Shown in pieces: positions 1 through 64,000 of a stretch of DNA of 64,000 nt (positions within the stretch are counted from its first letter, which is position 1; each line of letters begins with the position of its first letter). The translations under genes and the position numbers were made by a program. A model generated the notes under the pieces. That model had not been told where the DNA came from and searched no databases. It was given only the letters and a program-made list of their open reading frames with translations. This DNA comes from Flectobacillus major DSM 103 (GTDB taxonomy: Bacteria; Bacteroidota; Bacteroidia; Cytophagales; Spirosomataceae): NCBI RefSeq assembly GCF_000427405.1, contig NZ_KE386491.1, forward strand, positions 4,597,812 to 4,661,811, written 5' to 3'.

Positions 1-1824
1 GGCCAAAGCATAAATACCAGGAACTACCAAACCACCTTGTGTACTTGCATAAACACTGTTTACTTGAGTTCTACGAAGGTTGGCACCAATCATACCTTTT
101 ACGTTGAAATCTTCAGAAAGGTCTTTGTGGATATTAGCAAAAAGGTCATAGTTCAATTCTCTGAAAGTACGGTCATAACGAGAGTATTTTGCAGTACCGT
201 CGTTGTTGATAGAACCTACAGCAACACGTTCTTCTTGAGATTCTGTATAGGTATCCATCGAAATACGACCCAATACATCAATATCATTAGTGATTTTGTA
301 GTTCAATGCCACATTACCAAACAAACGGTTTCTCCAGTCAGTTTCGTAGTTGTTGGCACGTTGCCAGTAAGGGTTATCCCAATAAATTGGTTTCAAATCT
401 GTAGGGTCAGCCCAGTTCCAAGTAATGTTTTTGCCAGTTCTGTCAAATGCCGATTTCAAATCCAAGATGTCAACGTTTGTTTGATACCATTGACGGAAGC
501 TAGACATAATGTTGTCTGAATAACCATTGCTATAACGACCTTTAGCATCTTGACGAGCAAAGTTGATATTAGTAGTAACCGTCAATTTTTTGTTGAAATC
601 ATGTGAACCAGAGAACGAGAAATTGTTTTTCTGGATACTACTGTTTGGCATAATACCTTTTTGATCGAAACGTGTGTAAGAAACACGGAAAGTACCGTTT
701 TCGCCACCGCCGTCGATAGAGATGTTACCATTGAAGGTTTGAGCATCATTGAAGAACTTAGCAGGGGTATTTTGAGCGGCAGTCCAAGGGCTAGACTTGC
801 CATATAAAGGAGAAGATGGGTCAAAAGAACGCCAGTCATAAACTTGTTTTGAAGCATCGAATTTAGCACCCCAAGACGCATCCTCAGACGTAGGAACTAC
901 CAAGTCATCTTTACCGTCGCCGTTGATGTCACGATACAAAAATTGTCCTGTAGGGTCTTCATAATACAAACCATAACCACCACCATATTGGTTTTGGTAT
1001 TTAGGGAAAGTACTTTTGTCGATAGAACCTACCGTGTAACCCATACCCACCGAAACACCTAATCCTTGATTTTTTCTACCTTTTTTAGTAGTAATCATAA
1101 CTACACCATTGGCAGCTCTTGAACCGTAAAGTGCAGTTGAAGCAGCACCTTTCAATACGTTGATAGACTCAATGTCGTCTGGGTTAATATCTGAAGCAGC
1201 ATTACCGTAGTCATAACCACCACCACCTTGGGCTGTCGACGAGCTTGTCGTGTTTGAGTTGTCGATAGGTACACCATCCACTACAAACAAAGCTTGGTTG
1301 TTACCAGTCAAAGATTTGAAACCACGTACAACAATGTTTGTTGAAGCACCCATGTTGTTATTACGTTTGATTTCAACCCCCGATACTTTACCCGACAATG
1401 AGTTGATAAAGTTACTTTCTTTGGCAGTACTCACTTGGTCTCCTTTTACTTCTTGTGAGGCATAACCCAATGATTTTTTATCACGAGAAATACCCAAAGC
1501 TGTTACTACTACCTCCGAAAGAGTAGATGTACTAGGTACAAGTTTAATATCAATTACTGTTTGGTTACCAATACTTACTGTTTGAGGAGTGAAACCAACC
1601 GAAGAAAATATTAATGATACGCCATTAGCAACCGATAAGCGGTAAGAACCATCGGCCGAAGAAGTTGTTCCTTTTGAAGTTCCTTTTACCGAAATACTTA
1701 CACCTGGGATAGGAGTGCCATCGTCAGACGATGTAACTTTCCCTGTAATTTGCCTGTCTTGAGCAAATGTGTTACCAAACTGAGCCAATAAAAGCAAAGT
1801 GGTAAGCAGTAGGAGTTTTCTCAT
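1..1824 (-). CDS. SusC/RagA-type TonB-linked outer-membrane receptor (C-terminus beyond window)
   Basis: The reading frame runs open from ATG at 1824 to the first base of the window, giving 608 residues of a protein that usually has about 1000. It starts with a signal peptide (MRKLLLLTTLLLL, cleavage near FAQ), followed by a CarboxypepD_reg-like domain (about residues 24-98) with the typical GVSISVKGT pattern. A TonB-dependent plug follows, with the SusC-family segment LYGSRAANGVVMITTKKG near residue 235, then the first barrel strands. Family members import glycans or peptides with a SusD-type lipoprotein, whose gene would normally lie just downstream, here outside the window. Substrate cannot be told. 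The opposite-strand open frames here are shadows. Confidence 0.95.
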   Translation of the reverse strand, partial: MRKLLLLTTLLLLAQFGNTFAQDRQITGKVTSSDDGTPIPGVSISVKGTSKGTTSSADGSYRLSVANGVSLIFSSVGFTPQTVSIGNQTVIDIKLVPSTSTLSEVVVTALGISRDKKSLGYASQEVKGDQVSTAKESNFINSLSGKVSGVEIKRNNNMGASTNIVVRGFKSLTGNNQALFVVDGVPIDNSNTTSSSTAQGGGGYDYGNAASDINPDDIESINVLKGAASTALYGSRAANGVVMITTKKGRKNQGLGVSVGMGYTVGSIDKSTFPKYQNQYGGGYGLYYEDPTGQFLYRDINGDGKDDLVVPTSEDASWGAKFDASKQVYDWRSFDPSSPLYGKSSPWTAAQNTPAKFFNDAQTFNGNISIDGGGENGTFRVSYTRFDQKGIMPNSSIQKNNFSFSGSHDFNKKLTVTTNINFARQDAKGRYSNGYSDNIMSSFRQWYQTNVDILDLKSAFDRTGKNITWNWADPTDLKPIYWDNPYWQRANNYETDWRNRLFGNVALNYKITNDIDVLGRISMDTYTESQEERVAVGSINNDGTAKYSRYDRTFRELNYDLFANIHKDLSEDFNVKGMIGANLRRTQVNSVYASTQGGLVVPGIYALA

Positions 1825-2226
1825 ATTTGTATTGATTTATATTGATTATGAAATTAAAAAATGCACAAGTATATATCTCCAAATAATACAGTGGAGACGA
1901 TCAATCATTATATTCTTGAATTCTAAAGTATATACTAGAGCCATTGGGTTTTATACAACTCAATGTCCTTGACTTCTGTATTATACTGTTATATGTGGTG
2001 GTTAAGAGGAAAACCTAAGAAATCGCTAGGTTAGGCTTTCTGACATGTAATAAAATAAATAGTTAATTAAACTATGCAATCGAGCATAGCAAAGCGATTG
2101 AATGTACTTCTGGTAAAAAATGAGAGGTTAGTTATAGTGTTGTTAGAAAAAGAATGTACAACTCTTTTGGAAAAAATAGTAAGAACGTTAATAAAAGTAT
2201 CTAGATTTATCATAATTGGATATTAA
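1825..2226 (-). other. Long non-coding leader/promoter region of the SusC-type gene
   Basis: About 400 bases without a credible gene lie between the SusC-type start and the terminator of the upstream gene. A -7-like element TATACTTG (one mismatch to TAnnTTTG) reads on the minus strand at 1873-1866, 42 bases before the ATG. The remainder is AT-rich and I see no clear operator in it. Its length leaves room for regulation by an anti-sigma/ECF pair or a small RNA, but nothing in the sequence proves this. Confidence 0.4.
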
Positions 2227-2265
2227 ATTTTACAAATGAAAATAGTACGTTTTCATTTGTAAAAT
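2227..2265 (-). terminator. Long AT-rich hairpin downstream of adenine deaminase
   Basis: Two 16-base arms (2227-2242 and 2250-2265) are perfect inverted repeats around the 7-base loop TAGTACG. The hairpin begins 30 bases after the stop codon of the adenine deaminase gene on the minus strand and probably ends that transcript. It is very AT-rich and its trailing T run is short. Confidence 0.6.
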
Positions 2266-2294
2266 AGATTGTTTTAAGTTTTATCGACGAAGTA

Positions 2295-3941
2295 TTATAC
2301 TATCAAATCTGTAATTTCAAACTTCTCGCCATCGAATAATCCGAGGTCGGAAAGCTTTAAATTAGGAATCACCAAAAGGGCCATAAACGAAAGACTCATA
2401 AAGGGAGATTTCAGTTTTGTTCCTAATTCTTTTGCAAATTTATCAATTTCCGAATAATTATTTGCTATATCATAGCCATTTTCTCCAGACATTAATCCTG
2501 CTATTGGTAAAGGTAGTACCCTCGATACACCATCACTTGACACCGCCGATACCCCTCCTTGTACTTCAATTATTAGGTTTACGGCATCACAAATTGCCTT
2601 TTCGTCGATACCAACAGCTACAATATTATGCGAATCATGAGCCACAGATGAGGCAATTGCTCCATTTTTTAGGCCGAAATTTTTTATAAAACCAATAGCT
2701 GGTTGGGCATTTTTATAGCGATTTACTACTACAATTTTCAAAATATCGTGTTCAAGGTCTGATATAATACGTCCATTTTCTACTTTTGCCTCATGTTCTG
2801 ATTTCAAAGTTATTAACTGTCCGTCCAAAACTTCTATGACTTTAATCAGGTTTTTTGAAGATTCTGGTGCTGCAACTTCAAATTCTTGTGGCTCTTTGAG
2901 ATTGCAACAAAATTGATTAACAATTTTGCTTGATAGGTTCGGAATAAAGGTTTGTCCAGCCTCGGCTATTTTCTCGCCATTGAGGTAAGTACTCAATACA
3001 TTAAAGTCTTCCAAATTATCAATCATAATAAAATCGGCAGGGTCATTTTTTCTGAGTAAACCTACGGGCAAATTGTAATGTACAATAGGGTTTACACTGG
3101 CTACTTGTAAGATTTCAAATAGCAAATCAGGAAACAGTGCCAAAGCTCTTTTTACCAGCTGATTGATGTGTCCTTCTACCAAATTATCGGGGTGTTTGTC
3201 GTCTGAACAAAACATCATATTTGGATAATGTTCAGGCAAAAGGCCAATCAGAGCATCGAAATTTTTGGCAGCCGAGCCTTCTCGAATCAAAATTTTCATA
3301 CCAAAATGTAGCTTATCCAAAGCCTCTTCGGCCGTAAAACACTCGTGGTCGGTTTGGCAACCCGCCTGAATATAGCGGAAAGCCTGTTCGCCTCGTAGGC
3401 CAGGTGCATGGCCATCTACAGGTTTATTAAACTGCTGTGCTAAGGCAATTTTGGCCAACATATCGGGGTCGCCGTTCAATACCCCTGGAAAATTCATCAC
3501 TTCGGCCAGATAGCCTACTTCGGGGTATTGTTCAAAAAGATATTGTATATCGTTGGGAGTAATAACCGCCCCTGCTGTTTCAAAAGTAGTAGCAGGTACA
3601 CACGAAGGGGCCCCAAAACAAAACTTAAATGGTGTTTTTCGAGCATTTTCGATCATGTATTCTACCCCTTGTACACCCAAAACATTACCAATTTCATGAG
3701 GGTCCGACACCGTTGCTACAGTTCCGTGTACAACCGCCAATCTGGCAAATTGTACAGGCGTAAGCATCGAGCTTTCAATATGTACGTGAGCATCTACAAA
3801 ACCCGACAAAATATAAGGGGTATTGTTCTGAGGTGTTTCTGACAAAATGGTTATATCGGTAATAATTCCTGCATCAATGGTAATTTGACCAAAATTGATT
3901 TTTTTTTCGAGAATGTTGATGATGTTTGCTAAAACCTGCAT
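2295..3941 (-). CDS. ade: Adenine deaminase
   Basis: The 548-residue product deaminates adenine to hypoxanthine in purine salvage (EC 3.5.4.2), in the cytoplasm. It belongs to the amidohydrolase superfamily: the metal-binding HxH lies in DAHVHIESS (residues 50-58), and the AdeC-type segment ATVSDPHEIGNVLG follows at about 76-89. Further metal/active-site motifs are DGHAPGL, TDHECF and SDDKHPD. The C-terminal domain has the VAHDSHNIVAVG and LPIAGLMSG segments specific to adenine deaminases, which separates it from dihydroorotases. Length fits the family (540-600). It is transcribed divergently from cmk and ends in a hairpin at 2227-2265. Confidence 0.94.
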   Translation of the reverse strand: MQVLANIINILEKKINFGQITIDAGIITDITILSETPQNNTPYILSGFVDAHVHIESSMLTPVQFARLAVVHGTVATVSDPHEIGNVLGVQGVEYMIENARKTPFKFCFGAPSCVPATTFETAGAVITPNDIQYLFEQYPEVGYLAEVMNFPGVLNGDPDMLAKIALAQQFNKPVDGHAPGLRGEQAFRYIQAGCQTDHECFTAEEALDKLHFGMKILIREGSAAKNFDALIGLLPEHYPNMMFCSDDKHPDNLVEGHINQLVKRALALFPDLLFEILQVASVNPIVHYNLPVGLLRKNDPADFIMIDNLEDFNVLSTYLNGEKIAEAGQTFIPNLSSKIVNQFCCNLKEPQEFEVAAPESSKNLIKVIEVLDGQLITLKSEHEAKVENGRIISDLEHDILKIVVVNRYKNAQPAIGFIKNFGLKNGAIASSVAHDSHNIVAVGIDEKAICDAVNLIIEVQGGVSAVSSDGVSRVLPLPIAGLMSGENGYDIANNYSEIDKFAKELGTKLKSPFMSLSFMALLVIPNLKLSDLGLFDGEKFEITDLIV

Positions 3942-4027
3942 AAAAGTACTTGTTTGATTGTCAGATATTTGTTTTCTTTAACTACTGAATCCTATTTGAT
4001 TGACTCTTAACTCTGCCTCAAGTTACT

Positions 4028-4035
4028 TATCTTTG
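4028..4035 (+). promoter_or_regulatory. -7 promoter element of cmk
   Basis: TATCTTTG matches the Bacteroidota -7 consensus TAnnTTTG exactly and ends 18 bases before the cmk start codon. No good TTG -33 element is seen at the usual 19-23 base spacing. It lies in the 111-base region shared with the divergent adenine deaminase gene. Confidence 0.6.
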
Positions 4036-4052
4036 CACAAAATATCTATTCA

Positions 4053-4736
4053 ATGAAGAAAATCATTATTGCTCTCGACGGTTATTCTAGTTGTGGAAAA
4101 AGCACAACAGCCAAACGTGTTGCCGCTAAATTAGGTTATGCTTTTATAGACACAGGTGCTATGTATAGGGCTGTGAGCCTGTACTTTCATGAACACCATA
4201 TCACCCTAACGAATCCTAAAGAAGTAGAAAAAGCTTTGTCCGAGATTCATATTACGTTCCATTTCAACGAGCAGCGGGGGGCAAGCGATGTTTACCTCAA
4301 TGGCCTGAATGTAGAGGAGGAAATCCGTAAAATGTATATTTCGCAAATGGTGAGCGAGGTGAGTGCTATTACCGTTGTAAGAAAAGCAATGGTAGCCCAA
4401 CAACAAAAAATGGCCAAAAACCGTGGTGTGGTAATGGACGGACGCGATATTGGAACAAAGGTGTTTCCTGATGCCGAAGTAAAAGTATTCATGACTGCCG
4501 ACCCCGTAATCAGAGCCGAACGTCGCCAATTGGAGCTTTTGCAAAAAGGTGAAATGGTAGATTTGAACGAAATTCTCGAAAACCTCAAAAAAAGAGATAT
4601 TATCGATTCTACCCGTGAGGAAGGCCCATTGGTACAGGCCGAAGACGCTGTATTGATGGATACCTCTTTTATGACCCTAGAAGAGCAAGTGGCTTTTGTA
4701 GTACAGTTGCACGATGCCAAAATAGCTTTACTATAG
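4053..4736 (+). CDS. cmk: Cytidylate kinase
   Basis: This 227-residue cytoplasmic enzyme phosphorylates CMP and dCMP with ATP (EC 2.7.4.25). The P-loop is GYSSCGKST (residues 10-18). DTGAMYRA (33-40) is the NMP-binding signature of this family, and GRDIGTKVFPDA (130-141) is the second conserved block. The LID-like segment with RRQLELLQKG follows. Length is normal. The gene stands alone with its own TAnnTTTG promoter and is followed by a 116-base gap before an unrelated oxidoreductase gene. Confidence 0.96.
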   Translation: MKKIIIALDGYSSCGKSTTAKRVAAKLGYAFIDTGAMYRAVSLYFHEHHITLTNPKEVEKALSEIHITFHFNEQRGASDVYLNGLNVEEEIRKMYISQMVSEVSAITVVRKAMVAQQQKMAKNRGVVMDGRDIGTKVFPDAEVKVFMTADPVIRAERRQLELLQKGEMVDLNEILENLKKRDIIDSTREEGPLVQAEDAVLMDTSFMTLEEQVAFVVQLHDAKIALL

Positions 4737-4852
4737 TATAAAGCAGGTTACTGGATATTTTACAAAACAGGTATACCTAGTGGGTTATATCCTTTGTGTA
4801 ATTGTCCAGTAATCAGTGTTGGCTTATTAACTTAAATCAGTAACATAGTTGA

Positions 4853-5944
4853 ATGATTGAGAAAAAAACGGATTATCTTATTGTTGGACAAGGCTTGGCT
4901 GGTTCTGTACTGGCGTATGCCTTGATGCAAGCCAAGCAAAGCGTATATGTACTAGATGCCCATTTGTTGCCATCGTCATCGAAGGTGGCTGCAGGTATTT
5001 ATAATCCCGTAACAGGGCGTAAATTAGTAAAAACATGGAAGGCCGATACGCTTTTCCCTTTTCTCGAAACCTATTACGCTGCTCTCGAAAAAGAATTAGG
5101 TGCGTCGTTTTTTCATCCAACCCCCATGTATCGCCCCTTTCCTAATCAGGCTATCAAAGATTTCTTGACTCAGCCCGAAGCCCAAAATACTTTTGGCGAT
5201 TTTGGTACGGTGAGCTTGCCCAGCCAAATGCACCAAGGTATTGTAAAAAACGAATTAGGAGGTATTACAACAAAACATTCTGGATGGGTTAATTTACCTG
5301 TTTTGCTAGAAGCTTTCCAAGCTTTTTTTACTCAAAAAGAAGTTTTACTTCAACATTCTTTCAACATTGCTGGTTTAGATATAAATCATCAGCAATATAG
5401 GATTGATGAAAACCAATCTATCAACTTTCAAAAAATTATTTTTTGTGAAGGTTTTTACGGAAAAGATAATCCTTTCTTTGCTTGGTTGCCATTTAGCCCT
5501 GTAAAAGGAGAGGTTTTAACCATTCAATTTAACGAAACCATAGGGCTAAAAGAAATTATCAATCAAGGTGCTTTTGTGGTGCCTCTAACCAGCCATACTT
5601 GTCGGCTAGGGGCTACCTACAGCTGGCATCAGCTAGACTGGACCCCAACAGAAAAAGGGCGAGAAGAATTGCTAGACAAATATGATAAACTGATGATTCC
5701 GAGGGTATCGGTGCTGAATCATTTGGCTGGGGTACGTCCTGCTACACAAGACCGCCGCCCCTTTCTAGGCGTTCATCCATCAGTGGGTAGTGTCGGTATT
5801 TTTAATGGCTTAGGCTCAAAAGGCGTTTCTTTAGCACCCTATTTAGCCCAACATTTTGTAGATTTCCTTGTGAATGAAAAAGAACTTGACAACGAAGTCA
5901 ATATAAATCGTTTCGCTTCGTTATATTTAGGCCGTGAGAAATAA
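4853..5944 (+). CDS. FAD-dependent oxidoreductase of the DAO family
   Basis: The 363-residue protein has an N-terminal Rossmann dinucleotide-binding fold: DYLIVGQGLAGSVLA carries GxGxxG at residues 12-17. A D-amino-acid-oxidase-like architecture follows, with the FAD/substrate segment PVKGEVLTI in the middle and the C-terminal NGLGSKGVSLAPYLA block that contacts FAD. No membrane segment or signal peptide is seen, so it should be cytoplasmic. DAO-family relatives oxidise glycine, sarcosine or a modified tRNA base (MnmC C-domain); the substrate here is not deducible. It sits alone between cmk and an outer-membrane protein gene, in the same direction. Confidence 0.85.
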   Translation: MIEKKTDYLIVGQGLAGSVLAYALMQAKQSVYVLDAHLLPSSSKVAAGIYNPVTGRKLVKTWKADTLFPFLETYYAALEKELGASFFHPTPMYRPFPNQAIKDFLTQPEAQNTFGDFGTVSLPSQMHQGIVKNELGGITTKHSGWVNLPVLLEAFQAFFTQKEVLLQHSFNIAGLDINHQQYRIDENQSINFQKIIFCEGFYGKDNPFFAWLPFSPVKGEVLTIQFNETIGLKEIINQGAFVVPLTSHTCRLGATYSWHQLDWTPTEKGREELLDKYDKLMIPRVSVLNHLAGVRPATQDRRPFLGVHPSVGSVGIFNGLGSKGVSLAPYLAQHFVDFLVNEKELDNEVNINRFASLYLGREK

Positions 5945-6048
5945 GATATGAGTTTCTGGCTCGCTCGCTAACTTATATATAGCTTGTCTTGAGGCTTTTT
6001 AGCACCTTGTTTATATCTTATGGCTCTTCGCTCAAAGCTTAAAGAACA

Positions 6049-9000
6049 ATGAAAAAACTCTTACTGATACTATTTTTGGTAGCGTCTTATTTCGCCAAAG
6101 CTCAAACTACGTTTCCGACCCAAGAGCCTTTTGGTAAAAACCGAATTCAATATAGACCATTTAATTGGAGGGTATTGAGTACCCAAAACTTTGAGGTGTA
6201 TTATTATGAAGGCGGCCAACAAACTGCTACTTTGGCGATTCAAATGGCCGAATCGGAGTTTGATAAAATTACCGATATATTGGGCTATTCTCCTTTTGGA
6301 CGTACCAAAATTTTTGTCTATAATGCCACTCAAGACCTCAACCAAAGCAATGTTGGTTTGAATCTTTCAAGCGAAAAAGAAATTCGGGACGAAAATCTTT
6401 CTAAATCAAGAATAGAAATAGCCTATTCGGGCAATGCTACGGCTTTTAGAAAAGACCTCACCCGCGAAATTGCAAGGGTATTTGTGCATGATATGTTGTA
6501 TGGTGGTAGTATTAAAGAATCTCTCCAAAACTCATTGCTATTGAGTGTACCCGAATGGTTTGTTAATGGTATTACCAATTATATTGCAGAGGGCTGGAGT
6601 ACCGAAATGGATTCTTATATGACCGATGCCCTACTCAATAAATACCTCAAACGACCGAATCAGGTAGCAGGTCAAGAAGCTGCATTGGTTGGACAAGCTA
6701 TCTGGAATTATATTGCCGAAAGATACGGTCGAGACAATATTTCTAATATCCTTAATCTTACTCGTATTATCAGAAATGAACAAACGTCTATTTCAAGTAC
6801 TTTAGGAATGCCTTTTAGTAGATTTTTGAAAGAGTGGCGTGAGTTTTACTTAACCAATACTGAACAAATCAATTCGGCATATACTATTCCGAAGTTTGAT
6901 TTTAAAATTGCAGAATCGAAAATCAATAGCACTTCTCGTGTCAATAAGTTTAGAATTAGTCCAGATGGTGCATTTGTGGCTTATTCTAGAAATGAGCTAG
7001 GACGTGCCAGTGTTGAAATTGTAAACCTAAAAACGAAGGCTTCTGAAACACTGCTTATTTCGGGCTATAGAACACTCAACCAATCTGTTGATAACAATAC
7101 ACCGCTGGTTTCTTGGACAAAGGGAGGCTCGTTGGCGGTTATTTTTGAAGACAGAGGTGATGTTATGTTATATCTTTTCTCGAATATTACCGAAAAAGAT
7201 TTGACGGGGTCTCTCCAAACCAAGCGGATCCTCAAAAACTTTGATCAAATCAATGACTTTGATATTTCTGACAGTGGTACAAGTATTGTATTCAGTGCTC
7301 AAAGCAAAGGACAAAATGATTTATTCCTTTTCGATATTTCAAGAGCCGCTCTAACACAACTTACCAATGACTATTACGACGACCTAAGTCCACAGTTTGT
7401 AGGCTCGGCAGGTAAGGTGATTTTTGTTTCTAATAGATTAAAAGACTCATTAGAAACCGATAAAGGAAGCTACAAAACGCTAAATAATACTTTCAATCTG
7501 TTTTTGCACGAAGGAAAGCCTAAATCAGAAACTGTAAAACGCTTGGTAGACTCGTTGGGTAGTATATCGCGGCCAATCGTTGCCGATGCCAATACCGTTT
7601 ATTTTATTAGCGACGAAAAAGGAATCAAGAATATTTATAAACTCAATGCTGGAGACAATTCGGCTAATCAGGTTACTAATTTTAGGGGCGATATTGCAGA
7701 TTTTGATTATAGTATAGCTACCAATAGTTTGGTATACCGTTTTTTTGAAAATAACAATGACATTTTGGTATATCAGAAAAATGCTGATTTGAGTATCAAA
7801 GGTAATGTGCCTTATACCAATAGAAATGTCAAATTGTTTGGGGTTCAGCAAATACAAAATAAAGAAAGCCATAAAGAAGCAAAAGCACCTGTCAAAGAAG
7901 CTCCTAAAGAAGTGGCTGCTGCTCCTTCAATAGTATTAGAGCCTGGCGAAGTAGATACTGAAAATTATCAGTTTGAAGAAGGTGCAACAGCCAAAAGCTC
8001 GACCACCGATAAAAAGAACGAAAAAAGAACAAGAGCCGATAAAATTATTTTGTCGAAACAATCTCGAAAAGATAATATCAAAATCAAAGGGCCTACCGAT
8101 TACAATAATGCTTTTGTGGTAAATGGTACCGAAACCGACTTTGTTGTAGACCCACTACCCCAACGTGGATTTGGCTTGAAGGCAAGTTTGAATATGAATG
8201 ATTTGTTAGAAAATCATTTATTAAAAACAGGTATTTTTATTACCCCGAATCTCAAGAACTCAGATTTGTGGGCTGAGTATTCGTATTTGGCCAAAAAAAT
8301 AGACTACTCTGTTCGATTCGACAGAAGGTCGGTAAGTGAAGATGGCGAGATTATAGATACCAAGTACCGCTTGAATAAATTGTCATTTACGGCTTCATAT
8401 CCGTTCAACGCCAATGCCCGACTAACGGTAACACCATCGTTTACCACAACCCGCTATTATGAGTTTAATCTCAATCAGAGTACAACAGCTCCTTATCTGC
8501 CTACCATCAATGCTGATTATCTAGGAGCTCGTGCCGAATTTGTTTACGATAACACGATTAGTCATGGTATCAATCAACTCGAAGGTACACGTTTCAAAGT
8601 ACGTTTTGACCATTATACGGGTGTTACTTCAGCCTCTGATGGCTTTGAAAAAGTAAGCATTGATTTTCGCCATTATATCCGATTGGGGAAAGGTACTATT
8701 CTTGCATTTAGAGGAGCAGGAGGGCATTCGTTTGGCAATGCACCCAAAGCCACTATTATGGGAGGTATGGACAACTGGCTAGATTGTAAGTATGAAGAAA
8801 CCAATAGCAAAAGTAATCCATTTACATCGTCGTCGATTACTCGTGATTTGTTGTTCTTAGACTATGCTACGCCTTTGCGTGGGTTCAATATCAATAAAAT
8901 ATCAGGAACATCTTATATGTCGTTTAATGCCGAGGTTCGCTTCCCGATTGCTAAGTATTTATATTCAGGGCCGATTTATTCTAATTTCTTTAAAAACTTA

Positions 9001-9300
9001 CAGCTAACAGGCTTTACCGATATTGGTACAGCTTGGACAGGCACTGGCCCTTTTTCAAGAAGAAATGCTTTTAATACCTATGTTTTACCTAACCTGACAG
9101 AAGAACAGATAGCCAAAGGAGAAAATATTCCTTTCAAAGCTACCATTACCGACTTCCGAAGCCCATTCTTATTGGGTTATGGAGCTGGTGTTAGAACCAC
9201 AATTTTAGGTTATTTTGTGAAGTTTGATATAGCTTGGGGGCTAGAAAACAAAGAAATCAAGAGTCCTATTTCTTACCTAACCTTAGGGTATGATTTTTAG
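6049..9300 (+). CDS. Outer-membrane protein: degenerate peptidase-MA-like domain, TolB-type propeller and Omp85-like barrel
   Basis: The 1083-residue protein starts with a signal peptide (cleavage near AKAQ, residue 19). Residues about 40-280 resemble the peptidase MA fold, with PEWFVNGITNYIAEGWS at 168-184. REIAR (139-143) stands where HExxH is expected, so this part is probably not catalytic. Residues about 290-600 hold PD40/TolB-like propeller repeats such as DISDSGTSIVFSAQSKGQND and DLSPQFV. A Lys/Glu-rich linker (610-680) leads to a C-terminal barrel ending in the aromatic TLGYDF, as in Omp85/surface-antigen proteins. It probably sits in the outer membrane with the propeller in the periplasm. 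Role unknown. A strong terminator follows. Confidence 0.8.
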   Translation: MKKLLLILFLVASYFAKAQTTFPTQEPFGKNRIQYRPFNWRVLSTQNFEVYYYEGGQQTATLAIQMAESEFDKITDILGYSPFGRTKIFVYNATQDLNQSNVGLNLSSEKEIRDENLSKSRIEIAYSGNATAFRKDLTREIARVFVHDMLYGGSIKESLQNSLLLSVPEWFVNGITNYIAEGWSTEMDSYMTDALLNKYLKRPNQVAGQEAALVGQAIWNYIAERYGRDNISNILNLTRIIRNEQTSISSTLGMPFSRFLKEWREFYLTNTEQINSAYTIPKFDFKIAESKINSTSRVNKFRISPDGAFVAYSRNELGRASVEIVNLKTKASETLLISGYRTLNQSVDNNTPLVSWTKGGSLAVIFEDRGDVMLYLFSNITEKDLTGSLQTKRILKNFDQINDFDISDSGTSIVFSAQSKGQNDLFLFDISRAALTQLTNDYYDDLSPQFVGSAGKVIFVSNRLKDSLETDKGSYKTLNNTFNLFLHEGKPKSETVKRLVDSLGSISRPIVADANTVYFISDEKGIKNIYKLNAGDNSANQVTNFRGDIADFDYSIATNSLVYRFFENNNDILVYQKNADLSIKGNVPYTNRNVKLFGVQQIQNKESHKEAKAPVKEAPKEVAAAPSIVLEPGEVDTENYQFEEGATAKSSTTDKKNEKRTRADKIILSKQSRKDNIKIKGPTDYNNAFVVNGTETDFVVDPLPQRGFGLKASLNMNDLLENHLLKTGIFITPNLKNSDLWAEYSYLAKKIDYSVRFDRRSVSEDGEIIDTKYRLNKLSFTASYPFNANARLTVTPSFTTTRYYEFNLNQSTTAPYLPTINADYLGARAEFVYDNTISHGINQLEGTRFKVRFDHYTGVTSASDGFEKVSIDFRHYIRLGKGTILAFRGAGGHSFGNAPKATIMGGMDNWLDCKYEETNSKSNPFTSSSITRDLLFLDYATPLRGFNINKISGTSYMSFNAEVRFPIAKYLYSGPIYSNFFKNLQLTGFTDIGTAWTGTGPFSRRNAFNTYVLPNLTEEQIAKGENIPFKATITDFRSPFLLGYGAGVRTTILGYFVKFDIAWGLENKEIKSPISYLTLGYDF

Positions 9301-9318
9301 GGTTATCGTTATAGGTAC

Positions 9319-9353
9319 AATCCCTTTCAGGTTACTGAAAGGGATTTTTTTTG
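9319..9353 (+). terminator. Rho-independent terminator
   Basis: A 12-base perfect stem (9319-9330 with 9335-9346) around loop GTTA is followed by a run of T residues. It lies 19 bases after the stop codon of the large outer-membrane protein gene. Confidence 0.92.
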
Positions 9354-9420
9354 TACTATAAATAACTCAATACCCCTTTTCTTAGTAGCGGTATATTTCA
9401 TCAATATTATAATTTTCAGC

Positions 9421-9428
9421 TACCTTTG
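9421..9428 (+). promoter_or_regulatory. -7 promoter element of the CotH gene
   Basis: TACCTTTG matches TAnnTTTG exactly and ends 23 bases before the ATG at 9451. A TTTC at 9396-9399, 21 bases upstream, could serve as an imperfect -33 element. Confidence 0.6.
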
Positions 9429-9450
9429 TCTATACTTATTTCTAAAAACT

Positions 9451-11085
9451 ATGAAAAAAATACTATTAATAACCTGTGCGTTTGTTATGATGGGGCATAT
9501 TATATATGCACAAACATTTCAGGAATCGAACCTGCCCATTCTAAAAATTACTACCCAGTACAATAGGTATATTCCTGATGAGCCCAAAATATTAGCTACT
9601 TTAGAGCTTATTAATAATGGTAGTAATCAGGTAAACAAACTTCAAGATAGCCCCAAAGATTATAATGGATTTATTGGAATAGAACTGCGGGGGTCTTCGT
9701 CCAAAGACCTTTTCCCTAAAAAGCCCTATGGCTTTGAAACATGGATAGATACCACCCAAAAAAGTCAGAAAGTGAGTCTATTGGGTATGCCCGAAGAATC
9801 GGACTGGGTACTGAACGCTACCTACAACGATAAGACACTCATGCGAGATGTATTGGCCTATCGGTTAGCCAATCAGATGGGGCGATACGCTACCAAAACA
9901 CGCTACTGTGAATTGGTATTGAATAATAGCTATCAGGGCGTATATATTTTGATGGAAAAAATAAAAAGAGACAAAAATAGGGTAGATGTTACAAGCTTAA
10001 AGAAAACCGATAATTCGGGCGATGCTCTAACAGGCGGTTATATCTTGAAATTTGACAAAACAAGTGGCTCGCCTTCTCGGTTTTGGACCAATACTAGTAT
10101 ACCTCAACTATTGTATCAGGTAGAATACCCCAAATATGCCGATTTAACCAACGAGCAATTGAATTATATCAAGCAATATATTACTCAATTTGAGCAGTCG
10201 CTTAATGATTCAGGTTACCAAAGCCCCGATGCCGAATGGCGTAAAATGATAGACTTAGACGCTTTTGTTGATTATTTTATTTTAACAGAATTTACCAAAA
10301 ATGTAGACGGGTATCGCTTGAGTACGTATTTCTACAAAGACCGAAATAGTAAAGATGGTAGGCTAAAAATGGGGCCTGCTTGGGACTACAACCTTGCCTT
10401 TGGCAATGCTGATTATTATGATGGATATAAAGTAATGGGTTGGCAATATGAGGTCAATAATATCGCGATTCCTCAGGGCGATATTTATCCTGCTCCTACA
10501 TGGTGGAGTACAATGGCCAACGATTCTATTTTTATGAAAAAAGCGGCTATGCGTTGGAAAAGCCTTCGGAAATCTATTTTGAATAACGAAAATATCAGTC
10601 AGTGGGTAGACTCAACAGCTACAGTGATTCAGCCAGCGATGAAACGTAATTTTGAACTTTGGACTGGGGTATTAGGAAAAAAAATTTGGCCAAATTATTA
10701 TGTTGGTGCTACCTATCAAGACGAAGTGAATTGGATGAAAGATTGGATTCGTTTACGAGGTTTCTGGCTCGATGACCAATTTGCTAAGGTAGGCTTGGTA
10801 TTGGGCAATGAACCCACTTTAGAAAGCAACAAAAGCTTGAATATTGTGCCTAACCCCATCAACGACAATGCTATTTTGACCTATCATGTACTGCAAAAAG
10901 GGCATGTCCAAATTGGTATTTACGATTTGACAGGAAGGCAAATAGCCAATATTATCGACCAAAACCAAGACAAAGGAAGTTATCATATTCCTTTTGGGGT
11001 GGCACAGTCATTGCCTTCAGGTATGTATCTGCTAAATTTTCAGTTAAATGATTTACCTATCGAGCGAATCAAAATTATAAAATAA
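9451..11085 (+). CDS. Secreted CotH-family protein with type IX secretion sorting domain
   Basis: The 544-residue protein has a signal peptide (residues 1-20, cleavage after IIYA) and a CotH domain (about 45-450). Characteristic CotH blocks are GIELRGSSSKDLFPKKPYGF, LLGMPEESDWVLNATYNDKT, LVLNNSYQGVYILMEKIKRD and GPAWDYNLAFGNADY. In spore-coat CotH this fold is an atypical protein kinase; the function in Bacteroidota is less clear. The last 80 residues are a T9SS type-A sorting domain with NIVPNPIND, GIYDLTGRQ and LPSGMYLLNF. The protein is therefore predicted to cross the outer membrane and be attached to the cell surface or released. It has its own promoter and follows a terminator. Confidence 0.92.
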   Translation: MKKILLITCAFVMMGHIIYAQTFQESNLPILKITTQYNRYIPDEPKILATLELINNGSNQVNKLQDSPKDYNGFIGIELRGSSSKDLFPKKPYGFETWIDTTQKSQKVSLLGMPEESDWVLNATYNDKTLMRDVLAYRLANQMGRYATKTRYCELVLNNSYQGVYILMEKIKRDKNRVDVTSLKKTDNSGDALTGGYILKFDKTSGSPSRFWTNTSIPQLLYQVEYPKYADLTNEQLNYIKQYITQFEQSLNDSGYQSPDAEWRKMIDLDAFVDYFILTEFTKNVDGYRLSTYFYKDRNSKDGRLKMGPAWDYNLAFGNADYYDGYKVMGWQYEVNNIAIPQGDIYPAPTWWSTMANDSIFMKKAAMRWKSLRKSILNNENISQWVDSTATVIQPAMKRNFELWTGVLGKKIWPNYYVGATYQDEVNWMKDWIRLRGFWLDDQFAKVGLVLGNEPTLESNKSLNIVPNPINDNAILTYHVLQKGHVQIGIYDLTGRQIANIIDQNQDKGSYHIPFGVAQSLPSGMYLLNFQLNDLPIERIKIIK

Positions 11086-11363
11086 TAAAAAGACCTTCGA
11101 TTGTAAAAAACTATTCCCAACATAATTGTTTTTTTTTAAAATGGATATTTTGCTAACAAGGAAAAATTCATTCTGGATACAATTTTTGTTGTTTTTCAGC
11201 AGCCTTATACCCAATCCAGATTTGTTTAAATAGATTCAGCAAGAACTATTTTGAGATAACTGTGTTTAAAAATAAAAAGATTACAGAAGATAAAATAAAA
11301 AAATCAACCTATAGATAAAAATGTTTGCGAAATTTGTAGACTAAATGAAATGTTAACCAGATT

Positions 11364-12638
11364 ATGGAACTTGAAACAATTGATGTAACTACCACCATTG
11401 TGCCACTTTTGGCTCAAACACATGCGGCTTCAGCAGCCGTAAGGCGTTTGACAGACGAACAAAAGAAAGCCGTTTTGTATCGTTTGGCCGAAACTTTAGT
11501 TGCCAACACTGCTCAGATTGTTGTCGAAAATCAAAAAGATTTAGACCGTATGGACAAAGCAGACCCCAAATATGACCGTTTGATGCTTACTGAAAAACGC
11601 ATTGCCGATTTGGCAGAAAGCATCAAAGATGTAGCTAACTTAACAGATCCCTCAGGACAAGTATTGTTAGCAAAAGAATTGGGAAATGGCCTGAAAATCA
11701 AAAAAGTAGCAGTTCCCATGGGTGTAGTAGGTGTTATTTTCGAGGCCAGACCCAATGTAACGGTTGATGTAACAGCTTTGTGTATTCGTTCGGGCAATGC
11801 TGTGGTACTTAGAGGAGGCTCAGATGCCTTCGATACCAATACCTACTTGGTAAGTTTGATTCATGATGTATTACGAGAGTTTGATATAAATACCGATTGT
11901 ATTCGTTTGTTGCCTACCGACCGTGCTTTTGTCAAAGAGCTACTGACAGCGGTAAGATATGTCGATTTGATTATTCCACGTGGTTCTGAATCGCTGATTC
12001 AGTTTGTTCGTAAGCACTCGTTAGTGCCAACCATCGAAACAGGGGCAGGGGTATGTCATACCTATGTTGAACAAACCGCCGATTTGGCCAAAGCTACCGA
12101 AATTGTAGTAAACGCAAAGGTGTCTCGTCCATCGGTTTGTAATTCATTAGACACCGTTTTGGTAGATGACGTAATTGCCGAGGAATTTTTACCAACCTTA
12201 ATCGAAGGTTTTACTCAATGGAATGTAGAAGTATTTGCCGATGAAACAGCCTACAAAATTTTTGAAGAAGCAGGTTACAGCAATTTACAATTAGCCGAAG
12301 AGTCGGATTTTGGTAGGGAGTTTCTAGATTATAAATGCTCGGTAAAAGTTGTGACGGGTATAGATGAAGCTTTGGCACATATTAGTCAACATTCATCTCG
12401 TCATTCGGAGGCTATTTTGTCAAATAATGAAGCTTACTGTAAGCAATTTATTCAGGAAGTAGATGCCGCTGCAGTTTATACCAATGCCTCAACTCGCTTT
12501 ACCGATGGTGGACAATTTGGCCTAGGAGCCGAAATTGGTATTTCTACCCAAAAACTTCACGCCAGAGGGCCTTTTGCTTTAGAAAAACTTGTTACCGAAA
12601 AGTGGATTGTAGAAGGCGATGGGCAGGTAAGATGGTAA
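11364..12638 (+). CDS. proA: Glutamate-5-semialdehyde dehydrogenase (gamma-glutamyl phosphate reductase)
   Basis: This 424-residue cytoplasmic enzyme reduces gamma-glutamyl phosphate to glutamate semialdehyde with NADPH, the second step of proline synthesis (EC 1.2.1.41). Diagnostic blocks are VPMGVVGVIFEARPNVTVD and SGNAVVLRGGSDAF for the cofactor domain. ETGAGVCHTYVE near residue 230 carries the catalytic cysteine, and FGLGAEIGISTQKLHARGP is the C-terminal ProA signature. Length is normal. The partner proB is not adjacent; the gene is alone, preceded by 278 non-coding bases and followed by a terminator. Confidence 0.96.
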   Translation: MELETIDVTTTIVPLLAQTHAASAAVRRLTDEQKKAVLYRLAETLVANTAQIVVENQKDLDRMDKADPKYDRLMLTEKRIADLAESIKDVANLTDPSGQVLLAKELGNGLKIKKVAVPMGVVGVIFEARPNVTVDVTALCIRSGNAVVLRGGSDAFDTNTYLVSLIHDVLREFDINTDCIRLLPTDRAFVKELLTAVRYVDLIIPRGSESLIQFVRKHSLVPTIETGAGVCHTYVEQTADLAKATEIVVNAKVSRPSVCNSLDTVLVDDVIAEEFLPTLIEGFTQWNVEVFADETAYKIFEEAGYSNLQLAEESDFGREFLDYKCSVKVVTGIDEALAHISQHSSRHSEAILSNNEAYCKQFIQEVDAAAVYTNASTRFTDGGQFGLGAEIGISTQKLHARGPFALEKLVTEKWIVEGDGQVRW

Positions 12639-12667
12639 TACCCTAATTCGTATAGCATATTTTGTAG

Positions 12668-12706
12668 ATCAAAAGGCAGCTCCCCAAGGGCCGCCTTTTG
12701 ATTTTA
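12668..12706 (+). terminator. Rho-independent terminator after proA
   Basis: Ten-base arms ATCAAAAGGC (12668-12677) and GCCTTTTGAT (12693-12702) form a hairpin followed by a short T-rich tail, 29 bases after the proA stop codon. Confidence 0.85.
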
Positions 12707-12886
12707 TAACCTCAGGGTACTCCTCAAGCACAGATAGATTTCAACATATCTATTTTTACAAACTGTAATGGGTATTTATATAGAACATGCTGTTATTCTT
12801 ATCAGAACAGTCGTATAACCGTTACCTCGATAGCTATTCTAAAGCCTTTTCTTCTCTGTTTGCCGACTATTTGCTAACTTGCAACT

Positions 12887-14632
12887 ATGGAAAACTTCGT
12901 AGTCTCGGCTCGGAAATATCGCCCTGCTTTGTTTGATTCTGTAGTGGGTCAATCACATATTACCACAACTCTCAAAAATGCTATTCGTACCAATCACTTG
13001 GCACAGGCTTTTTTGTTTTGTGGGCCACGTGGTGTTGGAAAAACCACGTGTGCCAGAATTCTTGCTAAAACAATCAACTGTCAGAACCTTACCCATGAGG
13101 CCGAAGCCTGTGGTGAGTGCGATTCGTGTAAGAGCTTTCAAAATAATGCTTCATTCAATATTCATGAATTGGATGCAGCTTCTAATAACTCGGTAGATGA
13201 CATTCGGAACTTGATAGACCAAGTACGGTATCCCCCTCAGTCGGGTAAATACAAAATTTATATTATCGATGAGGTTCACATGCTTTCGACGAGTGCCTTC
13301 AATGCTTTTTTGAAAACACTCGAAGAACCACCAGCTTATGCCATTTTTATTTTGGCAACTACCGAAAAGCATAAAATCCTCCCTACTATTTTGTCGAGAT
13401 GTCAGATTTTTGATTTCAACAGAATTCAAATTGCCGATATGACTCAGCACTTGGCCTTTATTGCTGCTAAAGAGGGGATTTTTGCCGAATTAGATGCTTT
13501 AGAATTAATTGCTCAAAAAGCTGATGGGGGCTTGCGTGATGCCCTTTCGATGTTTGACCTCAATGTGACCTTTTCAAAAGATAATACCCTGCATTATGCC
13601 GAGGTATTAGAAAATCTACACATTCTGGATTATGATTATTATTTCAGAATGACCGAAGCTTTGATGGCTTCCAAAGTGGCAGAGGCTTATTTGCTCTTTG
13701 ACGAAATTTTGAAAAAAGGCTTTGACGGACATCAATTTATTGTAGGCTTACTCGAACACTTCAGAAATTTGTTGGTTTGTAAAGACCCCTCTACCATAAA
13801 GTTATTACAAGTGTCGGAAAGTGTACAGCAGAAATATTTGCAACAATCGGCCGAAGCGTCCTTTTCTTTCTTGGCATCGGCCTTGAGCTTGGGTGCTCAG
13901 TGCGACTTGACTTATAAGGCAGCCAAAAATCAGAAATTACATATTGAGATTTGTTTACTCAAAATGGCCAATATAGCTCATGTAATTAATCTTGCGTCTT
14001 TGCCCGCTGTGGAGGGTGGAGGAGTGGGAAAGTTGCAGGTTGAAAATACCAAAGTGACTACGCCAGCTGAAACACCCGTAGCTACAGCCGTTGCCAATAC
14101 TACTACCGTATCAGGCGGCAATACGGGTTCGGCTGCCACAGGTATGTCGATTCCTAAAACGCCTATTGGAGGGCTAAAAACAACCGCCAACCTAGGCAAG
14201 AGTACTACTAATACAGCCCAGCAGCCTACTGTTGCTCGTGTCGAAGAGCCTGTTATTACCCAAAATAAACCCTTTACACACGACCAACTCAAAGTAAAGT
14301 GGGATGCTTTTGTAAAATGGCTAGAATCTCGTGAGCGATTTAGCGAATATGTAATCCTCAATCGTGATTTTAGTTTGAAAGGAACAACTATTCTTTTGGC
14401 CGTCGACAACGAAATCCAAGTAGAGTTGCTTACAACTGCTTTGCGTACAGAAGTGTTGACGCATTTGAGGCGTGAAATGCAAAATGCTACGATACATTTA
14501 GAAGTGAGTATTTTGAAGGAAGACGAGAAACCTATGATTTATACGCAGGCCGAAAAATTTAAGTTTTTAGCAAATAAAAATCCTGCCTTAAATGACCTTC
14601 GTAATGCCTTTGGTTTAGACTATGACTATTAA
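12887..14632 (+). CDS. dnaX: DNA polymerase III subunit gamma/tau
   Basis: The 581-residue protein is the clamp-loader ATPase. Walker A GPRGVGKT is at 46-53, a zinc-binding set of cysteines at 65, 75, 78 and 81 (CGECDSC), and Walker B/DExH-like IIDEVHML at about 126-133. The sensor region ATTEKHKILPTILSRCQ is also present. After the AAA+ and collar domains (to about 370) comes a Thr/Ala/Gly/Pro-rich linker (about 390-460), then a C-terminal tau-like domain of about 110 residues. Its short tail ends in LRNAFGLDYDY. No slippery A-run for a programmed gamma frameshift was obvious. The gene is monocistronic, with about 350 non-coding bases after it. Confidence 0.96.
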   Translation: MENFVVSARKYRPALFDSVVGQSHITTTLKNAIRTNHLAQAFLFCGPRGVGKTTCARILAKTINCQNLTHEAEACGECDSCKSFQNNASFNIHELDAASNNSVDDIRNLIDQVRYPPQSGKYKIYIIDEVHMLSTSAFNAFLKTLEEPPAYAIFILATTEKHKILPTILSRCQIFDFNRIQIADMTQHLAFIAAKEGIFAELDALELIAQKADGGLRDALSMFDLNVTFSKDNTLHYAEVLENLHILDYDYYFRMTEALMASKVAEAYLLFDEILKKGFDGHQFIVGLLEHFRNLLVCKDPSTIKLLQVSESVQQKYLQQSAEASFSFLASALSLGAQCDLTYKAAKNQKLHIEICLLKMANIAHVINLASLPAVEGGGVGKLQVENTKVTTPAETPVATAVANTTTVSGGNTGSAATGMSIPKTPIGGLKTTANLGKSTTNTAQQPTVARVEEPVITQNKPFTHDQLKVKWDAFVKWLESRERFSEYVILNRDFSLKGTTILLAVDNEIQVELLTTALRTEVLTHLRREMQNATIHLEVSILKEDEKPMIYTQAEKFKFLANKNPALNDLRNAFGLDYDY

Positions 14633-14770
14633 GTTGGGTTATCAATCATGGGCAAACTTTTGGTAGCAAGTAATACAAACGTCATTTTATTTCAGGCAAG
14701 GTTCATACTCTTGTAACATTGCTGACAACAGGATTAAAGGGCTTATAGGGCTGTTTTTTGCAGTATTATC

Positions 14771-14804
14771 TTTATAACTGGCGAAGCTATTCGCCAGTTA
14801 TAAA
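14771..14804. repeat. Perfect 15-bp inverted repeat between dnaX and the BlaI locus
   Basis: Arms 14771-14785 and 14790-14804 are exact reverse complements around the tetraloop GCTA. The hairpin lies 138 bases after the dnaX stop and has no downstream T run on the plus strand. It may be a processed 3' end or dnaX terminator, or a protein-binding site. The rest of the 14633-14875 gap shows no gene. Confidence 0.6.
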
Positions 14805-14875
14805 GGTTGAATAGCCTCATTTTTAAGCCTTCAGTCACTTATTCACTAAGTAAGTATTATTCTTTTTTGAAAAAA

Positions 14876-14911
14876 AACTAAGTAAATAGTTGTATAACTA
14901 AAAAATTAGTT
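14876..14911 (+). promoter_or_regulatory. Two tandem BlaI-type operator dyads before the repressor gene
   Basis: AACTA-AGTAAA-TAGTT (14876-14891) and AACTA-AAAAAT-TAGTT (14896-14911) are two dyads whose centres are 20 bp apart, about two helical turns. The second contains a -7-like TAGTTTTA (14907-14914, one mismatch), so a bound repressor would cover the promoter. The same 16 bases recur exactly at 17559-17574 before tonB. BlaI/MecI repressors bind short ACTA...TAGT-type or TACA...TGTA-type dyads as dimers, which makes BlaI the obvious ligand; this is inferred. Confidence 0.65.
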
Positions 14912-14979
14912 TTAGTTTTAGGTCACCAAAATATAATTCCCTCAAACAACAGGTATCTCATAAAGAAAACACGAAAGTT

Positions 14980-15354
14980 ATGCAATCCATTGATAAAGAA
15001 CTAACCAGAGCCGAAGAGCAGATTATGCAAGTGCTTTGGCAGATTGAAAAAGGTTTTGTGAAGGATATACTAGACTACTTGCCCGAACCCAAACCTGCTT
15101 ACAATACTGTATCAACAATTGTGAGAATTTTGCAAGAAAAAGGATTTGTTAGTCATAAAGCTTACGGCAAGTCGCACGAGTATTTTCCTATAATCAGCAA
15201 AGAGCAATATAGTACATTTGCAACCGAAAAGCTGGTAGAAGGATATTTTGAAAATTCGTTTTCAAGCTTATTTTCATTTTTCTCAAAAAAAGGAAAAATA
15301 GATATGAAAGAAGCCGATGAGATTTTGAATCTTATCAATAGTATGAAAAAATAG
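14980..15354 (+). CDS. BlaI/MecI/CopY-family transcriptional repressor
   Basis: The 124-residue protein has the BlaI winged-helix N-domain: LTRAEEQIMQVLWQIEKGFV, then YNTVSTIVRILQEKGFVSHK with the recognition helix, and a short wing (GKSHEYFPI). The C-terminal dimerisation helices (about 75-124) are as expected. In classical systems the repressor is cut after a membrane M56 sensor detects a cell-wall signal. Here the sensor homologue is encoded two genes downstream. The tandem operators at 14876-14911 suggest autoregulation. The gene appears to start an operon with exbD and the M56 gene (57-base gap to exbD). Confidence 0.9.
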   Translation: MQSIDKELTRAEEQIMQVLWQIEKGFVKDILDYLPEPKPAYNTVSTIVRILQEKGFVSHKAYGKSHEYFPIISKEQYSTFATEKLVEGYFENSFSSLFSFFSKKGKIDMKEADEILNLINSMKK

Positions 15355-15411
15355 ATAGGGTAGTGGGCTGGGCAGTACAAAGATTTTGTTCCTCTAAAAA
15401 TAACTATCAAA

Positions 15412-15915
15412 ATGGCTGAAATTTCCACCTCCGACAAAAGCCGCACACGGGGCGGTCGCAAATCTACTAGTGTAGACATGACCCCGATGGTTGACTTAGG
15501 TTTTCTTTTGATAACCTTTTTCATGCTTACTACCACGCTCTTAAAGCCCGTTACCATGCAATTGAGCATGCCTGTAAAGGAAAACGGCACATCGCCTATT
15601 AGGAAGAGTGATGCTCTTACCTTGATTCTGGACAAAAACAACAAGATTTTTTATTATCAAGGGCTAGCCGACGACCCTTCTATCAAGATTCAGCAAACAA
15701 ATTTTTCTATCAACGGTATTCGGAAAATATTATTTGGGTATCGTGGGCGTATTGGCGATATGTTTTCGGTAGTAATAAAATCTACCGACCAAGCCAAATA
15801 CAAAAATATGGTAGATCTCCTAGACGAACTTACGATTACCAATAATAAACGTTATGCTATCGTTAATGAATTGACTGATAATGAATTAAATAGAATAGCT
15901 TTCCAAGCTCGATAA
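15412..15915 (+). CDS. ExbD/TolR-type biopolymer transport protein
   Basis: The 167-residue protein has a short basic cytoplasmic N-terminus, one membrane helix (about residues 27-46) and a periplasmic domain. The helix begins with the family signature VDMTPMVDLGFLLITFFM; Asp28 corresponds to the proton-path aspartate of ExbD. ExbD works with a pentameric ExbB to energise TonB, but no exbB is in this locus. Either an ExbB encoded elsewhere is shared or this protein has another partner. It lies between the BlaI repressor and the M56/TonB fusion in the same direction, with a 31-base gap to the next start. Confidence 0.88.
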   Translation: MAEISTSDKSRTRGGRKSTSVDMTPMVDLGFLLITFFMLTTTLLKPVTMQLSMPVKENGTSPIRKSDALTLILDKNNKIFYYQGLADDPSIKIQQTNFSINGIRKILFGYRGRIGDMFSVVIKSTDQAKYKNMVDLLDELTITNNKRYAIVNELTDNELNRIAFQAR

Positions 15916-15946
15916 TATTATTCTAAATGCTTAAATCTTGACGCTG

Positions 15947-17272
15947 ATGAACTGGTTGCACTATCTCTTACAAGTGAATCTCTACATGATTCTATTTTAT
16001 GGATTTTATCATTTTCTATTAAGAAAAGAAACTTTCTTTCACCTCAATCGTGCTTATTTGTTGGCTGCGGCAGCTTTATCATTCTTTATCCCTTCTATTC
16101 AGCTAGAAAGCCTTAAAGACTGGTTTGTTACCGAGCAGGTATATCAGACTATCAGTGTTATTTATGACCCAAGTGTATATTATGATAAATCGGAGGCTTT
16201 TAGCTTACCAACTTGGAATATTGGTGATTTAATTTCCTTTGCGTATATCATAGGCGTTCTTGTGGGTGTTGGGCGTTTGGGGCTTCAAATGGCCTATTTG
16301 GGTAACTTGCTAAGAGATAAAAATCATAAGGGAATCAAAAGTGCTTTTTCATTTTTTAATTTCTTGTTTGTCAGCAAAGATTTAAAAATGCGTGATGTTA
16401 TTGTCGAGCATGAGTATGTACACATTCGCCAGATTCATTCGGCCGATGTACTTTTTTTTGAGCTAATTGCCATTTTCAACTGGTTTAATCCTGTGGTATT
16501 TTTATACAAAAAATCTATTCGTCATATTCATGAATTTATTGCCGACGAAATAGCTAGCCGACGAAAATTGTCGAAAGAGGAATATGCAATGTTGTTATTT
16601 AATGAGCAATTTGGCGTAAATATGATTCCTTTAACCAACAATTTTTTCAATGAATCTCTTTTAAAAATTCGGGTTAAAATGTTGTTACAAGAACGTTCCG
16701 ACGATAAGTCGATGCTGAAATATGGCTTAGTGATTCCGTTATTTTTGTTGATGGTGGTAATGTCATCAGCAACAGTAATTGAAACAGAGCAGCTTTCGCA
16801 GGAATTGGATAGAATTACAGAAAAGCGAACCGACGAAGCGACCTCCCCAGAGCCTAAAAATACTGGTAGTCAGGTGATTAGCGAAGCAGAGATAGATATT
16901 TCGCAGGCTAGTATTATTAGTCCAGCATTGGCTCAGGAGCTAAAACAAGAGAAAGAAAAAGTGTTTTTTGCAGTAGAACGGCAACCCTTATTTAAGGGTG
17001 GTATGCCAATGTTTGTCAAATACCTTCAAAAAAACCTAAAGTATCCTCCAAGTGCCGTAAGGGCTAATATTTCTGGTAAAGTGTATGTACAGTTCACGGT
17101 AAATCAAGATGGAGGAACAGAAGATTATGGTATTTTGAAGGGTGTTGGGTTTGGCCTCGACGAAGAAGCTATTCGTGTGCTAAAATCCGCTCCAAAATGG
17201 ATTCCAGGCGTACACAAAGGCAAGACTGTTCGCTGTAGATTTACAGTTCCTATTAATTTTGTTTTATCATAG
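15947..17272 (+). CDS. BlaR1-like M56 metallopeptidase fused to a TonB C-terminal domain
   Basis: I take ATG at 15947 (MNWLHYLLQ) over a TTG nine bases upstream; this gives 441 residues. Hydrophobic helices lie near residues 6-24, 36-52, 82-102 and 262-282. The M56 zinc motif HEYVH is at 155-159, followed by the conserved FNWFNPVVFLYKKSIRHIHEFIADEIA region in pieces typical of BlaR1/MecR1 proteases. The penicillin-binding sensor domain of BlaR1 is replaced by a periplasmic linker and a TonB_C domain (about 335-441, YPPSAVRANISGKVYVQFTV). With the upstream BlaI it is likely a protease switch; the TonB_C domain suggests contact with an outer-membrane transporter. Confidence 0.9.
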   Translation: MNWLHYLLQVNLYMILFYGFYHFLLRKETFFHLNRAYLLAAAALSFFIPSIQLESLKDWFVTEQVYQTISVIYDPSVYYDKSEAFSLPTWNIGDLISFAYIIGVLVGVGRLGLQMAYLGNLLRDKNHKGIKSAFSFFNFLFVSKDLKMRDVIVEHEYVHIRQIHSADVLFFELIAIFNWFNPVVFLYKKSIRHIHEFIADEIASRRKLSKEEYAMLLFNEQFGVNMIPLTNNFFNESLLKIRVKMLLQERSDDKSMLKYGLVIPLFLLMVVMSSATVIETEQLSQELDRITEKRTDEATSPEPKNTGSQVISEAEIDISQASIISPALAQELKQEKEKVFFAVERQPLFKGGMPMFVKYLQKNLKYPPSAVRANISGKVYVQFTVNQDGGTEDYGILKGVGFGLDEEAIRVLKSAPKWIPGVHKGKTVRCRFTVPINFVLS

Positions 17273-17558
17273 AAAATAGATTTTTATAGCACCTCAAAAT
17301 GACTCAGAGCTATACGGATTTTTACAAAAAAGAATAAAATTCTTCGTGAAATCTAGTAGACTGATTAGTATAACTCTGGGTCGTATAATTCCTAGTAATT
17401 AGTTCTCGACTGTACAATCAATTCTACCTATTGGGATCATTATAGCTGCTTACTCCATTATTAATCGAATCAACTACTGAGTATACTATCAATAAAACCT
17501 TTTCTTCCAAGCCACAAACCTATTTGTCCTCAGCAGAGGATTTTTTTTCAAGTATTAT
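17273..17558 (+). other. Intergenic region between the M56 and tonB genes, with an imperfect inverted repeat
   Basis: No gene is evident. Segments 17301-17315 and 17368-17382 are 15-base arms that pair at all but two positions (one possible G-T pair), spaced by 52 bases and starting 29 bases after the M56 stop. They could form a weak terminator or attenuator. An open frame starting at 17524 is only the in-frame upstream extension of tonB. Confidence 0.4.
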
Positions 17559-17574
17559 AACTAAAAAATTAGTT
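17559..17574 (+). promoter_or_regulatory. BlaI-type operator before tonB
   Basis: AACTAAAAAATTAGTT is an exact copy of the 16-bp dyad at 14896-14911 and ends 21 bases before the tonB start codon. A chance repeat of 16 bases at just these two sites is unlikely even in AT-rich DNA, so coregulation by the linked BlaI protein is the simplest reading. Confidence 0.65.
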
Positions 17575-17595
17575 AAACTTTTAATTAAATATTTT

Positions 17596-18420
17596 ATGGA
17601 AAATCAAACAACATCATTCGACACGTTGGATGAAATCATTTTTGAGCATCGCAACAAACAGTACGGAGCGTATTTACTTCGTACTGAGTATACCAAAATT
17701 GTAAAACGAGCTACTATGATAGGCGTATTGACGTTTGGATTGACTTTGGCAACACCTTTGCTATGGGCAATAGAAAAAGAGGGAGGTAAGCAAACCGTAG
17801 AAATAGCCCTCACAGATGTAAAACTACCTCCTCCTCCCGAAAAACTACCGATTCCAGAGCCTCCAATGACACCACCAGAGGCTGTGCCTGTAAAAACGAT
17901 TAAATACAATGTTTTTGAAATTGTACCCGACAACCAAGTCATAGACCTCCCCCCGACACAAGACGAATTGGCTGAAAGCAAGGCCTTTATAGGATCAGAA
18001 AATATAGCAGGGGCAGAGGTAGATACGCCTCCTGTAGATATTGATTTGGCCACAACCACACCTATTGCAGAACCCGTAACAGTAGAAAAAACGGTAGAAC
18101 AACCCTTTTTATCGGCCGAGGTTATGCCAGAGTTTCGTGGTGGTATGAATGCTTTGATAAACTATCTTCAAAAAAACCTTCGCTTTCCAGAGCAAGCCCA
18201 ACAAGTGGGAGTTAGCGGAAAGGTATATTTACAGTTTGTAGTGGCTACCGATGGGAGTATCTCGCAGTTGAAAGTGATACGAGGCATTGGCTTTGGATGC
18301 GACGAAGAAGCTCTGCGAGTAGTGAGTAAAATGCCCAAATGGTTGCCCGGAAAACAGTCGGGGCGAGCCGTGCCAGTTCGTTTTACCTTACCTATTGCAT
18401 TTCAGGTAGTAGAAGAATAA
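17596..18420 (+). CDS. TonB-family energy transducer
   Basis: ATG at 17596 is chosen; a frame open from 17524 would place the operator inside the coding region. The 274-residue protein has a cytoplasmic N-terminus with the Bacteroidota TonB motif DEIIFEHRNKQYGAYLLR, one membrane helix (about 40-56) and a Pro-rich periplasmic spacer (PPPPEKLPIPEPPMTPPE, about 80-97). The C-terminal TonB_C domain (about 170-272) contains MPEFRGGMNALINYLQ and FPEQAQQVGVSGKVYLQFV. It would transmit proton-motive force to outer-membrane receptors. Its TonB_C domain resembles that of the M56 fusion upstream, suggesting duplication or domain exchange. Confidence 0.93.
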   Translation: MENQTTSFDTLDEIIFEHRNKQYGAYLLRTEYTKIVKRATMIGVLTFGLTLATPLLWAIEKEGGKQTVEIALTDVKLPPPPEKLPIPEPPMTPPEAVPVKTIKYNVFEIVPDNQVIDLPPTQDELAESKAFIGSENIAGAEVDTPPVDIDLATTTPIAEPVTVEKTVEQPFLSAEVMPEFRGGMNALINYLQKNLRFPEQAQQVGVSGKVYLQFVVATDGSISQLKVIRGIGFGCDEEALRVVSKMPKWLPGKQSGRAVPVRFTLPIAFQVVEE

Positions 18421-18885
18421 TACTATCATAAAAATAATAGATTCTGATAAACAGCGAGTTGAGTTCTATACTGTTTTTAGTAGTAAGAAAAGTTAGTATA
18501 TAATTATTTTAATATTATTAATAATTAATAACTTGGTTATTAGGAAATTATGGGAATAATTTTTGAATATTTGCATTAAGTTTATAACTTGAAAGATAAA
18601 TAAAGTACAATTTATCAAGGTAGCATTCGGAAGGTTATATAGTTTTTTCGATAAAAGAAACAATAAGAATGATTCAGTTGATAGTGTTTTGTCACCTAAT
18701 TAGGCTTTGTAGTCCTTTAGAAAAACTATGAATAACCCTCCTTGCTTCATACTAAGTTGTGGTGTATCGAAAAACGAGTGTACGGTATTGATTACTTCAT
18801 AGCCAACTCGTGATTGGTACATAAGCTTACTTCACAAATAGACAATTATTTAGTAGAAATAAATCCTAAAAACTCATTATCAATT
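18421..18885 (+). other. 465-base AT-rich intergenic region
   Basis: No credible gene, terminator or promoter is seen. It contains a run of TAAT/ATTA motifs near 18500-18540. The open frame from 18814 is the non-coding extension of the next gene. Confidence 0.4.
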
Positions 18886-19194
18886 ATGGCAATTACAAAA
18901 CAGTATTTGAAATCGAAACCAGTTTGTAAAGTTACGTTTGCAGTTCCTGCTGAGGAAGTAAATGGTGCAAAAGCAGTGAATGTAGTAGGAGAGTTCAATA
19001 ATTGGGATGCGTCGGCTACTGCCTTGAAAAAACAAAAGGACGGTACATTTAAAGGAACATTAGAGCTTGAAGCAGGTAAAGAATTTCAATTCCGTTATTT
19101 GTTAGATAATACGACTTGGACTAACGAGTCGGGTGCTGATAAATTTGTACCGAATGGTATTACAGCCGACGAAAATTCGGTAGTAGTATTGTAA
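18886..19194 (+). CDS. Small isoamylase N-terminal (CBM48/AMPK-type) domain protein
   Basis: The start at 18886 (MAITKQYLK) gives 102 residues, the length usual for these single-domain Bacteroidota proteins. The fold is the early-set immunoglobulin-like domain of glycogen-branching enzymes and AMPK beta: CKVTFAVPAEEV, VNVVGEFNNWDASATALKK and FQFRYLLDNTTWTNESGADK are its hallmark strands. The GEFNNWD segment carries the tryptophan that binds glucan in relatives. There is no signal peptide, so it is cytoplasmic and may bind glycogen or act as a regulatory subunit. No glycogen gene is adjacent. It converges on the next gene with a shared terminator. Confidence 0.85.
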   Translation: MAITKQYLKSKPVCKVTFAVPAEEVNGAKAVNVVGEFNNWDASATALKKQKDGTFKGTLELEAGKEFQFRYLLDNTTWTNESGADKFVPNGITADENSVVVL

Positions 19195-19211
19195 GTAACA
19201 TTGGAGACACA

Positions 19212-19251
19212 ACTAGCCTTGTATCGTGGTATTATTACTTACAAGGCTAGT
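19212..19251. terminator. Bidirectional terminator between convergent genes
   Basis: Twelve-base perfect arms (19212-19223 and 19240-19251, ACTAGCCTTGTA and its complement) lie between the CBM48-like gene and the NagX-like gene, with CTTTT after the right arm. Confidence 0.85.
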
Positions 19252-19260
19252 AGCTTTTGA

Positions 19261-20370
19261 TTATACCTTTACGATGATTTTTTTGTTGTACATAATCCAA
19301 AGAATACCACACCAAAGGCTTACAAGTATAATAGCTCCTGCCAAAGAAGCATTATAAGGGCTTTGGAACAAAGGTACAATCCATGATTTGTACAAATAGA
19401 CTTGAAGATTTACTTCTTCGCCATCGGCTGTATGTACCTTTATCATTCTAAGAATACGAGGAATCAGGCCCGATAAGAAGAATACTGTGATAGCGTTGAC
19501 CCCATATACCACAAAGGGTTTTGTCCATTGTTGGTAGCCTTTGATGTCAATAAGCCAATAGAATCCTGCCCAAAAGCAAGTTGCCATACCAGCAGTCCAA
19601 CACACGTATGAGCTTGTCCACAAGGCTTTATTGATAGGAAACCCTGCACTATCCCAAGCCCATCCTATTAGCATGCCCGTGCATCCAACAAGGAAAAGAT
19701 TAAGAAGTTTTACAGAAGCTTCTTGGTCTTTTCTTTGCATATATTGCCCTGCCAGCATTCCCCAAATACCATTGCCAATAGCAGGTAAAGTACTGAGCAA
19801 GCCTTCAGGATCCCAGACTTTCGCAGCTTTATACAAGTGTGGAATGCCTAAAATAAGTCTGTCGAAATAAGCTCCCAAATTGGTTTCGGCATTTAGATTA
19901 GCCGCTCCAGCATCGGGTACTGGCACAAAAGTCATGAGAATATAGTAGAGTATCAAAATACCTATCAGTATCCAGTATTGAACATTTCGTTTAGTAAAAA
20001 TAAATAGTAAAGAACAACATAAGAAAACAATACTGATACGTTGCAAAACACCCATAATACGTACTACCGATATATCGAATTTGGGGAAAAGCGATAAAAA
20101 TAAACCTAACCCAAATAGCTTGAGGCTACGTTCAATAATTTTGAGAATGGTTTTAGTATCAGGTTCTTTTCCTTGAAATGCAAATGAAACAGATACCCCC
20201 ACAATGAATAAGAAGAAAGGAAAAACGAGGTCTGTTGGCGTACAACCATTCCATTCGGCATGCTCTAAAGGCCAATAAATATGCCCCCAGTCGCCAGGAT
20301 TATTAACCAAAATCATCATGGCAACAGTAATGCCTCTAAAGACATCTAATGATAGTAGTCGTTGTTTCAT
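19261..20370 (-). CDS. NagX/HGSNAT-like multi-pass membrane acyltransferase (DUF5009 family)
   Basis: ATG at 20370 (MKQRLLSLDVFRG) is preferred to a TTG 24 bases upstream, giving 369 residues with about ten hydrophobic helices. The N-terminal RLLSLDVFRGITVAMMILVN and LVFPFFLFIVGVSVSF segments mark the family of heparan-alpha-glucosaminide N-acetyltransferase and bacterial NagX. The conserved His that accepts the acetyl group in HGSNAT is probably HAEWNGCTPTD near residue 37. In Bacteroidota these genes often accompany glycan use, for acetylating amino sugars at the inner membrane. The upstream neighbour is a secreted hydrolase in the same direction, 132 bases away. Confidence 0.85.
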   Translation of the reverse strand: MKQRLLSLDVFRGITVAMMILVNNPGDWGHIYWPLEHAEWNGCTPTDLVFPFFLFIVGVSVSFAFQGKEPDTKTILKIIERSLKLFGLGLFLSLFPKFDISVVRIMGVLQRISIVFLCCSLLFIFTKRNVQYWILIGILILYYILMTFVPVPDAGAANLNAETNLGAYFDRLILGIPHLYKAAKVWDPEGLLSTLPAIGNGIWGMLAGQYMQRKDQEASVKLLNLFLVGCTGMLIGWAWDSAGFPINKALWTSSYVCWTAGMATCFWAGFYWLIDIKGYQQWTKPFVVYGVNAITVFFLSGLIPRILRMIKVHTADGEEVNLQVYLYKSWIVPLFQSPYNASLAGAIILVSLWCGILWIMYNKKIIVKV

Positions 20371-20502
20371 TATGCTTGTTGTTGAAGTTTTCAAAATAAA
20401 TCAAATAGCCTTATTACCTAAAGTTTTTTGATATAAAAAAGTAATAGTTTGTGGGTAAATATAATAATTGTAAACAAAACCATAATTCACGAAAAAGCCC
20501 AC

Positions 20503-21447
20503 CTAGAGCCACTTAACAATACCCTCCGTAAGGCCTTTTATTAAAGGTAAATCAGGATTTTGGTAGTTTTTCATGGTTTCGGTTCTATCTAACGAGCCTT
20601 CTTTCAAAGCATGATTCATCTTCGGAATCATCAGATATTGAGCTTTTGGTGCAGCCTTTTTTAAATTTTGTCCTTCCTGTTCGGCTACTTGAATGTCGGC
20701 ATCACCTTGAATTATCAAGATTTTGGTTTTGAGTTTGGCTATTTCCTTACTAGGGTCATATTGAAGCCAAGAAATCATATAAGGCTGAACACTCGCTCGA
20801 AATAGTTGGGCAATCACCAAGTGCGGCATAAGCTTAGGAATAGTTTGCCCTTTTTTCAAAATACTGAGATACTCAGAAACGGTATTTTTGACCGAATCTG
20901 GAAAAGGTTGTGCTTTGATTTGTTGATTGATAACTTCGTCGATACCCTGCGACAAGCCCGCCACTGAAATATAACCGTTTACAGTTACTTTTTGAGCCAA
21001 TAGCATCCCGATTAATGAGCCTTCTGAGTGTCCCAATATATAGATTTTGCCAAAGCGTTTATCTTTTTTGAGGGTATCCAAAAACTGAGCTGCATCATTG
21101 ACGCTATCTTCAAACCGCATATCTATTTCTTTAGAAGCCGCCTTCATACTTTTTCCGATACCTCGTTTATCATAGCGTAAGCTAGCAATACCATTTTGGG
21201 CAAGAGCCTCGGCTAATAGTTGATACGATTTGGCTTTTACTCCCAAAGGATTGTTTCCGTTGCGGTCGGTTGGCCCTGAGCCTGCTATTATCAAAATTAC
21301 AGGAATTGGTTTGTGGCTTGGAGGTAACAGTAATGTACCTTCTAAAACACCTCTGGTTTGTGGTAATACAATGATTTGTTCGGTTGCCTGAGCAAAACCA
21401 TACCAACCTACCAAACATAATATGAATAGTAATAGGTTTTTTTTCAT
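20503..21447 (-). CDS. Secreted alpha/beta hydrolase
   Basis: Start at 21447 (MKKNLLLFILCLVGWYGFAQA) gives 314 residues with a clear signal peptide; the 18-residue upstream extension lacks any expected feature. The oxyanion-region segment LIIAGSGPTDRNGNN, the ASLRYDKRGIGKS loop and the nucleophile elbow GHSEGS (Ser near residue 140) define the alpha/beta hydrolase fold of the YqiA/BAAT-like secreted type. The acid and His are probably in IIQGDADIQV and PKMNHALKE. Likely a periplasmic esterase or peptidase; the substrate is unknown. The 259-base upstream gap holds a 13-base inverted repeat pair (21497-21509 and 21600-21612). Confidence 0.87.
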   Translation of the reverse strand: MKKNLLLFILCLVGWYGFAQATEQIIVLPQTRGVLEGTLLLPPSHKPIPVILIIAGSGPTDRNGNNPLGVKAKSYQLLAEALAQNGIASLRYDKRGIGKSMKAASKEIDMRFEDSVNDAAQFLDTLKKDKRFGKIYILGHSEGSLIGMLLAQKVTVNGYISVAGLSQGIDEVINQQIKAQPFPDSVKNTVSEYLSILKKGQTIPKLMPHLVIAQLFRASVQPYMISWLQYDPSKEIAKLKTKILIIQGDADIQVAEQEGQNLKKAAPKAQYLMIPKMNHALKEGSLDRTETMKNYQNPDLPLIKGLTEGIVKWL

Positions 21448-21706
21448 TGGAATAATAGGGGGGCTTACAAAACGGTTAGGTATCTGCATAAGTAGACACA
21501 AAGGAACAACGTAATTTTGTGTTAATATTGGCGAAAAAATATACCTATAGAGGATACATATTTCCCCAAAACAGATGGTAGTTTTTGTTAAACAACCTTT
21601 TGTTCCTTTGTGCTTTTGGGTAAGTGGGCAAATTACTGATTAAAGGTATGATAACCAATAAAATATAATACTTGACTGATATTTTTTGCTATTTACATCA
21701 CCAACG

Positions 21707-22624
21707 TTAAATGTCGCTAGCACGATAGGCTTCAATCAGCTTGAGTTCGCCGTCTTTTCCTTTGATAGAATTGCCGTGTTCCATACCTAGTACAAAGTCA
21801 CGTCCAGAGGCTTTGGCTTTTTCGTTGATATGTTTGAAAATATTTTTGTAATTCATTTCACCTGTTGTAGGCTCATTGCGGCCTGGTTCATCGCCAATTT
21901 GGAAATACCCGATTTCGTCCCAAGTTTGGTTGATGTTATAAATGATATGGCCTTCGTTGCGTTGCATGTGCCACATATCGAACAAGAATTTGCAAGAAGG
22001 GCTATTTACAGCTTTACAAATCATAAATGTTTGGTCGGAGTTACGCAAGAATAAGTCAGGGGTATCGCTGAGGGCTTCCAAAACCATGACCAATCCATGA
22101 GGCTCGAAAATATCGCAAGCTCGGCGTAAAGATTCAATAACATGGGCTGTTTGGATACCTATTGGTAGGTTTCTTTCAAAATTGCCAGGTACTACAGTCA
22201 TCCATTTGGCATTACAGCGTTTGGCAACTTCTACGGCTTCTTTACAGGTGGCCAAAAATTTATCTCTCCATTCTTTGCTACCACTCGTAAGACTTGTTTT
22301 AAGTGGCCAATTGTCAAAATTCACCACAAATACTCCCATAGTCATGTCGAGTTTACTGAGGGTATCGCCAATTTTTTTTTGCAATTCAGGCGATTTACCC
22401 ATCATGCCATTGTCTTCTAATGCTCTAAAACCTATTTCGTGCATAAATTTGAGCTGGTCGATAGGGTCTTTTCCTGCCGAGTTCTCGAACATTCCAAAAT
22501 GAGGAGCATACTTGAGTTTGAAGGGGGCTTGTGGGATATTAGGTTGGGCATGTACCAATGAGCCACTTAGGGCCGAAACACTTGCACCAACCATAAGGTT
22601 TTTTGCAAAATCTCTTCTTTGCAT
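21707..22624 (-). CDS. Secreted TIM-barrel isomerase of the hydroxypyruvate isomerase type
   Basis: ATG at 22624 gives 305 residues starting MQRRDFAKNLMVGASVSALS, a twin-arginine-like (RRDF) signal sequence. The body is an AP-endonuclease-2/xylose-isomerase TIM barrel like Hyi: EIGFRALEDNGMMGK, KWMTVVPGNFERN, LVMVLEALSD, KFLFDMWHMQRNEG, IGYFQIGDEPGRNEPTTGEMNY and FVLGMEHGNS. Glu in VLEALSD, Asp in LFDMWHMQ and His/Glu in the last strand would bind the metal. The role is likely sugar or hydroxy-acid isomerisation in the periplasm. A longer frame to 22780 would run through the hairpin at 22736-22790, so the short start is favoured. Confidence 0.88.
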   Translation of the reverse strand: MQRRDFAKNLMVGASVSALSGSLVHAQPNIPQAPFKLKYAPHFGMFENSAGKDPIDQLKFMHEIGFRALEDNGMMGKSPELQKKIGDTLSKLDMTMGVFVVNFDNWPLKTSLTSGSKEWRDKFLATCKEAVEVAKRCNAKWMTVVPGNFERNLPIGIQTAHVIESLRRACDIFEPHGLVMVLEALSDTPDLFLRNSDQTFMICKAVNSPSCKFLFDMWHMQRNEGHIIYNINQTWDEIGYFQIGDEPGRNEPTTGEMNYKNIFKHINEKAKASGRDFVLGMEHGNSIKGKDGELKLIEAYRASDI

Positions 22625-22735
22625 TGTATTGAGGTAGTTAAATGGTTGAATATTTAATGCCCCAATATACATATTTTCAGCTTGATAATAGAGTGGTTTT
22701 GTAGGGGAATAATAAAACATGAGCCATCCCAAATT

Positions 22736-22790
22736 GAGTAAATGAGTAATTATTTTAAAATCATATTCAAAAATAATCACTCATTTGCTC
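22736..22790 (-). terminator. Long imperfect hairpin after the outer-membrane receptor gene
   Basis: Arms 22736-22756 and 22770-22790 pair over 21 bases with two mismatched or wobble positions, 21 bases after the receptor stop codon on the minus strand. It also precedes the isomerase gene, so it may lie in that gene's leader. Confidence 0.65.
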
Positions 22791-22811
22791 CATCACTAAA
22801 TGAAGAAGGGT

Positions 22812-25223
22812 TTAGTTTGTTTTTACACGATTGGCTTCTGATTCAGAGCCTGTGCTTCTATTGCGGCTAGCTTTGAGCTTTTGGTTGCCAAATGAATAGC
22901 TAAATGATAATCGAACATTTCGCGACCCTTCACGGTTCGAGTATCCTAAATCAATATCTTGGTATTTAATAAATCCTTTGGCTTTTTCGGTATAAAAGAT
23001 ATCGCTAAAATTAAGGGAAATCTTGCCTTTGCCATCAAGCACTTTTTGTTGAAGGCCAAGGGTTAAAGCTCCCATTGGATTGATTGTCCAGAACTGTTGT
23101 TGCGAGCGAGTAATATACCAGCCGTTGAGTTCGACACTCAGGTTTTTTACCATTTTGATATTTACATTGAAATATGCCAGCCAGTTTACCCTCGATTCAT
23201 CAAAAACGCCACCCAAGTAATTAGCATTATAGGCATTGTAAATCAATTGATTACCGCCATATCCAGAAATATTTTTGCCAAATTTAATCGGAAAATTAAG
23301 CTCTACAAAATAGTTTTTGTAAGTGGCTAAGTTCTCGACAGTGGTAAAAGTTTGTTTGGTTTCTAGGTTTTGTTGTGGTGCATTTTCAATAATAACATCG
23401 GTGGTTTTGTTGTAGCCCAATGCAAAAAACGGCTGACCATCATAAGTTACTTGTAATTTTATTTCATTGGTTAATTGTGGTCTTAGCAAGGGGTTGCCTC
23501 GTGTAAAAGTTAGTGAGTCTAACTGAAACTCAAACGGGTTTTGTTGTTGATAGCTTGGACGGTCGATTCTTCGGGTAAAAGAAGTTGTAACCGATATGTT
23601 CTTATTGATTTTTCGGGTCAGAAATACACTTGGAAAATATTGCCAGTAGTTTCTGTCCAATACATTTTTGTTTTCGGCCTGACTAAATCCAGTCGCAACA
23701 GTTTGTTCTGCCCTCAACCCAGCCTGTATTTCCCAGCTAATACCTAGCTTGTTATTGTAGTTCATATACAAAGCATTGATATTTTCTTTATAGTTAAAAA
23801 TATTGCTACGTTTGTTGTCCAAAACATTGGCTCTAAAAAAGCGGAGGTCGTTATCAATGGTTGCAAAACTAACCTTTCCACCTGCTTCAAACTTGCTATT
23901 CGGGTTGATTGGATGTGTATAGTCTACCTTGCTAGTAAAAAAATGAACAGGGTTATTCACACTCTGTAGGTTGCTTCGTTCTACCCCGTTGTCGATAGTT
24001 GTAATTGTACTTTGGTTATTCAAGCGGTAATTTACGTAGTCAAAGTCTACATTGAGTTCACGGCCAGTTGTATCAAAAGTATGCTTCCAGTTGATATTGT
24101 ACCCTACATTCGAGCGTTTGATAGGTTGAGTAATAAGGGTATTGAATCGGTTAATGATTTCGCCACTGGCTACCGAAGTTACATCGGTAGTACCGTTGCT
24201 AGTACCATTACCATTGCGGTCGAATCCAGTAATAAGTAGCCCAAACGTATTTTTTTTATCGGCATAAAAATCTATCCCGGCTCTTGCATTATGCACTTCA
24301 GCCCATTCTGGATTCATGGTTGTATTGACAAAAAAGTCAGAGCCGAGGGTTCTTGAAATTTTGCTAATCTGGAAAAACGTTCTTTTTGAATAGGTATAAC
24401 TTCCAAAAATATTGAGTTTTCCCTTGCGGTGGTTGATAGAAATATTGGGCGAAATCCCCCCGAAAGCATCGTTGGCACTGCGGTTTACTTCAGTATTATT
24501 ATAGAGTCCTCCACGCAAATTAAGTGAAATAGAGCCATTTGTACCCAAATTGGCATTGCGTTTCATGATAATATTGATGATTGCTCCGCCCGAAGCATCG
24601 TATCGAGCCGAAGGGTTTTTAATAACTTCAATTTTCTCGATATTGTTGCTAGGCATATCCTTTAGTACTTGGTTCATATCGGTATACTGCGAAGGCTTTC
24701 CATCTATCATAATCGACACCGAAGCCTTGCCTGCAATAGCAATACGGTCTTGGGTCATAATCAAGCCTGGTACTTTTTGTAGCACCTCCAAAGCCGTACT
24801 TCCTGCCGAAGCAGGGCTATTGGCCACGTTTACAATTAATTTGTCTACTCGTTGTTCTAAAAATGGTTTTTGTGCAGTAACAGTAACTTCATCGAGTTGT
24901 TTGGTGTTGGTGGTTAAAATAATCGTAGGAACAACAACATCTTCATTTTGTAGAGCAAAAGGCTGCGAAAAAGTTCTGCTATAACCCACCATCGAAATAG
25001 CAATAAGATATTGTCCTTTGGCAATTTTCTCGAAGGTGTATTCTCCCGAAACATTGGTAAGATTGGCTTTTACCATAGATGAATCTTTGGCGTGTAGTAG
25101 CGCTACAGTGGCAAATTCGGCAGCTTGATTTTTTTCGTCAATGGCTTTACCAGTAATGCTGTGTTGGGCTGTTATTTGCCAGCTAATAAAAAGGCTAGAT
25201 AGTAAGATAATGAATGTTTTCAT
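22812..25223 (-). CDS. Outer-membrane receptor, CarboxypepD_reg plus plug plus OMP_b-brl_3 barrel
   Basis: The 803-residue protein has a signal peptide (residues 1-19, ITAQ) and a carboxypeptidase-regulatory-like domain (20-105) containing SGEYTFEKIAKGQYLIAISMVGY. A plug-like region follows, with LDEVTVTAQKPFLEQRVDK, ALEVLQKVPGL, SIMIDGKPSQY and KIEVIKNPSARYDASGGAIINI, the signature of the outer-membrane beta-barrel family PF14905. The barrel extends to the end. Family members are TonB-dependent-receptor relatives whose ligands are mostly unknown. It does not show the SusC LYGSRAANGV segment. The last 25 residues are charged (ASRNRSTGSESEANRVKTN) and do not end in an aromatic residue. Confidence 0.92.
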   Translation of the reverse strand: MKTFIILLSSLFISWQITAQHSITGKAIDEKNQAAEFATVALLHAKDSSMVKANLTNVSGEYTFEKIAKGQYLIAISMVGYSRTFSQPFALQNEDVVVPTIILTTNTKQLDEVTVTAQKPFLEQRVDKLIVNVANSPASAGSTALEVLQKVPGLIMTQDRIAIAGKASVSIMIDGKPSQYTDMNQVLKDMPSNNIEKIEVIKNPSARYDASGGAIINIIMKRNANLGTNGSISLNLRGGLYNNTEVNRSANDAFGGISPNISINHRKGKLNIFGSYTYSKRTFFQISKISRTLGSDFFVNTTMNPEWAEVHNARAGIDFYADKKNTFGLLITGFDRNGNGTSNGTTDVTSVASGEIINRFNTLITQPIKRSNVGYNINWKHTFDTTGRELNVDFDYVNYRLNNQSTITTIDNGVERSNLQSVNNPVHFFTSKVDYTHPINPNSKFEAGGKVSFATIDNDLRFFRANVLDNKRSNIFNYKENINALYMNYNNKLGISWEIQAGLRAEQTVATGFSQAENKNVLDRNYWQYFPSVFLTRKINKNISVTTSFTRRIDRPSYQQQNPFEFQLDSLTFTRGNPLLRPQLTNEIKLQVTYDGQPFFALGYNKTTDVIIENAPQQNLETKQTFTTVENLATYKNYFVELNFPIKFGKNISGYGGNQLIYNAYNANYLGGVFDESRVNWLAYFNVNIKMVKNLSVELNGWYITRSQQQFWTINPMGALTLGLQQKVLDGKGKISLNFSDIFYTEKAKGFIKYQDIDLGYSNREGSRNVRLSFSYSFGNQKLKASRNRSTGSESEANRVKTN

Positions 25224-25444
25224 AAATGAGGTAGAATCCAGATGTGGATTGGTTTATTATTGATAATGGGCAGATGCCTATTTGAGGTGTGAAGTTGCAC
25301 AGGAAAGGGTATTTTTTTTTCTGAAAATCGGTGAGCGGTGAATCAAAAAGGATAAAAGGCTATTTTGGGCAGAAAATTAAAGCATTTCGGCGAACAGAAT
25401 TAAATAAAAGTCTGTTACCCTATAGAACTTGTAGAATGAATATT

Positions 25445-25452
25445 TATCTTTG
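25445..25452 (+). promoter_or_regulatory. -7 promoter element of the TlpA-like gene
   Basis: TATCTTTG matches TAnnTTTG exactly and ends 32 bases before the ATG at 25485, in the 261-base divergent region shared with the outer-membrane receptor gene. Confidence 0.55.
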
Positions 25453-25484
25453 TCGCTATTACACGACAACAAAATGCTAAAATC

Positions 25485-26702
25485 ATGAATTTAAAAAGAA
25501 TATATGCTGTTGCGGCCTCTGTTTTACTAGGTTTTGGAGTGAATGCTCAGACATCGACCCCGCAGTCGGGAGTATGGCGAGGAACTTTTGCTGTTTTTGG
25601 AGGGCAAGAGTCGCCTTTTAATTTCGAGCTTAAAGGCAAAAATGCCTATTTACTCAATGCTTCAGAAAGGTTTGAAATTAAGGGTGTTACCCAAAAGGGA
25701 GATTCATTGTTTTTTCCTATAGAAATATACGATGCTGTTTTGGCTGCCAAAATAGAAAGCCCTACTAGCCTTTCGGGGGTATTAAAGAAAGCCAATTCGC
25801 CAGTGGTGATTCCTTTTAAGGCAAAACATGGTAGCCGTTATCGCTTTTTTGAAAAACCTGCACCAGCTCAAGTAAACTTGGGAGGTAAATGGGAGGTATA
25901 TATGGGCAATTCTACCAATCCAGTGATTGGTGTTTTTGAACAAAACGGGCAAAAAGTAACAGGTACATTTCTTTCAAAAACAGGCGACTACCGTTATTAT
26001 GAAGGTAATGTTCAAGGCAATGAATTCTATCTGTCGGCATTTAGTGGTTCTAGCCCTGCTTTGATAAAGGGTAAAATAGAAGGTGACCAATTAGTAGGTG
26101 AAACCATCAGCTTTGGTGGCTCGCGACCTGTCAAGGCTACACGCAACGAAAAAATAGAGTTGCCAGATGCCTATTCGTTGACCAAAATTAAGGATGGAAC
26201 AAAGTTTGACTTTACTTTTCCAGATGCCTTTACAGGAAAAAATGTTTCTTTGCAAGACGACAAATACAAAGGTAAAGTGGTGATTGTAACCATTTTGGGT
26301 AGTTGGTGTCCAAACTGTATCGACGAAGCGTCCTATTTGTCGCCTTGGTACAAAGCCAACAAAAACCGTGGTGTCGAAATCATAGGACTATCGTTTGAAA
26401 GAAAAAATGATCCTGCTTTTGCCAAAACAAGATTAGAGGCACTCAAAAAACGATTTGGAATAGAATATGATATATTGTTTGCAGGTTTGGCCGATACAAA
26501 ATATGCGTCATCGGTATTGCCAGCCTTATCGGAAGTAATGTCGTTTCCGACTACTATTATTGTAGATAAAAGTGGTAATGTTGCCAAAATTCATACAGGT
26601 TATTCTGGCCCAGCTACAGGTAAATACTATGATGAGTTTGTGAAAGAATTTAATCACGATATTGACGAGCTTGTAAAAGCCAACCTTCCTACAGGAAAAT
26701 AA
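25485..26702 (+). CDS. Periplasmic TlpA-like thioredoxin-domain protein
   Basis: The 405-residue protein has a signal peptide (MNLKRIYAVAASVLLGFGVNAQ). Residues about 22-230 form a lipocalin/beta-rich domain with two similar units, seen as GVWRGTFAVFGGQESPFNFEL and GKWEVYMGNSTNPVIGVFEQ. The C-terminal thioredoxin/AhpC-TSA domain (about 240-400) carries the redox motif WCPNC near residue 275, preceded by VVIVTILGSW, and a cis-Pro segment FPTTIIVDKSG. Proteins of this type reduce disulphides of cytochrome-maturation or outer-membrane partners. It is transcribed divergently from the outer-membrane receptor gene and could serve it. Confidence 0.9.
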   Translation: MNLKRIYAVAASVLLGFGVNAQTSTPQSGVWRGTFAVFGGQESPFNFELKGKNAYLLNASERFEIKGVTQKGDSLFFPIEIYDAVLAAKIESPTSLSGVLKKANSPVVIPFKAKHGSRYRFFEKPAPAQVNLGGKWEVYMGNSTNPVIGVFEQNGQKVTGTFLSKTGDYRYYEGNVQGNEFYLSAFSGSSPALIKGKIEGDQLVGETISFGGSRPVKATRNEKIELPDAYSLTKIKDGTKFDFTFPDAFTGKNVSLQDDKYKGKVVIVTILGSWCPNCIDEASYLSPWYKANKNRGVEIIGLSFERKNDPAFAKTRLEALKKRFGIEYDILFAGLADTKYASSVLPALSEVMSFPTTIIVDKSGNVAKIHTGYSGPATGKYYDEFVKEFNHDIDELVKANLPTGK

Positions 26703-26712
26703 GTAGTATCAG

Positions 26713-26748
26713 CAGGCACAAAGTAGCAAAGGATTTACTTTGTGCCTG
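26713..26748. terminator. Bidirectional terminator between convergent genes
   Basis: Thirteen-base perfect arms (26713-26725 and 26736-26748, CAGGCACAAAGTA and its complement) lie between the TlpA-like gene and the glycine-zipper lipoprotein gene. Confidence 0.85.
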
Positions 26749-26762
26749 TAAATATTCAGCGG

Positions 26763-27263
26763 TTAGTTTTGTTTCTTTTTATCAATAATAGCACCAGTAG
26801 CAGCACCTGCCCCAGCCCCTAGTACACCACCGATTACAGCACCTGCACCACGGTTACGCTTATTTACAATAGCACCCGTTACAGCACCCACACCTGCACC
26901 AATGATTGCCCCTTTGGCAACAGTACTCATTTTCTTCTTTTTAGCTTTTGCTGGCGTATTGGCTACTGGAGTAGACGTAGCAGCTTTTTCATCGCTTTTA
27001 TAACCAACAGCATTTGCTCCTGTGACTTTTGACGATGTACTAGCCTGCTCTGTAATAGCTTTCTCCGACGATTCTTGTTGAATAAGAGCTTGATTTTTCA
27101 TCGAGTCGATTACTGCCTGTTTGGTAGCTTGCAATTGACTTTGCATTTTCATCGAATCGATTACGGCTTGTTTAGCCAATTGAATATCAGCTTCCGAATT
27201 GGATTTGTTTTGGCATGCAGCCAGATAAAACATGGCTGTAAATAATATCAACAACTTTTTCAT
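26763..27263 (-). CDS. Glycine-zipper lipoprotein
   Basis: The 166-residue protein has a lipoprotein signal peptide with lipobox LAAC (MKKLLILFTAMFYLAAC). A Gln/Ser-rich helical region follows, containing the tandem near-repeat AKQAVIDSMKMQSQLQA / TKQAVIDSMKNQALIQQ. The C-terminal half is a glycine-zipper pair (KGAIIGAGVGAVTGAIVNKR and GAVIGGVLGAGAGAATGAII) like YMGG/OmpA-type zippers that insert in or line the outer membrane. Its role could be envelope stability; not known. A promoter with TATCTTTG reads at 27297-27290, and it converges on the TlpA-like gene. Confidence 0.85.
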   Translation of the reverse strand: MKKLLILFTAMFYLAACQNKSNSEADIQLAKQAVIDSMKMQSQLQATKQAVIDSMKNQALIQQESSEKAITEQASTSSKVTGANAVGYKSDEKAATSTPVANTPAKAKKKKMSTVAKGAIIGAGVGAVTGAIVNKRNRGAGAVIGGVLGAGAGAATGAIIDKKKQN

Positions 27264-27289
27264 ATTTGTAAGGGATTTAATAAAGCGTA

Positions 27290-27297
27290 CAAAGATA
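27290..27297 (-). promoter_or_regulatory. -7 promoter element of the glycine-zipper gene
   Basis: On the minus strand TATCTTTG (27297 to 27290) matches TAnnTTTG exactly, 27 bases before the start codon at 27263. Confidence 0.6.
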
Positions 27298-27509
27298 CGT
27301 CCGATAGATTACTAAAAGAACGAAAATAGCTGGGGTTTGGGTTTTTAAATATTGAACTTTTGAGTAAACGGTTGGATAAATATTGTACTAATAGTGCCAT
27401 TGAAGTTATTGATGACAAAATATTGTGCTGTATTTGAGGTAGTTAATGTTGTGTTGAAAAAGTGTGTGTAAGAAAAATAATCACGAAACTAGATATTATA
27501 GCGAAAGAA

Positions 27510-27548
27510 TTTACCGCCACCCCAATAACATGATCGGATGGCGGTAAA
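27510..27548 (-). terminator. Terminator-type hairpin after the haem-binding protein gene
   Basis: Ten-base arms TTTACCGCCA (27510-27519) and TGGCGGTAAA (27539-27548) enclose a 19-base loop and start 14 bases beyond the stop codon on the minus strand. The following bases on that strand are AAATTC, so the T run is weak. Confidence 0.65.
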
Positions 27549-27561
27549 GAATATACTCCTC

Positions 27562-30500
27562 TTATTTTCGCTTGAGTGTCATCAAATATTCAACAAGGTC
27601 GACCAACTCTTGTTGGGTCATACCGTCGGCTAGTCCTGTTGGCATCATCGAATTGGTTTGCATTTTCATCGATTTTACGGCACTGGTTTTTAGATTTTGA
27701 ACAATACCTCCAGGCATTTTCAAAATAATATCCGTTTCGGTTTTTGAAGAGATAATCCCATTTAGTACTGTTCCATCTTTCATTTTGAGTTCCCAACCTT
27801 CGTAGCCAAAGCTGATACCAGCATCTGGATGAAGAATGGCTAAATACTGTCCTTCTTTCGGAAACTTATTGCCTATTTCTGAAAGTTTAGGGCCAAAGTC
27901 CATGCCTTCACCATTGACCTGATGACATACCGAACAGTTATTAGCAAATACCTGAAGCCCATTTTTGGCATCGCCCTTCAGGGTAATAAGTTCAGAAACA
28001 GGAGCCAGCTTTTTGTTGCTGCCCGAAGCCGTATTGCCTAAATATTGGGCAGCTTCCAAGCGAACGGAACGTCGCCAAGCTTTGCTAACACCCTCGACAG
28101 CTACGGGAATAAGGTCTTTTTTGATTTTACCTTCTTTTAAAAGTTTCAAAACAAGGTCTTCGCCACTACCACTACCACCTAAAAAACGTGTAGCTTCACG
28201 ACGAATATTACTTGTGTATTGTTTGCCAAATATTACCTCTTGAAGTAAATCCAACTGTGTTTTTCCACCCGACCAACGAATCGAACCTAATACTTTGATA
28301 GCCAATTCTTCTTGTTTAGGGTTGTTAACAATGCTTTTAGCTAAGGCAATACCTGCTGGCGATTTGAATAGGACATTACCAGCATCACGGCTATTTTCTC
28401 CTTTTTCGATAATTTTGATAAGCCGAGCGTTTTCCTCGGGTAATAAATATTTCTCTTGGAGCTGAATAAACTCTTTATCGCTGAGCCCTGCCAATAGTTT
28501 TTTCAAAGCATCCTTTGCTAGGGCAGAGGTTTTTACAAAATCAGCATCTAAGTGGCTCAAAGCTAGTTTGTTGATTTGGGTTTGTTCGGTACTATTACCT
28601 TTTAGCATATCGAGCAAAGCATCCGATTTGTTTTTACCTTTTACAAAATCAAATGCACGGAAATACCTCAAACGGTTTTTCAAATCTACAGAAGCATCAG
28701 TGGCCAATGAAGCCAAAAGACGCACAGAACTTTCTCCACGAGAACGCCAAACAATATCTCTGCCTGCCAAACTAGCATTGGGGTTTTGGACTAATCCCAA
28801 ATAAGCCTTAAAGCAAGCATCCCAGTTTTCGTCGGCACCAATACCCAACGCCTCCAAATACCAACGGTCTTTGCCATCGTGCCGACTGGCCAACTGAGCC
28901 CAAAGAGCAGGAGCTTCTGGCGATTTGCTGAGATGCAAAGCAATAGCACATTCACGACGAACCTGTGGGTCGGTATCATTGACAAGGTTTTTGACATAGC
29001 CAATAACATCTAGTTTGAGTTGTCTTGCAGCACGCAAAGCTGTAATACGAATATCTGGATTAGCATCTTTGATGGCAATATCGACATACTTTTTGCCATC
29101 AAAGATTTTACTCAAAGCCCAAAAAGCTCTAGCCTTCATGCGTGGGTTGGGGCTATTCCATAATTGGAGTAAGGCAGGCTCGGCTGTTTTTCCTAATTTT
29201 TCGAGGGCTTGCCATGCCAAATAGCGTGTAGCTAAATTGGGGTTTTGTAAAGCTGTAACAGCACCTTCGGGTGTTGTCAGGTTCTGAGATAGAATATTAT
29301 AGGCTGTTTTTGGCGGAGCAATACGGTAAATACGCCCCCGTGTTTGGTCGCCCGATTGGTGGCCACCTACGCCTGGGTCGTACCAATCAGCCACAATCAG
29401 CGAACCGTCTGGTGCTACACAAACATCGGCAGGACGAAACCATTGGTCTTTTTCATTTTTCATGATATTGACAATTTCGGCCGAATAGCCAGCACCCTCT
29501 TTTTTGACAGGATATGAACGCACAACATTATGCCCAGGCTCGCAGTGAATCATCTGGCCTTGAAAAGCCGCAGGAAGTAAGTGTCCTTCGTACACAATCA
29601 TACCCGTAGGCGAACCCGAGCCAGTTTGCAAAAGATTAGGAATTGTGCCTGGGTCGTTCAAATGCCAGTGTCTTCTGGGAATGTCTTCTTCCATATTGGT
29701 ACGTGGATAGCTCCAATAAGCCCTACTAAGTTGGTCTTTGTAGCCATAATTGCCGTATTCCATCACAAAATTGATACGAACACCCTTATTGCCATCGTCA
29801 TCGTTGTCTGACTGCCAAAGTGTACCATACGAATCAACGGCTACTTCATAGTTATTTCTAAAATTTTGTCCTAAGCATTCTACCTCCGAGCCATCAATAT
29901 TACAGCGAAAAACCATGCCTTCTTGGTAGTTTTTAGGTGAAATTTCTCTACCAAACTGGTCTTTAATAATATTACCAGCTGCATCTTTGAGTTGTCGACC
30001 TTCGTTACCAAAATTGAAATACAGCTTTCCATCAGGCCCAAAAACGAAAGTGTGCATACCGTGGTCGTGCTGTTCGCCTTCTATGCCTTGAAATAGGATT
30101 TCCTTTTTATCGGCTTTATCGTCGCCATTGGTATCTGTAAATTTCCAGACATAAGGGCTTTGCGATACTAATACTACATTGCCCAATACCGCAATTCCTA
30201 GCGGAGCATTGATTTCGGGGCCTTGATAAAACACCTTACTTTCGTCGGCTTTCCCATCTCCATTTTTATCTTCAAGAATAACAATGCGGTCGCCTTCTTT
30301 GTGTGTAGGGTTTCCGTTGATAGATGGGCGATAATTATAGGCTTCCAAAACCCAAACACGTCCACGAGCATCAACATCTATATCGGTAGGGTTAATAAGC
30401 ATTGGCTCAGTAGCAAATGTAGTTACTTCAAGGCCGTCGGCCATTTTTAGCCCTGCCAAAGCATTTTGAGGTAATCTTTTTTGTTCTTCAGTAATAAGAG

Positions 30501-30624
30501 AATCAACATAGTTATTGATAAATCGACTGCTTGGTGTGTATTGGTATGCTGTTGTAAGCAACGCAGCACCCAATAAAACCGCAGGAATAGCAAGGCGAGC
30601 CTTGTTGGAAAGTCGGTTAATCAT
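27562..30624 (-). CDS. Membrane-bound dehydrogenase-like propeller, HEAT repeats and PVC-type haem-binding domain
   Basis: The 1020-residue protein begins with a signal-anchor (about residues 9-27). Residues about 55-440 are an NHL/sorbosone-dehydrogenase-like propeller (DVDARGRVWVLEAYNYRPS, GPDGKLYFNFGNEGRQLKD, RPADVCVAPDGSLIVADWYD), as in the TIGR02604 family. HEAT-like helical repeats fill about 450-860 (DPQVRRECAIALHLSKSPEA). The C-terminal part holds the haem motif CSVCH near residue 898 followed by GPKLSEIG, ILHPDAGISFGYEGW and MPTGLADGMTQQELVDLVEYL. This matches the Planctomycete/Verrucomicrobium-type haem domain. It probably oxidises a sugar or polyol in the periplasm and passes electrons to the haem. 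It stands alone. Confidence 0.9.
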   Translation of the reverse strand: MINRLSNKARLAIPAVLLGAALLTTAYQYTPSSRFINNYVDSLITEEQKRLPQNALAGLKMADGLEVTTFATEPMLINPTDIDVDARGRVWVLEAYNYRPSINGNPTHKEGDRIVILEDKNGDGKADESKVFYQGPEINAPLGIAVLGNVVLVSQSPYVWKFTDTNGDDKADKKEILFQGIEGEQHDHGMHTFVFGPDGKLYFNFGNEGRQLKDAAGNIIKDQFGREISPKNYQEGMVFRCNIDGSEVECLGQNFRNNYEVAVDSYGTLWQSDNDDDGNKGVRINFVMEYGNYGYKDQLSRAYWSYPRTNMEEDIPRRHWHLNDPGTIPNLLQTGSGSPTGMIVYEGHLLPAAFQGQMIHCEPGHNVVRSYPVKKEGAGYSAEIVNIMKNEKDQWFRPADVCVAPDGSLIVADWYDPGVGGHQSGDQTRGRIYRIAPPKTAYNILSQNLTTPEGAVTALQNPNLATRYLAWQALEKLGKTAEPALLQLWNSPNPRMKARAFWALSKIFDGKKYVDIAIKDANPDIRITALRAARQLKLDVIGYVKNLVNDTDPQVRRECAIALHLSKSPEAPALWAQLASRHDGKDRWYLEALGIGADENWDACFKAYLGLVQNPNASLAGRDIVWRSRGESSVRLLASLATDASVDLKNRLRYFRAFDFVKGKNKSDALLDMLKGNSTEQTQINKLALSHLDADFVKTSALAKDALKKLLAGLSDKEFIQLQEKYLLPEENARLIKIIEKGENSRDAGNVLFKSPAGIALAKSIVNNPKQEELAIKVLGSIRWSGGKTQLDLLQEVIFGKQYTSNIRREATRFLGGSGSGEDLVLKLLKEGKIKKDLIPVAVEGVSKAWRRSVRLEAAQYLGNTASGSNKKLAPVSELITLKGDAKNGLQVFANNCSVCHQVNGEGMDFGPKLSEIGNKFPKEGQYLAILHPDAGISFGYEGWELKMKDGTVLNGIISSKTETDIILKMPGGIVQNLKTSAVKSMKMQTNSMMPTGLADGMTQQELVDLVEYLMTLKRK

Positions 30625-30743
30625 AAGGATATTAAAGGGTTTGTAATTAATTAGAGGGAACTCGTACGTTATTTAGGTTAAAGCGTTTGTTGAAGGATAT
30701 GTACTCGTTTTCTATGGAAAAGATTTTATAGAAAAGTACTATT

Positions 30744-30751
30744 CAAAGATA
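30744..30751 (-). promoter_or_regulatory. -7 promoter element of the haem-binding protein gene
   Basis: TATCTTTG reads on the minus strand from 30751 to 30744, an exact TAnnTTTG match. The leader to the start codon at 30624 would be about 115 bases. Confidence 0.45.
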
Positions 30752-30787
30752 GATAGGAGGGTGTAAAAATGTATGAGTCTTTATCAT

Positions 30788-30829
30788 GCTATTACTTGTT
30801 GAGGTAGTAATACAACAACAAGTAATAGC
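30788..30829 (-). terminator. Hairpin downstream of the M48 peptidase gene
   Basis: Fourteen-base perfect arms (30788-30801 and 30816-30829) lie 8 bases after the M48 stop codon on the minus strand, with an 14-base loop. Confidence 0.75.
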
Positions 30830-30836
30830 GATAGTG

Positions 30837-31640
30837 TTACCAGTCGAGATGGCCTGTACTTTTGTATTGTTCCAATGCTTTTTTGATTTCAGCAATTCGG
30901 TGGTCGGGGTCGGGGTGGCTACTCTGAAATTCGGAGGTGCGGTTAGAGCCGGCCGCTTCTTTCAACACCTCCATAACATCTATCATCTGCTGAGGGGCGT
31001 AACCTGCCTCAATCATGTATTTCACCCCAAATTTATCGGCTTCTAATTCGTCGCTTCTCCCGTATTTGAGGGTTATCATTTTGCCAACATATTGGGCAAT
31101 AGCCGCAGCGTTGTTTTGGTTGTAAGGGTCTGAAGTAGCTGTTACTGCAGCCGACAATAGGCCGTTGGTAAGTTCATCTTTGGCCATTTGTTGTGCCGAA
31201 TGACGACCAATCACATGACCCACTTCATGTCCTAATACACCCGCGAGTTGGTCTTCAGTAGTGAGTTTTTTTAGTAAACCATAAGTAATAAAAATTTGGC
31301 CACCAGGCAAAGCAAAGGCATTGATGGTATTTGGGTCGGCCAGTAGGTAAAAGTTAAACTGATAGGGCGATTTGGCGGCCTCCGAGTTGCTGACTACCTT
31401 GAGCCCCACTGTTTTTACCAAATCTTGTAACTTTTGGTTCTGGTATAGTCCACCAAATTCTGCTGCCATCTGAGGTGCCGATTGCAAGCCCATCGACACT
31501 TCCTGTTGTGGAGTCATAGTAACGGCTTGTTTTTTGCCCGTAACGGGATTTACCTGCATTTTTGAAAAATACGAAAAAACGGAAACCACAGCCAAAACAA
31601 GCCCCACCAATAACCTAGAGCGAAAACTTCCTTGATTCAT
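30837..31640 (-). CDS. M48-family metallopeptidase
   Basis: The 267-residue protein has one N-terminal hydrophobic segment (LLVGLVLAVVSVFSYFS), so it is secreted or anchored in the periplasm; there is no lipobox cysteine. The catalytic motif GHEVGHVIGRHSAQQM lies near residues 136-151, with HEVGH as HExxH, and the third zinc ligand is Glu in DELEADKFGVKYM. The segment VNPVTGKKQAVTMTPQQEVSMG is shared with the BepA/LoiP type of M48 peptidases that clear misfolded outer-membrane proteins. It is divergent from bamD, whose product helps insert outer-membrane proteins, which fits an envelope quality-control role (inference). Confidence 0.92.
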   Translation of the reverse strand: MNQGSFRSRLLVGLVLAVVSVFSYFSKMQVNPVTGKKQAVTMTPQQEVSMGLQSAPQMAAEFGGLYQNQKLQDLVKTVGLKVVSNSEAAKSPYQFNFYLLADPNTINAFALPGGQIFITYGLLKKLTTEDQLAGVLGHEVGHVIGRHSAQQMAKDELTNGLLSAAVTATSDPYNQNNAAAIAQYVGKMITLKYGRSDELEADKFGVKYMIEAGYAPQQMIDVMEVLKEAAGSNRTSEFQSSHPDPDHRIAEIKKALEQYKSTGHLDW

Positions 31641-32003
31641 AAAGCTTTAATAATGAAAAATGAATAACCAAAAAAAGAAAAGTAAACTTCTTCACGGATT
31701 TGAGACTGAAATAGGTTTGAACAGCTACAAGGATAAGCGTTGAAAAATAACTGAGCCTCCCTATTATCTTACAAAATCCTGATACCAAATTCCTTGGCAG
31801 AAGAAATTTAGTAAACTCTTTACATCTTTCAAAATACAATCATAAAGCTAGCCGATGTTAAATTATGTTAAATCTTGTACTAGCTAATGGTTTTAGCCGT
31901 TGAAAGTGAGAAATTTGGAATATTGGTTGCCAAAAACTGAAAAATACCTTCCGAAGCTCAACTAATAACCAAGAACTTAACTTTCAAACTCAAAACTTTT
32001 TCG
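31641..32003. other. Intergenic region between divergent M48 peptidase and bamD genes
   Basis: This 363-base AT-rich stretch has no believable gene; a 74-codon minus-strand frame here overlaps the M48 start and lacks any family feature. Apart from the bamD -7 element at its right end, I found no operator or hairpin. Confidence 0.45.
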
Positions 32004-32011
32004 TAAATTTG
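32004..32011 (+). promoter_or_regulatory. -7 promoter element of bamD, very close to the start codon
   Basis: TAAATTTG matches TAnnTTTG exactly and ends only 7 bases before the bamD ATG. A TTTC at 31982-31985 is 18 bases upstream. If used, the transcript would start within about 0-4 bases of the ATG, giving a leaderless or nearly leaderless mRNA. Confidence 0.55.
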
Positions 32012-32018
32012 CATCCTT

Positions 32019-32909
32019 ATGCGAAAACAATTTTTATTATTCATATTTTTTGCCTTTGCCCTTACAGCTTGTAGCAAATTTGAAAAAGTCAGAAAGCTTA
32101 CTGACGAAAAGAAAAAGTATGCAGCAGCTATAGAGTTTTATAAAAAAGGTGAATACGATAAGGCAGGGATTCTTTTTGAAGAACTTCTCCCTTCGCTTAC
32201 AGGAACCGACCAACAAGAGCTTGTGACTTTTTATCAGGCTTATTGCGACTACCATACAGGTAATTTTGAAATGGCTAATTTCCGTTTCAAAAGGTTTGCC
32301 GAAACCTTTGCTCGTAGCGAATACGTAGAAGAAGCGGTGTATATGTCGGCTTATTCGTTGTATAAAAATTCGCCTAATTATAACCTCGATCAAAGTGGTA
32401 CTTTGACGGCTATCAACGAGTTACAGAGCTTTATCAATAATTATCCAGATAGTAAATTTCGTACAGAAACATCGGATTTGATTAAAGATTTGCGTAAGAA
32501 ATTAGAACGTAAAGCTTACGAAAAAGCCAAATTATATTACAAAACAAGTCCATTCAATATAGCTTCTCTAAAATCGTCGGTAATTGAAATTGGAAACTTC
32601 CAAAAAGATTATCCCGATTCTGATTACAGCGAAGAAATGGCCTACTTAAAAGTTTTGGCTCAGTATGATTTAGCTGTAAGTACTATCGAATCAAAGCAAA
32701 GAGAACGCTACGACGATGCTATTAAGTTTTATCAAGAGTTTGTAGACAAATATCCGAAAAGTGATTTCTTGAAAAAAGCGGAGAAATTCTACGATACAAG
32801 TATCAAAGAAAGCGAGCGTTTGGCTAAATTAGAAGAAGAATACAAAAAAGCTCTAGAAAAGCAAAAATCAAATACATCAAAAGTGGGTGCTGCTGAAAAT
32901 CAGAAATAA
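32019..32909 (+). CDS. bamD: Outer-membrane protein assembly lipoprotein BamD
   Basis: The 296-residue protein has a lipoprotein signal peptide with Cys18 in LTACSKF. TPR-type helical repeats follow: AAIEFYKKGEYDKAGILFEEL, YCDYHTGNFEMANFRFKRF, YVEEAVYMSAYSLYKNSPNY, and a last repeat with DAIKFYQEFVDKYPKSDFLKKAE. This is the BamD/YfiO architecture; BamD works with BamA to insert beta-barrel proteins into the outer membrane. It ends in a charged Lys/Glu tail, common in Bacteroidota. The next gene, rpoZ, lies 81 bases downstream in the same direction and probably shares the transcript. Confidence 0.93.
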   Translation: MRKQFLLFIFFAFALTACSKFEKVRKLTDEKKKYAAAIEFYKKGEYDKAGILFEELLPSLTGTDQQELVTFYQAYCDYHTGNFEMANFRFKRFAETFARSEYVEEAVYMSAYSLYKNSPNYNLDQSGTLTAINELQSFINNYPDSKFRTETSDLIKDLRKKLERKAYEKAKLYYKTSPFNIASLKSSVIEIGNFQKDYPDSDYSEEMAYLKVLAQYDLAVSTIESKQRERYDDAIKFYQEFVDKYPKSDFLKKAEKFYDTSIKESERLAKLEEEYKKALEKQKSNTSKVGAAENQK

Positions 32910-32990
32910 ACTTTTGAACCCTTTTTATCATTGTATAGTTAAGTTTGAATTACAATCCGATTCATTCAGTATATAAATAGAATCAAAAAT

Positions 32991-33311
32991 ATGGCAACCA
33001 ATCCATCAATTATTACCAGAGACGTAGATAAACTTGCTATCAAAGCAGGTGGTAACACATACGAAGCCGTAGCGATTATCTCGAAGCGTGCTAGACAAAT
33101 TGCTCTTAAAACAAAAGAAGAATTAAATGCTAAATTGGCAGATTTCGCTTCTTCTGTTGATAACTTGGAGGAAATTTTCGAAAACCGTGAGCAAATCGAA
33201 ATTTCAAAATTCTATGAAAGACTCCCTAAGCCAACTTCTTTGGCTATCGACGAGTTTACAGAAGATAAGTTTACTTACCGTCTTCCAGGTCAAAATGCTA
33301 ACGAAGAATAG
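32991..33311 (+). CDS. rpoZ: RNA polymerase omega subunit (Rpb6-like)
   Basis: The 106-residue protein carries the RpoZ/RPB6 signature TYEAVAIISKRARQIALKTKEEL (residues about 23-45), which wraps the beta-prime C-terminus. The Bacteroidota type is longer than E. coli omega (91 residues) and has the C-terminal FYERLPKPTSLAIDEF extension seen here. It sits between bamD and coaBC, the usual neighbourhood in this phylum, and is followed by a strong terminator. Confidence 0.93.
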   Translation: MATNPSIITRDVDKLAIKAGGNTYEAVAIISKRARQIALKTKEELNAKLADFASSVDNLEEIFENREQIEISKFYERLPKPTSLAIDEFTEDKFTYRLPGQNANEE

Positions 33312-33340
33312 TTTTGACTATTCATGTTGATATTTCTTTT

Positions 33341-33380
33341 AAAAGGGTCAGATGTATTACATTTGACCCTTTTATTTTTT
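33341..33380 (+). terminator. Rho-independent terminator after rpoZ
   Basis: Arms AAAAGGGTCA (33341-33350) and TGACCCTTTT (33364-33373) form a stem that extends inward, followed by ATTTTTT. It ends the bamD-rpoZ transcript. Confidence 0.92.
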
Positions 33381-33464
33381 GTTAATTTGTGCTGAATTTA
33401 AAAGTATCAGAGCTATCAAAAGCTTATTGTTGAAAAAGACTATCAAATTTTGAATCATCTAGGA

Positions 33465-34670
33465 ATGCTAGAAAATAAAAAAATCTTATTGGGCGTATCA
33501 GGAAGTATTGCTGCTTATAAAATTGCTACGCTGACCCGCTTATTGGTCAAATCAGGTGCAGAAGTAAAAATTGTAATGACTCCTGCGGCTACCGAATTTA
33601 TTACCCCACTAACCTTGGCAACATTGTCGAAAAACCCCGTTTTGAGTCAGTTTGTAAAAGACCAAACAGGAACTTGGAACAATCATGTAGAGCTAGGCTT
33701 ATGGGCAGATATTATGCTGATTGCTCCAGCTACAGCTCATACTTTGGCCAAATGTGCCAACGGTATTTGTGACGATTTGCTAACAGCCGTGTATCTTTCG
33801 GCCAAATGCCCAGTGATGTTTGCCCCAGCCATGGACTTAGATATGTACAAACATCCAAGTATAATCGAGAATATGGCTAAATTACAGCAATTTGGCAATC
33901 AAATACTTCAGGCTGGATATGGCGAATTGGCTAGTGGCTTGGTAGGCGAAGGCCGTATGGCCGAACCCGAAGATCTGCTAGATACCTTGACAAAATATTT
34001 TTCCTATAACTCTATCTTAGCTAATAAGAATATCATTATTACGGCAGGGCCAACCCAAGAGGCTATTGACCCCGTTCGGTTTATTAGTAATCATTCGACA
34101 GGTAAAATGGGTTATGCAATAGCTAATGTATTGGCCAAAGCAGGTGCAAACGTAACCCTAATTACAGGGCCTACTCACCTAACTAAACCCGATAGCTCAA
34201 TCAATCTGGTAGGGGTACGGTCTGCACACGAAATGTTTGAGGCTACAAAAGGGTATTTTAGTCAGGCCGATATTATTATTTTGGCTGCCGCTGTTGCCGA
34301 CTATACACCAACAATCGTGGCTGACAAAAAAATAAAAAAGAAAGAGAGTACGTTTAACATAGAGTTGATAAAAACCGTTGATATTGCCAAAACCTTAGGG
34401 CAACAAAAAACACCTACACAAATTATGGTGGGTTTTGCCCTCGAAACCGACAATGAGCTAACTAATGCCTTAGGAAAATTAGAATCGAAGAATCTGGATA
34501 TGATTGTATTAAATTCGCTGAATGATAAAGGAGCAGGTTTTGGGCATGATACCAATAAAATCAGTATTATCAATAAAGATGGAACAATTATTGATTTTGA
34601 TTTGAAAAGAAAATCGGATGTAGCCCTCGACATTGTTAAGGCTATCGAACAAGAAATTCAATCAAGGTAA
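33465..34670 (+). CDS. coaBC: Bifunctional phosphopantothenoylcysteine decarboxylase / phosphopantothenate-cysteine ligase
   Basis: ATG at 33465 (MLENKKILLGVSG) is chosen over a TTG 15 bases upstream; this gives 401 residues. The N-terminal CoaC flavoprotein domain has GVSGSIAAYK, the catalytic His in NHVELGLWAD (near residue 73) and PAMDLDMYKHP. The C-terminal CoaB domain begins near 190 with IIITAGPTQEAIDPVRFISN and includes AAAVADYTP and the lysine-rich loop KIKKKES. The two domains make 4'-phosphopantetheine from phosphopantothenate in CoA synthesis (EC 6.3.2.5 and 4.1.1.36). coaE lies about 9 kb downstream. The next gene begins 82 bases after it. Confidence 0.96.
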   Translation: MLENKKILLGVSGSIAAYKIATLTRLLVKSGAEVKIVMTPAATEFITPLTLATLSKNPVLSQFVKDQTGTWNNHVELGLWADIMLIAPATAHTLAKCANGICDDLLTAVYLSAKCPVMFAPAMDLDMYKHPSIIENMAKLQQFGNQILQAGYGELASGLVGEGRMAEPEDLLDTLTKYFSYNSILANKNIIITAGPTQEAIDPVRFISNHSTGKMGYAIANVLAKAGANVTLITGPTHLTKPDSSINLVGVRSAHEMFEATKGYFSQADIIILAAAVADYTPTIVADKKIKKKESTFNIELIKTVDIAKTLGQQKTPTQIMVGFALETDNELTNALGKLESKNLDMIVLNSLNDKGAGFGHDTNKISIINKDGTIIDFDLKRKSDVALDIVKAIEQEIQSR

Positions 34671-34752
34671 AGTTTGAACCTCAATGGGTATTGGTGATGA
34701 TATATCGTTATATGATATGCCAATTTTGGCTTATTTAGTTAATACAAATACA

Positions 34753-35670
34753 ATGAAAAAAACAAAACGTGTACTTTTCTTACTATTGTTTATGGCCTCG
34801 GGGTGGTTTTATAAGGCTACAGGACAAGAACTTAGCTGCAATGTGTCAATCAATATTGACCAAATTCAGGTAAATGAACAAAGAGGAGCTACCCAAATCT
34901 ACACAGAAATTCAAAATGTAGTACAGGAGTTTTTGAATAACAGACGTTGGACAAATGATAATTATTCGGCTGAGGAAAAAATTAAATGTTCGTTGGCTAT
35001 CATTATTACAAAAGCGTCGGCTTCGGGCGACTACGAGGCTAATGCCCGTTTTCAGGTAACTAGGCCAGTTTATGGTACTGCTTACGAAAGCGTATTACTT
35101 AATTATGTAGATAAAGGATTTAATTTTAAGTATTTGGCAGGTACGCCGCTCAATTATAACGACAATAACTACTCTGATAATCTTACCCAAATTTTGGCAT
35201 TTTATGCCTATGTAGCTTTGGCTTTCGACTATGATTCTTTTGCGAAATTAGGAGGTAATAATTTTGCCCAAAAAGCTTTGAATGTTGTAAATGTGGCTCA
35301 GAATGCAGGTGGTTCGTGGACAGCTTCTTCCGACATCAGAAGCCGATATTGGTTGGCCGAAAACCTTCTCAACCAACAGCTTCAGGCAATCCGTGAAGGT
35401 TCTTATAGTTATCATCGTTTGGCTATGGATACTTTTGTTACTAATGCCGTAGAAAGCAGAAAGCAGATATTGAACTGTTTGAATATAATAAAACAAACCA
35501 ATGCTAATCGCCCTGGCCAATTGTTGGTACGTTTATTTTTTGAAGCCAAATCGCAAGAATTAGTCAATGTGTTTTCAGATGCTTCACCCGACGAACGCAA
35601 AAAGGTGTCGGCTCTGCTATCATCGCTAGACCCCACTAACTCAGAAGCATATCGAAAATTAAGTAAGTAG
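34753..35670 (+). CDS. porD: PorD-like protein (DUF4835), probable type IX secretion factor
   Basis: ATG at 34753 (MKKTKRVLFLLLF) starts a 305-residue protein with a signal peptide cleaved near ATGQ. The family-specific core is ELSCNVSINIDQIQVNEQRG, EFLNNRRWTNDNYSAEEKIKC, ARFQVTRPVYGTAYESVLLNY and DNLTQILAFYAYVALAFDYD. This DUF4835 family includes PorD, reported to be needed for type IX secretion. Gene order coaBC-DUF4835 is conserved in Bacteroidota. The presence of T9SS sorting domains on two other proteins of this window is consistent. An upstream in-frame stretch from 34684 has no signal peptide at its own start and is rejected. Confidence 0.85.
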   Translation: MKKTKRVLFLLLFMASGWFYKATGQELSCNVSINIDQIQVNEQRGATQIYTEIQNVVQEFLNNRRWTNDNYSAEEKIKCSLAIIITKASASGDYEANARFQVTRPVYGTAYESVLLNYVDKGFNFKYLAGTPLNYNDNNYSDNLTQILAFYAYVALAFDYDSFAKLGGNNFAQKALNVVNVAQNAGGSWTASSDIRSRYWLAENLLNQQLQAIREGSYSYHRLAMDTFVTNAVESRKQILNCLNIIKQTNANRPGQLLVRLFFEAKSQELVNVFSDASPDERKKVSALLSSLDPTNSEAYRKLSK

Positions 35671-35963
35671 AAGTTTTAAATAAATACAAGTTAACTTGTT
35701 GATAAATAATCACATAATTCATTGGGTAGGCCATATTTCATCAATGTAAAACTTCTTTTGTGAGCCTAACTTGACATAGCTTCAATATAAAACCTATAAG
35801 AGTGGATGTAAGTCTGCTCTTTTTTTGTTAAATCGAATAGTAAATACAAAAATGTTTTGGCTCAACTTTCTTTAGTTTATACTATTGTAGCGTATTTTCT
35901 ACTTGAGAATCAAAGCTAAGACAGACATCGTATTAAGATTTTACAAAAAACAATCTAATTTCT

Positions 35964-37058
35964 ATGAAAAAAATAATTTCTGTAATCGGATTATTAGGTA
36001 TTTCGGCAGGGCTATTTTGTAGTTTTGATACCCCTAATAAGCAAGCAAAAAATGATTGGGCTTTGCTCCCTTTTACCAAAGTTGACAAAGTGAACCCCGT
36101 TTTGACACCTTCCAACCAGCAGGTTTTTCAATGTCCAATTCTCAAAAAAGAAGTTAAATGGGAAGAAAAAGATGTATTTAACCCTGCAGCTGTTGTTAGA
36201 AATGGAAAAGTGTATATGGTATATCGTGCCGAAGACAAAATCGGTAAGTATGCAGGTACGTCTCGCCTTGGTTTGGCTATTAGCGACGACGGCCTTCACT
36301 TTAAAAAGCAACCTCAGCCCATTTTTTACCCTAGCAACGACACTCAAAAAAAATATGAATGGGAGGGAGGCTGCGAAGACCCTCGTATTGTAGAAAGTCA
36401 AGATGGTCGATATATCATGACTTATACTTCTTACGACGGCAAAACTGCTCGGTTACTGTTGGCTACATCAACCGACTTATTGCACTGGCAAAAACACGGT
36501 TTAGTATTGGGCGAAGGCAAACACAAAAATACGTGGTCAAAGTCGGGTGCTATTGTAGCCGAACGAAAAGGTAGTAAGATTGTCGCCAAAAAAATCAATG
36601 AGCTGTACTGGATGTACTGGGGCGATACCAATTTGTACATGGCTACGTCGCCCGACCTTATTCATTGGACAGCCTTAGAAGATGCCAAAGGAAAGTTGGT
36701 AGAGGTACTAAAACCCCGAAAAGGAAAATTTGATAGCCAATTGGTAGAACCTGGCCCATTTGCCCTTTCAACCCCCAAGGGAATAGTGTTGATTTATAAT
36801 AGTGCCAACAATGGAAAAGATGGGGATAAAAAACTACCTAATATGACTTATAGTGCTGGACAAGCTTTGTTTAATACCCAAAACCCAGCATCATTAAAAG
36901 ACCGAACTGATACCTACTTTATGACACCCGACAAACCCTACGAAAAAACAGGACAGGTAAATAATGTATGCTTTGTAGAGGGTTTGGTGTATTTCAAGAA
37001 TCAATGGTTTTTGTATTATGGAACAGCCGATTCAAAAATAGCAGTTGCCGTAAAATAA
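35964..37058 (+). CDS. Secreted GH130-family mannoside phosphorylase or mannosidase
   Basis: The 364-residue protein has a hydrophobic leader (MKKIISVIGLLGISAGLFCS; the Cys lacks a proper lipobox). It then forms a five-bladed propeller of the GH130 type: DVFNPAAVVRNGKVYMVYRAED, GTSRLGLAISDDGLHFKK, GGCEDPRIVESQDGRYIMTYTSYD, LYMATSPDLIHW and VEPGPFALSTPKGIVLIYN. The conserved Asp in CEDPRI is the likely proton donor. GH130 enzymes act on beta-mannosides by phosphorolysis or hydrolysis; a secreted form is more likely a hydrolase, since phosphorylases need cytoplasmic phosphate (inference). No glycan-uptake gene is adjacent. Confidence 0.87.
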   Translation: MKKIISVIGLLGISAGLFCSFDTPNKQAKNDWALLPFTKVDKVNPVLTPSNQQVFQCPILKKEVKWEEKDVFNPAAVVRNGKVYMVYRAEDKIGKYAGTSRLGLAISDDGLHFKKQPQPIFYPSNDTQKKYEWEGGCEDPRIVESQDGRYIMTYTSYDGKTARLLLATSTDLLHWQKHGLVLGEGKHKNTWSKSGAIVAERKGSKIVAKKINELYWMYWGDTNLYMATSPDLIHWTALEDAKGKLVEVLKPRKGKFDSQLVEPGPFALSTPKGIVLIYNSANNGKDGDKKLPNMTYSAGQALFNTQNPASLKDRTDTYFMTPDKPYEKTGQVNNVCFVEGLVYFKNQWFLYYGTADSKIAVAVK

Positions 37059-37069
37059 TATTAACCTTC

Positions 37070-37123
37070 AAACGGAGTTTCGCTGTGGGTAATCATTCTC
37101 AAAAACACGCTGAAACTCCGTTT
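37070..37123. terminator. Bidirectional terminator between the GH130 and K+ channel genes
   Basis: Twelve-base perfect arms AAACGGAGTTTC (37070-37081) and its complement (37112-37123) enclose 30 bases. It separates two convergent genes, 11 bases after each stop. Confidence 0.85.
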
Positions 37124-37133
37124 AAATAATAAA

Positions 37134-37943
37134 TCAAGGTAGTTCTTTGCCACAATGTGGACAAAACTTATGACGAGTATGCTGTTTGGTATGAATAGTA
37201 ATATGCTCGGCAAAACCAGAGGCCAAAATACCCGTAGGCAAAGCAACAATAGCAATCCCCGAAATAGCAATAATACCCCCAAAAAACTTTCCTAAAAGCG
37301 TTACAGGATAAATATCGCCATAGCCAATAGACGTAATCGTGGTAACACCCCACCACAAAGTAGCAGGAATACTAGAGAAAACACGAGGCTGAGCAGGGTT
37401 TTCTAAATAGAACATTACCGAAGACGAAATCAGAAGCAGAAATAAAATAAACACAAAGCTTAAAATAAGTTCTTCACGTTTTTCTTTTACCACCCCCTCA
37501 ATAACCCTAAGGGCATGTACATACCTCGAAAACTTAAATAAACGGAATATTCTAAATAATCTTAAAATCCTAATAAGGCCAGTGTCGGAGGTAAAATGAG
37601 ATAAATAGAATGGTAGAATTGCCAACAAATCAATAATTGCTCCTGCCGAAAGCATATATTTTAGCCTTCCCCAAATAGGGTGTTTGTAACGCTCATTTTC
37701 GGTACAAACCCATAGCCTTATGACATATTCAATTGTAAAAAAAACTACTGAAAAATATTCAAAATCAACGAAAATGGTATCAAATTCATGACGGATACTT
37801 TTAACAGAATGTAGTACAATCGCTAAGGTATTGAGCGAAATAATACTAAGTAGCAATAGATTGAAAAACCAAGTAATACCACTTTTTTTGCCCCGAGTAA
37901 CCTCCAGAATCCTATAAATCTTTTGCTTAACAGTATGTTGCAT
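37134..37943 (-). CDS. Voltage-gated-type potassium channel
   Basis: The 269-residue protein has six membrane segments of the Kv/KvAP type. S4 is a regular arginine helix (RILRLFRIFRLFKFSR, residues about 123-138), and the pore has the selectivity filter TSIGYGDIYP near 203-212, preceded by the pore helix ATLWWGVTT. The S5-S6 pore helices FGGIIAISGIAIVALPTGILASGF follow. The N-terminus is amphipathic and cytoplasmic. The C-terminus HKFCPHCGKELP has a CxxC that looks like half of a zinc ribbon, which is unusual and could be a redox or metal sensor or simply a short tail. It converges on GH130. Confidence 0.92.
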   Translation of the reverse strand: MQHTVKQKIYRILEVTRGKKSGITWFFNLLLLSIISLNTLAIVLHSVKSIRHEFDTIFVDFEYFSVVFFTIEYVIRLWVCTENERYKHPIWGRLKYMLSAGAIIDLLAILPFYLSHFTSDTGLIRILRLFRIFRLFKFSRYVHALRVIEGVVKEKREELILSFVFILFLLLISSSVMFYLENPAQPRVFSSIPATLWWGVTTITSIGYGDIYPVTLLGKFFGGIIAISGIAIVALPTGILASGFAEHITIHTKQHTRHKFCPHCGKELP

Positions 37944-38088
37944 ACAATGATTAGGTTTTTAGAAAATATATGTAGTTGGCTATAAATATACCTAATTTAC
38001 CTTTTTCATCTATCTGTATTATATGAACTGACCAATCTAAAAAGGATACGTCTTTCGAAATATCCTCTTTAGATTCAATTCATATTCT

Positions 38089-39876
38089 TTATAAGCTCGT
38101 TTCTTCGGTCTGAAGTTGTTTTTCGTACAACTCTTTATAAGCACCTTCTTGGGCCATTAGCTCGTTGTGTGTGCCTTGTTCTATGATGTAGCCTTTGTCG
38201 AGCATGATAATTTTATCGGCCAATTTTGCCGAAGAAACCCTATGCGAAATAATAACCGAAGTACGACCTTTCATAATATGTTGTAAATTATTCAAAATCT
38301 GGTTTTCGGTTTTGGTATCTACCGCCGACAAGCAGTCGTCCAAAATAATAATTTTAGGTTCTTTGGCAATTGCTCTGGCAATCGACAAACGTTGTTTTTG
38401 TCCACCCGAAAGGGTAACACCTCTTTCGCCAAGAACAGTATCCATTTGTTCAGGAAAATCCATGATATTTTGGTACAAATCAGCATCTTTGGTAGCCTTA
38501 ATGATTTGTTCTTCCGACATCTCGGCTGTACCAAAACGCACATTGTTGCGGATACTGTCCGAAAACAAGAAAACATCTTGTGGCACATAGCCAATCTGCC
38601 CTCTAAGGCTGTTGACATTCCAGTCTTTAATCGAAATACCATCAACCCAAATACCACCTTTGTTGACATCGTACATACGGCAAAGCAAATTGGCTACCGT
38701 ACTTTTTCCTGACCCCGTTGTACCTAAGATAGCCACAGATTCGCCCGATTTGATTTGCATATTGAAATCATGCAAAGCCACAATTCCCGAATCGGGATAA
38801 GTAAAACGAACATTTTTTATCGTTATATCACCTCGAATATCTTGGGCAATATTTTTTTCAGAAACAATCTCCGATTTAATATTCAAAAACTCATTGATAC
38901 GTTGTTGAGAAGCCGCCGCACGTTGGATTTGCGAGGTTGTCCAGCCCAAGGCAATCATGGGCCAAGTGAGCATATATACATACATAATAAACTCGGTAAT
39001 ACTTCCAGGCGTAAGTCGGCCTGCCATTACTTCTTGCCCTCCTATATATACAACCAAAACCGAACTAAGACCCGCCAAGATCGAAACCAGAGGCGTAAAC
39101 AATGAATCCACCTTAACCAAATCGAGTGATTTTTCACGATAAAGGTTTGACTGTTTGGTAAATGCTACTGTTGAAGGTTCTTCTTGTACAAAAGCCTTTA
39201 ATACCCGAATACCCGAAAAGGCTTCTTGAACAAACGTAGAGATTTTAGACAAATTAGCCTGTATTTCCTCTGATTTTTTGATAATAATTGTATTAACAAA
39301 ATAGATGCTTCCCGACAAAAAAGGCACAGGCAGCAGTACATACCAAGTAAGTTTGGCATTGACAGAAAGCATGTACCAAATCACCAAAATAAAGACCGAA
39401 ATAAGGTTGAGGCCATACATCAAGCTTGGCCCAACGTACATCCGTACCTTGCCCACGTCTTCAGAAATACGAGCCATCAAATCGCCAGTATTATTTTTTC
39501 GATAAAAGCTCAAAGGTAGAGATTGATAATGGTGATAAATCTCGTTTTTGAGGTCATATTCGATATGCCGAGACATCACAATGAGGGTTTGGCGTACAAA
39601 AAATAAAAATACCCCCTTGAGCAAAGCCAAAATCAAAATCAAAGACCCATACAGTAAAATAGAAAAAGCAAAAGTTTCATATACAATAGTTTGTGAACCA
39701 AAGCCATCGTACAGAAAATAAAGAGAAATGGTTTCTTTGACTAAATCAAGAGCATATCGCACAATTTGGGCTGGTACAACGCCAAAAAGATTAGAAATAA
39801 AAGTAAATAATGTACCTAAGATTAAATACCATTTATATTTGAGAAAATACTTATTGAGATGTTGTAATGCTTTCAT
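38089..39876 (-). CDS. ABC exporter, fused permease and ATPase (MsbA-like)
   Basis: ATG at 39876 (MKALQHLNKYFLKYKWYLIL) gives 595 residues; a longer GTG start at 39912 falls only 2 bases from the -7 element (39921-39914) and is unlikely. Six membrane helices (residues about 18-300) are followed by the nucleotide-binding domain with Walker A GTTGSGKST near 386, signature LSGGQKQRLSIARAI near 489 and Walker B IIILDDCLSAVDT. The type is heterodimer- or homodimer-forming ABCB/MsbA exporter moving lipids, drugs or peptides. The substrate is not deducible. No partner half-transporter gene is next to it, so a homodimer is likely. Confidence 0.93.
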   Translation of the reverse strand: MKALQHLNKYFLKYKWYLILGTLFTFISNLFGVVPAQIVRYALDLVKETISLYFLYDGFGSQTIVYETFAFSILLYGSLILILALLKGVFLFFVRQTLIVMSRHIEYDLKNEIYHHYQSLPLSFYRKNNTGDLMARISEDVGKVRMYVGPSLMYGLNLISVFILVIWYMLSVNAKLTWYVLLPVPFLSGSIYFVNTIIIKKSEEIQANLSKISTFVQEAFSGIRVLKAFVQEEPSTVAFTKQSNLYREKSLDLVKVDSLFTPLVSILAGLSSVLVVYIGGQEVMAGRLTPGSITEFIMYVYMLTWPMIALGWTTSQIQRAAASQQRINEFLNIKSEIVSEKNIAQDIRGDITIKNVRFTYPDSGIVALHDFNMQIKSGESVAILGTTGSGKSTVANLLCRMYDVNKGGIWVDGISIKDWNVNSLRGQIGYVPQDVFLFSDSIRNNVRFGTAEMSEEQIIKATKDADLYQNIMDFPEQMDTVLGERGVTLSGGQKQRLSIARAIAKEPKIIILDDCLSAVDTKTENQILNNLQHIMKGRTSVIISHRVSSAKLADKIIMLDKGYIIEQGTHNELMAQEGAYKELYEKQLQTEETSL

Positions 39877-39913
39877 GTAAAATAAACCAAAGTAGGATGG
39901 CATTAGTTTCACA

Positions 39914-39921
39914 CAAAGGTA
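39914..39921 (-). promoter_or_regulatory. -7 promoter element of the ABC exporter gene
   Basis: TACCTTTG reads on the minus strand from 39921 to 39914, an exact TAnnTTTG match 38 bases before the ATG. It fixes the start of this gene at 39876. Confidence 0.6.
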
Positions 39922-40072
39922 ATGTATTGCTCAAGATGTATAGGATTTTAGCCTTGATAGGATCAGAAGTATTATGACAAATACGCATCTTCTCAATTTT
40001 AGTAAGAAGAAGATTTATCATAAAAAAACAAGGTTTTTTTGAAACAAGACTGAGAATTTCTTAAAAAAGTAC

Positions 40073-40080
40073 TAATTTTG
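40073..40080 (+). promoter_or_regulatory. -7 promoter element of the nusB operon
   Basis: TAATTTTG is an exact TAnnTTTG match ending 66 bases before the nusB ATG. No convincing -33 TTG at normal spacing was seen. Confidence 0.5.
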
Positions 40081-40146
40081 CATTCTGATTATCGAGGCTA
40101 AGTAGCCCGATGTTTATTAACAAAAAAAACGTTCTTTGCATTTCCA

Positions 40147-41304
40147 ATGGTCAACCGACGCTTACTCCGCACAAAAGCATTCCAAACTGTATATGCCTTC
40201 CGTACATCGGAAAGAGCCAATTATCAATTAGCCTTCGATTATATAGCCGAACAATTTTTGCCCAACCTTGATTTAATGATTCCCAAAGAAGAACAGATGC
40301 CCAAGCTAGAAGGCTTGCGTAAGCTGGCTGATTTGCATTTTGAAGAATTATTTAAAGGAGAAGTCTCAGAGGAAGATATTCCTGCCGATGCCAAAAATGC
40401 AGCAAAAAGAGCCTTAGCACTTTACCGTGACGCTGTAAAGCGTGACCGTGCTCGTATTACGCACAAAATGGTAGAAGAAGTAGAAGGGCTTTATGATGAT
40501 TACTTGAAGCTATTATTGTTGTTAGTAGAAATTACAGATGTGTCTGTTTGGGACGAGCAACGACGTTTGTTGGAAAGTGAGCACAAAACTTCTCGTTTTG
40601 GCCAAAACCAAGTAATCAGAGCACTTCGCAACCTTCCTACCCTAGAAACAGAGGTGATTCGTCGCAACTTAAAATGGACCGACGACGACCAAAATCTTAT
40701 TCGCAAACTTTTCTTAGACGCAATTTTACCAGATAATCAATTCCAGTCGTACCTTCGCACCACAAAGCATACTTTTGAGGAAGATTTGGCCATTGTAGTC
40801 TATATTCTCAAAACTTTCATCCTCAAACATCACTTAGTGGTTGAGTATTTTGAAGAAAAAGACTTAAATTGGGGCGAAAATAAAGATGTACTCAAAAGTC
40901 TTACCACCAAGACCTTCAAGATTAATAGCCTCGAAGAGCTCGAATTACAACCTTTGGCATTGAACTGGGACGAAGATAAATATTACTTTGTTGACCTTTT
41001 TAATCAGACCTTAGAAAATGACGACGAGTATGAGAACATGGTAATGGAGCAAACCAAAAACTGGGAAGCTGACCGTTTGGCAATGACAGATATGATTATT
41101 TTGAAAATGGGCTTGGCCGAACTAATTCATTTTTCGAGTATTCCCGTAAAAGTATCTATCAATGAATATATTGAACTAGCCAAAAATTATTCAACCCCAA
41201 AATCTGGGCAGTTTGTCAATGGTTTGTTAGATGTACTTTCTCAAAAACTTCAAGAGGAACAAATTATTCGTAAGTCGGGACGTGGTTTGATTGATAATAA
41301 ATAA
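40147..41304 (+). CDS. nusB: Transcription antitermination factor NusB, long Bacteroidota form
   Basis: The 385-residue protein is much longer than E. coli NusB (139), as is normal in this phylum. The N-terminus MVNRRLLRTKAFQTVYAF is the NusB first helix. The C-terminal NusB core (about residues 250-385) has EDKYYFVDLFNQTLEN, NWEADRLAMTDMIILKMGLAELIHFSSIPVKVSINEYIELAKNYSTPKSGQFVNG, split here for length, with the conserved EYIELAK and FVNGLLD. NusB binds boxA RNA with NusE/S10 in rRNA antitermination. It leads a run of co-directional genes to coaE, a conserved order in Bacteroidota. Confidence 0.94.
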   Translation: MVNRRLLRTKAFQTVYAFRTSERANYQLAFDYIAEQFLPNLDLMIPKEEQMPKLEGLRKLADLHFEELFKGEVSEEDIPADAKNAAKRALALYRDAVKRDRARITHKMVEEVEGLYDDYLKLLLLLVEITDVSVWDEQRRLLESEHKTSRFGQNQVIRALRNLPTLETEVIRRNLKWTDDDQNLIRKLFLDAILPDNQFQSYLRTTKHTFEEDLAIVVYILKTFILKHHLVVEYFEEKDLNWGENKDVLKSLTTKTFKINSLEELELQPLALNWDEDKYYFVDLFNQTLENDDEYENMVMEQTKNWEADRLAMTDMIILKMGLAELIHFSSIPVKVSINEYIELAKNYSTPKSGQFVNGLLDVLSQKLQEEQIIRKSGRGLIDNK

Positions 41305-41338
41305 GCTGGTTAATCTAAACAACGAAAGAAACAAACTC

Positions 41339-41638
41339 ATGAGCAAATCATCTAAAACCTTTTGGGCATTTATGACGGGGGCCGCCGTAGGTGCTGCTTT
41401 GGGCATTTTGTATGCTCCAGACAAAGGAGAAAATACCCGTAGTAAACTATTATTTCAATTACAGAAATATCGTGACCAACTGCAAAATCTGATTACAGAT
41501 TTGATTGAGGGCAAGGAAATTCCTGAAACTATGGCAAAATCGGAGGGAAAGAAAGTAGTAAACGAGGCTCGTGAAAAGGCTGAACGCTTACTCGAAGATG
41601 TGGAAAATATGATGAGCCAAATCAAAGCAAAGGCTTAG
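41339..41638 (+). CDS. YtxH domain protein
   Basis: ATG at 41339 gives 99 residues (MSKSSKTFWAFMTGAAVG). The N-terminal glycine-rich helix AFMTGAAVGAALGILYAPDKGENTRSKL is the YtxH signature, read here in two halves, and the remainder is an amphipathic coiled coil. YtxH proteins are small membrane-associated, stress-linked proteins with no set biochemical role. It lies 34 bases after nusB, in the same transcript. Confidence 0.85.
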   Translation: MSKSSKTFWAFMTGAAVGAALGILYAPDKGENTRSKLLFQLQKYRDQLQNLITDLIEGKEIPETMAKSEGKKVVNEAREKAERLLEDVENMMSQIKAKA

Positions 41639-41736
41639 TAGATACTAATAATACAGACAGTTGGTCGATAGTAAATATTCTTTAATATGCTATTAGCCAA
41701 CTGTTTGTCTTTCTAACTACGTATTCTTTAACAACC

Positions 41737-42174
41737 ATGAAAAAGATAATTATTGTTGCTTTGGCTTCGTTGGCATTGGTAGCTTGCCAAAACAAACAAA
41801 AAAACAATGCCCAAGCTTTGTCAGATTCAGCTGCTGCTCTACAGCCTACAGCCGATAGATTTCCTGTAATGAAGGTCGATACACAGTTTGTAGATTTGGG
41901 TACTATTACCGAGGGCGATTCGGTGTTTCATACTTATAAGTTCAGAAACACAGGTAATATGCCATTGGTTATTAGCAATGTAAGTACCTCGTGTGGCTGT
42001 ACAACCCCGTCGTATTCAACAGAGCCCGTAATGCCAGGCGATCAAGGGTTTATTAAGGTAAAATTTAATAGCAAAAATAAAGAAGGAAAGGTAAATAAAA
42101 CCATTACGGCTTATGCCAATACCACTCCATCCGACAATACTTTTAGTTTTAAGGTAGAAGTAATCAAGCGTTAA
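41737..42174 (+). CDS. DUF1573 lipoprotein
   Basis: The 145-residue protein has a lipoprotein signal with Cys17 in LVACQNK. The DUF1573 immunoglobulin-like domain follows: FVDLGTITEGDSVFHTYKF, NTGNMPLVISNVSTSCGCTT and GDQGFIKVKFNSKNKEGKVN. The SCGC cysteine pair is a family hallmark. Function unknown; the fold resembles ASH/MSP domains. It sits 98 bases after the YtxH gene and 89 before yajC in the conserved nusB-coaE run. Confidence 0.88.
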   Translation: MKKIIIVALASLALVACQNKQKNNAQALSDSAAALQPTADRFPVMKVDTQFVDLGTITEGDSVFHTYKFRNTGNMPLVISNVSTSCGCTTPSYSTEPVMPGDQGFIKVKFNSKNKEGKVNKTITAYANTTPSDNTFSFKVEVIKR

Positions 42175-42263
42175 GCCGCTTACAAATTAAACATTTGTAC
42201 CAACCCTAAAACATTATTTATCAGTAAATTATAATATTTATTATTTAAAACGAAAAAACTATT

Positions 42264-42575
42264 ATGTTCAATTACATTTTTTTACAGGCTGGAGCAGGCG
42301 GAATGTCTTCTTTATTTTTGATTGGTGGTATGTTTGTTATCATGTATTTCTTTATGATTCGTCCACAACAAAAAAAGCAAAAGGATCAGCAAAATTATGT
42401 TGATAACCTAAAAGCAGGTGATAAAGTAGTAACTATCGGAGGTTTGCATGGTACAATTGTAACGGTTCGTGACAAAACAGTTATCCTTGAAGTTGATTCA
42501 AGCAAAGGTGTTCGTATGGTATTCCTCAAAACGGCTATTTCAAAAGATGCGTCTTCACAGTTAAGTGCTGAATAA
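42264..42575 (+). CDS. yajC: Preprotein translocase accessory subunit YajC
   Basis: The 103-residue protein has one N-terminal membrane helix (about residues 14-31) followed by the YajC signature MIRPQQKKQKDQQNYVDNL and KAGDKVVTIGGLHGTI. YajC associates with SecDF-YidC at the inner membrane. secDF is not adjacent. The gene is followed by a clear terminator, which splits the nusB-yajC and ybbR-coaE transcripts. Confidence 0.94.
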   Translation: MFNYIFLQAGAGGMSSLFLIGGMFVIMYFFMIRPQQKKQKDQQNYVDNLKAGDKVVTIGGLHGTIVTVRDKTVILEVDSSKGVRMVFLKTAISKDASSQLSAE

Positions 42576-42604
42576 GCATCGCTATTTTGAGTGCTATGAG
42601 GCTT

Positions 42605-42642
42605 TTGAGCTTTAGGCTAAGCTAGTCTAAAGCTCAATTTTT
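42605..42642 (+). terminator. Rho-independent terminator after yajC
   Basis: Eleven-base arms TTGAGCTTTAG (42605-42615) and CTAAAGCTCAA (42627-42637) are followed by TTTTT, 29 bases after the yajC stop. Confidence 0.9.
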
Positions 42643-42683
42643 GGAATAAAGTCTCGATATTACTGACATTCAACATATTCAAA

Positions 42684-43358
42684 ATGAAACCCAATACTTT
42701 CAAAACTGATTTTAATGCGGTATTTCTGAGTATTATAGCCGCCATGATTTTTTGGGTGATGAATGCTCTTAATAAAGAAGGGTACACACAAAAAATTTCT
42801 TTTCCACTTCGTTTTACCTACAACGACTCGCTGTATATTCCTATTCAACCTCTTCCTGAGAAAATTTCGGTGAATGTTTCGGGCAATGGATGGAATTTGC
42901 TTCGTAAAGCCTTGGCATTGGATGTAACCCCCATTTATTATGCTATCAACAAGCCGCTTCAAACCAAGTTTTTAAATACTGGCTCGCTTACCGATTCGCT
43001 TGCCGAATATATCAAAGATGTAAAGGTGAATTACGTAGTAGCCGACCGCTTTGAAATCGAATTTGATAAACGTGTAAAACGTAACCTTATTCTCAAGGTA
43101 GATAGCCTCAATATTCCTTTAAAAGAGGGCTACGTGGTATCGAGTGTTATCAATGTCAATCCCAGAACTATTGCTGTTGAGGGCCCCGAAGGTACGCTCA
43201 ACGAACTTGGCGATTACCTGTATGTCAAAGTTCCTGGTCGTAGAATTCAAGAAAACTTTGATGATGAAATAAGAATTCCGCTTCCCAAAAATGCCAATAT
43301 AAAGTCTAATAAAGAAAGAGTTACAGTAAGTTTTGAGGTTTCTGAATTGTTAAAATAA
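42684..43358 (+). CDS. YbbR-like domain protein
   Basis: The 224-residue protein has an N-terminal membrane helix (NAVFLSIIAAMIFWVMNAL) and then two YbbR-like repeats in the periplasm, seen in LPEKISVNVSGNGWNLL and VNPRTIAVEGPEGTLNEL. YbbR proteins of Firmicutes (CdaR) regulate the diadenylate cyclase CdaA; in Bacteroidota the role is unproved. Its stop is 6 bases from the coaE start, so the two are translationally close and belong to one transcript. Confidence 0.85.
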   Translation: MKPNTFKTDFNAVFLSIIAAMIFWVMNALNKEGYTQKISFPLRFTYNDSLYIPIQPLPEKISVNVSGNGWNLLRKALALDVTPIYYAINKPLQTKFLNTGSLTDSLAEYIKDVKVNYVVADRFEIEFDKRVKRNLILKVDSLNIPLKEGYVVSSVINVNPRTIAVEGPEGTLNELGDYLYVKVPGRRIQENFDDEIRIPLPKNANIKSNKERVTVSFEVSELLK

Positions 43359-43364
43359 ATAGCT

Positions 43365-44003
43365 ATGCTAGACAACAATACCCTTGGGACTCCTCAAGTA
43401 ATAGGTATTACAGGGGGCATTGGTTCGGGAAAAAGCATTGTATGCAAAGTGTTTGCCTTATTGGGTATCCCCGTTTATGATGCCGACACAAGAGCTAAAT
43501 TACTTGTTAATGAAAGCGATACCCTCAAACAGGCCATTACAGCTCTGTTAGGAACAGATGCCTACACCAGCTCTGGAGTTTACAATCGCTCGTGGGTAGC
43601 TTCGCAGGTATTCGGTAATCCCGACTTATTACAACAACTCAATGCCTTAATTCATCCTGCTGTAAGGCAAGATGCCCGTAATTGGATAGCCCAAAATAGC
43701 CAAGCACCTTATTTATTATACGAAGCTGCTTTATTGAAGGGAGCAGGCAATGGCAATAATTTTCAAAAAGTTATTGTAGTAATAGCCCCAACCGCCCTGC
43801 GTATCAAAAGGGTTTTACAGCGAGACCGACGCTCGGAAGAAGAAATCAAAAATATCATTAATAGGCAATCATCGGATGAAGAGCGTAAGGCTTTTGCCGA
43901 TATCATTATTCAAAACGATGATGCTACTCCTCTTATTCCTCAGATTTTACAAATCCATCAGGCATTAATCAATACAGGTACAAAAAAAGAGGTTGCCTTA
44001 TAA
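43365..44003 (+). CDS. coaE: Dephospho-CoA kinase
   Basis: The 212-residue kinase phosphorylates the 3'-OH of the ribose of dephospho-CoA (EC 2.7.1.24), the last step of CoA synthesis. GITGGIGSGKS (residues 14-24) is the P-loop, VYDADTRAKLLVNES and LNALIHPAVRQDARNWI are CoaE family blocks, and LYEAALLKGAGNGNNF plus ERVLQRDRRSEEEIKNIINRQ-like segments complete the fold. Length is normal. It ends the ybbR-coaE transcript; its stop codon lies in a bidirectional terminator. Confidence 0.95.
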   Translation: MLDNNTLGTPQVIGITGGIGSGKSIVCKVFALLGIPVYDADTRAKLLVNESDTLKQAITALLGTDAYTSSGVYNRSWVASQVFGNPDLLQQLNALIHPAVRQDARNWIAQNSQAPYLLYEAALLKGAGNGNNFQKVIVVIAPTALRIKRVLQRDRRSEEEIKNIINRQSSDEERKAFADIIIQNDDATPLIPQILQIHQALINTGTKKEVAL

Positions 44004-44017
44004 AGACAACCTCTTTT
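43985..44017. terminator. Terminator overlapping the coaE stop codon
   Basis: Eleven-base arms AAAAGAGGTTG (43985-43995) and CAACCTCTTTT (44007-44017) flank an 11-base loop that contains the coaE stop codon (44001-44003). A/T runs on both sides allow it to serve both coaE and the convergent sorting-domain gene. Confidence 0.85.
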
Positions 44018-44043
44018 CAAACCCTTAACACTTTTTAATATTA

Positions 44044-44682
44044 TTATTGATGTCTTACCAATAACTTTTTGGTTACCAATGATTTACCGTCGGCGGTAAG
44101 CTGGTAGAGGTAAATTCCATTAGGCCATTCTTTGGTAGAAATCCTTGCTCTTCTTTGGTCTTTTTCCAGAAATGATTCTTTAATTTCACTTCCTAAAATA
44201 TTATAGAATGTAATTTTTACTTCGCTAACTTGCGAGGAAATGCTGTATTCGACATCTGCATGTTCATCGGCTGGATTAGGGTAAATATTAGAAACCCATA
44301 GTTTGTCGCTCGTAAAAAGTTTATCCTCTATATTAATAAATTCTTCAGCTCTACTATTTTCTACCATACTATTAGCGGTAATGGCTACTTCTGGTTTGTT
44401 GGTATTTTTATTATTGTTATACTGCAACAACGACGACGCAAAATACTGATTAATAGCAGTTGCACGTTGTACATTTATACCTCTGTCGAGGGCATTATGA
44501 TAAGGTTGAAAATAACTAAATGTAGATTTTCGTAACGACGATACCGACGTAGTAGTTTTTTGCTTGGGCTTAATATCCAAGCGACTTTTATATTTGTTTT
44601 CTGTTTGGGCAAACGCACCAATTGTCGACAACAAGGTTGTCACAATTACGAATGCCTGTATGTATTTTGGTAGAGGTCTCAT
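44044..44682 (-). CDS. Short T9SS type-A sorting-domain protein of unknown function
   Basis: ATG at 44682 (MRPLPKYIQAFVIVTTLLS) gives 212 residues, better than a TTG at 44697. A signal peptide ends near AFAQ. The middle (about 20-125) is Ser/Thr/Asn/Lys-rich and has no recognisable domain. The C-terminal 85 residues are a type-A T9SS sorting domain: WVSNIYPNPADEHADVEYS, VKITFYNILGSEIKES and WPNGIYLYQLTADG. It should be exported across the outer membrane. With so little body it may be a remnant of a larger protein or a surface-anchored small protein. The 285 bases upstream are non-coding. Confidence 0.82.
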   Translation of the reverse strand: MRPLPKYIQAFVIVTTLLSTIGAFAQTENKYKSRLDIKPKQKTTTSVSSLRKSTFSYFQPYHNALDRGINVQRATAINQYFASSLLQYNNNKNTNKPEVAITANSMVENSRAEEFINIEDKLFTSDKLWVSNIYPNPADEHADVEYSISSQVSEVKITFYNILGSEIKESFLEKDQRRARISTKEWPNGIYLYQLTADGKSLVTKKLLVRHQ

Positions 44683-44967
44683 TCCATTTAAAATCAAAAT
44701 ATTGTTTGAACATTTATTGAGCTATACCAGCATATTATGGTGTTGGTATGATTGAATCGAAAAGCCTAAGTAGGTCAGATAAATTTATATGCTCAACTTA
44801 GCTTGTACTAATTAACAGCAATAATCATGCGAACTTTTATATAAAGACTCTAAAACATGACAAAAGGTTGCTTCATTTTGAATTTTTTTTTCAGTTTTAC
44901 ACAATAAATCTGAAAACTTGCTTTTTGACAAAAATATAGTAAAATATTTCAAATTTGAAAGTTTTAC

Positions 44968-46680
44968 CTATTTTTTAATGATTTTTTTAGCCAAAGGTTT
45001 TTTTGTACTTGTTTCTACCTTTTTTGTTGCTGAGACAGAGTCTTTGGCAGTTGGTTTAATTTCAGGAGGAATTACTGCTGCCACTCTTTTCAAAATACTT
45101 TCTTTGGTTGGTTTTTCGGTGATTTTCCACTTAAAGCCATCCAATTCTTTGTCGTCTTCTTTGAGTTCTTTGGGAGGCATAAATTTGCCATCGGGCTTGC
45201 CCAAAAAAGCAATTCTTGCAATTTTATTTTTGGCAAAAAGCATATTCATTTTGCTACACTGCACCCTATTCATACCTGTAAGGGTATTTTTTTCATCAAT
45301 AGCAAAATAGATACTCTCGCCATTGCCATCTACGCTTACTTTTTCAAGCTTGGCATCGTTATTGAAATTAACAACAATTTTTCGCCCTTTTACTTGGTTA
45401 AAGTTGGTAAGGGTATCTACCGAAATCACGAAAGATTTACCTTTCATATTCATTAAATGAATTTTGTTGTTTTTCAACAAAACATTGATAGAATCGGCCT
45501 CAGATTGATTCTTGTTGTTCCACAGAATTGGTTTCTGATAAAAATAAATTGTCGAATCAGATACATTATAGCTCAGCGAGTCGCACCGTGCCGACAAATC
45601 TGTTTTATAAATAAATACCTTTTTATAGGCATACAACTTTTTGGTTTTTGTTTCCTTATTATCCAGCGATACCAAGGTATCGGCTGTTAGGAAAAGGGTA
45701 TCGTTTTCAAAAATATTTTTCAATAATGCTCTTCCGAAAACCCTTGTAACACCTGTCCGCTTAGAATAACGCCCATGTTCGCCTGTAAGGATGGCTTTAT
45801 CTTTTTTAGAAACAAATACAATATTGCCATTGGCTACCCCAATTTCGGTTGGAGGGTCATAAATCATTGTATCGGCTGTCATGACATAATCGTCAGTTTT
45901 TACCGTAGAACGCCCCTTCAAATTGGCAATCTTATTCACCGTATTATATTGGCTACCTGGGTTGGCGTAGGTGGTGTCTTGCTTGTTTACAACAAGGGTA
46001 GGGGCTATAAAAAAAGCCTCTTTCGACAAGCTACTGTACCGTAGCGAATCGGCTGTTAGTGAACCATCCTTATCAACCACCTTAACATTGTACTTAAAAT
46101 CGAAAAGCTTGGTGACAGTATTATAATAGCCTTCTCGGCTAGTTAGGGTACTTTTTTTATCAATAATCTTGCCATTGGTATTATAAAAAGCAAGATGGCT
46201 GTTGAGGTCGTAATCTAATTTTTTGGTTGTTAAAATAATCGTACCGTCGTCGAGTTTGACACGTCCGTTCATTTTGGCCAAGCGATTGTTCCCAAAATAA
46301 TAAGCGGTATCGCCTGTAATGGTTACTGTATCGGCTTGTACAATTTTTACTTTGCCATAAGCTTCCAAAATATTGGTAGTTTCGTTCAAAACAGCCTGTG
46401 TACAGTACAAAAGGGTAGTGCCTTGTCGTAGAGCAACATTTCCAAGTAGTTTTTTTACCTGCATAAAAGGCTGATTTTGCCCAACCAAACTGTCTGCTTT
46501 GATGATTTCTACCTGATTTTGAGCCAGTACCGAATGGCTACCAAGTAAGGTGTACATTATAAAGAATGCACCCAAGAAGACATACGAATCGGAGGCAAGT
46601 TTAGATTTCTTTGCTACGATTTGTTTTATCCTACGGATATTTGTCCCGATTTGCTTTATTTTAGAGTAACTTTGTCGCAT
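44968..46680 (-). CDS. OstA/LptA-like outer-membrane biogenesis protein
   Basis: The 570-residue protein has a charged N-terminal extension and a hydrophobic leader (VFLGAFFIMYTLLGSHSVLAQ, residues about 34-54). The body is a series of OstA/LptA-type repeats: GNVALRQGTTLLYCTQAVLNE, AYGKVKIVQADTVTITGDTAYYFG, GRVKLDDGTIILTTKKLDYDL and a later FVSKKDKAILTGEHGRYSK. Lipopolysaccharide-transport LptA and the N-domain of LptD have this beta-jellyroll. The C-terminal 60 residues are Lys/Thr/Pro-rich. The neighbour tilS, divergent, is a conserved arrangement in Bacteroidota. Probably involved in LPS export, but too long to be simple LptA. Confidence 0.88.
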   Translation of the reverse strand: MRQSYSKIKQIGTNIRRIKQIVAKKSKLASDSYVFLGAFFIMYTLLGSHSVLAQNQVEIIKADSLVGQNQPFMQVKKLLGNVALRQGTTLLYCTQAVLNETTNILEAYGKVKIVQADTVTITGDTAYYFGNNRLAKMNGRVKLDDGTIILTTKKLDYDLNSHLAFYNTNGKIIDKKSTLTSREGYYNTVTKLFDFKYNVKVVDKDGSLTADSLRYSSLSKEAFFIAPTLVVNKQDTTYANPGSQYNTVNKIANLKGRSTVKTDDYVMTADTMIYDPPTEIGVANGNIVFVSKKDKAILTGEHGRYSKRTGVTRVFGRALLKNIFENDTLFLTADTLVSLDNKETKTKKLYAYKKVFIYKTDLSARCDSLSYNVSDSTIYFYQKPILWNNKNQSEADSINVLLKNNKIHLMNMKGKSFVISVDTLTNFNQVKGRKIVVNFNNDAKLEKVSVDGNGESIYFAIDEKNTLTGMNRVQCSKMNMLFAKNKIARIAFLGKPDGKFMPPKELKEDDKELDGFKWKITEKPTKESILKRVAAVIPPEIKPTAKDSVSATKKVETSTKKPLAKKIIKK

Positions 46681-46701
46681 AATTTTAGTGCTACAAAATT
46701 A
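46667..46701. promoter_or_regulatory. Face-to-face overlapping promoters of the OstA-like gene and tilS
   Basis: On the plus strand TAACTTTG (46667-46674) would serve tilS (ATG 46714), with TTTG at 46640-46643 spaced 23 bases as -33. On the minus strand TAATTTTG (46701 to 46694) would serve the OstA-like gene (ATG 46680). The tilS -7 element therefore lies inside the first codons of the OstA-like gene, and the two transcripts would overlap at their 5' ends. Confidence 0.55.
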
Positions 46702-46713
46702 GCCAATAAAACC

Positions 46714-48042
46714 ATGCTTGACGAGTTTTTAACGTTTATTAACAAACAAAATCTGATTAATTCTTCCGATAAAGTTATCTTGGCTGTAAGCGGCGGAATG
46801 GACTCAGTTGTAATGTGTGATTTATTTAGCAAAGCCAAATTAGATTTTGCTATTGCACACTGTAATTTTGGACTAAGAGGAGAGGAGTCCAATGAAGACG
46901 AAACTTTTGTAAAAAAGTTGTCTATCAAATACAAAGTACCTTTTTTTGTAACGACTTTTCAAACAGCCGAATTTGCTGAAAATGAGAAGATTTCTATTCA
47001 AATGGCGGCTCGTTTGTTGCGTTATCAGTGGTTTGAAAAGCTCAGAGCCGAACACGGATACGATTATATTGCAACGGCACATCACCAAAATGACGTTTTA
47101 GAAACCGTTTTGTTGAATCTAACCAAAGGAACTGGTATTGCGGGTTTGCATGGTATTCAAATTAAAAATGGTGCTATTATCCGCCCGATTTGGTTTGCCG
47201 AAAAAGAAGAAATATTTGATTATGTTGTTGAAAACCAAATTATTTGGCGTGAAGATTCTTCTAACGAATCTAATAAATACCAACGTAATTTGATTCGTAA
47301 TGAGGTTGTGCCTTTGCTCAAACAGATTAACCCAAATTTGGAGCAAACCATTCAGCAGACTGTCGAGCGGATTCAGGCGGTAGAAGAAATTTTTTACCAA
47401 GAAATAGAACTCCTCCGCAAGCAAATTGTGTGGTCGGATGGCCGTGTGCAGTTTGTGAATTATAAGGCTATCCAAACCCTTTCGCAGCCTGTCATTAAAC
47501 TGGCCGAATTACTAAAACCTTTTCATTTTACTTATCAGCAATGTCAAGAAATTTTTGGTGCTTTTGATAAAGAACCAGGACGTAGCTTTCTTTCACCAAC
47601 ACACGAGTTGGTCAAAGACCGTACCGAGCTGGTGATTACGCCCAAAAATCTCAAGGTATTTGAAAGTTTGGTGATAGAAGCTGGTGCAACAAAAGCAAAT
47701 ACCGAAAATTTCCAGTTGGTATTTCAGGCTTTTGACAAACCCGAAGGTTACAAAGTCCCTGTGGCCAAAAAATATGCTTGTTTGGATGCCGATAAGGTGC
47801 GTTTTCCGTTACAATTGCGTAAATACAAAGAAGGCGACTGGTTTTGCCCATTAGGAATGAACAAAAAGAAATTAATAAGTGATTTTTTGACCGACTTAAA
47901 AGTGCCATTAAATCTTAAAAAAGAAACCTTTTTGTTGACTTCCAACGGTTCGGTAATGTGGGTTGTTGGCCAGCGAGTAGACGACCGCTTTAAGGTAACC
48001 GACAAAACCGAACGTATTTTGTTGATAGAGTATTTTAGTTAA
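46714..48042 (+). CDS. tilS: tRNA(Ile)-lysidine synthase
   Basis: ATG at 46714 (MLDEFLTFINKQ) gives 442 residues; the frame is open 31 codons further up, but that stretch overlaps the promoter and the divergent gene. The PP-loop AVSGGMDS is at 24-31, followed by IAHCNFGLRGEES and the ATAHHQNDVLETVLLNLTKG block. C-terminal TilS domains are present (QLRKYKEGDWFCPLGMNKKK and the ending RILLIEYFS). The enzyme attaches lysine to C34 of the AUA-reading tRNA (EC 6.3.4.19) and is essential in bacteria. A terminator follows. Confidence 0.95.
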   Translation: MLDEFLTFINKQNLINSSDKVILAVSGGMDSVVMCDLFSKAKLDFAIAHCNFGLRGEESNEDETFVKKLSIKYKVPFFVTTFQTAEFAENEKISIQMAARLLRYQWFEKLRAEHGYDYIATAHHQNDVLETVLLNLTKGTGIAGLHGIQIKNGAIIRPIWFAEKEEIFDYVVENQIIWREDSSNESNKYQRNLIRNEVVPLLKQINPNLEQTIQQTVERIQAVEEIFYQEIELLRKQIVWSDGRVQFVNYKAIQTLSQPVIKLAELLKPFHFTYQQCQEIFGAFDKEPGRSFLSPTHELVKDRTELVITPKNLKVFESLVIEAGATKANTENFQLVFQAFDKPEGYKVPVAKKYACLDADKVRFPLQLRKYKEGDWFCPLGMNKKKLISDFLTDLKVPLNLKKETFLLTSNGSVMWVVGQRVDDRFKVTDKTERILLIEYFS

Positions 48043-48126
48043 TAGCTATCTATAACTGAGTATTTTCCTATTGGTAAATGTATTTGTTTCTTACAAAAGT
48101 TAAAATATCTTGGGAATAAGGTTAGG

Positions 48127-48160
48127 CAAAATCCTCGGTGTAAGCTGAGGATTTTGTTTT
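48127..48160 (+). terminator. Rho-independent terminator after tilS
   Basis: Ten-base arms CAAAATCCTC (48127-48136) and GAGGATTTTG (48147-48156) are followed by TTTT. The remaining gap to the sigma-factor start (48161-48365) shows no gene and no exact TAnnTTTG element. Confidence 0.9.
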
Positions 48161-48365
48161 CTGAAGCTATATTTTTTATTGGTTACTGAATAAAAACCTC
48201 TGAAACACGGCTCGGAATAAGGATTTTTTTAATATAGGCTTCTAGCTTCGATATAGTCATGCAGTTGGTTATAGAAATAGATTCTTTGTCATAATTTTTT
48301 GATAAAAATGCTGTTCCTTGTAATTCTACCAAAACAATAACGACCTATTATAAAAATACTAGCCA

Positions 48366-48857
48366 GTGACGCTCGAAAAACAGTTTGCTACATATCTCAA
48401 GGAACATCAGGGTATTGTCCACAAAGTTTGTGGTATGTATCGTCGTGACCCCGACGATAAAAAAGACCTGTTTCAGGAAATAGTGGTACAATTGTGGCGG
48501 GCATTTCCAAAGTTTAGGCACGAGTCAAAGGTTTCGACATGGATTTATCAAATAGCCCTTAATGTGGCGATTTCAGACCTGAGAAAAGAAAGCCGAAAAC
48601 CAAGCCAAACATCAATAGATGAGTTTAGTGGGCAATTGGCCGACAACGAACCCGATACCGAATTAGAAGAAAAGTTAGCGTTGCTCAATCGTGCCATTGT
48701 CGAGTTGTCGGATATAGAAAAAGCGATTTTGATGTTATATTTTGAAGAAAAAAGTAACGATGAAATTGCCGAAATCATGGGTATTACAATCAATAATGTA
48801 CGAGTCAAGATGACCAGAATTAGGGAAAAACTAAGGGTTTTGATGAAAAAAAACTAA
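48366..48857 (+). CDS. ECF-type RNA polymerase sigma factor
   Basis: Start is GTG at 48366 (MTLEKQFATYLKEHQG); no ATG fits the family start better. The 163 residues contain sigma region 2 (GIVHKVCGMYRRDPDDKKDLFQE, VVQLWRAFPKFRHESKVSTW) and region 4 (LSDIEKAILMLYFEEKSNDEIAEIMGITINNVRVKMTRIREKL, read in parts). An ECF sigma controls envelope or stress genes and is normally held by an anti-sigma factor. The next gene, 85 bases downstream, encodes a membrane protein that could play that role. Four genes in one direction follow up to 50884. Confidence 0.93.
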   Translation: MTLEKQFATYLKEHQGIVHKVCGMYRRDPDDKKDLFQEIVVQLWRAFPKFRHESKVSTWIYQIALNVAISDLRKESRKPSQTSIDEFSGQLADNEPDTELEEKLALLNRAIVELSDIEKAILMLYFEEKSNDEIAEIMGITINNVRVKMTRIREKLRVLMKKN

Positions 48858-48942
48858 AATAGTAGACAATTTTGCCAAAATCATCCAATCTATCATTATC
48901 GATGAGAAACAGACATATCCAATTATTTTACAGCAACAAAAA

Positions 48943-49533
48943 ATGGAATTAGATGACCTGAAAAATATCTGGCAACAAGCCCAGAACAGTCCTCAAACCT
49001 CGTTTGATGCTGAGCAGATTATGCTAATGGCTCGTCAAAAATCACTCAATATAGTGGACAAGCTCAAACGGAATATCATGATAGAAATATGGGTAGGGCT
49101 GGTGTGTATTCCCTTTTTAGGATATTATATTTTTCAAGCAAACGAACCGTCGCAGTTTCGGCTATATGCAGGTATTGGCTTGATTCTGATTGTAACTTTG
49201 TTGTTTTCTTTTTATGGTGTATTAAAAAAACTTAATGCTTTTGGTCAGTCGGATTTATCGTTGAAAGTATCACTTCAAAACCTGATACTTCAGTTCAAGC
49301 AGTTTATCAAACTTTATTACTATGTCAACTTACTGCTAACGCCAATCTCCTTTTTTTTAGGGGCTTATTATGGTTTGCACACCTTAGTAAACGGCCTGAA
49401 AATAGCAAGTATCATTGCCCTGATAGGTTTGCCTTTTGTCTATTTTTTTGTAAAAAGCTATATTCGTAAATTGTACGGCAAGCACCTTGATAGGCTACAA
49501 ATATTACTTGAAGAATTGGACGAACAAGGATAA
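48943..49533 (+). CDS. Multi-pass membrane protein, possible anti-sigma factor
   Basis: The 196-residue protein starts with a cytoplasmic segment MELDDLKNIWQQAQNSPQ, which resembles the N-terminus of many Bacteroidota proteins encoded after ECF sigma genes. Four hydrophobic helices follow (about residues 48-66, 73-93, 126-145 and 150-168), then an amphipathic helix at the C-terminus. There is no known enzymatic motif. Position next to the sigma gene and the cytoplasmic N-terminal motif suggest sequestration of the sigma factor, but no ZAS-type zinc motif is present. It is likely cotranscribed with its neighbours. Confidence 0.7.
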   Translation: MELDDLKNIWQQAQNSPQTSFDAEQIMLMARQKSLNIVDKLKRNIMIEIWVGLVCIPFLGYYIFQANEPSQFRLYAGIGLILIVTLLFSFYGVLKKLNAFGQSDLSLKVSLQNLILQFKQFIKLYYYVNLLLTPISFFLGAYYGLHTLVNGLKIASIIALIGLPFVYFFVKSYIRKLYGKHLDRLQILLEELDEQG

Positions 49534-49587
49534 CGTCGGTTTACTAATTACCTTTGTGTTTTTATGTAACTGTTGCCCTTAAATACC

Positions 49588-50016
49588 ATGAATATTGATA
49601 TGCTCAAAGGTCTTTTGACCAGTAAATCCGAACATTTTTCTAATACTGAAAAGAAAAAGTATAAAATTGTACAGTTGTTTAAAGTTATTAATAAAGTGAA
49701 TCAATCGATTCTGAATCAGTCTATTAAAAAAGAAACAATGGGCTTGATTCGCCAAACCATCGAGGCTATTCCGGCTACACCTTCGGCCGATAGCAGCTTG
49801 TTCGATAAACATTATTTGGCTCTCAGAAATCATACCGTGATACACTATAAGTTTGACCCCGATGCACAGGCTTCGGTTTATTTATTGGTAGGTTTGGTGT
49901 TTGGGGCAGTGCTAGGTTGGATTATCAAAAGCTATTGGATGGGTTTACCTATTGGTTTTTTGGTTGCTTTTGTGTTCTATTATGTATCACTTAATAATGT
50001 TAAAAATCATGATTAA
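49588..50016 (+). CDS. Small membrane protein of unknown function
   Basis: ATG at 49588 (MNIDMLKGLL) is chosen over a TTG 15 bases upstream; the product has 142 residues. A soluble N-terminal half (about 1-90) rich in Lys/Asn/Ser has no recognisable domain. Two membrane helices follow (SVYLLVGLVFGAVLGWII and YWMGLPIGFLVAFVFYYVSL). The stop codon (50014-50016) lies 8 bases into the next gene, so translation is probably coupled to the TraB/GumN gene. Its role may be linked to the sigma-factor operon. Confidence 0.7.
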   Translation: MNIDMLKGLLTSKSEHFSNTEKKKYKIVQLFKVINKVNQSILNQSIKKETMGLIRQTIEAIPATPSADSSLFDKHYLALRNHTVIHYKFDPDAQASVYLLVGLVFGAVLGWIIKSYWMGLPIGFLVAFVFYYVSLNNVKNHD

Positions 50017-50884
50017 TTCTGTAAAATTTCTCTGTTTAGGTTTAGTAATCAGCTCGTTATTGTTAACCAAAATTTATGCACAAAAAGCCTCTAATTCATT
50101 GCTTTGGGAAATATCAGGCAATGGACTAACACAGCCGTCGTATTTGTATGGTACGATTCACGCTATTTGTTCACAGGATTTTATGCTGTCGGATGTGGCC
50201 AAACAGAAATTTGAACAGAGTCAACAAGTATATCTTGAATTAGACATGGACGACCCGTCGATGATGGTAGAAATGCAAAAAAGAATGTTTATGCAAGATG
50301 GTGTTACCTTAACAAGTATTTTATCGGCTAGCAACTATACCAAAGTAGCTAAGTTTTTTAAAGATTCGATGCAGATAAACATTGATAAAATTCCCAAAAT
50401 GAAGCCTTTTGTTCTCAGCTCAATGACAATTCCCAAGCTACTAGGATGTCCAATACAAAGCTATGAGTCTACGTTTACATCAATGGCTCAAAAACAAAAA
50501 AAGGAATTATTGGGCTTAGAAACAGTACAAGAGCAGTTTGATGCACTGGATAAATTGAGTTACGCAGAACAAGCCGACTTAATGTTGGTGAAAATGGTAG
50601 ATGATTGGCAAAACAATAAGTCCGAGTTTCAGCGGATGCTTCAGGATTACAAAAAACAGGATGTGGAAGCTTTACACAATGATCTATTAAGTTCGTCTTC
50701 GATGAATAAAGAATTTGAGCAAAATTTATTAATTACTCGTAACCTCAATTGGATACCTAGAATAACCAAAGTAGTTCGGGAAAAGCCAACGTTTATTGCT
50801 GTTGGTGCAGGACATTTGGGCGGTACACAAGGGCTAATAGCACTGCTAAAGAAACAAGGGTTTTCGGTAAAAGCTCTGAGATAA
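50009..50884 (+). CDS. TraB/GumN-family secreted protein
   Basis: ATG at 50009 (MINSVKFLCLGLVIS) gives 291 residues with a signal peptide ending near IYAQ. The N-terminal TraB/GumN domain has LWEISGNGLTQPSYLYGTIH, where GTIH is the conserved metal-binding motif. ELDMDDPSMM and YESTFTSMAQKQKKELLGLET follow, and the C-terminal block is AVGAGHLGGTQGLIALLKKQGF, with GAGHLGG. The Tiki/TraB fold is a metal-dependent protease in animals; the bacterial role is unclear. Its start overlaps the previous gene by 8 bases, a typical operon sign. Confidence 0.85.
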   Translation: MINSVKFLCLGLVISSLLLTKIYAQKASNSLLWEISGNGLTQPSYLYGTIHAICSQDFMLSDVAKQKFEQSQQVYLELDMDDPSMMVEMQKRMFMQDGVTLTSILSASNYTKVAKFFKDSMQINIDKIPKMKPFVLSSMTIPKLLGCPIQSYESTFTSMAQKQKKELLGLETVQEQFDALDKLSYAEQADLMLVKMVDDWQNNKSEFQRMLQDYKKQDVEALHNDLLSSSSMNKEFEQNLLITRNLNWIPRITKVVREKPTFIAVGAGHLGGTQGLIALLKKQGFSVKALR

Positions 50885-51010
50885 GCTTAGCTTGACAATT
50901 ATCCGATTGTGAAATGATCAGAAGAATCATGACTTTTATAAAATATATACAGAGAAATAGTTCTTAATAAAGAAAAAATAGAAATATATTAATCATTGTC
51001 ATGTTTTTTA

Positions 51011-51054
51011 TTGATTATGAAAAGGATGCTTTTTGAAGTAAGCCCTTATATTTA
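51011..51054 (+). promoter_or_regulatory. Weak Crp/Fnr-type half-site and -7-like element of the beta-CASP gene
   Basis: TTGAT is at 51011-51015 with a poor second half (AAAAG). TATATTTA (51047-51054) is a -7-like element with one mismatch. The half-site centre is 36.5 bp from the end of the -7 element, the same spacing seen for the universal stress and small-protein genes. On its own the match is weak. Confidence 0.3.
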
Positions 51055-51068
51055 CTTCAAAAAAGGCT

Positions 51069-52469
51069 ATGAAAATCTCATTTCACGGAGCTGCTCAAAC
51101 GGTTACAGGAAGTAAACATTTGATTACGCTCAAAAATGGCAAAAAGCTATTACTCGACTGTGGTATGTTTCAGGGGCGTGGTGTCGAAACCGAGAGCTTG
51201 AACAAAGAATGGGGCTTTGTACCTGCCGAAATAGACTATATGGTATTGTCGCACGCCCATATCGACCACTCGGGATTGATTCCGAAGCTGGTAAAGGAAG
51301 GATACAAAGGCAAAATATATTGTACTAACCCTACCAAAGATTTAGCCCAAATTCTATTGCTCGACTCAGCTCATATTCAGGAATCAGATGCTAAATTTTT
51401 GAACAAAAAGCGTCGAGACCAAAATAAATCGGCTATTAGCCCACTCTACGATACCCACGACGTAATGTGCTGTTTGATGCGTTTTACGACTGTCGACCTA
51501 GATGAATGGATTCAAATAACCGATGATATTCAGTTGAAATTTACCGAAGCAGGTCATATTTTGGGTGCGGCCGTAGTCAATCTTCGTATCAAAGAAGACG
51601 ATGAAATAAAAAGAATCACGTTTTCGGGCGATATAGGCCGTTATAACGATGCAATTCTCAAATCACCGGCCGAATTTCCGCAAGCCGATGTGATTATTTG
51701 TGAATCCACCTATGGCGATTCGCTACACGATGAGGTGCAGATTTCGGAAACGGAGGTCATAAAACTGATTTATAAAACCTGTGTTGAGCAAGACGGCAAA
51801 CTTATCATTCCAGCCTTTAGTGTAGGGCGTACCCAAGAGCTAGTGTACATGTTGAATCGGCTTATTGAAAGTGCAACGATTCCGGCCCTCAATGTATATG
51901 TCGATAGCCCACTTTCTACCGAAGCCACCCGAATCACCTACAATCACCCCGAATGTTTTAACAAAAAGTTACTTAGGTATATGGAACGAGACGAAAATCC
52001 TTTTGATTTTCCGACGCTACGATATATTACCGAAAAGGAAGTATCGCAAGAACTCAACCAGAAAAAAGAGTCATGTATCATTATTTCGGCGTCGGGGATG
52101 GCCGAAGCAGGGCGTGTCAAACACCATATAGCCAACAATATTCAAAATCCCAAAAACACAATTTTACTGGCAGGGTATTGTGAACCCAATTCGCTGGGTG
52201 GCCGCCTAAAATTAAGACCCGACGTAGTGAAAATATTTGGGGAAGAATACCGTGTAAATGCCACCATTGCCGAAATCAAAAGCTTGTCGGCTCATGCCGA
52301 TTATGAAGATATTTCACAGTTTTTGGCTTGCCAAGACCCCAAGCAAGTACAGCAGTTTTTTGTGGTACATGGCGAACCCCAAGTACAAGAACATTTTAAA
52401 AGAAAACTCATAAAAAAGGGCTTCAACGAAGTATATATTCCTGCTCAGCATCAGGTATTTAATATCTGA
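51069..52469 (+). CDS. Beta-CASP metallo-beta-lactamase-fold RNA nuclease
   Basis: The 466-residue protein has the metallo-beta-lactamase motif SHAHIDHSG (residues 61-69; His62, His64, Asp66 and His67), then GHILGAAVVNL and FSGDIGRYND for metal binding. The CPSF/beta-CASP insertion follows, with VGRTQELVYMLNRL and YVDSPLSTEATRITY. The RNA-specificity block is LLAGYCEPNSLGGRLKLR, and EIKSLSAHADYEDI ends the catalytic core. Relatives are RNase-J-like or CPSF73-like nucleases. The gene begins a region of stress-type genes. A weak Crp/Fnr-type half-site precedes it. Confidence 0.92.
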   Translation: MKISFHGAAQTVTGSKHLITLKNGKKLLLDCGMFQGRGVETESLNKEWGFVPAEIDYMVLSHAHIDHSGLIPKLVKEGYKGKIYCTNPTKDLAQILLLDSAHIQESDAKFLNKKRRDQNKSAISPLYDTHDVMCCLMRFTTVDLDEWIQITDDIQLKFTEAGHILGAAVVNLRIKEDDEIKRITFSGDIGRYNDAILKSPAEFPQADVIICESTYGDSLHDEVQISETEVIKLIYKTCVEQDGKLIIPAFSVGRTQELVYMLNRLIESATIPALNVYVDSPLSTEATRITYNHPECFNKKLLRYMERDENPFDFPTLRYITEKEVSQELNQKKESCIIISASGMAEAGRVKHHIANNIQNPKNTILLAGYCEPNSLGGRLKLRPDVVKIFGEEYRVNATIAEIKSLSAHADYEDISQFLACQDPKQVQQFFVVHGEPQVQEHFKRKLIKKGFNEVYIPAQHQVFNI

Positions 52470-52509
52470 TATTTCTCATAGATTTATATAATTACTGTTT
52501 TGTAATGGT

Positions 52510-52553
52510 GTGATTATCATCATTTTAATGGATGGCCGAAAGGCGTAGCTTTG
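52510..52553 (+). promoter_or_regulatory. Crp/Fnr-type dyad with promoter of the first universal stress gene
   Basis: GTGAT-TATC-ATCAT (52510-52523) matches TTGAT-N4-ATCAA in 8 of 10 positions. TAGCTTTG (52546-52553) is an exact TAnnTTTG element. The dyad centre is 36.5 bp upstream of the end of the -7 element. With a start about 5 bases later this gives about -41.5, the class II activator position. Confidence 0.6.
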
Positions 52554-52584
52554 GGTATTGATTAAACCTAAACAATAATCTATT

Positions 52585-53424
52585 ATGAAAAAAGTGATAG
52601 TCGCATTCGATGGGATGAACTTTTCTAAAGGAGCTGTAAATTATGCCATCCAATTGGCCAAAGATAGTGGTTCAGTTATTACGGGGGTATTTTTACATGA
52701 TTTGTATTATCGCTACGGAGCATCTGCTACGATTTTGGAAGGGCAGCCTTATTTTGATATTAGCCCAATGTTAAAATTGGCTAAGGAAGAAGAAGAGCAA
52801 CTCGACCAAAGCATACAGCAATTTGAATGGTATTGTAAAGAGTTTTATCCACATTACGAAGTGGTAAAAGATATGGGTATTCCTGATTATGACCTCGTCC
52901 AAGAAAGTAGATTTGCCGATATTATTGTGGTTGGGGGTGAAGTATCTTTTACAGAAGACAAAGAAAAAGCCAATAATAGATTTATCAAAGAATTGCTGAA
53001 AGGTACAGAATGTCCCGTTATGATTGTACCCGAAGACCCCGACCCGATTCATCACATTACCTTGACTTACGATGGTTCGGCTTCGTCGGTATTTGCTATC
53101 AAACAGTTTTTGTACTTGTTTCCTGCCAAAAGGTACAATGACTTTACGGTGGTATCGGTGGCCGAAAGCGATGATTCTTTGGCTATCCCCAAACAAGAAG
53201 CTTTTACAGACTTTATCAAAAAGCAGGCCGAACGTGTTTCTTTCGAGATTTTACCTCATGGAAATGCGGGCGAACAATTAGCCGATTATATCAATACGCA
53301 CCGAACTTCTATTGTGGTAATGGGAGCGTATGGACGTAATGTTTTATCCAGACTATTGCATAAAAGTGCCTCCGAAGAGTTGCTGAAAAACTTGAAAGTT
53401 CCCGTGTTTATTACCCATATTTAG
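52585..53424 (+). CDS. Universal stress protein, two UspA domains
   Basis: The 279-residue protein is a tandem UspA. The first domain (about 1-145) begins KKVIVAFDGMNFSKGAVNYA; the second (about 150-279) begins HHITLTYDGSASSVFAIKQF. Each has the UspA alpha/beta fold, and the second ends with the ATP-binding-type motif VVMGAYGRNVLSRLLHKSASEELLKN, corresponding to GxxGxxxxxxG(S/T). No signal or membrane part is seen. A Crp/Fnr-type promoter lies upstream, and a related minus-strand gene converges on it. A terminator at 53453-53487 ends it. Confidence 0.9.
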   Translation: MKKVIVAFDGMNFSKGAVNYAIQLAKDSGSVITGVFLHDLYYRYGASATILEGQPYFDISPMLKLAKEEEEQLDQSIQQFEWYCKEFYPHYEVVKDMGIPDYDLVQESRFADIIVVGGEVSFTEDKEKANNRFIKELLKGTECPVMIVPEDPDPIHHITLTYDGSASSVFAIKQFLYLFPAKRYNDFTVVSVAESDDSLAIPKQEAFTDFIKKQAERVSFEILPHGNAGEQLADYINTHRTSIVVMGAYGRNVLSRLLHKSASEELLKNLKVPVFITHI

Positions 53425-53452
53425 GCTAAACAATTAGTAGATAGAGAGCCAC

Positions 53453-53487
53453 AAAAAAAGCATCGGTTTATAACTGATGTTTTTTTA
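53453..53487 (+). terminator. Rho-independent terminator after the first universal stress gene
   Basis: An A-rich/T-rich stem (15 pairs including G-U pairs, with CATCGGTT pairing to AACTGATG) is followed by TTTTTTT. It lies 29 bases after the stop at 53424. Confidence 0.85.
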
Positions 53488-53532
53488 TACCTTTTCAGCT
53501 ATGTCTATCTCTGTGGGCTATAACAAAAGCCG

Positions 53533-53599
53533 AAATATTGATTATAACAAACATGGTTGACGAAAACTTCGTCAACCATGTTTGTTATAATCAATATTT
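53533..53599. repeat. 32-bp perfect inverted repeat at the end of the second universal stress gene
   Basis: Arms 53533-53564 and 53568-53599 are exact reverse complements around a 3-base loop AAC. The right arm contains the stop codon of the minus-strand universal stress gene (53591-53593). It may act as that gene's terminator, yet it is far longer than needed and has only a weak T tract. Such length can form a cruciform or a long double-stranded RNA that is a target for RNase III. Confidence 0.75.
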
Positions 53600-54424
53600 T
53601 TTCTGTAAAACCAACAACGGAATTTGACTGGTAAGAGTTAAGTGTTTCAAAACACTTTCACGAAAAAGCCTTTCTAGCAATCCTTTGGGGCGTTGGGCAA
53701 CCACCACCGCATCGGGTTTTTGATTTTTGATATAGGTATCTATACCCGTAATGGTATCGTCTCGGTGCAAATTCCTGAACACAATACGTTCGCCCTGATA
53801 CTCTTCTTCTAGCATAGCAATAATGTCGCTAGACGGGAATACCTCGGGTGTTAAATACTCTTTGACGTGTACGGCTTTGGTTTGCTCGATACCCAGTAGT
53901 TCGCTAATTTTTATCAATTTATTGATACAGCTTATTTCATCACCTTCCAAATCGGTGGTATATAATACATTTTTGATATTTTGAATTTTGGCATTTTGTG
54001 GTACTACCCATACAGGTATTTGTGCTTTCTGGACAACACTCAGGGCAGTAGACCCAAAAATATTAGACAAAATACCCCCCGTACCAATACTTCCTATTAC
54101 AACAAAATCCACTTCTAGTTTTTCGGTAGCTTCTATAATATTATCTACGGCATTGCCAAATACCAGTTTGGTTTCAATTTCGGCAGAGGTTTGTTGGGTC
54201 ACAAATTGCTTAAATTCTTCCAAGGCATCTTTGGTTTCTTCGAGGGCTTCCTGCATAAGTCCTTGTTGTGGTAAAGGAATCACAAACGGAGTGGTAGATA
54301 CAGGTGGAGCATACGCATGAAGTATGACAATTTTGGCATTGATAAGCTCGGCCAATGATACAGCAAAGTTGGCGGCGTGTTTGGCATTGGCACTAAAGTC
54401 GGTAGGCAGAAGGATTATTTTCAT
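53591..54424 (-). CDS. Universal stress protein, two UspA domains
   Basis: ATG at 54424 (MKIILLPTDFSANAKHAANF) gives 277 residues; a TTG nine bases upstream is less likely. The first UspA domain (1-140) carries VVIGSIGTGGILSNIFGSTALSVVQKAQIPVWV with the G-x-x-G nucleotide motif. The second (145-277) carries AVVVAQRPKGLLERLFRESVLKHL in its place, so only one half may bind ATP. It is divergent from the thioredoxin-like gene and convergent with the other universal stress gene. Upstream sites (54447-54512) suggest Crp/Fnr control. Confidence 0.9.
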   Translation of the reverse strand: MKIILLPTDFSANAKHAANFAVSLAELINAKIVILHAYAPPVSTTPFVIPLPQQGLMQEALEETKDALEEFKQFVTQQTSAEIETKLVFGNAVDNIIEATEKLEVDFVVIGSIGTGGILSNIFGSTALSVVQKAQIPVWVVPQNAKIQNIKNVLYTTDLEGDEISCINKLIKISELLGIEQTKAVHVKEYLTPEVFPSSDIIAMLEEEYQGERIVFRNLHRDDTITGIDTYIKNQKPDAVVVAQRPKGLLERLFRESVLKHLTLTSQIPLLVLQKKY

Positions 54425-54446
54425 GGTTTCCAAAGTTTTATGTAAT

Positions 54447-54589
54447 CAAAGGTGGCTGAAAAAACACACTTGATAGGTGAGTCTGCTCATACCTTTTTCT
54501 GACTTTAATCAGCAATAAGTCAACTGATTAAAGTCATGCTTTTGACCTGCTAAACTCATTCTGATAGCCTTCAATAACTATCATCTTTG
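54447..54589. promoter_or_regulatory. Divergent regulatory region with twin Crp/Fnr-type dyads
   Basis: Two copies of CTGATTAAAGTCA lie in opposite orientation, at 54512-54499 (minus) and 54524-54537 (plus), making a 12-bp perfect inverted repeat around an 11-base spacer. On the minus strand, -7-like CACCTTTG (54454 to 54447, one mismatch) is 58.5 bp from the centre of the minus copy. On the plus strand, CATCTTTG (54582-54589, one mismatch) is 58.5 bp from the centre of the plus copy. So each divergent gene has the same dyad at the same distance. Confidence 0.6.
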
Positions 54590-54624
54590 CTGATAAAACA
54601 GGGGATAAATAAAATAATTATGTT

Positions 54625-54918
54625 ATGGCAAATCACGTACAAATACCAGTCTTGATGCTATTCTATGAATCGCAAAAAGATGGGCTGGACGTTTTTGAAC
54701 AATTGAAGAAAGACAGCCCAAGCATTGCCAGCTACCTTTCTGTAAATGTGAAGAATAATCCAGAGGTAGCAAAAACTTTTAAGGTAGTACAAATTCCGAC
54801 ATTCTTGATTTTGAAGAATGGGAAAGAATGTTGGCGACACAGCGGCGGTACATCCATAGAGCTAATAAAAAATAATTTAGCTTTGATAGAACCTATCAAC
54901 AACGAAGCCTTTATTTAA
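54625..54918 (+). CDS. Thioredoxin-fold protein lacking the CxxC motif
   Basis: The 97-residue protein has the thioredoxin pattern: IPVLMLFYESQKDG, then FKVVQIPTFLILKNGKE with the cis-proline Pro58. The WCGPC site is replaced by YESQKDG and there are only one or so cysteines (Cys in GKECWRHSGG). It therefore cannot do classical dithiol exchange; it could be a binding module or use a single Cys. No signal peptide is seen. The gene is divergent from a universal stress gene with shared Crp/Fnr-type sites. Stop to next start is 93 bases, with a hairpin between. Confidence 0.82.
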   Translation: MANHVQIPVLMLFYESQKDGLDVFEQLKKDSPSIASYLSVNVKNNPEVAKTFKVVQIPTFLILKNGKECWRHSGGTSIELIKNNLALIEPINNEAFI

Positions 54919-54931
54919 AGGGAAAGTACAA

Positions 54932-54968
54932 GGTTTGGGTTTTGTAGTGTGTGTACAAAAGCCAAACC
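54932..54968 (+). terminator. Imperfect hairpin between the thioredoxin-like and L,D-transpeptidase genes
   Basis: Thirteen-base arms (54932-54944 and 54956-54968) pair at all but one position; no T run follows. It may attenuate or process the transcript rather than stop it. Confidence 0.45.
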
Positions 54969-55011
54969 CTCATATTATCAAAATAAAAGCCTACTAAACT
55001 CTATATCAATA

Positions 55012-56589
55012 ATGTTGTTGAGATACTCCTTACTACGCAAACAAACTTTTGTTGCGTCGATACTATGGCTTATAGTATTACTACCGACGGTGTTTTCTGT
55101 AAATGGGCAAACAGAGAAACAGCCCAACGAAACGCTCAAAACGCTTGTCAATCGGCTTTGTTCTGACAAAACTTTTGCAGAACAATGGCAAATCGAAAAC
55201 CCCGAAGATATTAGGTATTTCTATGAAAAAATCAATTATCAACAGGCTTGGCAAGAAACCAACAATCATTATAAAGATGAGTTTTTGTCGGTACTAATCA
55301 AGGCTTCTGATTATGGACTCAACAAAGATAATTACCATTTTGCTTATCTGACAGGGCAAAGCTACCCTACCCTTGAATACGAAGTAGTGCTTACGCATGC
55401 CATGCTGTCTTTTTATCGTGATATTGCCAATGGTATAGGAAATATAGATTTATCGTACAATGGCTTGGGCTATCAGAATCATTGTTTGACCCCGCCGTTG
55501 GTATTGGCCAATACTTACCAGACAGGAAGCGTGTTGGATGTGCTGTCTTATTTGCAACCACAGTCGTATGGGTATCAATCTACCCAAAAGCTGTTGGTAA
55601 GGTTGAATCAATTTTTAGAAAAAGACGACTTTCGTGAGCCAGCTATTTTCTACACAAAAAACCTCGCTGAAAACCAAGAACTCATCAGAAAACTAATGTA
55701 TCTGGGTTTTTTGCCTAATGTAGATTTGGCCGAAAAACAACGAGAAGGAATAGTCTTGAATGCCCTTAAAGGCTATCAATCTTTGTACGACTTGGTGCCA
55801 GATGGTATTTTGGGGCCTGCCACAATGGGCAAATTGTCTATTCCACTCAGCCGTTTAAGAAAACAACTGATTATCAATCTGAACCGTTGGAGAGTACTAA
55901 ATTGCCTTGATAATCAGCGGTATATCATGATTAATATTCCTTCGGCATCGTTGTCGATGTACGACCGTGACAGCTTGCTAATTCGGATGAAAACGGTGGT
56001 CGGAAAACCCGCCACACCCACACCAACCCTTTGTACACAAATCGACCAGATTACCTTTTTCCCTTACTTTTATGTACCTCAAGATATGGCCATCAACGAG
56101 CTGTTGCCTGTACAACAGCGAGACCCTACTTTTTTTGAAAATAATGGTTATCAGTTATTAAGCACCAAAGGAGAAGTGATAGAACCTAGTACCGTAAACT
56201 GGGCAGAGCTATCCAAAACGAAATTTCCTTATTCGGTAAGGCAAGTGGCAGGTTGTGATAACTCATTAGGAATTGTCAAATTCGATTTCAAAAGCCCTTA
56301 TCCTTTGTATTTGCACGATACCAATCGAAAAGACTTATTTCGGAAAAATAAACGCTATTTGAGCAATGCTTGTATTCGGATAGAAAAACCTTATGAATTG
56401 GCTACTATTTTGTTTCAAGACCGCAATTTGGTAGACGAATTTGTTCAAAAGCGATTTGATACCAATGTGAGTTCAACGGCCCTTGATGTGGATAAACCCA
56501 CCAAATTGTTTATTACTTACATTACTGTCGATGTCGACGAATTTGGGAGTTTGGTGATTTATGATGATATCTATCAAAAAGATTTGTAG
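55012..56589 (+). CDS. YcbB-type L,D-transpeptidase
   Basis: ATG at 55012 (MLLRYSLLRKQTF) gives 525 residues with a signal segment (about 14-35). An N-terminal scaffold (about 40-220) resembles YcbB, with ENPEDIRYFYEKINYQQAWQ. A peptidoglycan-binding-like domain has LKGYQSLYDLVPDGILGPAT, and a YkuD catalytic domain spans about 305-505 with YIMINIPSASLSMYDRDS. His435 in YLHDTNRKDLF and Cys454 in SNACIRIE are the catalytic pair; the usual SHGC or SSGC is SNAC here. It would form 3-3 cross-links in peptidoglycan. It follows the thioredoxin-like gene in the same direction, within the stress cluster. Confidence 0.88.
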   Translation: MLLRYSLLRKQTFVASILWLIVLLPTVFSVNGQTEKQPNETLKTLVNRLCSDKTFAEQWQIENPEDIRYFYEKINYQQAWQETNNHYKDEFLSVLIKASDYGLNKDNYHFAYLTGQSYPTLEYEVVLTHAMLSFYRDIANGIGNIDLSYNGLGYQNHCLTPPLVLANTYQTGSVLDVLSYLQPQSYGYQSTQKLLVRLNQFLEKDDFREPAIFYTKNLAENQELIRKLMYLGFLPNVDLAEKQREGIVLNALKGYQSLYDLVPDGILGPATMGKLSIPLSRLRKQLIINLNRWRVLNCLDNQRYIMINIPSASLSMYDRDSLLIRMKTVVGKPATPTPTLCTQIDQITFFPYFYVPQDMAINELLPVQQRDPTFFENNGYQLLSTKGEVIEPSTVNWAELSKTKFPYSVRQVAGCDNSLGIVKFDFKSPYPLYLHDTNRKDLFRKNKRYLSNACIRIEKPYELATILFQDRNLVDEFVQKRFDTNVSSTALDVDKPTKLFITYITVDVDEFGSLVIYDDIYQKDL

Positions 56590-56612
56590 GGCAACAAAAG
56601 TCATGATTTTAG

Positions 56613-56674
56613 CTGATATTCATCCTGTTTGAACTTACAACAACCATATACCTTTGTAGAGTAATCAATTGATT
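56613..56674 (+). promoter_or_regulatory. Crp/Fnr-type dyad, promoter and palindrome before the first small paralogue
   Basis: CTGAT-ATTC-ATCCT (56613-56626) matches TTGAT-N4-ATCAA in 7 of 10 positions. TACCTTTG (56649-56656) is an exact -7 element; its end is 36.5 bp from the dyad centre, the same as before the universal stress gene at 52585. A perfect palindrome AATCAATTGATT (56663-56674) covers the likely start site and could bind a repressor or hold reversed half-sites. Confidence 0.55.
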
Positions 56675-56719
56675 TACAGAGCTTATAACAAAACATTTTA
56701 ACATAAGAAAACCAATAAG

Positions 56720-57127
56720 ATGACAACTACCACCAACCTCGAAGTTGACCGTACTTTCAAATATCAATTTTACCATCGTGAAAATAGTACTTGGTTAACG
56801 TCTTTAAGTTTTTATAAAGATGAAATTACGTATTTCTCTGGCCTATTGAGCAACGTAAAAGAAAAGAATACAAGCTTAGAAATAAGTAATGAAATATTTA
56901 TTTTTGAACGTGAGCTTAGCAACCTACAAAGCACTATCGAAGGTGTAACACAGTCGATTATTGAGGAGGAGTGGGGTTTTGACGACGACGCTACAGGCAA
57001 AGACTTTTTGTTGGGCGAAGAAATTTATAGCCGCCATGTGGGCATTAGAGAACGTTTTCAAGAGACTGAAAAAACCTTTTTAGATACAAAACATCGTTTA
57101 TATCGCTTTTTGTGCAAAGCACTTTAA
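56720..57127 (+). CDS. Small helical protein, first of three paralogues
   Basis: The 135-residue soluble protein belongs to no family I recognise. With the next two genes it aligns without gaps from His19 to the end. Shared residues include His19, Glu21, Trp25, Ser28, Leu29, Phe31, Glu35, Ile36, Phe39, Glu84, Lys94, Phe96, His106, Arg110, Glu117, Phe120, Lys124, His125, Tyr128 and Phe130. Helices are predicted throughout, so a four-helix bundle is plausible, and the conserved His/Glu set could bind a metal or haem (inference). A Crp/Fnr-type promoter and its own terminator make it a separate transcript. Confidence 0.75.
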   Translation: MTTTTNLEVDRTFKYQFYHRENSTWLTSLSFYKDEITYFSGLLSNVKEKNTSLEISNEIFIFERELSNLQSTIEGVTQSIIEEEWGFDDDATGKDFLLGEEIYSRHVGIRERFQETEKTFLDTKHRLYRFLCKAL

Positions 57128-57160
57128 GCCAAAATTTTTACTTGTTAGTTTGGGGTATAG

Positions 57161-57192
57161 AACGGTTTTCTTGCTATAGAAAACCGTTTTTC
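57161..57192 (+). terminator. Rho-independent terminator after the first small paralogue
   Basis: Ten-base arms AACGGTTTTC (57161-57170) and GAAAACCGTT (57179-57188) are followed by TTTC. It separates the first paralogue from the next two. Confidence 0.9.
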
Positions 57193-57208
57193 ATCAACCT
57201 CATAAGAT

Positions 57209-57274
57209 TTGATTTTTATCAGTTGTTGTTATGATGAATGTTATAACAAGTATCAAAGAAAAAAAGGAACTTTG
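57209..57274 (+). promoter_or_regulatory. Near-consensus FNR-type dyad before the second small paralogue
   Basis: TTGAT-TTTT-ATCAG (57209-57222) matches TTGAT-N4-ATCAA in 9 of 10 positions. A -7-like GAACTTTG (57267-57274, one mismatch) ends 58.5 bp from its centre, the same spacing as both genes of the divergent pair at 54.5 kb. Confidence 0.6.
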
Positions 57275-57297
57275 AATTAGTAAAAAACATAAAAGAC

Positions 57298-57708
57298 ATG
57301 CAAACTGCTCAATACATACAAGCGGAAGGTTCGTTGAAATTTCAACTGTATCATCGAGAAAACCAACAATGGTTATCAAGTTTAGTGTTTTTTAAAGAGG
57401 AAATTCAATATTTCGATAGCTGGCTCGAACGCCTCCAAGCCCTCAATTTGTCGAAAGTATTACAAGATGAATGGATTGTGCTGGAAGAGCGACTTGGACA
57501 GCAACGTTTAGAAACCCTCGAATTATTGAAAGCAATAGAACATGAGGAGTTTTTGTTTGGCCTTGAAAGTCAGCAAAAGGATTTTCAATTAGGGGAAGAA
57601 CACTTTTTGAAACATCGTAATTTTAGAATTAGGTACCATGCTTTAGAGCGCGATTTTCTGACAACTAAGCATGATTTCTATGAGTTTATGACACATATTA
57701 TGGATTAA
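57298..57708 (+). CDS. Small helical protein, second of three paralogues
   Basis: The 136-residue protein aligns gap-free with the first paralogue (same numbering). It keeps His19, Glu21, Glu35, Glu84, His106 and His125 and adds His82, His102 and His114, so it is richest in histidine. The helical pattern FKEEIQYFDSWLERL and LEERLGQQRLETLELL suggests a bundle. No known family is recognised. It is 30 bases from the third paralogue and is likely cotranscribed with it from the FNR-type promoter at 57209-57274. Confidence 0.75.
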   Translation: MQTAQYIQAEGSLKFQLYHRENQQWLSSLVFFKEEIQYFDSWLERLQALNLSKVLQDEWIVLEERLGQQRLETLELLKAIEHEEFLFGLESQQKDFQLGEEHFLKHRNFRIRYHALERDFLTTKHDFYEFMTHIMD

Positions 57709-57738
57709 AACGATTTAGTTTACCAATAATCTAAGGCT

Positions 57739-58119
57739 ATGGAAACGATGAAATTTGAATTATGCCATCACGAAAATACCAAGTGGGCTGAGTCTTTGAC
57801 GTTTTACGCCGATGAGATAAAGTTTTTTGTAAAAACTTTACGGGAGGTTTTGGATAGAAATACCAATAGTGAGGTGACTCTACAAGCCAATCATTACCTG
57901 ACACTTTTTACCAAAGCAGAACAAGAAATAGAAGATCTTGCTATTGGAATTCTTCATCAAGAAGCTGAATTTGCTGAATATGCACAAGGAAAAGCTTTTT
58001 TGTTTGACCAAAAAGTAGCGATGATTCATGAGCGACGACGCTCGGCGTTTGAAACCCTCGAAAAGGATTTTACCATTCATAAGCACGAATTGTATAAGTT
58101 TTTGACTAAAGTGCTATGA
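57739..58119 (+). CDS. Small helical protein, third of three paralogues
   Basis: The 126-residue protein lacks about nine N-terminal residues of the others; with an offset of nine it aligns without gaps to the end. His10, Glu12, Trp16, Glu26, Glu75, His97 and His116 match His19, Glu21, Trp25, Glu35, Glu84, His106 and His125. The motif CHHENTKWAESLTFYADEI is close to the others, but the middle (about 30-70) has diverged, so duplication is not recent. No signal peptide or membrane part. A strong terminator ends the operon. Confidence 0.75.
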   Translation: METMKFELCHHENTKWAESLTFYADEIKFFVKTLREVLDRNTNSEVTLQANHYLTLFTKAEQEIEDLAIGILHQEAEFAEYAQGKAFLFDQKVAMIHERRRSAFETLEKDFTIHKHELYKFLTKVL

Positions 58120-58170
58120 TGATAATGGTGTACTGAAGAAGAAATAACAAGTGGTTTAGAGATAGATTTG

Positions 58171-58202
58171 AATGGCTTCCTTAGTTGAGGAAGCCATTTT
58201 TG
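58171..58202 (+). terminator. Rho-independent terminator of the small-paralogue operon
   Basis: Eleven-base arms AATGGCTTCCT (58171-58181) and AGGAAGCCATT (58188-58198) are followed by TTT. It also lies downstream of the convergent oxidoreductase gene. Confidence 0.92.
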
Positions 58203-58234
58203 TTGAATAAATTAAGGTAACACCCACTAACAGA

Positions 58235-60481
58235 CTACAATTTTGTAGCATCAGTACCAAAAGGCTGATTGTAATACCTTTTACCAGTAGATTTATACAA
58301 AGCATTGGCAACAGCTCCGAACACAGGAGGGAAAGGCGGCTCGCCAAGACCCGTTGGGTCGATGTTGTTTTGTACAAAATGAACGTCTATTTCTTTGGGT
58401 GCTTCGTTATGACGAATGATGCGGTAATTATGGAAATTACTTTGTTCGGCTGCTCCGTTTTTGTGGGTCAATGCCCCGTAAAACGCATTACCGATGCCAT
58501 CCACAACTGCTCCTTGTACCATGTTTTTGGCGGCATCGGGGTTTACGACAATACCGCAATCAATGGCACTGGTCACTTTTTCAACATAAGGCTGACCGTC
58601 ACGCATGACTATATCCACCACATGACCAGCGTAAGAATTATGACAGAAATAAGCGGCTACACCACGCTTTTTACCCTTATTTTCGGGTTTGTCCCAGCCC
58701 GATTTTTCTCTAAGCAATTCCAATACGCCAGCGTATCGGTCGGCATCGTATTCGTTGTTTTTACCTACTGGATTTTCTTTGGCACGTTTCAATAAATCCA
58801 GACGAAAGGCGATTGGGTCTTTGCCCATCGCTTCGGCTACTTCGTCTAAAAATGACTGTTCGGCCGCAGCGTTGAAGTTTGAGCGAGGTGCTCGGAAAGC
58901 CCCAATGGTAATATTAGAAGGAATTTCCCAAGCCTCAGCCAAATAATTATCCACCGCACCAGCAGGGAAACGATTGGCATGAATAGGATTTTCGGGAATA
59001 CCGCCCCCTTTTACGTGAAAAGCAATCAGGTTTTTGTTTGCGTCTAAAGCCGCACGGTAAGTAGCCGTGTACATCGGGCGATAGATGCCGTAAGTCATAT
59101 CGTCTTCACGGGTATAAATCAATTTGACAGGAGCTTTCAGGCGTTGAGAGATGCGAGCCGCTTCGTACACATATTGCCCATAAGCTCTACGACCAAAACC
59201 ACCGCCCATACGGGTCATCTGAATCTCTATTTTATCGGCAGGTAAATTCAAGATTTTTGAAAGTGTTGGCTCCATCCAGCCCGGTGCTTGTAAAGGCCCA
59301 GCTACCAAAGCTTTATCTTCTGAAACATGGGCGAAGAAGTTCATCGGCTCCATGGTATTATGGGCCAAAAACGGAGCGTTATAAGTCCGTTCAATCACCA
59401 GAGCGGCATTTTTGAAAGCCGTTTCTGGGTCGCCATCTTTTCTTAATTGCTGTGCTGGTTTTTTAGCATATTCAGCCATTAATGCCAATTGGTCGCTTGT
59501 GGTTTCTAACCTTCCTGGAATGGTTACTTCTCTTTTTCCCCCTCGTCCCATCATGGTTTCTTTGATGTCGCCAGTGGGTTCCCATTGGGCTTTGATTTTT
59601 TTACGAGCGTTCATTACTTCCCAAGTAGATTTACCCACAATGGCAATCATTTCGTTGGAAGTACGGGTATCAAAACCACCTTGTTCAAAACCATCGTCAT
59701 AGAGTTTGAAGCTAAAAATATCCTTGATTCCCGGCATTTTTAAAGCTTGGGAAGCATCAAAGGATTTGAGTTTCATCCCAAAAGCAGGCGGATGCTGAAT
59801 CATGGCAATGAGCATTCCGTCAACTTTATAATCTATGCCAAAAAGCGGTTTTCCCGTAACTACTTTTACTCCTTCTGTATTTTTCTTTGAATGACTAACG
59901 ATAGAAAAATCTTTTGGCGTTTTTAGTTGTACTTCTTTCGGAACGGGAATAGTAGCCGCCTTGCTCGCCATTTCGCCATACTTTGCCGATTTTCCGCTTG
60001 AATGCGACAAAACACCTGCTTGGGTTGTAATTTCACTGGCTGGTACGCCCCACGTCTGAGCCGCCGCCTCAATAAGCATTTGTCTTGCCGAAGCTCCTGC
60101 GTTTCTCAAAGGTTTCCAGTACATTCTTACAGAATTACTACCGCCTGTGAATTGCATTCCTAATTTTACGTTATCGTGTGGTCCCATTTCTACGACCACG
60201 TTTTTCCAATCTACGTCCAATTCTTCGGCTACCATCATCGGGAGCGAAGTCATGACATTTTGACCAAATTCGGGATTTGGACAAATAATTTTGATAACAT
60301 TATCGGGTGTAATTTTGATATAACCGTTGAGTTCATTCCATTGGTCTGGCAAATTCATTGTAGCCATTTTGTCGGCAGCTTGAGCATTGACTAACCAACT
60401 AAAACTCAGCATGAGCCCACCACCTGCCAATGCAGAAGACCGTAAGAAATCTCTTCTACTGTGTGATTTTATATTTTTCAT
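58235..60481 (-). CDS. Molybdopterin-binding hydroxylase large subunit (isoquinoline 1-oxidoreductase beta type)
   Basis: The 748-residue protein begins with a Tat signal (SRRDFLRSSALAGGGLMLSFS), so it is exported folded with its cofactor. It belongs to the xanthine-dehydrogenase/aldehyde-oxidoreductase family without FAD domain: VKIICPNPEFGQNVMTSLPMM, MTRMGGGFGRRAYGQYVYEA, TIGAFRAPRSNFNAAAEQSF and GLGEPPFPPVFGAVANAL are its molybdopterin-contact blocks. The last Glu (in LGEPPFPP) is the catalytic base. It works with the adjacent [2Fe-2S] subunit, 10 bases upstream in the same transcript. The substrate is an aldehyde or N-heterocycle, unproved. Confidence 0.93.
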   Translation of the reverse strand: MKNIKSHSRRDFLRSSALAGGGLMLSFSWLVNAQAADKMATMNLPDQWNELNGYIKITPDNVIKIICPNPEFGQNVMTSLPMMVAEELDVDWKNVVVEMGPHDNVKLGMQFTGGSNSVRMYWKPLRNAGASARQMLIEAAAQTWGVPASEITTQAGVLSHSSGKSAKYGEMASKAATIPVPKEVQLKTPKDFSIVSHSKKNTEGVKVVTGKPLFGIDYKVDGMLIAMIQHPPAFGMKLKSFDASQALKMPGIKDIFSFKLYDDGFEQGGFDTRTSNEMIAIVGKSTWEVMNARKKIKAQWEPTGDIKETMMGRGGKREVTIPGRLETTSDQLALMAEYAKKPAQQLRKDGDPETAFKNAALVIERTYNAPFLAHNTMEPMNFFAHVSEDKALVAGPLQAPGWMEPTLSKILNLPADKIEIQMTRMGGGFGRRAYGQYVYEAARISQRLKAPVKLIYTREDDMTYGIYRPMYTATYRAALDANKNLIAFHVKGGGIPENPIHANRFPAGAVDNYLAEAWEIPSNITIGAFRAPRSNFNAAAEQSFLDEVAEAMGKDPIAFRLDLLKRAKENPVGKNNEYDADRYAGVLELLREKSGWDKPENKGKKRGVAAYFCHNSYAGHVVDIVMRDGQPYVEKVTSAIDCGIVVNPDAAKNMVQGAVVDGIGNAFYGALTHKNGAAEQSNFHNYRIIRHNEAPKEIDVHFVQNNIDPTGLGEPPFPPVFGAVANALYKSTGKRYYNQPFGTDATKL

Positions 60482-60490
60482 AGTCTTTTC

Positions 60491-60958
60491 CTATTTAGCG
60501 TTTGATGTTTTAGCTGCCGTTTTGATTGCTTCTTTAATTCTGAGATAAGTACCACAACGGCAAATATTTCCACTCATAGCGTTGTCAATATCTTCATCGG
60601 TTGGCTTAGGATTACTTTTCAGTAAGGCTGATGCCGACATTATTTGCCCACTTTGGCAATAACCACACTGAGCAACATCGTGTTCGAGCCATGCTTGTTG
60701 AACAGGATGCGTACCTGTTTCAGATAAGCCTTCAATTGTGGTAATGGCAGATTTACCAATAGCTGACACAGGCAATACACATGAACGAGTTGCATTTCCA
60801 TCTACATGAATGGTACAAGCACCACATTGAGCCATACCACAGCCAAACTTAGTGCCAGGCATATTAAGGTAGTCACGTAAAACCCATAAAACTGGGGTTG
60901 ACGAATCAACATCTACGTGCTTTGTTTTTCCGTTTATTTTTAGCGAATATTTTGCCAT
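60491..60958 (-). CDS. [2Fe-2S] subunit of the molybdenum hydroxylase
   Basis: The 155-residue protein carries two 2Fe-2S clusters. The plant-type cluster uses Cys40, Cys45, Cys48 and Cys60 ([17 protein letters not shown]). The second uses Cys98, Cys101, Cys133 and Cys135 (QCGYCQSGQ and [11 protein letters not shown]). This is the IorA/CoxS-type small subunit. It has no signal peptide, so it likely travels with the Tat-exported large subunit. It precedes the large subunit gene by 9 bases, and its promoter element lies at 60994-60987. Confidence 0.95.
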
Positions 60959-60986
60959 CTTATTAAGTTTGCTTTTTAGAATCTAA

Positions 60987-60994
60987 CAAAAATA
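60987..60994 (-). promoter_or_regulatory. -7 promoter element of the molybdenum hydroxylase operon
   Basis: TATTTTTG reads on the minus strand from 60994 to 60987, an exact TAnnTTTG match 29 bases before the start codon. The 346-base gap to the AraC gene (60959-61304) shows no gene; its middle could hold AraC-binding sites, but I see no clear repeat. Confidence 0.5.
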
Positions 60995-61279
60995 TAGGAA
61001 TAAATATATAAAAAATAATGATTTTCAAATGAAAGCTTACGAAAATCAAATAAGCACTTTAGTTGGAGTAAAAGAGGAATTATGATTTTAGATAGCCTCA
61101 GTACTCTGTTGAGCAAAGATGAATGGTACATTAATGATTAAAAGTATGAGACTAGAAAAGATGATTCTATAATACAAAAGTAGAGACTTTACTACCAGAG
61201 GATAGTATAAAAATTACTGCTTTTTCTACCATTTTCACTGATTGAAATCTATGCTTTAAGATAGTCCTAAGAGAATGAG

Positions 61280-61287
61280 TACTTTTG
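61280..61287 (+). promoter_or_regulatory. -7 promoter element of the AraC-type regulator gene
   Basis: TACTTTTG is an exact TAnnTTTG match ending 18 bases before the ATG at 61305. It lies within the possible N-terminal extension that begins at 61275, so the shorter start is preferred. Confidence 0.5.
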
Positions 61288-61304
61288 TTTCAAATACTAA
61301 AAAA

Positions 61305-63078
<1,774 letters not shown>

Positions 63079-63208
63079 AGGAGGGGGTTTAACAAGGGCT
63101 TTGACTCAAAAAATAGTGTGTAAAGGTAAAATAATTAAATCCTCATTTACTATTCTCTTAACTAGGTTCATGATAGTGAAAATATATGTCTTAAATACCT
63201 CAAACAGA

Positions 63209-64000
63209 TTAAATTTTAGGATTTACCCAATCATCCACTTTATCATACATTAATTGATAAAGACTTCTTTGTGTAATTATAAATCGTGCTCTAAGGTTCA
63301 TTCCTTTTTTGAATTGACCAATATATCCATTTTTTAATTTAAGGAACGTATTATCTAATGAACATTGAACTTTGAAAACGGGCTGTTGGCTCTGGATAAC
63401 AAAATCGTTGGCGATACTTATAATCTTTCCACCTGCCAAACCCCATTGATTGTAATTAAAGCTATTTATTTGAAAATTAGCTTGCATCCCTTTTCTCAGG
63501 AAACCAATATCCTGTGGATTCACATAGCACTCAACTAGTAAATTTGAATCAGGGGAAATAATACCTAAATTTTCTCCTGCCTGTACACTACTCCCTATAT
63601 ACTTACCTGTCAACTGTTGGATAGTACCAGTAGCAGATGCTTTAATTACATACTGTTCCTTTTCTTCTAATAATTGTTTTTGGATTGCTTGCAATTCTGT
63701 AAGCTCAATCTGATAGTGGCTCAAATCAGATTGCCAAAGCGTAATTTGCTTTTCAGTACTTGAACGGAACTCCGCAAGTAGTTGATTATAAGCATATTCT
63801 TTTTCGTCAAATTCACGCATCGCAATCACTTTTTCTCTATATAGAGTTCGGTCAGTATCTAACTCCTTCTTGACTTTGCGTTGGTGTTGGATATTTTCTT
63901 GAAGTGTGTATTTAAACTGATTATACTGTTGAGTGTATAATGGAGACGTTAAACCTTTTATCTTTAGAATCGAAGATGAATCAATTTTTACTAATAAGAA
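63209..64000 (-). CDS. HlyD-family membrane-fusion (adaptor) protein, N-terminus beyond window
   Basis: The frame is open from the stop at 63209 to the right edge, giving the C-terminal 264 residues; the internal GTG at 63829 is not the true start. Visible parts are a coiled-coil hairpin (LTSPLYTQQYNQFKYTLQEN onward, rich in Glu/Gln/Lys) and a lipoyl/barrel-sandwich segment (VIKASATGTIQQLTGKYIGS). A beta-barrel domain follows with ECYVNPQDIGFLRKGMQANFQI, and the end is LRARFIITQRSLYQLMYDKVDDW, typical of HlyD of peptide/bacteriocin ABC exporters. The partner ABC gene would lie outside the window. Confidence 0.9.
   Translation of the reverse strand, partial: FLLVKIDSSSILKIKGLTSPLYTQQYNQFKYTLQENIQHQRKVKKELDTDRTLYREKVIAMREFDEKEYAYNQLLAEFRSSTEKQITLWQSDLSHYQIELTELQAIQKQLLEEKEQYVIKASATGTIQQLTGKYIGSSVQAGENLGIISPDSNLLVECYVNPQDIGFLRKGMQANFQINSFNYNQWGLAGGKIISIANDFVIQSQQPVFKVQCSLDNTFLKLKNGYIGQFKKGMNLRARFIITQRSLYQLMYDKVDDWVNPKI

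What the first reader, a model, noticed from the sequence alone, without database searches (positions are those of the whole stretch)
56720..58119. Three tandem paralogues with a conserved His/Glu set, unknown family
The proteins of 135, 136 and 126 residues align without gaps from His19 to the end (third offset by nine). They share His19, Glu21, Trp25, Glu35, Glu84, His106, Lys124 and His125. The helical character and His/Glu set resemble hemerythrin or ferritin-like bundles in style, but no known motif fits. Control by FNR-type sites suggests a role in oxygen, NO or metal handling. This is the best candidate for an undescribed system in the window.
Basis: partly seen in the sequence, partly recalled or inferred. 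Interest (0 to 1): 0.85.

Follow-up and report, generated by a model that had tools for sequence, protein, structure and literature searches.

The report
Unnamed Bacteroidota helical-bundle stress protein family
Three neighbouring genes encode related small proteins of an unnamed family that is common in Bacteroidota, is predicted to form three-helix bundles, and appears to be switched on by the kind of regulator these bacteria use when oxygen or energy runs short.

Summary
In detail: three tandem genes (135, 136, 126 aa; 30-35% identical) sharing every listed residue. They match no Pfam or NCBIfam model at its cut-off and no solved structure. They belong to a large unnamed family found in 158 of 395 sampled genomes of the class (own genome included). 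AlphaFold gives an up-down-up three-helix bundle (pLDDT 86 and 92). In 168 members the two strongest covarying pairs of 7,140 are 19-84 and 83-106, His/Glu positions at one level of the bundle. A Crp/Fnr-type site (TGA-N6-TCA) precedes 42 of 72 family genes against 85 of 450 neighbouring genes in a held-out set; no other spacing from 2 to 12 is enriched. Universal stress protein genes lie near 26 of 120 loci, about 2.4 expected. In the window the site precedes genes 2-3 and is kept in five loci. So this is a new family in a Crp/Fnr-type, probably low-oxygen or low-energy, regulon. Metal binding is possible but unproven: the two residue pairs vary independently, which argues against one four-ligand site. 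Hemerythrin or ferritin membership is not supported.

The parts
56720..57127 (+). family gene 1, 135 aa; predicted three-helix bundle H6-49, H53-92, H100-134
57298..57708 (+). family gene 2, 136 aa (structure not predicted separately)
57739..58119 (+). family gene 3, 126 aa, 30 bp after gene 2; predicted three-helix bundle H2-40, H44-82, H91-125
57210..57221 (+). Crp/Fnr-type site TGATTTTTATCA, centre about 82 bp before the gene 2 start; TGA-N6-TCA kept in all five loci aligned
57161..57191 (+). largely conserved inverted repeat (AACGGTTTTC / GAAAACCGTT) followed by a few T between genes 1 and 2; possible terminator, so gene 1 may be a separate unit. The terminator scan itself listed none.
   Evidence: sequence, conservation; one search found 0
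56614..56625 (+). degenerate site TGA-N6-TC(C/T) upstream of gene 1, at the same alignment columns in five loci; not an exact match
53591..54433 (-). universal stress protein (two Usp stretches), with four TGA-N6-TCA matches in its upstream gap 54434-54624
54625..54918 (+). thioredoxin-like protein, divergent from the Usp gene across the same sites; kept near the family genes in L005-L008 and L086
52585..53424 (+). second universal stress protein gene with two TGA-N6-TCA matches, one (GTGATTATCATCAT) about 68 bp upstream
51069..52469 (+). metallo-beta-lactamase / beta-CASP / RMMBL protein, a recurrent neighbour (5 of 125 loci, this window included)
54949..56589 (+). L,D-transpeptidase-like protein (YkuD), clustered with genes beside the triplet in L005, L007 and L008; link to function unknown

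Best explanation
The genes encode three paralogues of an unnamed Bacteroidota family of small proteins predicted to be three-helix bundles, without an obvious export signal by eye (not tested). Shown by calls: family, distribution, predicted fold, covariation, site enrichment. Inferred: a Crp/Fnr-type activator (the Crp-like regulator in the oxidase-linked block of the own genome and/or a receiver-Crp two-component regulator) switches the family on together with universal stress proteins when oxygen or energy is limiting. My best guess at the biochemistry is that the His/Glu layer at one end of the bundle (H19-E84 and E/H83-H106) binds a ligand, most simply a transition-metal ion, so that the protein buffers or senses it during the switch to low oxygen. 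Layer probabilities: identity and family 0.95; Crp/Fnr-type regulon 0.85; ligand or metal binding 0.35. The confidence below is for the whole chain.
For: Held-out set of 80 loci: TGA-N6-TCA upstream of 42 of 72 family genes vs 85 of 450 controls (OR 6.0, p 1.9e-11); spacings 2-5 and 7-12 not enriched. First set after dropping four near-duplicate loci: 28 of 48 vs 49 of 289 (p 7e-9); Usp genes 13 of 22. Usp near 26 of 120 non-genus loci, about 2.4 expected. A receiver-plus-Crp-like regulator of 343-355 aa occurs in 8 of 125 loci and a Crp/Fnr-like protein of 235 aa in a ninth (domains scanned for two of the eight). Its matches co-occur with the family (44 both, 25 regulator only, 4 family only, 26 neither of 99 genomes; p 2.9e-6) and lie within about 6 kb of it in 7 of 44 genomes (hand count). 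In the own genome a Crp-like gene and a divergent P-type ATPase gene share two such sites, near a globin and a COX1-type oxidase gene. The two top covarying pairs are 19-84 and 83-106, at one level of the predicted bundle.
Against: No metal, ligand or partner was shown. Pair 19-84 and pair 83-106 are each associated within themselves, but not with each other (19 vs 106 p 0.11; 19 vs 83 p 0.82; 84 vs 106 p 0.18), unlike one four-ligand site. On well-supported tree branches only 4-8 independent contrasts exist; the second residue goes the same way in about 2.4-2.6 of them, the other way in 0.0-0.4 and does not differ in the rest, which is not significant. 30 of 72 held-out family genes lack the exact site, held-out Usp genes alone reach only 5 of 14, and control sites also concentrate 40-100 bp before starts (99 of 193, against 64 of 90 family sites). 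Gene 1 lacks an exact site. The loci are not phylogenetically independent. No expression data were available. Model coordinates could not be read, so the cluster is inferred from helix register and covariation.
Confidence: 0.38

Rival explanations
1. Same regulon and fold, but the protein is a stress-induced adaptor or scaffold acting through protein-protein contacts. The His/Glu pairs are structural polar pairs that fix the register of the helices and bind nothing.
For: The two pairs vary independently. The closest Foldseek hits include generic or designed bundles such as hydrogen-bond-network designs. F31, E35 and K/R124 are more invariant than the His residues. Paralogues in tandem could make heteromers (inference).
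Against: H19 (81%), E84 (70%) and H106 (70%) are kept unusually well for mere structural pairs (a judgement, no control was run).
Confidence: 0.37
2. A hemerythrin-like or ferritin-like di-iron protein.
For: Helical, with a His/Glu set and probable Crp/Fnr-type control.
Against: Neither family among the Pfam matches at E 0.01 in 43 members. Three helices instead of four. The His/Glu motifs of these families (recalled) are absent from the conserved columns.
Confidence: 0.04
3. A phosphotransfer (Hpt-like) partner of the nearby histidine kinases and receiver-Crp regulators.
For: Helical bundle with conserved His; histidine kinases (14 of 125 loci) and receiver-Crp regulators recur nearby; one Hpt structure is among weak Foldseek hits (E 0.61).
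Against: No Hpt match at E 0.01 in Pfam. H19 and H106 sit at covarying, probably buried positions. H19 is replaced in 23 of 166 members scored.
Confidence: 0.05
4. The upstream site is read by a carbon- or energy-sensing Crp-type regulator and the proteins have nothing to do with oxygen, NO or metals.
For: Crp and Fnr sites share TGA-N6-TCA (recalled). [quoted passage not shown] Oxidase genes are near only 4 of 125 loci.
Against: Same site type at the own genome's P-type ATPase promoter in a block with a COX1-type oxidase gene and a globin.
Confidence: 0.16

Closest known systems
Usp / Hsp20 / cbb3 oxidase genes of oxygen-limitation regulons (FNR, Anr, FixK, DosR type; recalled)
   Same: shared Crp/Fnr-type sites with Usp genes and shared neighbourhood
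   Different: no Usp or Hsp20 match among the family's Pfam hits and no known function
Hemerythrin (PF01814) and ferritin-like di-iron bundles
   Same: small all-helical proteins with conserved His and Glu
   Different: three helices, no profile match, their recalled motifs absent
De novo three- and four-helix bundles (5j0l, 8d9p, 5vju, 9rgw)
   Same: among the best Foldseek matches of the models; some carry buried polar networks, haem or metal by their titles
   Different: E-values 0.03-0.5 and designed proteins: resemblance of shape only, no kinship
Flavobacterium psychrophilum oxygen-limitation response (PMC9723704, passages seen)
   Same: a Bacteroidota member that raises cbb3 oxidase when oxygen is limiting
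   Different: the main text holds no 'crp' or 'universal stress', and the passages seen do not mention this family

Membership tests
Crp/Fnr-type regulon of oxygen or energy limitation | TGA-N6-TCA site upstream, enriched over control genes | tested here: met
   42/72 vs 85/450, only N6 spacing; window gene 2 site kept in five loci
Crp/Fnr-type regulon of oxygen or energy limitation | expression changes with oxygen or energy and depends on the regulator | not testable with these tools
   no expression data
Crp/Fnr-type regulon of oxygen or energy limitation | own genome holds a fitting regulator whose neighbouring promoter bears the same site type | tested here: met
   L253: 233-aa cNMP + Crp-HTH protein divergent from a P-type ATPase, sites between; receiver-Crp regulator 79% identical to that of L086. 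That this regulator binds the window site is not shown.
Hemerythrin PF01814 | match to the Pfam model | tested here: not met
   no such hit in the 3 window proteins or in 43 members at E 0.01; the list was capped at 25 of 39 families
Hemerythrin PF01814 | four-helix bundle with His and carboxylate ligands in its own motif (recalled) | tested here: not met
   three helices; conserved set differs
Ferritin-like | two E-x-x-H motifs in a four-helix bundle (recalled) | tested here: not met
   no conserved E-x-x-H; three helices
Hpt phosphotransfer domain | Pfam match and one exposed conserved His | tested here: not met
   no match at E 0.01; His residues in covarying, probably buried pairs
Metal-binding protein (any) | bound metal | not testable with these tools
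   sequence and covariation only
Metal-binding protein with one site of four ligands | candidate ligands kept or lost as one set | tested here: not met
   pairs 19-84 and 83-106 covary within themselves but not with each other

The most novel reading that the evidence does not exclude
A new, Bacteroidota-wide family of three-helix-bundle proteins that bind a metal ion (or haem) through a buried His/Glu layer made by all three helices, and that act as a dedicated metal or oxygen/NO buffer or sensor in the microaerobic switch of this phylum.
Probability: 0.25. Interest if true: 0.78.

Novelty: new variant of a known kind. Interest (0 to 1): 0.52.

Why it matters
A family present in about 40% of the sampled genomes of its class (158 of 395) has no model above cut-off in the Pfam and NCBIfam libraries searched, yet is tied by a sharp regulatory signal to a Crp/Fnr-type, probably low-oxygen or low-energy, response. 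The covarying His/Glu pairs give a short list of residues to test, and the conserved site gives a condition under which to look.

Tried and rejected
Known families: Pfam and NCBIfam on the three window proteins and on 20 members, Pfam and PADLOC on 43 members, and PDB sequences with two profiles gave only scattered weak hits, mostly coiled-coil or other helical proteins and none shared by more than two members where members were tallied. PHROGs was not run, and NCBIfam was not run on the 43. Foldseek against the PDB with both models gave no match at E 0.001 or better; the viral structure library was not searched. Plasmids gave no match for gene 1's protein, the only one tried. A viral-contig scan with one distant member (L018) gave no relative.

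FNR consensus TTGAT-N4-ATCAA scored by mismatches separated the sets only weakly; the looser TGA-N6-TCA separated them well and was then tested on new loci. A phylogenetic sign test for the residue pairs had too few supported contrasts (part of its output was cut), so the covariation rests on ranks in all 168 rows, in an 89-row subset below 50% identity (ranks 1 and 3) and in 20 random halves. In the halves the median rank is 2 for both pairs, but 19-84 fell as far as 59 and 83-106 as far as 105. Another strongly associated pair, 64-78, was not followed.

On checking, two neighbour clusters proved mixed: of the nine loci first counted for the receiver-Crp regulator one (L204) holds a shorter Crp/Fnr-like protein, and of eight P-type ATPase loci only four (L181, L196, L198, L226) begin like CcoI by eye. 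The text was corrected; the odds did not change.

Literature: searches gave no listing that pointed to this family. Two papers were seen in passages only (PMC9723704 and PMC8510549), the rest as listings with abstract beginnings. This is one open library, not proof of absence.

Full report
Observation. The three ORFs are at the stated places. They are genes: orthologues in L005-L008 keep 50-73% identity with pN 0.20-0.33 against pS 0.77-0.95. Those four records are two Flectobacillus, one labelled Cellulophaga sp. and one Cytophagales MAG. Window genes 1 and 3 have their best counterparts in the two tandem genes of G013 (identities 0.42 and 0.45), so that split seems to predate this genus. L006 shows only two of the three.

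Family. No Pfam or NCBIfam model reaches its cut-off for the window proteins. Among 20 members and 43 members (Pfam only) no listed family was matched by more than two members; the list was capped at 25 of 39. PDB sequence searches give only weak, mostly coiled-coil or helical hits. Building the profile outwards gave 20 of 59 genomes with A1 (relatives, E 0.001), 28 of 296 sampled from the phylum with A2 (E 0.001), then with the broadest profile A4 158 of 395 of the class and 67 of 241 of the order, both at E 1e-4; each count includes the own genome. Most listed genomes have one or two copies; the tandem triplet is a local expansion. The own genome has a fourth, distant member at G000:C6:297991-298338.

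Structure. AlphaFold with 14 sequences (3 from the window, 11 from L005-L008) gives an up-down-up three-helix bundle for gene 1 (pLDDT 86.2, pTM 0.77) and gene 3 (pLDDT 92.3, pTM 0.82); gene 2 was not folded. Foldseek against the PDB finds nothing at E 0.001 or better; the leading hits are mostly designed bundles and generic helical proteins.

Conserved residues. In 168 distinct members (296 matched segments before removing repeats and short ones; weighted frequencies): W25 96%, F31 89%, E35 88%, K/R124 98%, H19 81%, E84 70%, H106 70%, H83 50%; H125 only 12%. APC-corrected mutual information over 7,140 position pairs ranks 19-84 first and 83-106 second. With one sequence per 50% identity cluster (89 rows) the ranks are 1 and 3; in 20 random halves the medians are 2 and 2, with worst values 59 and 105. 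Most of these sequences were not in the AlphaFold input. Helix register puts 19, 83/84 and 106 at one level: 24 of 32 inter-helix pairs among the top 40 fall in register against 1,548 of 4,469 overall, with the register offsets set after seeing the data. In the window proteins positions 19/83/84/106 are H/E/E/H, H/E/E/H and H/Q/E/H. Contingency tables: H19 with E/D84 129, 14, 5, 18 (p 1.8e-11); H83 with H106 83, 6, 44, 35 (p 8.9e-9); but 19 with 106 p 0.11, 19 with 83 p 0.82 and 84 with 106 p 0.18. So there are two pairs, each associated within itself, not one obligate set of four. On the tree H19 changes at least 13 times, E/D84 20, H83 21, H106 23; on supported branches there are only 4-8 contrasts, many without a change in the partner, and not significant.

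Regulation. A first scan suggested Crp/Fnr-type sites. In the first set (L005, L008, L095 and L103 dropped as near-duplicates) TGA-N6-TCA lies upstream of 28 of 48 family genes, 13 of 22 Usp genes and 49 of 289 other genes. In 80 newly fetched loci from other genomes it lies upstream of 42 of 72 family genes, 5 of 14 Usp genes and 85 of 450 others (OR 6.0, p 1.9e-11); no other spacing from 2 to 12 is enriched. The genomes are related to one another, so the p-values are too small by an unknown amount. Of 90 family sites 64 are centred 40-100 bp before the start codon, of 193 control sites 99. In the window the exact site is at 57210-57221 before gene 2; TGA-N6-TCA is kept there in all five loci aligned, as is most of an inverted repeat between genes 1 and 2. 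Gene 1 has only a degenerate site. Both window Usp genes carry exact matches, as do the Usp genes in L253, L255, L256 and L257 but not the one in L258.

Neighbours. In 125 loci with 142 family genes, clusters that recur are Usp (31 loci; 26 of the 120 outside the genus, about 2.4 expected from the Usp density in 39 genomes), histidine kinases of several types (14), an uncharacterised protein of about 121 aa (10), receiver-plus-Crp-like regulators (8, plus one Crp/Fnr-like protein in L204), P-type ATPases (8, of which four begin like CcoI by eye), Hsp20 (8), beta-CASP proteins (5), ATP-cone proteins (4) and COX1-type oxidases (4). Only cluster representatives were scanned with Pfam. In L086 (G013) the order is Usp, thioredoxin-like, receiver-Crp regulator, PAS kinase, then two family genes. 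The regulator's matches co-occur with the family in 99 genomes (44 both, 25 regulator only, 4 family only, 26 neither; from 78 and 79), with completeness and kinship not controlled. The own genome has a 79% identical regulator at G000:C6:1432336-1433394, 3.2 Mb from the triplet, in a block with a PAS kinase, a Usp gene, a Crp-HTH protein divergent from a P-type ATPase (CcoI-like by eye) with two sites between them, a globin-family protein and a COX1-type oxidase gene. The Crp-HTH protein begins with C-x2-C-x10-C by eye, as in oxygen-sensing FNR (recalled, not tested).

Reading. The family belongs to a Crp/Fnr-type response of Bacteroidota, probably to oxygen or energy limitation; this part is strong but rests on sequence. 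What the protein does is open. I lean slightly to ligand or metal binding at the polar end of the bundle over a purely structural role, because three of the four positions are kept in 70-81% of the family although two of them are His. The independence of the two pairs is the main result against it. Hemerythrin, ferritin and Hpt membership fail their tests.

Limits. ORFs were called mechanically. Control genes include some that are probably in the same regulon, which makes that contrast conservative. No coordinates of the models could be read. Chromosomes outside the phylum were not searched except for the one scan of genome contigs with the narrow profile A1, which returned only the four near relatives.

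Noticed in passing
L253:6555-9398 (G000:C6 about 1.43 Mb), and a second copy G000:C6:4214013-4215071: Two receiver-plus-Crp-like regulators (the first scanned: receiver, cNMP-binding, Crp-HTH; the second 53% identical to the same query); the first follows a PAS histidine kinase and lies beside Usp, Crp-like, P-type ATPase, globin and oxidase genes. Matches at E 1e-60 in 69 of 99 genomes, own included.
   Followed up: partly
L188:5885-6247, L071:5976-6314 and eight other loci: An unnamed protein of about 113-121 aa, without Pfam match in the two scanned, lies beside the family gene on the same strand in 8 of its 10 loci (beside it on the opposite strand in one, three genes away in another).
   Followed up: partly
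L085:10399-10800 and two other loci: A 134-aa protein without Pfam match recurs in the same stress-gene neighbourhoods.
   Followed up: no
window 58235-60958, minus strand: Molybdenum hydroxylase pair (MoCoBD domains plus 2Fe-2S subunit) just downstream of the triplet and convergent with it; then an AraC-type regulator and an aldo/keto-reductase-like gene (by eye).
   Followed up: no
family alignment, positions 64 and 78: N64 and H78 are strongly associated (96, 18, 6, 48 of 168), a second possible contact or subgroup marker in helix 2.
   Followed up: no
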